Positions 1 through 29,459 of a stretch of DNA of 29,459 bases are shown one piece after another (the stretch's first letter is position 1; each line of letters starts with the position of its first letter). Source of the stretch: a virus. The notes under the pieces were generated by a model that did no database searches, had not been told where the DNA came from, and worked only from the letters and a program-made list of their open reading frames with translations. The position numbers and the translations under genes were made by a program. The stretch covers positions 1 through 29,459 of IMG/VR virus record IMGVR_UViG_3300023276_000798; one strand, 5' to 3'.

Positions 1-45
1 ATCACAGGCGGTACAGGTGCAGAGGCTTATATTTTAGAAGTGTAG
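1..45 (+). CDS. C-terminal end of a probable major tail protein (partial)
   Basis: The window opens inside a reading frame that ends with the peptide ITGGTGAEAYILEV and a TAG stop, followed closely by a terminator hairpin. The gene directly upstream of a tail assembly chaperone and tape measure gene in siphoviruses is normally the major tail (tube) protein, and a glycine-rich, beta-type end would suit its C-terminal domain. Only 14 residues are visible, so the identity rests on gene order alone. Confidence 0.4.
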   Translation: MTGGTGAEAYILEV

Positions 46-63
46 GCCGAAAGGTGTAATGAT

Positions 64-89
64 AAAAGCCTGCTTCGTGCAGGCTTTTT
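64..89. terminator. Bidirectional Rho-independent terminator
   Basis: A 10-bp stem (64-73 with 79-88) with loop TTCGT is followed by T residues on the plus strand and by TTTT on the minus strand. It can end the rightward transcript of the preceding tail gene and the leftward rtcB-tRNA transcript. Confidence 0.85.
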
Positions 90-93
90 GTTT

Positions 94-170
94 TGGTCGG
101 AGAGGCAGGATTTGAACCTGCGACCGCTCGGCTCCAAACCGACTACGCTACCAGACTGCGCTACTCTCCG
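94..170 (-). tRNA. tRNA-Pro (anticodon UGG), CCA end encoded
   Basis: The minus strand folds as a full cloverleaf of 77 nt: a 7-bp acceptor stem CGGAGAG/CTCTCCG, D arm with GCGC/GCGT, anticodon loop TTTGGAG between GTCGG and CCGAG, T arm GCAGG-TTCAAAT-CCTGC, discriminator A73 and an encoded CCA. The anticodon UGG, the C1-G72 first pair and A73 are the proline pattern seen in bacterial tRNA-Pro. Two departures are visible: position 37 is A where bacterial tRNA-Pro normally has G, and the 27-43 pair is a G-G mismatch. The gene begins 19 nt after the rtcB stop on the same strand, so both probably share a transcript. The encoded CCA and intact ends argue for a functional tRNA rather than an att-site remnant. 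Confidence 0.9.
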
Positions 171-189
171 TAATTCAGTTACTATACAC

Positions 190-1290
190 TCACCCCTTTA
201 TATTTACAATAGGCGTTATGTGCGCAACAACTTCGACTAAATCTTTTTGAAGCTCCATTACATCAAATATATTTTTATACGCGTCAGGCGATTCATCAAG
301 CGTTGAATGCTCAACCTTAGCTGTTACGCCTTTTAACTGCTTCTTGAAAATATCAATATCGAGTTCACGCTTTGCTTGCTTGCGCCCCATTACCCTGCCA
401 GCTCCGTGAGAAGATGAGCACAGGGAATCTTCGCACCCCTTGCCCTTTACGATAAATGAGCCATCGCGCATATTCCCAGGGATAACGCCCATCATTCCAT
501 CTTCGGCGTGTGTAGCACCTTTGCGGTGAATCCACAAGCCTTCTTTTTCTTCCGCGTGGTTGTGATTTCTATTTATCAAATCTGAATAATCAACGTAATA
601 TTCAAGTTCAGGTATATTTGCAGCTTCACAAATGCAAGATATCACACGTTGCATTATTTCCTTTCTATTTGCCAGTGCGTAATTTAACGCCCAGTTCAAA
701 TCCTTAATGTAATCTTTTCCGTTTTGCGATTCAACATCAAATCCCCAATGTCCGTCCTTAGCCTTACCTTCGGGGTTTGCAATCTTCATGTAATGAGTAG
801 CAACACCATGCCCAACACCGCGAGAGCCACAATGAATAACAACCCAAACATGGTCGTGTTCATCAGCGCCAATCTCTATAAAGTGATTGCCACCTCCTAA
901 TGATCCAATAGCTAAGTCATGTTTTTTATATTCGGCAATCTTCATCCCTTCATCTGTTAACCCGTCAAGTGAGTAATCCAATGAATTGCCGTTTATTTTA
1001 AAACCAACTGGCACGCGCTCATAAATCAGATCAAATATCTTTTGTGAATTGTCGCGCACATCATCGGCTTTTACGCCATCTATTTTCATTGCACACATGC
1101 CACAGCCAATATCATAGCCAACCCATGAAGGTACAACCACACCCTTTGTCGCAACGACAGCGCCTATAGGTAGCGCGTAACCAGTGTGCGCATCAGGCAT
1201 TAAAGCACCGTAAACTACAAAATCCAATCCCATTGCTGATTCAAATTGCTCTAGCGCCGTATCTTCTAAAACTTCTGCGTATATTTTCAC
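190..1290 (-). CDS. rtcB: RtcB-family RNA ligase (3'-phosphate/5'-OH)
   Basis: RtcB joins RNA ends carrying 2',3'-cyclic phosphate or 3'-phosphate to 5'-OH ends using GTP and Mn2+, through a histidine-GMP intermediate, and repairs or splices RNA in the cytoplasm. The 366-residue protein has the whole family signature: MPDAHTG (31-37), the metal motif GYDIGCGM with D60 and C63, GGGNHFIE (132-139), IHCGSRGVGH (152-161), NHNHAE (242-247), HRKGA (255-259), PGNM (271-274) and SSHGAGRVMGR (293-303), where H295 is the expected guanylated residue. Nothing essential appears lost, and the length suits a compact RtcB. The start is GTG at 1290 with AAGGAG seven bases upstream. It runs opposite to the tail genes, has its own promoter and is followed by tRNA-Pro. 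A role in repairing tRNA cut by host anticodon nucleases is inferred from that pairing. Confidence 0.95.
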   Translation of the reverse strand: MKIYAEVLEDTALEQFESAMGLDFVVYGALMPDAHTGYALPIGAVVATKGVVVPSWVGYDIGCGMCAMKIDGVKADDVRDNSQKIFDLIYERVPVGFKINGNSLDYSLDGLTDEGMKIAEYKKHDLAIGSLGGGNHFIEIGADEHDHVWVVIHCGSRGVGHGVATHYMKIANPEGKAKDGHWGFDVESQNGKDYIKDLNWALNYALANRKEIMQRVISCICEAANIPELEYYVDYSDLINRNHNHAEEKEGLWIHRKGATHAEDGMMGVIPGNMRDGSFIVKGKGCEDSLCSSSHGAGRVMGRKQAKRELDIDIFKKQLKGVTAKVEHSTLDESPDAYKNIFDVMELQKDLVEVVAHITPIVNIKG

Positions 1291-1322
1291 TTTAAAACTC
1301 CTTATTAAATTAATTTATACAA

Positions 1323-1351
1323 ACAATAGCCAATAACTTTACATCTGTCAA
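1323..1351 (-). promoter_or_regulatory. Sigma70-like promoter for rtcB and tRNA-Pro
   Basis: On the minus strand TTGACA (1351-1346), a 17-bp spacer and TATTGT (1328-1323) lie about 35 bp upstream of the rtcB GTG. The -35 is a perfect consensus. The spacer begins GATGTAAAGTT, resembling motifs at other promoters in this window. Confidence 0.65.
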
Positions 1352-1366
1352 CAAATAACCCCCACT

Positions 1367-1395
1367 TTCCCATTCCCTACAATAAAAAGTATAAT
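1367..1395 (+). promoter_or_regulatory. Promoter for the tail chaperone/tape measure operon
   Basis: TTCCCA, 17 bp, TATAAT (1390-1395) lies 33 bp upstream of the ATG at 1429. It is divergent from the rtcB promoter and would restart tail-gene transcription after the terminator at 64-89. The -10 is perfect, the -35 matches 4 of 6. Confidence 0.5.
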
Positions 1396-1428
1396 CACCA
1401 TATCCACCAATTAAACCGAGGCGCACAC

Positions 1429-2013
1429 ATGCAGCAAACACAGATAGGAGAGTTCGCACTAGAAATAGACGATCAAGAATTTCTCTTAACGCCTACATTA
1501 AAAAACATGGCAAAGCTTGCCAATTCAACCGACTTGCTAGACATTTATAGAACTATTCATGATCGCTTTATCAGTGATTATGTGCGTATAGAATTGGGGC
1601 GAGAAATATTAAAAGCCTGCTCAGATAATCCCGATATTGATAAATATCTAATTAAGTGCAAAAACAAAGAGCCACAGCCAACAGAAAACACTATTTCAAT
1701 TAATGACCAGGTGATAGTTGCGGCGGCCCTTATGCGGCATGGTATCGCGGGAGTTAACCGCCCGGAGTACGCAGGCAGCAAAGAGAAAACAAAAGCGGCT
1801 GATAAGTTTGACGTTAATAAGATTGTAGCCGATGCGATGATCCACTTCGGAATAAGCAAGGGTGAAGCGCTTAATCTAACCATGAGTGAATTTTGTTATT
1901 TATTGGCAGCAAAATTCCCACCAGAGAGCGCAACAAAACAAAATAATTCACCGTCAATTGACGATCACAAAGCCGCTATGAAGGCGCTAATGGAGAAGAA
2001 CAACAATGGCTGA
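1429..2013 (+). CDS. Probable tail assembly chaperone
   Basis: Tail assembly chaperones coat the tape measure protein before tube polymerisation and are lost from the virion. This 194-residue soluble protein lies immediately upstream of the tape measure gene, the standard place (lambda G/GT). Its C-terminal part, around HFGISKGEALNLTMSEFCYL, resembles the FGxSxxExxxLTxxEF pattern of tail assembly chaperones in gene transfer agents and many siphophages; this is my reading, without an alignment. The gene seems to encode one continuous protein. The only in-frame A-AAA-AAC heptamer (1500-1506) lies near the start and leads to an early stop, so no lambda-type frameshift is evident. The ATG follows GAGG by about seven bases, and the stop overlaps the next start by 8 bp. 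Confidence 0.6.
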   Translation: MQQTQIGEFALEIDDQEFLLTPTLKNMAKLANSTDLLDIYRTIHDRFISDYVRIELGREILKACSDNPDIDKYLIKCKNKEPQPTENTISINDQVIVAAALMRHGIAGVNRPEYAGSKEKTKAADKFDVNKIVADAMIHFGISKGEALNLTMSEFCYLLAAKFPPESATKQNNSPSIDDHKAAMKALMEKNNNG

Positions 2014-3898
2014 AAATATAGGAGGCATTAGTTGGACAGTGGATGCCGATACAAGCGGGGCGGTCAACTCTACAAAGCAACTTGATACGCAAGTAAACAA
2101 AGTTGAAAAAACGCTAACCAAGCTCGATACAAAAACCACTAAAACAGCTAAGGCTGTTAATAAAGGCATAGGTGGCATGGGCCGAACAGCCGGCCAAGCC
2201 GGTATACAGATGCAGCAATTTATCGGGCAGGTTCAAGGCGGGCAGAATGTAATGCTAGCTTTATCTTCGCAGGCTGCCGATTTAGGCTTTGTGCTTGGTG
2301 CTCCATTAGTCGGTGCAGTCGTTGGTATCGCCGCATCATTGGGTGGCATGTTATTACCTGCATTAATGAACGGCAAAACAGGGCTCGAAAACGTACAGAA
2401 AGCTGTTGAAAACGTAAAAGCAGCCATGACACTTGGTGCTGGTGGTGTTATTGAATACACAGCAGAGATGAAAAAGCTTAAACAGATATCTGACGCACTA
2501 ACAGAAATTAAAATAGCAAGCCTGATAGCAGAGCAAAACGAAGCTTTTAAAACTGGAATCAAAGAAACCATTAAGCTAATGGACGATGCTCGGGATCGCT
2601 TTGCATTGGGTCAATTGTTCAAAGATGGATCTAAAGAGGCGATAGCTTCATTCGTTGCGCTTAATGAGTCCATTGAGGCGTTAAAACTAGATCCAACAGC
2701 CGACAGCATTAACAATGTTGAACAGGCTTTACTTGGTGCCTCGCGCGCAGGAATTAACAGTACAAAACAAGGGCGCGCTTTAACTGAGCAAATGGGCGGC
2801 TTAATTGCTGAATACAAGCTTGGTAAAATATCTATAGAGGCACTGCAAAAGGCGCTAAAAGATACTGATATTGTCATTGATGACTCAAGTAAAAGCACGA
2901 ACAGATATGAGAAAGTAATAGCAAACTTAAAGCAGCAAATGAAGATTGCTGGGCTTGAGTTTAAAGGGCTTACAAAAGACGCCAGAATTGCCAACGCTAC
3001 ATTTAAAGCAAAAGAAATACTAGGCGGCGATGCAACAGTAGATCAGATAAACCGCGTAGCGTGGGCAATGCTGAATGTGGCAGAAGCTCAGGAAAACGTT
3101 AAAGATAGAAAAACAGCCATTACCACAACAGAGTCAATAATCAGCCGTGGAGACTCGCCAGAAGACGAACGTGAAAAAGAGCGTGCATCATTGGAAGCGT
3201 CTAGAGCTGACGGTTTAATCTCAGCCAAGAAATACCAAGACGCTTTAAATCAAATTGATCAGGAAGGGTTGAAAGCAAAAGAGCAAATTGCAGCAATGAC
3301 ACTTGGATCGTTCAGTAACTCTTTTGATCAGCTAGCCAACGTTTTAAAGGAATCCGAAGGTGAGCAATCAAGCGCTTACAAAGCAATGTTTGTTCTCGCA
3401 AAAACTTTTGCTATTGCGCAATCGGGCCTTAACTTAGCTCTTGCAATATCAAACGCTATGGCGTCAGGCCCATTTCCGTACAATTTGGCAGCAATGGCAA
3501 CAGTTGCAGCTGCTGGTGTTGGTGTTGTTGCGGCGGTAGCTGGCTCCACTTACAGCGGGCGCGAAAATGGCGGATCGGTTATCGGCGGCCAAACTTATGA
3601 GGTAGGCGAGAAAAACAAACCAGAGCTACTAATGATACCCGGTAACAATGGGCGCGTGATGTCTAACGCGGATATGAAATCAGCGGTAGGAGGCGGCAAC
3701 GTCGGCGGTAACGTTTCGGTAAATCTATATGGTGCGCCTGCTGGTACTAGCGTAGAATCAAGACGCGACCCAATAACAGAAGAGAGAGTTATTGATATTG
3801 TAATTAATCAAATGACCAACTCAAACAGTGAAGGCCGCAGAGGTATGCAAAATAACTCAAATGTGCATGGTGTTCTAAACGGCAGAAGGAGATCATAA
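2006..3898 (+). CDS. Tail tape measure protein
   Basis: This 630-residue protein would set tail length and later help DNA pass the inner membrane. The N-terminal region (residues 1-60) is polar, rich in K, T and V, and coiled-coil-like. A glycine/alanine-rich hydrophobic stretch follows at about 75-125, then long helical segments. A second hydrophobic region lies at about 465-515, and the C-terminal GGSVIGGQTYEVGEKNKPEL is the GG...YxVGExxPEL box found at the end of many tape measure proteins of the lambda H/TMP_2 type. Using the general 0.15 nm per residue rule, the tail would be about 90-95 nm, at the short end for siphophages. The ATG sits 9-12 bp after GGAG, inside the end of the chaperone gene, suggesting translational coupling. 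Confidence 0.9.
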   Translation: MAENIGGISWTVDADTSGAVNSTKQLDTQVNKVEKTLTKLDTKTTKTAKAVNKGIGGMGRTAGQAGIQMQQFIGQVQGGQNVMLALSSQAADLGFVLGAPLVGAVVGIAASLGGMLLPALMNGKTGLENVQKAVENVKAAMTLGAGGVIEYTAEMKKLKQISDALTEIKIASLIAEQNEAFKTGIKETIKLMDDARDRFALGQLFKDGSKEAIASFVALNESIEALKLDPTADSINNVEQALLGASRAGINSTKQGRALTEQMGGLIAEYKLGKISIEALQKALKDTDIVIDDSSKSTNRYEKVIANLKQQMKIAGLEFKGLTKDARIANATFKAKEILGGDATVDQINRVAWAMLNVAEAQENVKDRKTAITTTESIISRGDSPEDEREKERASLEASRADGLISAKKYQDALNQIDQEGLKAKEQIAAMTLGSFSNSFDQLANVLKESEGEQSSAYKAMFVLAKTFAIAQSGLNLALAISNAMASGPFPYNLAAMATVAAAGVGVVAAVAGSTYSGRENGGSVIGGQTYEVGEKNKPELLMIPGNNGRVMSNADMKSAVGGGNVGGNVSVNLYGAPAGTSVESRRDPITEERVIDIVINQMTNSNSEGRRGMQNNSNVHGVLNGRRRS

Positions 3899-3899
3899 A

Positions 3900-4382
3900 A
3901 TGGCAGTAATTCAATGGCCTGCTAATTTACGCGGGCCGCTAGTATCAGGATATAGTCGGCAGGAGGTTGTTGGATTTCGTGAGAATGATTTAGCAGCCGG
4001 GCCAGCTTTTGTAGAGCCTTTTTCCGAAGATACACCACAATTTCACGACGTTACATACATGTTTAAAAGCGGTGATGCGCGGCGTTTTCAGCTATGGCTA
4101 CGCGAGAACAAAATAAAATCTCACTCTCCATTTTTCGATGGTCCACTGATCACGGAAGATCGGTCTATTGCTTTGCAAGAGTGCCGATACACTTCCGACG
4201 GTTATCCGCAGCTTACAGGCAAAAGCGTAGGTGGAATGTTTACCTATTCTGCTCGAGTAATAACCCGCGAGATAGTTAATGGTGATGATGCATACACCAC
4301 AGAACTTGAAGCGCTATGGGGCGTGAATTGCGGGGATATTGATCTCGGCGGAAGCTTGCTTGATGAGGGGTTAAACGGATAA
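3900..4382 (+). CDS. Minor tail protein (lambda gpM position)
   Basis: A 160-residue protein encoded between the tape measure and the rest of the tail tip genes, where lambda has gene M. It opens with the pattern WPxxLRGPLxxGYS and continues with a GPAFVEPFSEDTPQFHDVTYMF block and a WLRENKIKxHSPFFDGPL segment. This layout recurs in a widespread family of phage minor tail proteins that join the tube end to the tip complex. No signal peptide or membrane segment is present. The stop overlaps the next start by one base (TAATG), so the two genes are probably translationally coupled. Function comes from position and general pattern; no active site is expected. Confidence 0.65.
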   Translation: MAVIQWPANLRGPLVSGYSRQEVVGFRENDLAAGPAFVEPFSEDTPQFHDVTYMFKSGDARRFQLWLRENKIKSHSPFFDGPLITEDRSIALQECRYTSDGYPQLTGKSVGGMFTYSARVITREIVNGDDAYTTELEALWGVNCGDIDLGGSLLDEGLNG

Positions 4383-4867
4383 TGCCAATTTCAAGTAGAA
4401 ATTTTTTCGCCACAAAACCGCGAATTATCGAATACATGACGCTGGAAATTTATCACCCTGCGTTTGGATATTTGCGCTTTGTTAAAGACCAGTATTTTGA
4501 GAAAACCATAGGAGGCGAGATTTACCAACCTTCTTTTATGGAAATAAAAGAAACGATTCAAGATGAGCGAAATACAATAAGTTACGCGGTGCAGTTGGGG
4601 CATATTGGTAGCCAAGCTAAACAGTTTGTTAAAGCTATCGACAAGTACCCGCTGGGATGGATGATACCGATTGACGCGGTTGTTAATTATTGGCTATCAA
4701 ATGATCTAACAACGCCATACCGCCCAACAGTAGAGCTATCAGTTGGTAACTATGGGATGGATGCTGATAATGTTGCGTTAACTCTCGACACCGCCAACCC
4801 ACGCGGGCAATCTGTGGCGCGCAGATACAATGTTTATGAATTCCCAGGCACAGGCGCTAAAATATGA
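4382..4867 (+). CDS. Minor tail protein, DUF1833-like (lambda gpL position)
   Basis: A 161-residue soluble protein between the gpM-like protein and the NlpC/P60 peptidase, matching the place of lambda gene L. The N-terminal LEIYHPAFGYLRFVKDQYFEKTIGG, the GGEIYQPSFMEI block and the later NVALTLDTAN resemble DUF1833 phage proteins, in which a beta-rich domain describes the tail tip. This assignment is from memory of the family pattern and was not searched. Lambda gpL binds an iron-sulfur cluster through cysteines, but this protein contains no cysteine, so that property is not shared. Its stop and the next start overlap as ATGA. Confidence 0.5.
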   Translation: MPISSRNFFATKPRIIEYMTLEIYHPAFGYLRFVKDQYFEKTIGGEIYQPSFMEIKETIQDERNTISYAVQLGHIGSQAKQFVKAIDKYPLGWMIPIDAVVNYWLSNDLTTPYRPTVELSVGNYGMDADNVALTLDTANPRGQSVARRYNVYEFPGTGAKI

Positions 4868-5259
4868 GTATGACAGAGGAAGAATTTTGCAACTACGCAG
4901 TTGGAAAACCATGGAAAAACAGAGCCGAAGGGCCGATTGCATTTGATTGCTGGGGGCTGGTTCTCGATTCTTACAGAAAAATAGACGGAATTGAGCTTCC
5001 GGCTGCTGCAGGTTATGCAGATAAGAACTGCCCAACAAGCGAGGCAGCTAAAAGCATTGACATGGAAAACTTTACACTATGCCAGCCAACAAATGGCGCT
5101 ATAATGGCCGTATTTGATAATAAAGATAATCTTCTGCACGTTGGCCGATGCCTTTGCGGTAGGGTACTGCACGCAACGAGAGGTCTAGGTGTTAGGCTTG
5201 ACACGTACCAATCAATCAACAATAAGCACAGAAATGTAAGGTATTTTAAATATGGTTAA
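4864..5259 (+). CDS. NlpC/P60-family tail tip peptidase (lambda gpK-like)
   Basis: NlpC/P60 proteins are papain-like cysteine peptidases that cut peptidoglycan stem peptides; tail-tip members are thought to help local wall opening or to process tail proteins. This 131-residue protein has the catalytic cysteine in FDCWGL (C29) and the catalytic histidine in LLHVGR (H92), with a polar residue expected shortly after. The FDCWGLV box is typical of phage members. The length is that of a bare catalytic domain, without the Mov34/JAB-like N-terminal half that lambda gpK has. It overlaps both neighbours and lies just before the J-like gene, as in lambda. Confidence 0.85.
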   Translation: MSMTEEEFCNYAVGKPWKNRAEGPIAFDCWGLVLDSYRKIDGIELPAAAGYADKNCPTSEAAKSIDMENFTLCQPTNGAIMAVFDNKDNLLHVGRCLCGRVLHATRGLGVRLDTYQSINNKHRNVRYFKYG

Positions 5260-8179
5260 AATAATTCACCGACTAGATCCAGCAGGGATCACGCCTCCTG
5301 TTTTTTACGATGTCAAGCAAGATACAAACGTTCTCGACTGGTTAAATAAAACATTCGATTCTCAATATGATTTATGCGGAGATTTAGCTTGTTCTTTTAA
5401 ATTAAATGAAAAAGAAATATTCCGTAGTGATCACGATAACGTTGACCAATCTAGACTTGATTTTACGCTAGGATACAATGACCAGTTAAAAATAATTAAT
5501 CGCCCTGGCGATACTGGAGACATAATGACGGGGCTAGCAATTAGTTTTGGTGCTCTGGGTATAGCCGCGCTGATACATTCATTAAAGCCAAAACTACCAG
5601 GCGCACAAGAAGCGGCGCACGAATCACCGAACAACCGGCTAAACGCTGCCTCTAACGAGTTTCGCCCAGGTCAGGGGATCCCGGAGTGCTTTGGCGATGG
5701 TGTTTCTTTTCCTGATTTTATTCAACCGTCAAGCTACAGGTATATAAAAAACAAAAAAATAGTGACTGGGTTGTTTTGCGCAAGCGAAGGTGAGCTTGAG
5801 TTACCTATAACGAGGGCTGGAGATACCGATATAAACGATATACCAGAAAGCTCTGCGCAAGTATTTATTCCAGGCACTAAGCCAGGCGATGAGTTTTTAG
5901 TAATACATCAAGCAGCAAGTAATGTTGACGGGCAAGAACTGATCGCCCCTGACGATGAAAGCCTAATTCAGTCCGGTATTATTTTTACGATGATTGAAAC
6001 CGCTGGGGTCATAACCGTGACGGTCGCGTTAACGGTTGTGCAAGATTTGAATTTATCAGTAGGGCTTTACTTGTATATAAGAAGCACGTACACAGAAACA
6101 ATAACGCCGCCACTGCCAGATCCACCATTTGAACAGCAATCATACGCACTTGATGGCGTGTTTGAAATACTAAGCGTTAATGAAGTAGGTACGGATGCTG
6201 TAATTACATTTTATGGATCTTATGCTGGGGATTTAAATGTTAGCGGGTCGCTAGGGAGAGGAAGCCCTGCAGGGGTGATTGGTGAGGGTGATTTGGGTGA
6301 GCTTGATTATTGGATCGGATGGTTCGATACGCCTGGAGAAGATGCTAAAGAGGTTTTAATTCACTGGCAAGCACCGGCAGGAGTTCGGGCTAGTGGCGGT
6401 GGGATACTTGAGCTTATAATCAGAATTGAGATCGAAAATATTGACGAGCTGCTAACATTTTCAAAAGATATTTCAATAACTAAAAACACATTAGATCCTC
6501 AATTTATTACAACTACATTTAGCGATTTACCATCTGGGCAATATAAAGTGAGGGTGCGTAGATTAACCAATGTAATTGCAACAGACGGATCGGCTGGAGA
6601 GCAATTAAAAGTTGAGGGTTACGTATCTGTTACGCCTTACTCAGTCGATGATTTTGGTGATGCTACGGTATTGCTAGTGCAGCGAAGGGCGACATTATTT
6701 AGCCCGGATCAATCAGGGCAAAAAATAAACTCAGATTACAGACGAAAATTGCCATATTACAATCGCACTACTGGCATTTATGAAAAAGAGAATTTACAGC
6801 CGACAAACGCTTTTGCTGATGCTGTTGCTTATACGTTAATGATCCGCGGAAACGAAACAGAGCAGACTGTAAATTTGGCAGAGCTTTACGCCATTCAAGA
6901 CAGTTTAATTGATCAAAGACTTGGCGCATTTACGTTTACTTTTGACGACGCCGATTTATCAAAGGGCGAGCGAGTAGAGGCGATCTGCAATGTTGCCAGA
7001 GTTGTGTCATTTCACGATGGCAAACAGTGGCGCTTTTCGCGTGATGAGGCTAAGCCAGTTCGCTCTGCGCTGTTTAATCGCAGATCAGTAACAGGTAATA
7101 ATGCAAAACAGGCATGGCAACCACAGAGAGATGATGACGCAGACAGCGTTAGAATTATTTATGTCGATCCAGATTCAAATACTGAAGCCTACGAAGAGCG
7201 CGCATTTAACACAAGCACAGGGCAAATAATAACTGGCGAGATTGGAGTCATACCGATTGAGATAAAACTAGCCGGGTGCCGGATCCAATACCAAGCATCA
7301 AACCGCGCAGATCTTGAAATTAGACGTATTGCATACCAACGCAGGTCGGTAAAAGAAACAACGTACCGCGACGCTTTAGAGTTGGAGTTATTAGATCGGG
7401 TTGGGTGGGTTGACATTAATGACGTCGATACTTTTGACGGTGAAATCATGGGCATCAATGGAGATAGCTACGACACCACTGAGCGTTTTCTACCTGAATC
7501 TGGGAAATCATACGTTGTATTTATTACTGATAATGAGGGATACCCATCAAACACTGTGCCATGTGTTGCACGCATTGATACGGAGTTCGGGTTTATCGCT
7601 TCCGGTATAAGCGGCGCTTACGTTGCAAGTGGAGATCAGCAAATTGGATCACGTTATTTTATAGCAGACGCTGATGATCTAGCACTATCTGAATTCACGT
7701 TAAAATCACGCACACCAAATGCTGACGGTACAGTGGAAATTGAACTTGTCGAATACAAACCAGAAATGTACGAGCGCGACAATGACACACCACCAATATA
7801 TTCGCCGGCTATTTCTAATGGGCTTGAAGCGCTAAAAACAGAAACCGCTTCTAGTGCGCTTGCTACTCTAATAATACAGGATGATGGTCAAATTTCGTTT
7901 GATGATAATGGTTTTGATTTGTGGTATACGGGTGGAATAACTGCCGACATAGGCGATCAGTTTGAGGTATATGCGTCAGTTGCCAGTGGGTCATTAGCAT
8001 CTGGGCCAATTTATTCATGGTTTCCGCTTACAAGTGGATCGGGATGGTCTACGTTTAGACCATCATCGTTTGGCGTTGGCATTACAGAGTGCGTCTTAAA
8101 ATTAACTATTAGAGAGATCGCAAACCCAGACAATAAAGCGATAAACACGGTAACAATAAGGTCTACTATTATTGTTTAA
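5252..8179 (+). CDS. Tail tip / host specificity protein, J-like
   Basis: The 975-residue product closes the tail module and should form the central tip that contacts the host receptor. The N-terminal 80 residues resemble a ubiquitin-like tail domain. A hydrophobic segment (about 91-111) follows, then the block SPNNRLNAASNEFRPGQ and IPECFGDGVSFPDFI (126-158), the N-R-N-RPGQ-IPE-GxVxxxPD pattern of TipJ-type proteins in many siphophages. The middle is beta-rich. The last 100 residues form a probable Ig-like domain, which may be the receptor-contacting part. Lambda gpJ has 1132 residues, so this one is slightly short. It overlaps the peptidase gene by 8 bp and is followed by a strong terminator. 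Receptor and host cannot be read from the sequence. Confidence 0.85.
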   Translation: MVKIIHRLDPAGITPPVFYDVKQDTNVLDWLNKTFDSQYDLCGDLACSFKLNEKEIFRSDHDNVDQSRLDFTLGYNDQLKIINRPGDTGDIMTGLAISFGALGIAALIHSLKPKLPGAQEAAHESPNNRLNAASNEFRPGQGIPECFGDGVSFPDFIQPSSYRYIKNKKIVTGLFCASEGELELPITRAGDTDINDIPESSAQVFIPGTKPGDEFLVIHQAASNVDGQELIAPDDESLIQSGIIFTMIETAGVITVTVALTVVQDLNLSVGLYLYIRSTYTETITPPLPDPPFEQQSYALDGVFEILSVNEVGTDAVITFYGSYAGDLNVSGSLGRGSPAGVIGEGDLGELDYWIGWFDTPGEDAKEVLIHWQAPAGVRASGGGILELIIRIEIENIDELLTFSKDISITKNTLDPQFITTTFSDLPSGQYKVRVRRLTNVIATDGSAGEQLKVEGYVSVTPYSVDDFGDATVLLVQRRATLFSPDQSGQKINSDYRRKLPYYNRTTGIYEKENLQPTNAFADAVAYTLMIRGNETEQTVNLAELYAIQDSLIDQRLGAFTFTFDDADLSKGERVEAICNVARVVSFHDGKQWRFSRDEAKPVRSALFNRRSVTGNNAKQAWQPQRDDDADSVRIIYVDPDSNTEAYEERAFNTSTGQIITGEIGVIPIEIKLAGCRIQYQASNRADLEIRRIAYQRRSVKETTYRDALELELLDRVGWVDINDVDTFDGEIMGINGDSYDTTERFLPESGKSYVVFITDNEGYPSNTVPCVARIDTEFGFIASGISGAYVASGDQQIGSRYFIADADDLALSEFTLKSRTPNADGTVEIELVEYKPEMYERDNDTPPIYSPAISNGLEALKTETASSALATLIIQDDGQISFDDNGFDLWYTGGITADIGDQFEVYASVASGSLASGPIYSWFPLTSGSGWSTFRPSSFGVGITECVLKLTIREIANPDNKAINTVTIRSTIIV

Positions 8180-8184
8180 ATATA

Positions 8185-8208
8185 AAAGCCCCGTTATGGG
8201 GCTTTATT
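8185..8208. terminator. Bidirectional terminator after the tail operon
   Basis: AAAGCCCC (8185-8192) pairs with GGGGCTTT (8198-8205) around loop GTTAT, with T-rich sequence after it. It lies between the convergent J-like gene and the leftward gene ending at 8210. Confidence 0.8.
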
Positions 8209-8209
8209 T

Positions 8210-8506
8210 TTACTTTTCATCTCGTTTCAAATCTGCCCACTGCTCAGAAAAGCCGGCTATAAATGAATAAAATACAGATGGCCTATTTTCAGTGTACGGA
8301 TTAACTGCCCAACTTTTTACGTTAAATGGCCAGTCTGGATCTACTTCCTCGCCGTAAAAATGATTAATAGCGTGACGCATACCAATTTTGTACGCAGCAA
8401 TAACTTTATAATCAGGAGTATGCCAAGCTGGGATTTTTATTGTTTCTGTGTCGATTTTATATGATGTAATACACTCAAAATCATTGATCACTGTTGTTTC
8501 GCACAT
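8210..8506 (-). CDS. Hypothetical protein
   Basis: A soluble protein of 98 residues, counted from the ATG at 8506, which gives MCETTVINDFEC. A longer frame from 8572 has no ribosome site and would begin inside the promoter, so the shorter start is preferred. The visible content is mixed: a tryptophan-rich middle (PAWHTPDYKV, PDWPFNVKSW), a possible helix AAYKIGMRHAINHFYG and an acidic/basic end. I recognise no family. It is transcribed divergently from the Cro-like gene, and its likely promoter shares the palindrome at 8553-8566, so the two genes may be controlled together, as in phage switch regions. Confidence 0.6.
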   Translation of the reverse strand: MCETTVINDFECITSYKIDTETIKIPAWHTPDYKVIAAYKIGMRHAINHFYGEEVDPDWPFNVKSWAVNPYTENRPSVFYSFIAGFSEQWADLKRDEK

Positions 8507-8540
8507 ACACGGCTCTTTAATATTATTTGACAATGACAAC

Positions 8541-8577
8541 AATATAATATTAATATGTATACATATCAACATATAAT
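8541..8577. promoter_or_regulatory. Divergent overlapping promoters in a switch region
   Basis: Leftward: TTGATA (8569-8564), 17 bp, TATATT (8546-8541). Rightward: TTAATA (8550-8555), 16 bp, TATAAT (8572-8577). A TTGACA at 8527-8532 offers another rightward -35, with TTAATA at 8550-8555 as its -10. The palindrome at 8553-8566 lies in or against the spacers of both main promoters, so one bound repressor could block both. Confidence 0.5.
8553..8566. promoter_or_regulatory. Perfect 14-bp palindromic operator candidate
   Basis: ATATGTATACATAT reads identically on both strands and lies 32 bp upstream of the Cro-like gene, between divergent promoters. This is the size and place of a Cro/CI-type operator. 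Its AT richness lowers specificity, but a perfect 14-bp palindrome exactly here is unlikely to be incidental. Confidence 0.55.
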
Positions 8578-8597
8578 TTAAAAATAAAGGGGTTATT

Positions 8598-8843
8598 GTG
8601 GATTTTTTAGATGTATTAAAGAAAATAGAGCCGAACGTGTCGCAAATAGCGCGTGACGCAGGTTTAAAACGACAAGCAGTATATCTGTGGAAAGATGGAG
8701 GAATGCCGCGTCAGGTTGTTTTTGACCGCTTGCTTGCCACCGATAAATATAAAGCTGAACTGATAACGCTTAACTATGAATCATTGCGTGACGCTTCGCC
8801 ACTTGGCCGTCCTACAGGGTCTAAAAATAAAAGCAACACATAA
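8598..8843 (+). CDS. Cro-like helix-turn-helix DNA-binding protein
   Basis: An 81-residue protein with a Cro/YdaS-type helix-turn-helix: VSQIARDAGLKRQAVYLWK (about 14-32), followed by the GGMPRQVVFDRLL segment that in this class forms the next helix. The C-terminus is short, basic and probably disordered (GRPTGSKNKSNT). It starts at GTG 8598 with AAGGGG five bases upstream and is the only gene between its promoter and a strong terminator. The palindrome upstream suggests that it represses itself and the divergent gene. In temperate phages such proteins shut down early or repressor genes; no partner CI-type repressor with a peptidase domain is visible here, so its exact role is open. Confidence 0.75.
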   Translation: MDFLDVLKKIEPNVSQIARDAGLKRQAVYLWKDGGMPRQVVFDRLLATDKYKAELITLNYESLRDASPLGRPTGSKNKSNT

Positions 8844-8846
8844 TAA

Positions 8847-8872
8847 AAAAGCCGCTTAATTGCGGCTTTTGT
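8847..8872. terminator. Bidirectional terminator
   Basis: AAAAGCCGC (8847-8855) pairs with GCGGCTTTT (8862-8870), with T-runs on both strands. It separates the convergent Cro-like gene and the leftward gene ending at 8877. Confidence 0.8.
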
Positions 8873-8879
8873 TTAATTA
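8862..8879. repeat. Direct repeat copy 1 (18 bp)
   Basis: GCGGCTTTTGTTTAATTA here is identical to 9210-9227. The two copies bracket the leftward gene 8877-9185, and each forms the right arm of a hairpin. Confidence 0.8.
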
Positions 8880-9185
8880 CACCTCGGTAAAATTTTCTGC
8901 ATCCCATACCCTAGTTTGGTTTACATACGGCTCACCGTTTTTCTTGGTTTTGTGCACGCTAATTTCATAACCAACACCCCACCCGCTGTAACGTATCTCC
9001 GCAACAGTACAGACTCCTTCGTAATCAGATTTAACTTTCTGCCCAATAACAAACGGGCATTTATGTTCAGCGATAATCTGCTTTCTTTTGTGGACGTATT
9101 CGTTAGCGATCCTTATTTCTTCTTGCTTGATTGCAATCTCATTGCACTTGGATTCAATCTCTGCTTGTAGTTTTTTTATGTTCAT
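8877..9185 (-). CDS. Hypothetical protein, coiled coil plus SH3-like half
   Basis: The 102-residue product (from ATG 9185, giving MNIKKLQAEI) has an N-terminal helix of heptad-like character (about 1-42) and a C-terminal beta-rich half: FVIGQKVKSDYEGVCTVAEI, then GYEISVHKT. This looks like a small SH3-like barrel of the kind common in phage accessory proteins. A longer frame from a GTG at 9206 exists, but AAGGG lies eight bases before 9185, making that the better start. It is the last gene of the leftward operon and is bracketed by an 18-bp direct repeat. No function can be assigned. Confidence 0.6.
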   Translation of the reverse strand: MNIKKLQAEIESKCNEIAIKQEEIRIANEYVHKRKQIIAEHKCPFVIGQKVKSDYEGVCTVAEIRYSGWGVGYEISVHKTKKNGEPYVNQTRVWDAENFTEV

Positions 9186-9209
9186 TTCAAAGCCCTTACG
9201 CCGCACAAG

Positions 9210-9227
9210 GCGGCTTTTGTTTAATTA
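9210..9227. repeat. Direct repeat copy 2 (18 bp), right arm of a hairpin
   Basis: The copy of 8862-8879 begins here. With GCCGC at 9200-9204 and loop ACAAG it forms a 5-bp hairpin followed by TTTT on the plus strand. No rightward gene precedes it, so it looks like a duplicated terminator end rather than one in use. Confidence 0.75.
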
Positions 9228-9260
9228 AAACGCTTCTTGCGCTTGCGTAGGAAAAAATAT

Positions 9261-9518
9261 TTACTCATCATCAACCAATTTCTCTTCTAGCGCCTCGATA
9301 ATATCCTCTTCAAGCGCTTCAATTAGAAAATCAATGTTATCAAGCGCACCATCATCACTGACAATACTAGCGCTTTCGATTATCCATTCGTCAGGATCCT
9401 CTGGGTAACAGTTTTCTGGTAGCGCGTACAACTTGGCCGGTCTACCTTTGGTAAACGAATAACCAACTTCTAAAGTAAAATCATATCCATTAATAACAAT
9501 ATTAATCTGTTTAAGCAT
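9261..9518 (-). CDS. Hypothetical acidic phage protein
   Basis: An 85-residue acidic protein. The N-terminal half looks beta-stranded (INIVINGYDFTLEVGYSF) and carries the block RPAKLYALPENCYPEDPDEW. A proline/glutamate segment of the PPExCYPxExxE kind recurs in small phage proteins of unknown function, so this is probably a genuine conserved phage gene, though I cannot name a family. The C-terminus is strongly acidic and helical (IEALEEDIIEALEEKLVDDE). AAGGA lies at a usual distance from ATG 9518. Confidence 0.6.
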   Translation of the reverse strand: MLKQINIVINGYDFTLEVGYSFTKGRPAKLYALPENCYPEDPDEWIIESASIVSDDGALDNIDFLIEALEEDIIEALEEKLVDDE

Positions 9519-9534
9519 GGTTTTTTCCTTTTGT

Positions 9535-9786
9535 TTATTTGCTATTATTCAACTTATCCAAATCCCACTGCGTAGGCGCATCGTTTACCGCATAGCCTCC
9601 GTAGATTGCCGCAACATCTGCGACTTTATTAACATGTATTGTGTCCGTGATTTCCACAACAACTGCGGAGCCCATTTCAGTATCGTGCGCGTTTTTTATG
9701 CCTTCCGCTGTTAGCATATCTGCTGCTTTTTGTGGCATGTCGGAAAGTGGAAAATTATATTTAACTATTTGAGTTTGCATTTTCAT
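9535..9786 (-). CDS. Hypothetical protein
   Basis: An 83-residue soluble protein with alternating helix/strand character (SDMPQKAADMLTAEGIKNAH, then GSAVVVEITDTIHV). No cysteines, membrane segments or known motifs are visible. The ATG at 9786 follows GGAG by about eight bases, and the gene starts two bases after the stop of the 55-residue gene upstream, so it is part of the leftward operon. Family unknown. Confidence 0.6.
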   Translation of the reverse strand: MKMQTQIVKYNFPLSDMPQKAADMLTAEGIKNAHDTEMGSAVVVEITDTIHVNKVADVAAIYGGYAVNDAPTQWDLDKLNNSK

Positions 9787-9788
9787 GG

Positions 9789-9956
9789 TTATTCTCCGTT
9801 GGTCTTGATTAGATTTATGAACTGTTCTAGCGTGTACCAGTCGCCTAGATAGCTCTCTATTACTTCGCGCTCATAATCAGTGAGCAATTTTAAATCAGAT
9901 AAAGCTTTTGTAGCTGATTTCAGTGCTGTTTGTGCTTCTTGTGATAATTCATCCAT
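9789..9956 (-). CDS. Small hypothetical protein (55 aa)
   Basis: A short frame of 55 residues, MDELSQEAQTALKSATKALS... ending NLIKTNGE. It is mostly helical with an acidic start and the segment LTDYEREVIESYLGDWYTLE. The start is supported by GGAG eight bases upstream and by overlap of its ATG with the end of the preceding gene (9949-9956). It fills what would otherwise be a gap in the leftward operon. Family unknown. Confidence 0.6.
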   Translation of the reverse strand: MDELSQEAQTALKSATKALSDLKLLTDYEREVIESYLGDWYTLEQFINLIKTNGE

Positions 9957-10194
9957 TCAAATATCTCCATGAGTTCCCGCCAATGTGCTGACAGGGTTTG
10001 CCAACCGGCATGCAATACGATTCAAGGCCATACTCAAGATTGAGCTTGTTAAGCCCGGCTAGTACGTCAACAACTTTGTAATGCTTTCCTGCTTTAACGT
10101 ATGAGCAGCCATCGTAATCAGTAACAACAAACCGCTTGTTAATAACGCGCTGGTTTCGTGTGCGGCGTGGGCCGCGTTTGGTTTTTGTTTTCAT
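9949..10194 (-). CDS. Hypothetical basic protein
   Basis: An 81-residue protein with a strongly basic N-terminus (MKTKTKRGPRRTRNQRVINK), then a beta-type segment RFVVTDYDGCSYVKAGKHYKV and a C-terminal MPVGKPCQHIGGNSWRYL. The start at 10194 is supported by GGGGGAG just upstream and by the ATGA overlap with the preceding gene's stop; a TTG eight codons earlier is less likely. The basic tail could bind nucleic acid, but nothing more specific is visible. Confidence 0.6.
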   Translation of the reverse strand: MKTKTKRGPRRTRNQRVINKRFVVTDYDGCSYVKAGKHYKVVDVLAGLNKLNLEYGLESYCMPVGKPCQHIGGNSWRYLNG

Positions 10195-10382
10195 AACTCC
10201 CCCACTTTTAAAGAACAATCCGGCCCATTAACTTCAATGTCGATTCGCTCATACCCTGCATCAGTAAAGCCCTTAATACATACGCTTGACGCTTTGTAGT
10301 CGTGCATCTGCTGCATAAACAACGGTGCGACATGGTACCAAGTTAATGCCGCCAAACTTAAAGGTAATATTAAACGTCTCAT
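10191..10382 (-). CDS. Small exported or membrane-anchored hypothetical protein
   Basis: A 63-residue protein with an N-terminal MRRLILPLSLAALTWYHVAP, a positive start and a hydrophobic core like a signal peptide or single membrane anchor. The remainder is polar, with two cysteines (CIKGF and PDCSL) that could form a disulfide in the periplasm. It begins after AAGGA and has a near-perfect promoter (10442-10414) just upstream. Its location beside another exported protein (10431-10907) suggests a small envelope-directed set. Confidence 0.6.
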   Translation of the reverse strand: MRRLILPLSLAALTWYHVAPLFMQQMHDYKASSVCIKGFTDAGYERIDIEVNGPDCSLKVGEL

Positions 10383-10413
10383 TTTCAGTCCTTGTTAATT
10401 AGTGAATAACGTA

Positions 10414-10442
10414 AAGATATAACTACGCGCCTAATGTGTCAA
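10414..10442 (-). promoter_or_regulatory. Internal promoter for the left end of the leftward operon
   Basis: TTGACA (10442-10437), 17 bp, TATCTT (10419-10414) on the minus strand. The -35 lies in the extended sequence AATAACTTGACA, at the last codons of the upstream gene. The same 12-mer occurs at three other promoters in this window. Confidence 0.7.
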
Positions 10443-10907
10443 GTTATTAAATGAGTACGTTAGATAAAACATTGCTACAGTCGGCGCGATAGCTACGGAA
10501 AACGCAAGTGATTTATCAAATGGCGCATAATCAACAGAAACGGCCACAACAGGCGCTATACCGACTTCACTACAGTTAACTGGCGTCAGTGTATGATCAT
10601 TATTTGTTACGCTGTTAGAGCATTTATAGCCTGTTGCTGCGCCAATGTTTAGCGACAAAGAAAGCCGATCATTGACTTTGTAATCAGGTGTATAAGTTAA
10701 ATACACCGACTTTTTACCCCAGGAATTTTTAGAAACATAAATAGCCTGCACATCAAACAACTCAACACCAACAGCCGGGTTATTTTCGTTCAACATCTCA
10801 TGGCTCTTTTCGCTTAAGTGGCGGGAGCCTATGCCGATGATTAGCTTTGGCTTCGCGCTAACTGTAAATGATGCGATTATGAGCACGGCTGTTATTAGTT
10901 TTTTCAT
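10431..10907 (-). CDS. Exported protein, probable small outer-membrane beta-barrel
   Basis: This 158-residue protein starts with a clear signal peptide (MKKLITAVLIIASFTVSA, then KP). The mature part has alternating hydrophobic/polar strands and the elements GIGSRHLSEKSHEMLNENNP, AVGVELFDVQAIYVSKNSWGKKSVYL and NIGAATGY, a pattern like small PagP/YfaZ-type outer-membrane barrels. Two cysteines (in GYKCSN and VNCSEV) may pair. It lies directly after a terminator and so may have its own transcript. Phages often encode small envelope proteins that block adsorption by related phages; superinfection exclusion or surface alteration is therefore a reasonable guess, not a demonstrated role. Confidence 0.6.
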   Translation of the reverse strand: MKKLITAVLIIASFTVSAKPKLIIGIGSRHLSEKSHEMLNENNPAVGVELFDVQAIYVSKNSWGKKSVYLTYTPDYKVNDRLSLSLNIGAATGYKCSNSVTNNDHTLTPVNCSEVGIAPVVAVSVDYAPFDKSLAFSVAIAPTVAMFYLTYSFNNLTH

Positions 10908-10920
10908 AATTTTGCCTTAT

Positions 10921-10942
10921 CAAAAGCCCGAATTAACGGGCT
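10921..10942 (-). terminator. Leftward terminator
   Basis: On the minus strand AGCCCG (10942-10937) and CGGGCT (10930-10925) pair around loop TTAATT and are followed by TTTTG. It comes right after the stop of the coiled-coil gene ending at 10951. Confidence 0.7.
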
Positions 10943-10950
10943 ATTGATTA

Positions 10951-11670
10951 TTAATTAACAAGCTTCAACACTCTATCAGTGAATTGATAACCATCGTCGC
11001 GGGCAATACGATCAAAGCTGGTAATAAAATCAACGTGTTCATCTTCAAGTTTAAAGTTGTGACTACGTGGCTGCGTTACAACACCTTCTTGATTTACACC
11101 GAGAATCTTCATATTCCCGGCCTTATCCATTATCACCAAGTTCACTTGCTTTTCAATCTTGCCGCCCTCGGTGATATTGGTCTTACTAGGGAAAATTGTA
11201 AAATTATATTTCCCAATTTCCTTAAAGCCAGTTAGCCTTAGTCGAGCAATGTCTGATTTGTTAATAGCTATCTCTTTTCTATAGTCACGACAATCTTTTG
11301 TAAGAGATTCAATTCTAGCCATTTGTTTTTTACTGCTTTCTGCGTGTTTTACCTTTAATTTTTTAAGCGATTTGTTATCATTGCGGAGCTGTTTAATCTC
11401 TTTGCTGTCAGCCTTAAGTCTAATATTCTCAGATTCGAGTTTAGCTGTATAGGCAACAGCTTTTAACCCTTGATCGGCAATTAGCTTGATATTGTGCTCT
11501 AAACGCGTCTTGTCTGCCTCAAGCTTTTTAATCTCTTCCTGGTTATTTTCAACAACGTCACACGCTTCGTCATATTCGTTCAGAGTGGTGCTGTGGTACG
11601 TTACAAGTCTATCTATTAATTGGACTTGGCTCAATTCGCCGGATTGAATTTTATTGATTATGTTTTGCAT
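10951..11670 (-). CDS. Coiled-coil hypothetical protein
   Basis: The 239-residue product has a long coiled coil at about residues 40-145, rich in K, E and L heptads, followed by a globular C-terminal half (about 150-239) with strands such as YNFTIFPSKTNI and QVNLVIMDKAGNMKILGVN. It lacks any signal peptide, membrane segment or catalytic motif that I recognise. It is preceded by AGGA before ATG 11670 and followed by a terminator, so it closes the upstream half of the leftward operon. A scaffold or oligomeric adaptor role would suit the shape, but no function can be named. Confidence 0.65.
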   Translation of the reverse strand: MQNIINKIQSGELSQVQLIDRLVTYHSTTLNEYDEACDVVENNQEEIKKLEADKTRLEHNIKLIADQGLKAVAYTAKLESENIRLKADSKEIKQLRNDNKSLKKLKVKHAESSKKQMARIESLTKDCRDYRKEIAINKSDIARLRLTGFKEIGKYNFTIFPSKTNITEGGKIEKQVNLVIMDKAGNMKILGVNQEGVVTQPRSHNFKLEDEHVDFITSFDRIARDDGYQFTDRVLKLVN

Positions 11671-11695
11671 GTTATTTTCCTGTTAGTTAGTTTGA

Positions 11696-11986
11696 TTACG
11701 CTTCGTAAATGACATTAAGATCTAATTTAAAAGCTAGCGCGTGCTCTGCTAGTGCCCCGTTGCTAAGTTTCCAACCTTTCAGCATATACATAGATTTTGA
11801 TGCGATAACCATCTGCTGACAGATGCTCATATATTGCGCGTCTGTTAGCCCGTTAGGTAGCATTGCTGGGTTTAATACGTTATAGCCTCGGCTTTCTAAA
11901 GCGCGGCCGCATTCGATGAATGCAGCGCGATTAAAGTTTTTATGCCCGGTCATAGGGCCTGATAAATACACTGTTCCTTTGTTCAT
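11696..11986 (-). CDS. DUF4406 / nucleoside deoxyribosyltransferase-like protein
   Basis: A 96-residue protein with the hallmarks of the phage DUF4406 family, related to nucleoside 2-deoxyribosyltransferases: YLSGPMTG at 7-14, a short helix, GYNVLNPA at 34-41 and MLKGWKLSNGALAEHALA at 68-85 with the conserved glutamate E81. True transferases exchange bases on deoxynucleosides. In this protein the usual aspartate in the D-x-x-x-x-L-x-GW segment appears to be serine, so activity is uncertain. ATG 11986 follows AGGAG, and the longer frame from 12031 lies inside the XRE gene without a ribosome site. It overlaps the XRE gene by 47 bp in another frame. A role in nucleotide metabolism is inferred. 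Confidence 0.75.
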   Translation of the reverse strand: MNKGTVYLSGPMTGHKNFNRAAFIECGRALESRGYNVLNPAMLPNGLTDAQYMSICQQMVIASKSMYMLKGWKLSNGALAEHALAFKLDLNVIYEA

Positions 11987-12200
11987 TTTCCTGCTCCTTA
12001 ATTTTCTGCGCCCTATCAACAATATCTGCAACGCTAATATTTAAAGCGCGGGCCACTTTGTTTAATGTTCGCCAAGTTGGATTGGAATCGTCTGAGCAAA
12101 GCTTGTTAACTACAGACCTGCCTATCATCATTCTGGCGGCTAATTTGTACTGGCTGCACCCTGATAGCTCAAGGTGCCATAGGATCGCTGGGCCGATCAT
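11940..12200 (-). CDS. XRE-family transcription regulator
   Basis: An 86-residue protein with a Cro/C1-type helix-turn-helix: SQYKLAARMMIGRSVVNKLC (16-35), followed by the family's usual continuation PTWRTLNKVARALNISVADIV (41-61). It has only the DNA-binding domain, with a charged tail (QKIKEQENEQRN). The ATG at 12200 overlaps the stop of the gene before it (TAATG), so both come from the promoter upstream of 12400, which contains an imperfect inverted repeat at 12449-12470. Self-regulation at that site is a reasonable inference. The domain resembles plasmid and phage repressors without a peptidase domain. Confidence 0.8.
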   Translation of the reverse strand: MIGPAILWHLELSGCSQYKLAARMMIGRSVVNKLCSDDSNPTWRTLNKVARALNISVADIVDRAQKIKEQENEQRNSVFIRPYDRA

Positions 12201-12400
12201 TAGGCTCTCATCGCTACAAATTTTTGAACAGTTTTTAATGTTCTTGCTTTTTTACCACCGGCACTAAGTCTGCCTTCTACTGCTGCGTAAATAGTGTTGT
12301 CAGTAAAAACGAAATCAGAATCCCCACAAGTAAATTTAACATCGCCGTTTGATAATGTTCCGTTATATTCAGTTGCGATTTTTTCAGCTAGGTTAGTCAT
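12200..12400 (-). CDS. Hypothetical protein (66 aa), coupled to the XRE regulator
   Basis: A 66-residue protein (MTNLAEKIATEYNGTLSNGD...) with a strand-rich middle (VKFTCGDSDFVFTDNTIYAAVEG) and a basic C-terminal helix. It is first in a two-gene unit with the XRE regulator, overlapping its start as TAATG, and has AAGGA before its ATG. The coupling resembles toxin-antitoxin or regulator-cofactor pairs, but no toxin family is recognised. Confidence 0.6.
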   Translation of the reverse strand: MTNLAEKIATEYNGTLSNGDVKFTCGDSDFVFTDNTIYAAVEGRLSAGGKKARTLKTVQKFVAMRA

Positions 12401-12438
12401 AATGTTTTTCCTTTTGTGTATTTGCTTTCGATGTAAAT

Positions 12439-12467
12439 ATATTAATATACGTTCACTTAAAAGTAAA
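12439..12467 (-). promoter_or_regulatory. Promoter of the 12400 gene / XRE regulator pair
   Basis: TTTACT (12467-12462), 17 bp, TAATAT (12444-12439) on the minus strand, 39 bp upstream of the start at 12400. The -35 lies inside the inverted repeat 12449-12470, the expected place for an operator. Confidence 0.5.
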
Positions 12468-12470
12468 CGT
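12449..12470. promoter_or_regulatory. Operator-like inverted repeat
   Basis: ACGTTCACTT (12449-12458) and AAGTAAACGT (12461-12470) are inverted copies with one mismatch in ten, separated by two bases. The repeat covers the -35 and early spacer of the promoter for the XRE regulator unit. Confidence 0.55.
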
Positions 12471-12485
12471 TATTTGCAAATTAAT

Positions 12486-12890
12486 TTAAAATAATTCGCC
12501 TCTGGTTTCAACTGTACCAGGCTTACCGATTAATCCATTCCCCCACGGAGTTCTTTTTATTACTATTTTTTTAGGTTTTACCGGAGCATCTACCGCCCTG
12601 CGCCCCCTTCTGTATTTGTTCTCTTTTTTCTGTATGCCAAACTTAAGCAATAGTCCATACTGCTCTCTATTGATTCCGTATACCTTGCACTTTCCATAGC
12701 TCAACACGTCTAAAATCCCGGCCTTTGCGAATATATTTAACCTGTGTCGTATTGCTGCGACATCCATAAAGATACCTGCGTCATCCATCCATTTGCATAG
12801 CGTTTTATTTGTCATTTCTAAAGTTTCATCGGTAAGCTTTGCGTCGATAACTTCCGCTATTTGTTCTGTTTTTATTTGCGTGTTTTTCAT
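12486..12890 (-). CDS. Putative winged-helix DNA-binding protein
   Basis: A 134-residue protein whose first 75 residues look like a winged helix: MTNKTLCKWMDDAGIFMDVAAIRHRLNIFAKAGILDVLSYGKCKVY has the helix-turn-helix, recognition helix and beta-wing order. A strongly basic linker (KKENKYRRGRRAVDAPVKPKK) follows, typical of proteins that bind DNA. It starts at 12890 with AGGAG upstream; a possible weak promoter (TTTTAA, 17 bp, TATAAT) lies before it. It may regulate the early region or take part in replication. No named family is recognised. Confidence 0.6.
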   Translation of the reverse strand: MKNTQIKTEQIAEVIDAKLTDETLEMTNKTLCKWMDDAGIFMDVAAIRHRLNIFAKAGILDVLSYGKCKVYGINREQYGLLLKFGIQKKENKYRRGRRAVDAPVKPKKIVIKRTPWGNGLIGKPGTVETRGELF

Positions 12891-12944
12891 TGGTTTTTGC
12901 TCCTTTTAATTACTTGATACAAATATTAATTATAAAACCCTCGC

Positions 12945-13205
12945 TTATTTATTAAAAACTGCGAACTTTTTCGCTATGTAAATTCGCAGACGGTTGTTTG
13001 CTGCAAACCGCGCCTTACCATCTTTACGATGCGGAGCTGGTTCTGCGTTATGCGCTTTAACAAAAACATTGTTATAAGCAAAGCACACCTTACCGCGCTC
13101 GTCCTGCTGTAGAGTGGATAACTTGCTATCAATCCACTCTGCATCATCTTTATGATGGTGTTGCGGCATTTCAAGTGTTATGCGCTTCGGTTTGTGGTAT
13201 GCCAT
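12945..13205 (-). CDS. Hypothetical basic protein
   Basis: An 86-residue basic protein beginning MAYHKPKRITLEMPQHHHKD. It contains a histidine cluster (HHH at 16-18), a WIDSKLSTLQQDERGKVCF segment and a C-terminal basic helix (RFAANNRLRIYIAKKFAVF). It overlaps the end of the VRR-NUC gene by 28 bp in another frame, which suggests translational coupling with the nuclease. No family is recognised; a small nucleic-acid binding partner is possible. Confidence 0.55.
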   Translation of the reverse strand: MAYHKPKRITLEMPQHHHKDDAEWIDSKLSTLQQDERGKVCFAYNNVFVKAHNAEPAPHRKDGKARFAANNRLRIYIAKKFAVFNK

Positions 13206-13597
13206 GCTCTTACCGCCTCAATTGCACCAATGGCACTACATGCCACACAAGCAAAAGCGCCTTGATTATGGCTATCAATAAGATATTTGATTTGCTTGTC
13301 GCTAATACTGCTTTTTGTGTGATCACGCCGTTTAAGCTCGATAAGGATTGGCGGGCAGCACGGAATTACAATATCGCTTGCACCGGTATTCATGCCTTCC
13401 TGCTTTTGCTGATAACCTTGGCGCTTAGTGCGTTTACCTTCATTGCGAATATGTACGGCAATATCTGCCAGCTCAGGAAATTCAATGCGCAGCAGCTTTA
13501 AAAAACTGATCTGCTCAGCTGATTCTACCGGGCATGCGCCGCGCCAGCTTGTATCGCCAAAAATGGTTATTGATTGTGGTATTTTTTTTAGGTTCAC
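13178..13597 (-). CDS. VRR-NUC domain nuclease
   Basis: VRR-NUC proteins are PD-(D/E)xK nucleases, often acting on branched or forked DNA; phages encode them as single-domain proteins. This 139-residue protein has a glutamate in the first helix (E25/E28), the IRNEGKRTKRQG segment, the catalytic GASDIVIP with D75, and IELKR with E87 and K89, followed by the SDKQIKYLIDSHNQGAFACV helix-strand. All key elements are in order and the length suits the stand-alone domain. The start is GTG 13597 with GGAG upstream, behind a consensus promoter at 13656-13628. It probably resolves replication or recombination intermediates. Confidence 0.85.
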   Translation of the reverse strand: MNLKKIPQSITIFGDTSWRGACPVESAEQISFLKLLRIEFPELADIAVHIRNEGKRTKRQGYQQKQEGMNTGASDIVIPCCPPILIELKRRDHTKSSISDKQIKYLIDSHNQGAFACVACSAIGAIEAVRAWHTTNRSA

Positions 13598-13627
13598 TTT
13601 CTTCGCTCCGTTAAATACTATTTATTA

Positions 13628-13656
13628 AAAATAACTTTACATGCTTATTATGTCAA
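13628..13656 (-). promoter_or_regulatory. Promoter for the leftward operon starting with VRR-NUC
   Basis: TTGACA (13656-13651), 17 bp, TATTTT (13633-13628) on the minus strand, 31 bp before GTG 13597. The -35 is in AATAACTTGACA, shared with three other promoters, and the spacer holds ATGTAAAGT, forming an inverted half-site with ACTTGACAT. Confidence 0.7.
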
Positions 13657-13660
13657 GTTA

Positions 13661-15622
13661 TTAATCATTTTTATTAAAAATAACCTCCCTCACTTCAAAT
13701 TTTGCATAACCATTCGCACCCATAGATTTTTTAATCTTGATATTATCGGGCGCGACGCTCCAAAAATCGCATTGCGAATACTCGCCGTCAATCATATCAA
13801 GATCGGTGTTATTTGCTTTTGCTAACCGATTAAACACCCAATGCTGCTTTTTAGTGTGCCATGCTGTGATAGCGCCGATCTCAGTAGAGTAAACTGCCTT
13901 CAGTGACATATTGCCAACTGCGCTTTTATATGATTCATATTTCACGCTGGCACAAGAAATTATTTTTATTTCCCCGGTAGCAATAACGCCAGCTTGCCCG
14001 GCCTTTTCGGTTAGCTTTTCATTAGGATCCACAAGTCGCGCTTTGCACTGTGTGCACTGGCGCGCTGCGATATCGTTATCAGCAAGGCAATCGGGGCACG
14101 TTTTATAGCTATACCTATGACTGCATGGGACAGGCCTACCACTCAATATATACGCCTCTGGATTGCTGCAACGGCGCGAGTAATGGGCTGGTACAGGTAT
14201 TTCCTTAAATGAGCATTCGCCGAACTCGTCCTTCGTGGACGGATCCAATACTTGAGTGGTTAATACCATTCCTTCATATTCAGGATCGCTGTCTGCATTT
14301 GTACCGGTTTTTTGCTCAGTCCCGGCAACAAGGAAATTACCAAAGCGATCATGACACAATCCGGCATAAGCCGCATCATTACGCCGCTTTTTACTGGATA
14401 TTGCATTGCAGGAGGGGCAAACAACTGTTATTTCCTCTCCTGCTTCGCTTTTCTTTTTAGCCTTTATGTCTGGCGTGAAAATATCTGATTGCAGGCTGTG
14501 ACGCTCAATGTTTTCTGCATAATCCAAGATTAGACAATGATCTTTATCATCATGCAGACGGAGGCCCCTGCCTATTATTTGTTGAAACAATGAGGCTGAC
14601 TCAGTGGCGCGCATAACAGCAACTACATCAACGTGCGGAGCATCAAAGCCTGTCGTTAAAATATCCACGTTGACTATATACTTAAACACTCTGGCCTTGA
14701 ATGATTCGATTATATTGATCCGCTCTTTCTTTTTGAGTTTACCGGTAACGATGCGAGATCCCTCTGGTAGGTAACCTAAGATTTCCTCGGCATGCGAAAT
14801 AGTCGAGGCGAAGATCATGACGCCCATACTATCCTCTGTTTTTTCGATAATGCCTTGCACTATGCGCTCGGTTTTTGAATTACCGGAAAATGTTTTCTCG
14901 ATAGACTGCGCGGTAAATTTGCCCATATTGTTAGTTTTTAGCGCGCTGGTATCATAACCATCTTCACTTTCGCCTATTTTAACTTGGCTTAAATAACCAT
15001 CACTAACCAATTCCCCGGCGGTTATTTTATAGAGTAGCTTTGAGAAAAATGGTTCTATTGCTTTTGTTTCATCGTGGTGCAATTCTTGATCACCAGTTGC
15101 ATCAATTGCGTAAATATACCCGGTTCCCATTCTGTAAGGTGTGGCGGTCATACCAATAATACGACACTTATCATTTACAACTTTCCCGCTTATCTCATAC
15201 ATTAAAACCGCTTCAATAAGTTTTTTAAGCGTATTGGCTATACCGTGCGCCTCATCAACTATGATCGCGCTAACCCCCATATGGGCAATTTTTTCGATTG
15301 CTCCTAACGCGCTTTGAGGGCTGGCGAATATAACCTGGCTACGCAAACATTTTTTACCGGCACTGGAGCAGAAGATTGAGGCATGGTTACCGGTTAATTC
15401 ATATTTTTCTGCGTTCTGTTCTACCAGCTCTTTACTGGGTGCGATACAAAGAACTCTTTTTTGTGGTGCTGCAGTAGAAAAGAATTTTGCCAGCTCGGCA
15501 ACAATCAAGCTTTTGCCCGCCCCGGTCGCTAACTCTAATAGGCATGGTGAAAGCCGTTTTTTTACGTGAGCTATAACAGCATCAACGGCAAGCTGCTGAT
15601 ATGGCCTGAGTGTGAATCCCAT
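13661..15622 (-). CDS. Superfamily 2 DEAH-box helicase, RadD-like
   Basis: A 653-residue ATP-dependent helicase. It has motif I LATGAGKS (31-38), motif II DEAH (123-126), motif III MTATP (158-162), ILTTGFDAP (321-329) and motif VI QQIIGRGLR (347-355), the order of SF2 helicases of the RadD/YejH and type III restriction-helicase branch. After the two RecA-like domains come zinc-binding cysteines (C402/C405 and C509/C512 with C523/C526), also seen in RadD, and a C-terminal domain of its own. RadD resolves recombination and reversed-fork intermediates, suiting a phage recombination module. It is transcribed with the SSB gene but separated from it by a terminator. Confidence 0.9.
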   Translation of the reverse strand: MGFTLRPYQQLAVDAVIAHVKKRLSPCLLELATGAGKSLIVAELAKFFSTAAPQKRVLCIAPSKELVEQNAEKYELTGNHASIFCSSAGKKCLRSQVIFASPQSALGAIEKIAHMGVSAIIVDEAHGIANTLKKLIEAVLMYEISGKVVNDKCRIIGMTATPYRMGTGYIYAIDATGDQELHHDETKAIEPFFSKLLYKITAGELVSDGYLSQVKIGESEDGYDTSALKTNNMGKFTAQSIEKTFSGNSKTERIVQGIIEKTEDSMGVMIFASTISHAEEILGYLPEGSRIVTGKLKKKERINIIESFKARVFKYIVNVDILTTGFDAPHVDVVAVMRATESASLFQQIIGRGLRLHDDKDHCLILDYAENIERHSLQSDIFTPDIKAKKKSEAGEEITVVCPSCNAISSKKRRNDAAYAGLCHDRFGNFLVAGTEQKTGTNADSDPEYEGMVLTTQVLDPSTKDEFGECSFKEIPVPAHYSRRCSNPEAYILSGRPVPCSHRYSYKTCPDCLADNDIAARQCTQCKARLVDPNEKLTEKAGQAGVIATGEIKIISCASVKYESYKSAVGNMSLKAVYSTEIGAITAWHTKKQHWVFNRLAKANNTDLDMIDGEYSQCDFWSVAPDNIKIKKSMGANGYAKFEVREVIFNKND

Positions 15623-15643
15623 TGTTTTATGTCCTGTTAGTTA

Positions 15644-15669
15644 ATAAAAAGCCGCCGTAATTGGCGGCT
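15644..15669 (-). terminator. Leftward terminator between SSB and helicase genes
   Basis: On the minus strand GCCGCC (15668-15663) and GGCGGC (15656-15651) pair around loop AATTAC and are followed by TTTTT. It would reduce helicase expression relative to the SSB-like gene. Confidence 0.8.
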
Positions 15670-15692
15670 GGTGGGCTTGTTAGTGGCTAATG

Positions 15693-16295
15693 CTAGAAGT
15701 CGATATCAACCTCTTGCTCTGGATGTTGAGCGTTTTGCATTGTTGTTGCAGTTGTTGACTGCTGCTGATCTGCATAAGCCGGACCGGATTGCTGCTGAGC
15801 TGACTGCTGTTGCTGCGCTTTCTGCTGCCCAGGCTTACGCATTTTTTCACGTAGATAACCAAATCCGCGCACAAAGTTAATTTCACGCCCGTCTTCTTCG
15901 TCCACGAACAAACCAAACTTAACGCGACCTTCTGCAGCGCCAACCCAATAATCCTGGACGTTTTCAGTTGTCGGCTCCATTTGTCCGTTGGTCATTGGAA
16001 AGCCCGCTTGTGCATCTAAAACGCCAAGATTGCGCATTGCTAGATCGCGCTTGTTTGCATCTACATCAAAGATTTTCGCGTTGTAACGATATTTTTGACC
16101 ATAAAACTCGCCTGGTGTTGTAATTGAAATATTGATAAGACAAACCTGCTGGCTTTTACCTTCTTCGATACCCATGAAGCCATCGATTACTGAAAACTCG
16201 AGCTCGGTATTGTCAGGCACTATCTTGTTTTGACCGTCGTAAAAACCTTCATAATTAATGTCTTGCTCTTCCATTGGTTTAAAAAATGCACTCAT
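15693..16295 (-). CDS. Phage ssDNA-binding protein (DUF669-like)
   Basis: A 200-residue protein with a globular N-terminal domain (about 1-150) whose segment FYDGQNKIVPDNTELEF, then GQKYRYNAKIFDVDANKRDLAM, resembles DUF669 phage proteins. A glutamine-rich flexible linker (about 155-190) follows, and the acidic C-terminus EVDIDF mimics the acidic tip of bacterial SSB that recruits partner enzymes. It most likely coats single strands during replication and recombination and recruits the helicase or primase. ATG 16295 follows GGAG by eight bases. The following terminator suggests that it is made in larger amounts than the helicase. Confidence 0.75.
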   Translation of the reverse strand: MSAFFKPMEEQDINYEGFYDGQNKIVPDNTELEFSVIDGFMGIEEGKSQQVCLINISITTPGEFYGQKYRYNAKIFDVDANKRDLAMRNLGVLDAQAGFPMTNGQMEPTTENVQDYWVGAAEGRVKFGLFVDEEDGREINFVRGFGYLREKMRKPGQQKAQQQQSAQQQSGPAYADQQQSTTATTMQNAQHPEQEVDIDF

Positions 16296-16380
16296 GTTTA
16301 TTACTCCTGCGCCTTGCGCTTTGTTGTTGATAACAGGTTCACCCTGTCGATGGGGTTAATTAAATACTAAATTTATATTG

Positions 16381-16408
16381 TTGTAAAGTATTTTTTCTGT
16401 AATAATAC
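16381..16408 (+). promoter_or_regulatory. Possible rightward promoter for the primase operon
   Basis: TTGTAA, 16 bp, TAATAC lies 37 bp upstream of the start at 16445. The sequence contains TGTAAAGT, found at several other promoters here. The 149-bp gap between 16295 and 16445 must also hold the leftward SSB promoter, which I could not define. Confidence 0.35.
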
Positions 16409-16444
16409 AAATAAATTAAATGACACATAAAAGGAAGCTTAAAA

Positions 16445-16663
16445 ATGAATACAAAAAGCAATCAAGTTATTGAGCGGATAAACTCTGCAGTTAATGCAGG
16501 GATTAAAATCAAATTTATTTCTGAGCAGTCCGGCATTACCTATTTCCGGATCGCCTCGGTAGTTAATACTAAATCATACAGAACACGCACCACGTTTACC
16601 GACTCCGAAGCAGATAAGGTTAACGAGGTGTTAGACGGTATTATTAAAAAAATCATTAAGTAG
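16445..16663 (+). CDS. Small putative DNA-binding protein
   Basis: A 72-residue protein with a probable helix-turn-helix: IKIKFISEQSGITYFRIASVVN (about 19-41). A short polar stretch and a final amphipathic helix (DSEADKVNEVLDGIIKKII) follow. It resembles Cro-type or Arc-like small phage regulators, though no family match is certain. The ATG lies behind AAGGA. The stop is nine bases before the primase start, so it leads the rightward replication operon and may regulate it or help primase loading. Confidence 0.65.
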   Translation: MNTKSNQVIERINSAVNAGIKIKFISEQSGITYFRIASVVNTKSYRTRTTFTDSEADKVNEVLDGIIKKIIK

Positions 16664-16672
16664 GTGAATAAA

Positions 16673-19381
16673 ATGAACTTAAAATTCCCTTTAAAATTAT
16701 CATGCGGTCATTTTACTAATGACGCCTGCATGTGTTGGAAAGAACGCGGCGGGAAATACCAATCAAACGGCGACAGCCCAATAGATAAAGCTTTAGAACA
16801 ATTCAATGGGCAATGGCGCAGCGTGCTTGAAAACTACGGTGCAAGGTTGCCAAGTGGTAAACATCACGGTCCTTGCCCTGTGTGTGGCGGTAAAGATCGC
16901 TTTCGCTTTGATGATAAAAACGGGAGGGGCACTTGGTTTTGCTCTCAATGCGAACCACAAAGCGGCGGCGGTTTATTGTTGCTCTCACGCTACCTTGGCA
17001 AGCCAACAATCGAAGCTGCAAAAGAACTGGTCGGCGATGATATGCATAAATCTATCGCGCCAAAACGGATCCACCAGGTAAATGATGACGAGATCCGAAA
17101 AGCCAACATTCAGCAGGCAAAAAAAGGTGCTGCGGTATTGATTGCGTCGTCTTTTCTTACTGAGCATGAATACATGACAAACAAAGGTTTAACCGGTAAA
17201 TGGCTGACTAACGGAGAACCAATAATGAGCAAAGGCGCGATCATTGGAACCGGTGAATTATTGCTTGTACCGTTTTATAAAAATGGCGAACTGGTAAACG
17301 TACAGAAGATCACAAAAGACGGCACAAAACGCCCGTTGTGGGGTGGTGACATGGCCGGGGTGCAACACATTATAGATGGCAAAACAAAAACGCTTGCAGT
17401 TGTTGAAGGCTATGCAACCGGCGTAACAGTCAATCTTATGACTGGGTATGAAGTTTACTGTGGATATAATACAGGCAACCTTGCAGCGGCAGTTAAAAAA
17501 GCAAAAGAAGATCATCCTGACTCACGCATTATTATATTTGCTGATCACGATGAGCTAGATGAAGTGCATAATCGCCGACCGGGTGAATATTTCGCAAATG
17601 AAGCGGCTGCACCATTTAATGCAATTGTCGCATTACCTCCGGAGCTTGGTGATTGGGATGACTATCGACAAAAACACGGCATAGATAATTGTAAAATCGC
17701 CATGCGTGACGCCATTAAAAAAGACATGGGTATTAAGCCGGTGCTGGCTGCATTGGAAGTCGCACCCGTTCCGGAGTTGGGGCCAGAACCAATACAACAA
17801 CCTGCGCCAGTGTTCGGAAGCTGGTTAAATCAGCCACAACAAGCACCGGCACAACAAGCACCGGCACCCAAAAAGAAAACTGGGCTTGACGCCTTGCCGG
17901 AGGGGGTGGATTTTGATGGGCTTGATATTGATCACCCTCCCGGATTGGCCGGTGAGATCGTGAAGTATACGAGAAATGGCGCGCACAGACGGTTAACTGG
18001 TGGAGCTTACTCCGTGTTTGCCATTCAAACAATGGCTATGGCTGGCTATGGGTTGACTGGCTTTGCTGATTCAAAATTAAGCCTTATAACCATAATGCTA
18101 GGGGTTTCTGCGGCAGGTAAGGAACGTCCGCAAAAGGTCATGAAAGAGCTTCTAAGTGAAATAGATGTGTTTACTTATGGTGATATTAGATCAGATAAAG
18201 ATATTTTAAGGGCTGCCATTTACGACCAAGGGCGCTGTTTTTATGTTTACGATGAAGCACACAAACTGTTAAGCAACAACGCAACAAAAAACAATCCGAA
18301 CTCTGATCAGATAGTCGGAACATTGATGAGCTTGGCTACTACATCATTATTGACACTATCTAAACTACATCAAAGTGAATTCGCAAAAGATGCATACCAG
18401 CTGATCGGCAGATATGAAAAGCAGTTAGCCGCAAAGCAGGATATCCTACTGGGGTATAACAAAGATCTTGAGCAAGGCAAAATAAAAGCCATTGAGATTG
18501 AAATAGCCAATATAACCGCAGAAATAGCCGGACAAACAAGGCTATTAGAGTCTATAAAAAGAGGAGTGAAAAACCCTGCGTTAAATCTAGCTGCATCATC
18601 AACACCTCAAAAAATGGCCGACATGATCAACGAAGAAAATATAGAGCAAGGTTTTTTAGGTCGCGGCTTAATGGTTGATTGTGGTGAGGAAAGGGAAAAG
18701 AAAAATACATCACTAAGGGATCGCAGGGGCAAAAAAAGCAATGATGATCGGGTTCTTTATGAGCACCTGAAGGCTGAAATAGGAATGATTGCGCAGCTTG
18801 CAAATCAAGAGTCTGAGAAAACAGTAGAAAATGAGTTTAACGGCGTAAATAAGGAGGTGGACGCAACACCAGCGGCGTTTGAAATGTTATGCAATATAGA
18901 TGATCATTACGAGCAAAACGACTATAGGAACCACCAACGACTTGGGCCGCTTTACGCCCGACTATCTGAGCGAGTAATAAATGTTTCAAGTATCTTGGCG
19001 CTTGGTAATTTTGTAGATGGCACGATGACGATTACTACTGATCACGTAAGATTTGCGCTTATGATGGCTATAAACTCCATTCAACACATGGCAAGCAATT
19101 TGAAGGTAAATGAGGCAAAAGACGGGGAAACAATAGAGGCCAAACTGGAAGGTATAAAGGAAGTTATACTTAAACGACTAGATGTTGCAAAGGATGATTC
19201 AGACGAAGGATGGCGGTATTTATCCAAGATAAAAGGACATTTAAGACGCCAAAAATACTACCAGGATATTGCAGATGAGCTTGCTCAACATAGCCAAGAT
19301 GCGTTTAATAATGCAATTACATCTCTAAATGGAGATAGAAAAATAGAGTTGATCGGAAAAAAAGTTCGATTAAAAAGATAA
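16673..19381 (+). CDS. Primase-helicase (zinc finger, Toprim, DUF3987-like ATPase)
   Basis: This 902-residue protein probably opens the duplex and makes primers at the phage origin. In order: a Cys/His cluster at 11-21; a primase zinc finger CPVCGG at 68-73 with C90 and C93; a Toprim-like domain with VVEGYATG (243-250) and ADHDE (290-294); a proline/glutamine linker (about 365-400) containing a perfect 15-bp tandem repeat; an ATPase domain with LGVSAAGKE (476-484) and the Walker B FYVYDE (523-528); a helical part; and a C-terminal winged-helix-like region (about 820-902). The P-loop has E after GK instead of S/T. The ATG at 16673 follows AGGTG by seven bases; a GTG three codons earlier is less likely. 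The last domain resembles the protein encoded at 20014. Confidence 0.85.
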   Translation: MNLKFPLKLSCGHFTNDACMCWKERGGKYQSNGDSPIDKALEQFNGQWRSVLENYGARLPSGKHHGPCPVCGGKDRFRFDDKNGRGTWFCSQCEPQSGGGLLLLSRYLGKPTIEAAKELVGDDMHKSIAPKRIHQVNDDEIRKANIQQAKKGAAVLIASSFLTEHEYMTNKGLTGKWLTNGEPIMSKGAIIGTGELLLVPFYKNGELVNVQKITKDGTKRPLWGGDMAGVQHIIDGKTKTLAVVEGYATGVTVNLMTGYEVYCGYNTGNLAAAVKKAKEDHPDSRIIIFADHDELDEVHNRRPGEYFANEAAAPFNAIVALPPELGDWDDYRQKHGIDNCKIAMRDAIKKDMGIKPVLAALEVAPVPELGPEPIQQPAPVFGSWLNQPQQAPAQQAPAPKKKTGLDALPEGVDFDGLDIDHPPGLAGEIVKYTRNGAHRRLTGGAYSVFAIQTMAMAGYGLTGFADSKLSLITIMLGVSAAGKERPQKVMKELLSEIDVFTYGDIRSDKDILRAAIYDQGRCFYVYDEAHKLLSNNATKNNPNSDQIVGTLMSLATTSLLTLSKLHQSEFAKDAYQLIGRYEKQLAAKQDILLGYNKDLEQGKIKAIEIEIANITAEIAGQTRLLESIKRGVKNPALNLAASSTPQKMADMINEENIEQGFLGRGLMVDCGEEREKKNTSLRDRRGKKSNDDRVLYEHLKAEIGMIAQLANQESEKTVENEFNGVNKEVDATPAAFEMLCNIDDHYEQNDYRNHQRLGPLYARLSERVINVSSILALGNFVDGTMTITTDHVRFALMMAINSIQHMASNLKVNEAKDGETIEAKLEGIKEVILKRLDVAKDDSDEGWRYLSKIKGHLRRQKYYQDIADELAQHSQDAFNNAITSLNGDRKIELIGKKVRLKR
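17836..17865 (+). repeat. 15-bp perfect tandem duplication in the primase linker
   Basis: ACAACAAGCACCGGC occurs twice in tandem (17836-17850, 17851-17865), adding one QQAPA unit to the flexible linker between the Toprim and ATPase parts. Being a multiple of three, it keeps the frame and could vary among relatives. Confidence 0.85.
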
Positions 19382-19405
19382 AACAAGCGAAAACAACCAT
19401 TTCAC

Positions 19406-19431
19406 AGCCTCGTTAATTCGGGGCTTTTTTA
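19406..19431 (+). terminator. Terminator after the primase-helicase gene
   Basis: AGCCTCG (19406-19412) pairs with CGGGGCT (19419-19425), including one G-T pair, around loop TTAATT and is followed by TTTTTT. It lies 25 bp past the primase stop. Confidence 0.8.
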
Positions 19432-20013
19432 TATTTGCAAGAAAAACCTATATAACATTTTTTCATAAAAAAATATGGCTTTATAATATTTTGGAATATA
19501 CAAAAAACAGGCATGAAAGCTGCATGACACATAGCAGCAAAAAACTTTTCCCTGTCCCGGAAATTTCCCACACTAGAAAAAAAGAATAAACAATTCAAAA
19601 TCAACAACTTACGTTATTTTTCCGGGTTTTCCGGGTTTTCGATCCGTATAGGGGGCCTTAAAGCACATCTACTATAAAATATAAAGGAAAAACAGGAAAC
19701 GGAGGTATAGACGCTAAATAAACAGGGAAACCCGGAAAAACCATATAAATGTTTCCCAAAGAAAGATATATAAAAAAAAATAATATAAAAATTCTTTCTT
19801 TAGTACTTTAGGGAAGTATTCTGTGGGGTTAGGGGTCACTAACATGAATTTTGGTTGGAGTTGATTTTAAGTTTTGCGCAATGGTGGGAAAACAGAAGGG
19901 AAATTCCGGGAAACCCGGAAATTTAATTAACGAAAATAAATACCCGCGTTTTACTTGACGAAAAGATGGGAGAGGTGTAGATTGTAAACAAATAAAACAA
20001 CAAAGGACATAAA
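19432..20013. other. Non-coding region with iterons; probable replication origin
   Basis: About 580 bp without a convincing gene. Six copies of TTTCCGGG or its complement lie at 19556-19563, 19619-19626, 19628-19635, 19731-19738, 19904-19910 (one base short) and 19914-19921; the last two form a near-palindrome. An AT-rich stretch lies at about 19742-19800, and a consensus-like promoter at the right edge. Iterons beside an AT-rich tract, right after a primase-helicase gene, are the classic layout of a phage origin. GGGAAACCCGGAAA at 19725-19738 repeats almost exactly at 19908-19921. Short frames in the region lack ribosome sites and a credible composition. Confidence 0.6.
19955..19983 (+). promoter_or_regulatory. 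Promoter for the recombination operon
   Basis: TTGACG, 17 bp, TAGATT (19978-19983) lies 30 bp before the ATG at 20014, directly after the last iterons. The sequence TTGTAAAC overlaps the end of the -10 and resembles TGTAAAG/C motifs at other promoters here. Confidence 0.6.
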
Positions 20014-20436
20014 ATGACTGAATCAAACGAAACAAACAAGGCTCAGGTTAAAATGGTTAGTGACGCAGGAAATGGGTTAATTCCACTACCTGAAACTAGC
20101 TTTGAACTGGCGGAGTTATTGCGCTGTGTTTTGTTGGCTAAAGATTATGAAACCGAAGAGGCCTATGTAATGAATAAATCACGCATTCAATTCATAAAAG
20201 CGATCATGCAAAAAAACAGTGTAGATGGATGGGTTTATCTGTCCGAGGTTAAATACCGCCTAAACTCCCGAGCGTATTTCAAAGAACTGTCAGCGGCACA
20301 AAAACAGCGCGGCATTGACACCTTTAGGGCATTATCAGTTGAAATGGTAAAAAGCGGGGTGATCAAGCGTGTAGATTCGCAAGTAATGTTAACCGGCAAA
20401 GCTGAATCATATTTAAAAGAATTGCAAGAATTTTAA
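20014..20436 (+). CDS. Protein sharing the primase-helicase C-terminal domain
   Basis: A 140-residue protein that I cannot assign to a named family. Its second half (about 55-130) can be aligned by eye with the last 75 residues of the primase-helicase encoded upstream: DGWVYLSEVK here against EGWRYLSKIK there, followed in both by a leucine, a Y-Y/F pair, a helix and a short terminal strand pair. This looks like a winged-helix module. The N-terminal 50 residues are unique and helical. It is the first gene after the iteron region, with AAGGA before the ATG. A DNA-binding accessory or origin-recognition role is plausible. Confidence 0.65.
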   Translation: MTESNETNKAQVKMVSDAGNGLIPLPETSFELAELLRCVLLAKDYETEEAYVMNKSRIQFIKAIMQKNSVDGWVYLSEVKYRLNSRAYFKELSAAQKQRGIDTFRALSVEMVKSGVIKRVDSQVMLTGKAESYLKELQEF

Positions 20437-20460
20437 TTAAACAAAAACAGGAGCAATACC

Positions 20461-21558
20461 ATGAGCACAGAAGTATCAACAGAAATCGAAGCAGTAGAAC
20501 AGATCACTAATCTTCCATCATTGCCGGATCAGTTTGGCGAAGAAAATCTTCAAAAGCTATTCAAGCAAGTTGAAGACGAAGTTAAATCAGAAGTGGCCGA
20601 CGTAGAAACGCAAGATGGGCGTAAACGAATTAAAGACCTTGCGGCTAAGATTTCAAAAAGCAATAAGGCAATTGACGAACCTATACGCAATCATTTGCGT
20701 GTCATGAAAGCATTGCCAAAGGTTTTGGAGTTAAATGCACGTAATTCTAAGTCTCGCTTTGAAAAGCTGCGAGAAGGCGTTTTAGAGCCTTTGACGAAAG
20801 CGCAAGAATTCCAGAACCAGCAGCTTGAATGGTTAGTATCTGTTCCTGTTATGTGCACCTATCCAAACATAGACAGCGATCAGCTAAAACAACACCTTGC
20901 GGATATTGAAACAATAGGTACTTGTGAAATCTGGCCCGAGCTAAAGAAAAAATTTAAAGTTGCAATCGAAGCAGCAACCACCAGCGCAACGGTAACGCTT
21001 GAACGAGTGGAAACAGCAGAAAAGCAAGCCGCAGAACTGGCCGAGCTACGAAAGCAGCAAGAAGAAGCCGAACGAAAAGAGCATGATCGCAAAGTAGCAG
21101 CTGAAGCAGAAGAAAAAGCAAAACGCGAAGCCGAGCAAAAAGCATGTAAAGAACGTGAAGATATTGAGCGGCGCGCGGTGGAAGCAAAACAGCGCGAAGA
21201 AGAAGCCAAACAACGCGAAATCAGAGCCAAGCACGAAGCTGAGCAAGCAGAAAAACGCCGCATTGCTGAAGCTGAAGCAGCAGAAAAACGCGCAGAGCAA
21301 GCTAAAATCGACGCAGAGAATCGCGCTAAAGCAGCAGCAAAGAAAGCCGCAGAAGATGAACGCAAGCGTATTGAAGAAGAAGAGGCGGAACAAAAACGAT
21401 TGGCAGAAGCTCGCGAAGCAGACAAAAATCACCGAATTAAAATTAATCGCGCCGCACTGGTAGCCTTAGTCGCAGGCGGGCTTAGTGAAGAAGATGCAAA
21501 AACGGCCATTACGCTAATAGCTAAACGCCAAGTTCCTAACATTTCGATCCAATACTAA
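20461..21558 (+). CDS. Long coiled-coil phage protein of the recombination module
   Basis: The 365-residue product has a helical N-terminal domain (about 20-180) and a very long A/E/K/R-rich helix (about 185-320, repeats such as EEAKQRE and AEAAEKRAEQA). A short conserved C-terminal cap follows: DKNHRIKINRAALVALVAGG then LSEEDAKTAITLI and IPNISIQY-like end. That cap, with a leading H-R-x-x-I/V-N and an I-x-Y finish, recurs in coiled-coil phage proteins next to exonuclease and annealase genes. The function of these proteins is unknown; a scaffold or nuclease-modulating role is inferred. ATG 20461 follows AGGAG. Many long antisense frames here are composition artefacts. Confidence 0.75.
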   Translation: MSTEVSTEIEAVEQITNLPSLPDQFGEENLQKLFKQVEDEVKSEVADVETQDGRKRIKDLAAKISKSNKAIDEPIRNHLRVMKALPKVLELNARNSKSRFEKLREGVLEPLTKAQEFQNQQLEWLVSVPVMCTYPNIDSDQLKQHLADIETIGTCEIWPELKKKFKVAIEAATTSATVTLERVETAEKQAAELAELRKQQEEAERKEHDRKVAAEAEEKAKREAEQKACKEREDIERRAVEAKQREEEAKQREIRAKHEAEQAEKRRIAEAEAAEKRAEQAKIDAENRAKAAAKKAAEDERKRIEEEEAEQKRLAEAREADKNHRIKINRAALVALVAGGLSEEDAKTAITLIAKRQVPNISIQY

Positions 21559-21568
21559 TTAAATAACA

Positions 21569-21584
21569 GCGCCAGAAATGGCGC
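21569..21584 (+). promoter_or_regulatory. GNRA-tetraloop hairpin upstream of the 59-aa gene
   Basis: GCGCCA-GAAA-TGGCGC forms a perfect 6-bp stem closed by a GAAA tetraloop. It ends just before the AGGA ribosome site (21586-21589) of the gene starting at 21597 and lacks a T tract, so it more likely affects mRNA stability or translation than termination. Confidence 0.6.
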
Positions 21585-21596
21585 ATAGGACTTAAA

Positions 21597-21776
21597 ATGA
21601 TAACAAAAGTTTTCTACTGGATAAACGGTAACAATAAATTCGTATGGCAAACAACATATAGCGATAGACTATACAGCGAAAAATCTCGCAGACATTTAAT
21701 TACGAGAACAAAGCCAACGGAGAGTCAAATCCGCAATTTACACAAGCAGTACGAAAAATTTAAAGAGGTATTATGA
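21597..21776 (+). CDS. Small hypothetical basic protein (59 aa)
   Basis: A short frame encoding MITKVFYWINGNNKFVWQTT... and ending HKQYEKFKEVL. It is basic and aromatic-rich, with an arginine cluster (KSRRHLITRTKP) and a final amphipathic helix. AGGA lies about eight bases before the ATG and the stop overlaps the exonuclease start (ATGA), so it is very likely translated together with the exonuclease. No family is recognised. Confidence 0.65.
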   Translation: MITKVFYWINGNNKFVWQTTYSDRLYSEKSRRHLITRTKPTESQIRNLHKQYEKFKEVL

Positions 21777-22570
21777 TGAAAACAACCAGTACAACAGCAC
21801 TAACAAATCAAGAATACCGCACAGTAAAAGCATTTAGTAAAAGCGACCTGGATTTAATCCACAAATCGCCAGCGCTTGCGGAATGGAGCAAAAACGCGCC
21901 GCAAACTGAAAGCGAAGTTGCAAACATTGGCACGGCAACACATGCAGCATTGCTTGAGCCGGATTTATTTGAAAGTGATTATATCCGCATGCCAAAATTC
22001 GATAAGCACACCAAGGCTGGAAAAGAAGCCGCTGCAGCATTTGCTGAAACAATGCAAGGCAAGATCGTATTTTCAGCAGAAGATTATGATCTGGTTGTGG
22101 CCATGCGCGATAGCACGCTTGCGCACCCAATTGCAAATAAATTATTAACATCACCAGGCCAAAGCGAAACATCTATTTTTTTCGAGATGGACGGCGTTAA
22201 GTGCAAAGCAAGACCGGATCGCATCACTGAGATTGATGGCGTGCATTACGTGATCGACGTTAAAACCAGCGCAGACGTTGAGAAGTTCAATTTTAGTGTG
22301 CGGGACTATCGCTATGACGTTCAGGACGTTTTTTATAGCGAAGCGTACAAGCAATTAACCGGCGTTAAGCCTCGGTTTATTTTCGTGGTTGTTGGTAAAA
22401 CCAAAACTTTTGGGCGTCATCCGGTGCGAGTGTTTGAGTTGGATCAAGATTCAAAAGATGCAGCATGGCTTGAATGCTCTAATGATCTCGAGGTGGCGAA
22501 AGAGTTTGAGGCTTTCGGCCTTGGCATTGTAGAGGTGGAGATCATTTCAACACCGAAAAAATGGAAATAA
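21773..22570 (+). CDS. RecE-like exonuclease (PD-(D/E)xK, DUF3799-type)
   Basis: The 265-residue protein should resect DNA 5' ends to give 3' single strands for the annealase encoded next. Signature elements are present: FSKSDLDLIHKSP (21-33), the GTATHAALLEP segment (53-63) with H57, E132 in the SETSI strand, the catalytic D149 in KARPDRI, DVK with D162 and K164, and the Q184/Y188 helix DVQDVFYSEAY. This is the RecE C-terminal nuclease domain (exonuclease VIII) at the length usual for phages. Its start overlaps the 59-residue gene by 4 bp. An ATG one codon downstream is equally possible. The annealase has an additional promoter of its own. Confidence 0.9.
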   Translation: MMKTTSTTALTNQEYRTVKAFSKSDLDLIHKSPALAEWSKNAPQTESEVANIGTATHAALLEPDLFESDYIRMPKFDKHTKAGKEAAAAFAETMQGKIVFSAEDYDLVVAMRDSTLAHPIANKLLTSPGQSETSIFFEMDGVKCKARPDRITEIDGVHYVIDVKTSADVEKFNFSVRDYRYDVQDVFYSEAYKQLTGVKPRFIFVVVGKTKTFGRHPVRVFELDQDSKDAAWLECSNDLEVAKEFEAFGLGIVEVEIISTPKKWK

Positions 22571-22582
22571 TCTAAATAAATA

Positions 22583-22610
22583 TTGACAATAACGTGTAAA
22601 GTATTATTAT
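22583..22610 (+). promoter_or_regulatory. Promoter for the annealase gene
   Basis: TTGACA, 16 bp, TATTAT (22605-22610), 49 bp before ATG 22660. The spacer contains GTGTAAAGT, another instance of the TGTAAAG motif near promoters in this window. Confidence 0.65.
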
Positions 22611-22659
22611 TTGCTTGCACGTTAATTTTAACTTTAACCAATAAATAAGGGCTCAAACT

Positions 22660-23487
22660 ATGAGTACAGCATTATCAATTGTTGCGCAAAACACAGGCGC
22701 AAGCGAAGAAGAAATCGGAAATGTTTTAACTGGCATGATCATATCTGCAAAAAACCAGCATGGAGCAAAAGCAACAGGAGCTGAAATGGCAGTTGTTACC
22801 GGTGTTTGTGCAAAGTATGGATTAAACCCACTCGTGAAAGAATGCGCAGCATTCATCAGTGGCGGTAAATTATCAGTAGTTGTAATGATCGACGGCTGGT
22901 ACAAGATGGTTAACCGCCAGGAATCATTCGACGGTGTAGAGTTTGAGGATCACATTGATGCAAACGGTAAGATTACCGCTATTACTTGCAAAATGTATAT
23001 CAAAGATCGAAGCCGCCCTGTGTGCGTAACCGAGTATATGAACGAGTGCGCAGATCCTAAATCAAGTGTATGGAAGCGTTGGCCTGCCCGTATGCTTCGC
23101 CATAAAGCATATATCCAGGCGGCTCGTATAGCTTTCGGTATCAGCGAGGTGATCGACAATGATGAAGTGGATCGTATCAACAGCAATCAACCAAAAGATA
23201 TCACGCCTAAAATTGACGTTGATTTTGACGCGATTGACAAAGCGTTCGCCGAATGTGGAGACGATGAAACACTGCGACAGTGTGCAAGTGGTATCCGGGA
23301 AGAACTGCAAAAAGGTGGCGCATGGGATAGCGCAAAAGCGAAAGTAGCCGCAATGCGCCTTGAGCATAAAAACCGTATCGAAGTTGTGCTTGAAGCCAAT
23401 GAAAGTATCGAACAGGAATCAGAGCAAGCCGAGGTAGAGCAGGAAGCTATCGAGGTAGAGTTTGAAGAAGTTAACGAAGATAAATAA
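22660..23487 (+). CDS. RecT/Bet-family single-strand annealing protein
   Basis: The 275-residue protein should bind ssDNA made by the exonuclease and anneal it to a complementary strand. Matching Red-beta/RecT elements are CAKYGLNPLVKECAAF (50-65), VVVMIDGWYKMVNRQ (73-87), DGVEF (91-95), the VWKRWPARMLRHKAYIQAAR segment (137-156) and AFGISEVIDNDE (158-169). The C-terminal 100 residues are variable, ending in a strongly acidic tail (EQAEVEQEAIEVEFEEVNED), perhaps for partner or SSB interactions. It starts at ATG 22660 behind AAGGG, with its own consensus promoter. Exonuclease and annealase adjacency is the standard phage recombination pair. Confidence 0.92.
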   Translation: MSTALSIVAQNTGASEEEIGNVLTGMIISAKNQHGAKATGAEMAVVTGVCAKYGLNPLVKECAAFISGGKLSVVVMIDGWYKMVNRQESFDGVEFEDHIDANGKITAITCKMYIKDRSRPVCVTEYMNECADPKSSVWKRWPARMLRHKAYIQAARIAFGISEVIDNDEVDRINSNQPKDITPKIDVDFDAIDKAFAECGDDETLRQCASGIREELQKGGAWDSAKAKVAAMRLEHKNRIEVVLEANESIEQESEQAEVEQEAIEVEFEEVNEDK

Positions 23488-23493
23488 AATAAC

Positions 23494-23522
23494 TTGACAC
23501 AGCTTTTGTTTGCATCTAAATT
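23494..23522 (+). promoter_or_regulatory. Promoter for early genes at 23552
   Basis: TTGACA, 17 bp, TAAATT (23517-23522) immediately after the annealase gene. It carries the extended AATAACTTGACA (23488-23499), and GTGTAAAC lies just beyond the -10. Confidence 0.7.
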
Positions 23523-23551
23523 GTAGGTGTAAACAAATTAAGGAGCTACAA

Positions 23552-23758
23552 ATGCGAAACCAAGGAATCAGAAGCGAAATGCTAAAATGCGCCGATAATT
23601 GCCGGGTAAATGTGTTACCGATTGGCAAACTTGTGTCGTTAGCGTGGATAGGGCAAGCAGGGACGCACAGAGAAGTGATTTCTAAGAAAAGCCTAGCACT
23701 TTGTAGCCTTTCCCTTTTAAACGCGTTAGAGAGCGCTACAGTAGCAATGAAGCAGTAA
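23552..23758 (+). CDS. Small hypothetical protein (68 aa)
   Basis: The preferred start is ATG 23552, with AAGGAG six bases upstream, giving MRNQGIRSEMLKCADNCRVN. A longer frame from 23510 would begin inside the promoter. The protein has a basic N-terminus, three cysteines (C13, C17, C51) and a leucine/alanine-rich C-terminal helix (KSLALCSLSLLNALESATVA) that is amphipathic rather than a clear membrane segment. It is first in an early transcript. Function unknown. Confidence 0.55.
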   Translation: MRNQGIRSEMLKCADNCRVNVLPIGKLVSLAWIGQAGTHREVISKKSLALCSLSLLNALESATVAMKQ

Positions 23759-23798
23759 GAAAAATTAAATAAACCCAACCACAAAAAAGGAAATTACA

Positions 23799-24167
23799 AT
23801 GTCTAAAATAGTAGCTGCAATATCCGCAACTCAAACAGCAATTAACACCAACGGCGGCACAGTAGTTTGGAGCGATAAATTACAGGAGTATTTTTCTACT
23901 GACGCTTTACATATCGCAACACAGACGATTATATGTACTCGTGATGAGTTTTATAACTGCATCTCAGAAATGACAGGCGATAAAAAAGCGCATCTAGAAT
24001 GGTTGGCTGAGGTTAACGCAAAGCGCGATTTTGCCGAGGATGTTGCTCAGCGTGATCGCCTTGTTGCAACGGTTAAAGAACTGGACGCGGCGCTTGAACT
24101 TTGCACTGGATACATCAAAAGCCCGCTTGAAGCTGAAGTTAAGCTTTTGATTGCTGAAATGGAATAA
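23799..24167 (+). CDS. Hypothetical protein
   Basis: A 122-residue protein. Its N-terminal half is mixed alpha/beta (TNGGTVVWSDKLQEYFSTDA) and its C-terminal half is helical and charged, ending EAEVKLLIAEME. It has two or three cysteines without a metal-binding spacing. AAGGA precedes the ATG, and it lies in the rightward early operon between two other small genes. No family is recognised. Confidence 0.6.
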   Translation: MSKIVAAISATQTAINTNGGTVVWSDKLQEYFSTDALHIATQTIICTRDEFYNCISEMTGDKKAHLEWLAEVNAKRDFAEDVAQRDRLVATVKELDAALELCTGYIKSPLEAEVKLLIAEME

Positions 24168-24223
24168 AAACAACCTACCTGGCGTACTAACAATGCGCCA
24201 TAACTCAAACAGAGGAAATTATT

Positions 24224-24514
24224 ATGCAAGACCAGTACTGCACCGGGTGTTTACAACACAGATCAGAAAAGCACTTTACAATTTGGCTAAACGATAAAAC
24301 AAAATCACGGCGCTGTGACGATTGCAGTAATAGCGATACAATTAAAAAACGGGTACAAGCGCACGAAAAAGAGCGCAGATCAAAGAAAAAAGCTGTACCA
24401 CAGATATTACAAAAGCTTGCTGATACAATTGGAAGCGAACGCAAGCGGGTTGTAAGCGACAGGCTTTATAAAATTGCAGAGCAAAAGAGAATTGATGATG
24501 AAATTGGTATTTAG
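24224..24514 (+). CDS. Small zinc-ribbon protein
   Basis: A 96-residue basic protein with two CxxC pairs, CTGC (6-9) and CDDC (31-34), framing a short hairpin as in four-cysteine zinc ribbons of the type found in phage HNH-adjacent and recombination-associated proteins. A long basic helical region follows (KKRVQAHEKERRSKKK). It probably binds nucleic acid or another protein through this ribbon. AGAGGA lies before ATG 24224. No catalytic residues are seen. Confidence 0.65.
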   Translation: MQDQYCTGCLQHRSEKHFTIWLNDKTKSRRCDDCSNSDTIKKRVQAHEKERRSKKKAVPQILQKLADTIGSERKRVVSDRLYKIAEQKRIDDEIGI

Positions 24515-24536
24515 TAACTTAAAATAAGGAAATAAA

Positions 24537-24692
24537 ATGAAAACTGCAAAATTAGCAAGAGATGTTGTAATTCACACGCTCGGCACATTTGAAAAAGGAA
24601 CAGAGGTTACGGTGTTAAAACAAGGTGACCGCTGTCATGTTATGGTGGGCACTGCTTCGTTTTATGTCGATGCAGATGATATTGACCTGTAA
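24537..24692 (+). CDS. Small SH3-like hypothetical protein (51 aa)
   Basis: A short frame starting MKTAKLARDVVIHTLGTFEK and ending DADDIDL. The pattern GTEVTVLKQGDRCHVMVG and then SFYVDADDI alternates strands and turns like a miniature SH3-like barrel, common in phage early proteins. AAGGA is placed correctly before the ATG. It is the last gene before the terminase promoter and hairpin, hence the end of the early rightward operon. Confidence 0.65.
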   Translation: MKTAKLARDVVIHTLGTFEKGTEVTVLKQGDRCHVMVGTASFYVDADDIDL

Positions 24693-24721
24693 TTTACTTA
24701 ACACAACCGTAAACGTATAAT
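24693..24721 (+). promoter_or_regulatory. Promoter for the terminase genes
   Basis: TTTACT, 17 bp, TATAAT (24716-24721), 35 bp before ATG 24756. The -10 overlaps the left arm of the terminator hairpin, so transcription would start near 24728, at the end of that arm. Confidence 0.6.
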
Positions 24722-24755
24722 CCTCTTAGATATTATTATTTAAGGGGATTTTTTT
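24719..24755 (+). terminator. Terminator hairpin that overlaps the terminase ribosome site
   Basis: AATCCTCTTA (24719-24728) pairs over 10 bp, with one G-T pair, with TAAGGGGATT (24741-24750). The loop is 12 nt and a T run reaches the start codon. The right arm contains the AAGGGG ribosome site of the small terminase gene, so readthrough RNA would both tend to terminate and hide this site, whereas RNA from the local promoter would lack the left arm. Confidence 0.7.
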
Positions 24756-25163
24756 ATGGCTGGAATAAACGGGAGGCCGACAAAGCTAACGCAAGACTTT
24801 ATCAACAAAGCTGATGAGTATATGGATTGCTGGGAAGAGTTGGGCGAAGTTATCCCATCCATCGCTGGGCTATCCGTATACACAAGAGTATCAAGAGACT
24901 CTATTCATTCGTGGGCTGCTGGCGAATGGCCGTCAGACGCAAGCGAGAGCACCAGAGAAAGCTTTTCCGACATCGTTACAGCATTGGGGGCCACACAGGA
25001 GTTAAAACTAATGAACGGAGGACTAGGCGGCGCAATGAACCCGACAATAGCTAAGCTACTTCTGCACAAGCACGGGCACAGTGAAAAAGTTCAACAGGAC
25101 AACGTTTCATCTGATGGCTCAATGGGCCTTGATAACCTAAACATCACAGTAACTAAACCATAA
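24756..25163 (+). CDS. Terminase small subunit, P22 gp3-like
   Basis: The small subunit recognises the packaging site and regulates the large subunit. This 135-residue protein has the layout of the phage gp3 DNA-packaging family: GRPTKLTQDFINKADEYMD at 6-24, IPSIAGLSVYTRVSRDSIHSW at 34-54 (a helix-turn-helix), FSDIVTALGATQ (70-81) and NGGLGGAMNPTIAKLLLHKHG at 87-107. The family is typical of headful-packaging phages. ATG 24756 follows AAGGGG by eight bases. Its ribosome site is embedded in the terminator hairpin, implying control by transcription start. The large subunit follows after one small gene. Confidence 0.85.
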   Translation: MAGINGRPTKLTQDFINKADEYMDCWEELGEVIPSIAGLSVYTRVSRDSIHSWAAGEWPSDASESTRESFSDIVTALGATQELKLMNGGLGGAMNPTIAKLLLHKHGHSEKVQQDNVSSDGSMGLDNLNITVTKP

Positions 25164-25175
25164 AGGATGGGCAAG

Positions 25176-25454
25176 ATGAGCGATAAAACAAGAGAGCAAG
25201 CAATAGTTGAAGCAGTTAATTACGCAAAAGCAAAGTGGATTTGTAACGCCCACCATGAAACATGGGGGTTTAAAGTATCAAAAGCCGAGTTTGACGCGTG
25301 TGTAAATGATATGAAGAGGGCTTTGTGGCTTGAAGAGTCACCATCAGAGTATTGCGCAAAAATTTACCAGAAAACATTAATGTGCTCAGTGTTATTTTCG
25401 GCAGGCTTTGCAGCTGGGATTGTTGCTGGTGTGTTTTTGATTGCTAGTAAATAA
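25176..25454 (+). CDS. Hypothetical protein with one C-terminal membrane segment
   Basis: A 92-residue protein between the terminase subunits. The soluble first two thirds include KWICNAHHETWGFKVSKAEF. The C-terminal SVLFSAGFAAGIVAGVFLIA (about 71-90) is a clear glycine/alanine-rich transmembrane helix with only two residues after it, so it may be tail-anchored. The ATG at 25176 is at the correct distance from AAGG; an earlier ATG at 25167 is too close to it. The stop overlaps the large terminase start as TAATG. Membrane association at this location is unusual; the function is unknown. Confidence 0.65.
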   Translation: MSDKTREQAIVEAVNYAKAKWICNAHHETWGFKVSKAEFDACVNDMKRALWLEESPSEYCAKIYQKTLMCSVLFSAGFAAGIVAGVFLIASK

Positions 25455-26878
25455 TGGACTACGAAGTTTTTTCCTGCTTTGAAAAGCATGTTGATTTAAA
25501 CAGTATACAGACTCGCGGCCAATTACTCCGGGATAATCGCTATCACATCATGCATGGTGGCAGGGGTGGCGGTAAGTCTGTTTTTGTCGCAAAAACGCTA
25601 GTGCTTGAGGCGTATTTAAAACAAACACAGATACTATGCGCCCGTGAGCTGATGAACTCCATTGCAGATAGCTCAATGGCTCTATTGTGGGAGCAAGTCG
25701 AATCCCTTGGCCTTGAATCATTCTTCACTAAAACAAAAAATGAACTGGTTGGAGCTAACGGCTCCCGCTTCTTTTTCCGTGGCCTAAAAACAAACATAAC
25801 CAGCGTAAAATCAATAGCGCGAATAGATCGGGCGTGGATCGAGGAGGCGGAGGCCGTATCCGAGGATAGCTGGAAAGTATTAACGCCATCAATCCGAACC
25901 AAGAACGCCAGGATAATAATCACATTCAATCCGCGCATGTTAATGGATGCAACCTATCAGCGGTTTGTTATTAAGCCGCCATCTGATTCAATAATCACTG
26001 AATGTAATTACTGCGATAACCCTCATTTCCCGGAAGCGTTAGATCAAGAGCGACGAGATATGAAGGAAAGCGATCCTGATTTATATGATCACGTTTGGCT
26101 TGGTAAGCCTGTTGGCGATTCACCACTTGCTATCATACCTCCGAAATGGGCGCGCGCTTGCGTTGACGTTCATAAGCTGATCGGCATTGAAGCTGATGGG
26201 GTTAAGCGCATGGGCGATGACGTCAGTGGTGGCGGAACCGATCCAAATGCTAACGTAATGTTGCATGGACAGGTTGTTACATTTATCAAAGAGTTTAGGC
26301 AAGGCGATCCGGTAAGTGCTGCGCATGATACGTGGGCCAATGTATTAGAGCAGGGCGCGATGCATTTGGTATATGACTGCATAGGCGTAGGGTCGGGCAC
26401 TGAGCAAACACTATCTAAGCCGCAATTTGAACACAAGATATTAGGCACCGGAGAGATAAAGATCACAGCGTTTGATGCTGGTGGCGCAATAGAAAACCCG
26501 GAACAGATTGACGAACTGCATAAGAAGAAAAACAAACAGGTTTACAGTAACCTAAAAGCACAAAAGTGGTGGTGGTTGCGTTATCGGTGCCAACAATCAT
26601 GGCTGGCCACTCAGGGTATGGATTATAATCGGGATGCTGTATTGTCGATTAATTCAGAGTCAGTTGATAAAGACTTAATTGAAAAGCTAATCTTTGAAAT
26701 GAGTTGTCCGCAGCGTGAATATTTGGGCAGCAAGCTAAGAGTTGAGCCGAAAGATAAGTTGAAAGCAAGGGGTATACCTTCTCACAACTTAGCGGATGCG
26801 CTCATAATGGCAGATTACCAGGTTAAAGAATCCTCCCTAACCTCTGTCCTATCTAAGCGCCGGGAGCGTAGGCGGTAG
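25454..26878 (+). CDS. Terminase large subunit
   Basis: The packaging motor ATPase and nuclease that cuts concatemers and drives DNA into proheads. The 474-residue protein has Walker A GGRGGGKS (35-42), Walker B AWIEEAEA (127-134), the coupling motif TFNP (157-160) and a C-terminal RNase H-like nuclease whose first metal aspartates lie in GDDVSGGGTDPN (254-265), with further acidic residues in VYDCIGVG and the SHNLADALIMAD end. This is the Terminase_3 (Sf6/P22 gp2/PBSX) type. Together with the gp3-like small subunit it points to headful packaging. Its start overlaps the preceding gene's stop. A strong promoter with inverted repeats follows the stop. Confidence 0.95.
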   Translation: MDYEVFSCFEKHVDLNSIQTRGQLLRDNRYHIMHGGRGGGKSVFVAKTLVLEAYLKQTQILCARELMNSIADSSMALLWEQVESLGLESFFTKTKNELVGANGSRFFFRGLKTNITSVKSIARIDRAWIEEAEAVSEDSWKVLTPSIRTKNARIIITFNPRMLMDATYQRFVIKPPSDSIITECNYCDNPHFPEALDQERRDMKESDPDLYDHVWLGKPVGDSPLAIIPPKWARACVDVHKLIGIEADGVKRMGDDVSGGGTDPNANVMLHGQVVTFIKEFRQGDPVSAAHDTWANVLEQGAMHLVYDCIGVGSGTEQTLSKPQFEHKILGTGEIKITAFDAGGAIENPEQIDELHKKKNKQVYSNLKAQKWWWLRYRCQQSWLATQGMDYNRDAVLSINSESVDKDLIEKLIFEMSCPQREYLGSKLRVEPKDKLKARGIPSHNLADALIMADYQVKESSLTSVLSKRRERRR

Positions 26879-26879
26879 A

Positions 26880-26933
26880 AATAACTTGACAGCGTTGTGG
26901 GGTGTGTTTATGCTTTGTTACTGTTAAGTTATT
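26880..26933 (+). promoter_or_regulatory. Consensus promoter flanked by a 12-bp inverted repeat
   Basis: TTGACA (26886-26891), 17 bp, TATGCT (26909-26914). AATAACTTGACA (26880-26891) and TGTTAAGTTATT (26922-26933) are inverted copies matching 11 of 12, placed around the -10 and start. This looks like an operator pair. It drives the 47-aa gene and the PP-loop ATPase. Confidence 0.65.
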
Positions 26934-26948
26934 AATTGAGGAATGAGT

Positions 26949-27092
26949 ATGAAAAAAGAAACTGTATTGGAAATATTTGAGGAATCACTTTCAGCTGGCG
27001 GTCAATTCTTTGAGATAGATGATATAGCAGCTGAATTCAGATTGAAGATAGAGGAAGCTTACAAAAAGCAGAAAGAGGAACGTGGAAAATGA
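26949..27092 (+). CDS. Small hypothetical protein (47 aa)
   Basis: A short acidic/helical protein, MKKETVLEIFEESLSAGGQF... ending KKQKEERGK. ATG 26949 lies seven bases after GAGG; an in-frame ATG two codons earlier is too close to the ribosome site. The stop overlaps the start of the PP-loop ATPase gene (ATGA), indicating coupled translation. The constant pairing would suit a small partner of the ATPase, which is inference. Confidence 0.6.
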   Translation: MKKETVLEIFEESLSAGGQFFEIDDIAAEFRLKIEEAYKKQKEERGK

Positions 27093-27925
27093 AATATGTT
27101 ATTTGTTACTCAGGCGGGAAATCATCAAGTGAATGTGCGTTATCAGTTGCCAAAAAATACGGTGCTGAAAATGTAATTCTATTAAACCATGATATTAACG
27201 GGCATGTTGAGCAGGCATGCACTAAGCAGTTGAAGAAAGATGTGGCTGATCATCTTGGGCTTGAGATTACTTATGCGAACCATAACCGATGGGATGAAGT
27301 GACGCCAGTAAGTGTCTGTGTTGATGCTGAAGCATGGAAAGTTGGACGCGGCCAGATACTTTGCACAAACCGACTAAAAACCGAACCGTTCAAGCAGTGG
27401 CTAAAACAAAACGATCCTGACGGTGAGAACATTTATGTTTACGGTATGGACTTAAACGAGCAATCACGTATCACTCGCCGCTCTCAGATTATGGGGCAGA
27501 TGGGATATAAAACACTGTTTCCCATGACTTGGCCAGAAGATGAGATTGTGCGCCTTGAGTCTATCGGTATTAAACCTGGCGCAGTTTACGAAACGTTTAA
27601 TCATAGTAATTGCATCGGGTGCCTTAAAGCAGGTTGGCAGCATTGGTATATTGTCTACTGTACTCGTCGTGATGTGTGGGATGAAGCTAAAGAAGGCGAG
27701 GATGAGATAGGTTATGCAATACATAAAGATAAGGACGGCCCTGTTTATCTTGAGGAAAAAGAAGCTTTGTTTAATTCGATGATAACAGCTGGGGTTGTAC
27801 CGACTGAAAAAATAAAGCCGCAAACATTCTGGGCGCAAGCTAAAAGAGCCATTAAACAGCATGAAGCTGAATTATCAGAACTGGCAGAGCATGATAAAGG
27901 GGTTTGTTTAGACTGTTCGCTGTAG
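27089..27925 (+). CDS. PP-loop ATPase, PAPS-reductase/DndC-like superfamily
   Basis: A 278-residue protein of the N-type ATP pyrophosphatase fold: YSGGKSS (7-13) is the PP-loop, followed by NHDINGH (33-39) and CTNRLKTEPF (92-101), a C-x-x-R-x-K-x-x-P motif found in PAPS reductase-like proteins. CIGCLKAGW (175-183) and the C-terminal CLDC (273-276) add two CxxC pairs that could hold a metal or Fe-S cluster. Relatives adenylate or reduce sulfur substrates, or modify tRNA or DNA (DndC). Phage members have no agreed role. It has its own promoter and terminator, as expected for an accessory gene. A nucleic-acid thiolation function is possible but unproven. Confidence 0.75.
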   Translation: MKYVICYSGGKSSSECALSVAKKYGAENVILLNHDINGHVEQACTKQLKKDVADHLGLEITYANHNRWDEVTPVSVCVDAEAWKVGRGQILCTNRLKTEPFKQWLKQNDPDGENIYVYGMDLNEQSRITRRSQIMGQMGYKTLFPMTWPEDEIVRLESIGIKPGAVYETFNHSNCIGCLKAGWQHWYIVYCTRRDVWDEAKEGEDEIGYAIHKDKDGPVYLEEKEALFNSMITAGVVPTEKIKPQTFWAQAKRAIKQHEAELSELAEHDKGVCLDCSL

Positions 27926-27936
27926 CCACACCAAAC

Positions 27937-27961
27937 AAACCCGCATAACAGCGGGTTTTTA
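27937..27961 (+). terminator. Terminator after the PP-loop ATPase gene
   Basis: AAACCCGC (27937-27944) pairs with GCGGGTTT (27951-27958) around loop ATAACA, followed by TTTA. It closes the two-gene unit that starts at 26880. Confidence 0.85.
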
Positions 27962-28033
27962 CTTTTGCCCTTATAACGGTTTGATATTACAATCGTATTT
28001 ATCAATTAAACAACCAACTATATGAGGTGCATT

Positions 28034-28114
28034 ATGTTTATTACAGACAAACAGCCGGAGCGCAAAGAGAAACCGGAAGATATCGTATTTACAAACAACC
28101 CTGTTAAGAAGTAG
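28034..28114 (+). CDS. Very small hypothetical protein (26 aa)
   Basis: A 26-residue frame starting MFITDKQPERKEKPEDIVFT, with GAGGTG five to nine bases before the ATG and a TAG stop six bases before the next gene. It is polar and charged without a membrane segment. It may be a real micro-protein or a leader that couples translation to the membrane protein downstream, whose own ribosome site is weak. Confidence 0.45.
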   Translation: MFITDKQPERKEKPEDIVFTNNPVKK

Positions 28115-28119
28115 CCGCC

Positions 28120-28563
28120 ATGGTGTCGATTATATTTATAATTGCAGCGCTAATTGTTCATAAACAGGGGGCTGCTGTTGCGTTACTCGTGGCAGGATTT
28201 GCTGACCTACTGACCGATGGTGCATTTGCACTACTGCAATACCAGAACCCGCTTTATGTTTATTACGTGGCGTTATTCCTGATTGTTTTCGGCTGGTGGA
28301 TCGCAATGTGTCGGCTCAAAATGGTATCAAGCCAGATAGTAACCGGGATAGCTTGCGTACTGATGTCGATATCTGTTGTTGATTGCTACTTTGCAGAGGG
28401 TTATAAAACAATCATATCCACAGCATTCCCTTTCGCGATATGGGCTATAAATGCCGCAACAATTTGGGCCGCATGGAATGATAGAAACTGGACTTATAGC
28501 GCTTATTGCAATCGTGGGGGTGAGGGTTTTAATTCACACAGTAAGGTTGATGTCAGATGTTAG
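28120..28563 (+). CDS. Multi-pass membrane protein
   Basis: A 147-residue protein with about four hydrophobic helices: VSIIFIIAALIVH, VALLVAGFADLL, YYVALFLIVFGWWIAMC and VTGIACVLMSISVV, with AFPFAIWAINAATIWAAW as a further one. The last 25 residues (NDRNWTYSAYCNRGGEGFN...) are polar. Topology and position before a smaller membrane protein suggest a holin or antiholin-like role, but the number of segments is larger than in many holins and no family is recognised. The stop overlaps the next gene's start by 7 bp. The ribosome site is poor, so translation is likely to depend on the 26-residue gene ahead. Confidence 0.65.
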   Translation: MVSIIFIIAALIVHKQGAAVALLVAGFADLLTDGAFALLQYQNPLYVYYVALFLIVFGWWIAMCRLKMVSSQIVTGIACVLMSISVVDCYFAEGYKTIISTAFPFAIWAINAATIWAAWNDRNWTYSAYCNRGGEGFNSHSKVDVRC

Positions 28564-28618
28564 AGAAGGTCATAGACGCAACAGGGAAGGGCTCGATAGT
28601 GGCGATCCCGGTAAGTGA
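28478..28618 (+). CDS. Possible overlapping small membrane protein (46 aa)
   Basis: In the +1 frame of the multi-pass membrane gene's end an ATG opens a 46-residue frame: MIETGLIALIAIVGVRVLIH, then a charged basic region ending GLDSGDPGK. One membrane helix followed by a charged tail is the design of small holins, spannin parts and other lysis proteins, which often overlap in phages. The ribosome site is weak, and the frame also crosses the start of the 65-residue gene. It may be chance. Confidence 0.3.
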   Translation: MIETGLIALIAIVGVRVLIHTVRLMSDVREGHRRNREGLDSGDPGK

Positions 28619-28754
28619 AGCAGCAGAGAAGTTGGGTATGTTCATCGATGTTGATACTTTCCAGCTAATCTCTGCAATCGGTGTTGTGGCATTAATTATT
28701 GATAGGTCAATAAGGTTATATTGGGATGCCAAGGACAGAAAGAAGAAAGCGTAG
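28557..28754 (+). CDS. Small membrane protein, holin candidate
   Basis: A 65-residue protein with a soluble, slightly acidic N-terminal half (MLEKVIDATGKGSIVAIPVS...) and one membrane helix, FQLISAIGVVALIIDRSIRL (41-60), followed by a strongly basic tail WDAKDRKKKA. One helix with a positive cytoplasmic end is typical of single-span (class III-like) holins and of other short phage membrane proteins. AAGG lies ten bases before the ATG, which overlaps the preceding stop. No endolysin gene follows within the window, so a lysis role is not proved. Confidence 0.6.
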   Translation: MLEKVIDATGKGSIVAIPVSEAAEKLGMFIDVDTFQLISAIGVVALIIDRSIRLYWDAKDRKKKA

Positions 28755-28769
28755 CTTCACGCGGTATGT

Positions 28770-28797
28770 AAAAGCCTCCTTCATTGGGGGCTTTTTT
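28770..28797 (+). terminator. Terminator after the membrane-protein cluster
   Basis: AAAAGCCTCC (28770-28779) pairs with GGGGGCTTTT (28786-28795) in a 10-bp stem with one G-T pair and loop TTCATT, followed by TT. It ends the transcript of the holin-like genes. Confidence 0.85.
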
Positions 28798-28808
28798 GCA
28801 TCTATAGC

Positions 28809-28837
28809 TTGACAGTTTGAAAAATGACAATTAAGCT
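28809..28837 (+). promoter_or_regulatory. Promoter for the genes at 28870 and 29066
   Basis: TTGACA, 17 bp, TAAGCT (28832-28837), with GTGTAAAGTT just after the -10, again the motif shared with other promoters. The start codon of the next gene is 32 bp beyond. Confidence 0.65.
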
Positions 28838-28869
28838 AGTGTAAAGTTTTTAATTAAAGGAAAAAGAAA

Positions 28870-29064
28870 ATGCTAGGCCTATTTATTAAATGTAAGCACC
28901 GTATAGCTGACCTATGTGTGCAAAAAGAGCAAACAATTAATAAAATTGACAATGATTTTGAGGAGGTCTGCTACCACTTTCGCTGCATGAAGTGCGGGCG
29001 GTTGGTAGTTAAAAAACACGCAAGACTAATTAATGGCGTAGATGGTTTTTTAAAGGAGAAGTAA
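28870..29064 (+). CDS. Small Cys/His-rich zinc-binding candidate
   Basis: A 64-residue protein with CKH (8-10) and CYHFRCMKC (34-42), giving C8, H10, C34, H36, C39 and C42 as possible ligands. This is a compact zinc-knuckle-like arrangement, with basic residues around it (KKHARL) that could contact nucleic acid. AAGGA precedes the ATG, and the gene is first after a consensus promoter. No named family is recognised. Confidence 0.6.
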   Translation: MLGLFIKCKHRIADLCVQKEQTINKIDNDFEEVCYHFRCMKCGRLVVKKHARLINGVDGFLKEK

Positions 29065-29065
29065 G

Positions 29066-29459
29066 ATGCAAAATGATAAATTGAGATTAGATTATTTTTT
29101 CAAACAAGGGTTAAAACTTGCCAACTACGACGTAGTTGGTCGTGAAATCGGGCTTACAACTGTTGTCGAACACAACATAGATGACTTTAATCTTCCATGT
29201 CCAAACGATGTAAACATGTGGATTGAATCATTCGCACCCCGCAAAAACAAAGGTGTGCAGCCTTGCGGTGATGATGCGCCTGTTGTCCTAGAGTATTATC
29301 GCAACCATAAAGACTTCGGTAATGAGAAAAGATACGCTGGGCAGGTTGATTGGGCTTGTGTTACAACCAATAAATCATGGAAGCCAGATATCAACGAGTT
29401 AATCAAATTGCAGGATGCGCATGATAAGCAGGCAAAACCAAAGCGCACTAAGGTTGAGT
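29066..29459 (+). CDS. Hypothetical protein, truncated by the window end
   Basis: An open frame from ATG 29066 (AGGAG upstream) runs to the last base without a stop, giving at least 131 residues: MQNDKLRLDYFFKQGLKLAN and onward, with segments LPCPNDVNMWIESFAP and GQVDWACVTTNKSWKPD. The visible end is basic and lysine-rich (DKQAKPKRTK). It begins one base after the preceding stop, so the two genes share the promoter at 28809. No family is recognised from this part. Confidence 0.6.
   Translation, partial: MQNDKLRLDYFFKQGLKLANYDVVGREIGLTTVVEHNIDDFNLPCPNDVNMWIESFAPRKNKGVQPCGDDAPVVLEYYRNHKDFGNEKRYAGQVDWACVTTNKSWKPDINELIKLQDAHDKQAKPKRTKVE

What the first reader, a model, noticed from the sequence alone, without database searches (positions are those of the whole stretch)
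64..1351. Leftward RtcB RNA-ligase plus tRNA-Pro cassette inserted in the tail operon
An intact rtcB gene and a tRNA-Pro(UGG), 19 nt apart on the same strand, have their own TTGACA-17-TATTGT promoter and share a bidirectional terminator. They sit between a probable major tail protein gene and the tail chaperone gene, on the opposite strand. This is the design of a moron. RtcB reseals 3'-phosphate/5'-OH breaks, the ends left by host tRNA anticodon nucleases, and the linked tRNA may replace a cut one. A phage-encoded repair-plus-replacement pair against tRNA-targeting defence is inferred.
Basis: partly seen in the sequence, partly recalled or inferred. Interest (0 to 1): 0.75.

Follow-up and report, generated by a model that had tools for sequence, protein, structure and literature searches.

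The report
Phage RNA-repair gene paired with tRNA-Pro
A virus of bacteria carries an RNA-mending enzyme gene right next to a spare proline tRNA gene, and unrelated viruses have made this same pairing many times, which suggests that bacteria attack this particular tRNA and the viruses answer by mending or replacing it.

Summary
The window (a 29.5-kb fragment of a siphovirus-like phage) has an intact leftward rtcB (190-1290) and, 19 nt on, a well-formed tRNA-Pro(UGG) (94-170), between a small tail gene and a DUF6246 gene. The site is a cargo slot: relatives carry other leftward genes there, or nothing. The TTGACA-17-TATTGT promoter recurs over unrelated cargo, so it belongs to the slot rather than to the cassette.

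The pairing is not chance. In 136 non-redundant rtcB-bearing viral loci, 13 of 28 tRNAs within 300 bp of rtcB are tRNA-Pro(UGG), against 7 of 167 beyond 2 kb (P=2.6e-8). On the RtcB tree the pairing needs 17 changes (at least 10 on well-supported branches), with the tRNA upstream, downstream, on the other strand, or (L118) nested inside the rtcB frame. Linked tRNAs mostly carry A37 (14 of 16); sampled host genes carry G37. But A37 is common in phage tRNA-Pro anyway, so it is not specific to rtcB.

Best reading: a repair-plus-replacement module against damage to host tRNA-Pro(UGG). The linkage is shown; the mechanism is inferred. The general idea was published for Cluster K1 mycobacteriophages (RtcB with tRNA-Trp). 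Most rtcB phages lack an adjacent tRNA-Pro.

The parts
190..1290 (-). rtcB, RtcB-type RNA ligase, 366 aa, active-site residues intact
94..170 (-). tRNA-Pro, anticodon UGG, loop 32-38 TTTGGAG (A37), CCA encoded
64..88 (.). terminator hairpin AAAAGCCTGC-TTCGT-GCAGGCTTTT at the junction of the tail operon and the leftward cassette
   Evidence: hairpins at the same place in L021 and L044/L045
1323..1351 (-). leftward slot promoter TTGACA-17-TATTGT
   Evidence: same element in L041 and L046 (TATTGT) and L021 (TAAAAT), each with different cargo
1390..1395 (+). -10 TATAAT of the rightward promoter that restarts the tail operon, 39 nt before the DUF6246 start
   Evidence: TATAAT 34-40 nt before the start codon in L021, L041, L046, L034 and L044
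1..44 (+). 3' end of the small tail gene that follows the major tail protein (left edge of the slot)
   Evidence: C-terminus like the 114-aa ORFs of L021 and L029; gene order in L036 and L038
1429..2013 (+). DUF6246 / PHROG 791 protein (right edge of the slot; chaperone-like position before the tape measure)
2006..3898 (+). tape measure protein

Best explanation
A counter-damage cassette carried as exchangeable cargo in a tail-operon slot. The leftward slot promoter makes one transcript with rtcB followed by tRNA-Pro(UGG). RtcB reseals 2',3'-cyclic-phosphate/5'-OH breaks made by a host (or rival-phage) RNase that hits tRNA-Pro(UGG). The phage tRNA replaces molecules lost to cleavage, and its altered anticodon loop (A37 in place of the host's m1G37 site) may make it a poorer target. 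Shown: intact genes, their arrangement, the slot, and the recurrent specific linkage of rtcB with tRNA-Pro(UGG) in many separate phage lineages. Inferred: co-transcription, RtcB activity, tRNA-Pro as the damaged RNA, A37 as evasion, and the nuclease itself.
For: Within 300 bp of rtcB 13 of 28 tRNAs are Pro(UGG), beyond 2 kb 7 of 167; P=2.6e-8, and 1.2e-7 without the window. A second set, drawn after the prediction was written down, repeats it: 3 of 9 against 4 of 91, P=0.015. Loci with a single tRNA: 8 of 13 within 1 kb are Pro(UGG), 0 of 14 farther away, P=6e-4. The pairing needs 17 changes on the RtcB tree, at least 10 on starred branches, with different geometry each time. Linked tRNAs score 50-68 bits and are often the only strong tRNA of the contig. 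RtcB is a credible active enzyme. A37 in 14 of 16 linked tRNAs; in sampled Pseudomonadota chromosomes the T32 form carries G37 in all matches except two that do not look like tRNAs. VapC-mt11 is a known nuclease that cuts tRNA-Pro after residue 37 and needs the GG at 36-37 (PMC6459853). Phage tRNAs with loop changes at nuclease sites are described in PMC10264068.
Against: 108 of 136 rtcB loci have no tRNA within 1 kb, and none of 16 isolate phages examined has tRNA-Pro within 1 kb of rtcB. A37 is not rtcB-specific: unlinked phage tRNA-Pro with C32 are mostly A37 (61:19), with T32 mostly G37 (94:11). VapC enzymes are understood to leave 5'-P/3'-OH ends, which RtcB cannot seal, so VapC-mt11 cannot be the nuclease answered by RtcB, and its G37A test substrate was still cut one base away. 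Cas13a leaves tRNA-Pro unaffected. No nuclease with suitable ends and tRNA-Pro specificity was found in the papers searched.
Confidence: 0.5

Rival explanations
1. RtcB mends another RNA (rRNA, mRNA or several tRNAs), and the tRNA-Pro supports translation for its own reasons; the two travel together as a translation-rescue cargo without a shared substrate.
For: RtcB2-PrfH protects cells from colicin E3, which cuts 16S rRNA (PMC9223846); phage RtcBs usually stand without a tRNA.
Against: It does not explain why the adjacent tRNA is so often Pro(UGG) in separate lineages. The protein scores well below the RtcB2 model cut-off (145 against 272).
Confidence: 0.22
2. The tRNA-Pro is an ordinary codon supplement and rtcB an ordinary moron; both sit in a slot that collects small cargo.
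For: CCA is the commonest proline codon in the window (41%); the slot does collect unrelated cargo.
Against: Single tRNAs of rtcB phages that lie away from rtcB are never Pro(UGG) in this sample (0 of 14); the linkage recurs outside this slot and genome type.
Confidence: 0.15
3. The tRNA acts on RtcB: it is a substrate, decoy or regulator of the ligase or of its transcript, for example processing of the tRNA sets rtcB mRNA level.
For: Same strand in 16 of 17 pairs and spacing often under 60 nt; in L118 the tRNA lies inside the rtcB frame, so its excision would cut the mRNA.
Against: Upstream, downstream, nested and opposite-strand layouts all occur, which fits no single regulatory design; the tRNAs keep full tRNA structure.
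Confidence: 0.08
4. The tRNA is a remnant of an attachment site or a chance neighbour.
For: tRNA genes are frequent attachment sites (general knowledge).
Against: No tyrosine integrase over cut-off in the window or in nine paired contigs; the tRNAs are complete; chance is excluded.
Confidence: 0.05

Closest known systems
RtcB + tRNA-Trp of Cluster K1 mycobacteriophages (PMC3203893)
   Same: Phage with one tRNA and an RtcB; the authors already speculated that RtcB protects against host tRNA cleavage.
   Different: tRNA-Trp instead of tRNA-Pro; the two genes lie far apart in the genome; no recurrent linkage test.
T4 Pnkp-Rnl1 repair of PrrC-cut tRNA-Lys
   Same: Phage-encoded repair of an anticodon-loop break (general knowledge; mentioned in PMC10264068).
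   Different: Unrelated enzymes with different end chemistry (kinase/phosphatase plus ATP ligase); not tRNA-Pro.
Nuclease-resistant phage tRNAs (PMC10264068)
   Same: Phage tRNAs carry anticodon-loop changes at nuclease sites; here A37.
   Different: There without RtcB linkage and not for a single tRNA-Pro; here loop changes are observed but resistance is untested.
RtcB2-PrfH operon (PMC9223846)
   Same: RtcB-family ligase used against ribotoxin damage.
   Different: Partner is a release factor, substrate rRNA; the window protein scores below that model's cut-off.

Membership tests
RtcB RNA ligase (PF01139) | Profile match over the curated cut-off | tested here: met
   304 bits against 27
RtcB RNA ligase (PF01139) | Metal ligands and guanylated histidine conserved | tested here: met
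   aligned with 1uc2: D60, C63, N135, H136, H153, H255, H295
RtcB RNA ligase (PF01139) | RtcB fold | tested here: met
   model pLDDT 94; TM 0.85 to 4dwq
RtcB RNA ligase (PF01139) | 3'-P (or cyclic phosphate)/5'-OH ligase activity | not testable with these tools
   needs an enzyme assay
RtcB2-PrfH system | Match to the release_rtcB (TIGR03073) equivalog over cut-off | tested here: not met
   145 bits against 271.8
RtcB2-PrfH system | prfH neighbour | tested here: not met
   no release-factor domain in the 27 window ORFs scanned with Pfam, which include the immediate neighbours on the right; the record is a fragment
tRNA-Pro | Canonical tRNA structure, anticodon UGG, C1-G72 and A73 | tested here: met
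   sequence
Phage moron | Extra gene between conserved genes, opposite strand, own promoter and terminator, absent in relatives | tested here: met
   expression itself not tested
Anti-tRNase repair-plus-replacement module | Specific linkage of ligase and tRNA beyond chance in relatives | tested here: met
Anti-tRNase repair-plus-replacement module | The tRNA is cut by a host nuclease and the module protects the phage | not testable with these tools
   needs infection experiments
Anti-tRNase repair-plus-replacement module | Linked tRNA has loop changes specific to rtcB linkage | tested here: inconclusive
   A37 enriched within the T32 class (5:1 against 11:94, P=2e-4) but common in unlinked C32 tRNA-Pro (61:19)

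The most novel reading that the evidence does not exclude
A widespread, so far undescribed host defence (or inter-phage weapon) cuts tRNA-Pro(UGG) in the anticodon loop leaving cyclic-phosphate/5'-OH ends, and phages have answered it many times independently by joining an RtcB ligase gene and an A37 tRNA-Pro(UGG) into one module, in one case nesting the tRNA inside the ligase gene.
Probability: 0.35. Interest if true: 0.85.

Novelty: new variant of a known kind. Interest (0 to 1): 0.62.

Why it matters
Why phages carry tRNAs and RNA ligases has long been debated. A recurrent, tRNA-specific pairing of RtcB with tRNA-Pro(UGG) points to one substrate and turns a general idea into a direct test: look for a nuclease that cuts tRNA-Pro in hosts of paired phages. 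It also shows that phage tRNA-Pro often departs from the host's usual G37, the TrmD site that guards the reading frame.

Tried and rejected
A37 as a mark unique to rtcB-linked tRNAs: the first control (T32 tRNAs only) suggested it (P=3e-7), but a second scan for C32 tRNAs showed that A37 is common in unlinked phage tRNA-Pro, so the claim was cut back. Attachment-site origin: no integrase. RtcB2-PrfH membership: below cut-off. Cas13a as the nuclease: tRNA-Pro unaffected. VapC-mt11 as the nuclease answered by RtcB: end chemistry does not fit (general knowledge), although it shows that G36-G37 of tRNA-Pro can be a cleavage determinant. MazF-mt9: its cut in tRNA-Pro14(GGG) is in the D-loop and seen only in vitro. 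rtcB elsewhere in contigs with unlinked A37 tRNA-Pro: none in 11 records, mostly fragments. No near DNA match in isolate phages.

Full report
Observation. The window holds a 366-codon leftward rtcB at 190-1290 and a 77-nt tRNA-Pro(UGG) at 94-170 on the same strand with 19 nt between them. The enzyme matches PF01139 and PHROG 1075 strongly, keeps the residues that bind metals and GMP in solved RtcBs, and its model is confident and RtcB-like. The tRNA folds canonically, encodes CCA, and has C1-G72/A73 and anticodon UGG. Its loop is UUUGGAG, with A at position 37.

The slot. The cassette lies between a small tail gene and a DUF6246 gene in front of the tape measure gene. By comparison with annotated Vibrio phages the small gene follows the major tail protein. 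In relatives found by their tail proteins the same gap holds a 147-aa leftward ORF (L021), five small leftward ORFs (L029, the same contig as L041), a 66-aa ORF (Vibrio phage pYD21-A), short leftward ORFs (L046), or no cargo (L035, L036, L042, L044/L045). None of the other cargo has a known function. The leftward promoter TTGACA-17-TATTGT recurs in L041 and L046, and as TTGACA-17-TAAAAT in L021, above different cargo, 78-95 nt from the DUF6246 start. A rightward TATAAT lies 34-40 nt before that start in L021, L041, L046, L034 and L044 as in the window (39 nt). So the promoters belong to the slot, and the cassette is one of several exchangeable morons.

Linkage test. rtcB is common in phages: 655 of 50,697 isolate records. 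136 non-redundant rtcB-bearing viral loci were collected by three scans and their tRNAs called. Within 300 bp of rtcB, 13 of 28 tRNAs are Pro(UGG); beyond 2 kb, 7 of 167 (P=2.6e-8; 1.2e-7 without the window). The anticodon was fixed in advance by the window. After the first set the prediction was written down and repeated on 51 new loci (3 of 9 against 4 of 91, P=0.015). To remove the effect of tRNA arrays, only loci with a single tRNA were compared: 8 of 13 within 1 kb are Pro(UGG), 0 of 14 farther away (P=6e-4). On an RtcB tree of 157 sequences the pairing is scattered (17 changes, at least 10 forced by starred branches), so the events are largely separate; counts of changes cannot tell gains from losses. 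Layouts differ: downstream, upstream, opposite strand, and in L118 a 63.7-bit tRNA-Pro inside the rtcB reading frame. The linked tRNAs score well, and in contigs of 32 and 45 kb (L118, L066) the paired tRNA is the only one. Limits: 108 of 136 loci have no tRNA within 1 kb, and none of 16 isolate phages examined has tRNA-Pro within 1 kb of rtcB; Corynebacterium phage Dina has tRNA-Trp 538 bp from rtcB.

Position 37. Linked tRNA-Pro(UGG) have A37 in 14 of 16 cases. In sampled Pseudomonadota chromosomes the T32 pattern gave more than 100 matches in 93 of 150 genomes, all G37 except two that do not look like tRNAs; the C32 pattern gave one match in 60 genomes, also not tRNA-like by eye. In phage tRNA-Pro without rtcB, T32 forms are mostly G37 (94:11) but C32 forms mostly A37 (61:19). 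Within the T32 class linked tRNAs are enriched for A37 (5:1, P=2e-4; stratified P=9e-5), on small numbers. A37 is therefore a frequent phage departure from the host, more frequent next to rtcB, and not a mark of rtcB linkage as such. The host sample covers one phylum only, and the true hosts of these phages are unknown.

Mechanism. The most economical reading is repair plus replacement of tRNA-Pro(UGG). RtcB seals 3'-P or cyclic-P/5'-OH ends (established for the family), which metal-independent RNases leave. G37 is the TrmD methylation site of tRNA-Pro (seen for V. cholerae tRNA-Pro(UGG), PMC12588516). One known toxin, VapC-mt11, cuts tRNA-Pro after residue 37 and depends on G36-G37 (PMC6459853). 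It shows that this site can be a nuclease determinant, but its products are not RtcB substrates, and a G37A substrate with a second GG was still cut one base away. No nuclease that fits both parts is known to me or was found.

Relation to known work. Cluster K1 mycobacteriophages carry RtcB and tRNA-Trp, and protection from host tRNA cleavage was proposed there (PMC3203893). Jumbo phages carry RtcB beside tRNA sets (PMC7824862). Loop-mutated phage tRNAs are described in PMC10264068. A paper search for RtcB with tRNA-Pro and phage gave no report of the pairing (open-licence papers only). What is added here is the specific, recurrent, tight pairing with tRNA-Pro(UGG).

Noticed in passing
L118:10328-10402: A full tRNA-Pro(UGG) gene (63.7 bits, A37) lies inside the rtcB reading frame, in frame and on the sense strand, filling a variable loop of the enzyme.
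   Followed up: partly
L017:4522-6687: rtcB is split into two pieces by about 1.07 kb between residues 134 and 135 of the window protein; intron or intein not determined.
   Followed up: no
L065:6167-6241: A tRNA with anticodon UUA (reads UAA; 54 bits) lies near rtcB and tRNA-Pro: a possible ochre suppressor.
   Followed up: no
L306:2898-3600 and L378:5250-5600: tRNA-Leu(UAG) near rtcB also carries A37 where bacteria have the TrmD site G37; many phage tRNA-Leu(UAG) do.
   Followed up: partly
L035:5664-7016, L036:6285-7004, L037:6523-7008: A second leftward cargo slot between the DUF1833-position gene and the NlpC/P60 gene; in L036 it holds a DNA methylase.
   Followed up: no
window 27089-27925: PAPS-reductase-like protein with a weak match to SspD (PADLOC, 1.2e-8); possibly a phosphorothioation-like or sulphur-related gene.
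   Followed up: no
L447:4181-4255 (Corynebacterium phage Dina): tRNA-Trp 538 bp downstream of rtcB in a 44-kb phage, echoing the rtcB plus tRNA-Trp content of Cluster K1 phages.
   Followed up: no
window 1-29459: The record looks like a fragment: tail, early and terminase genes were found but no portal or capsid gene was recognised, and both ends cut genes.
   Followed up: no
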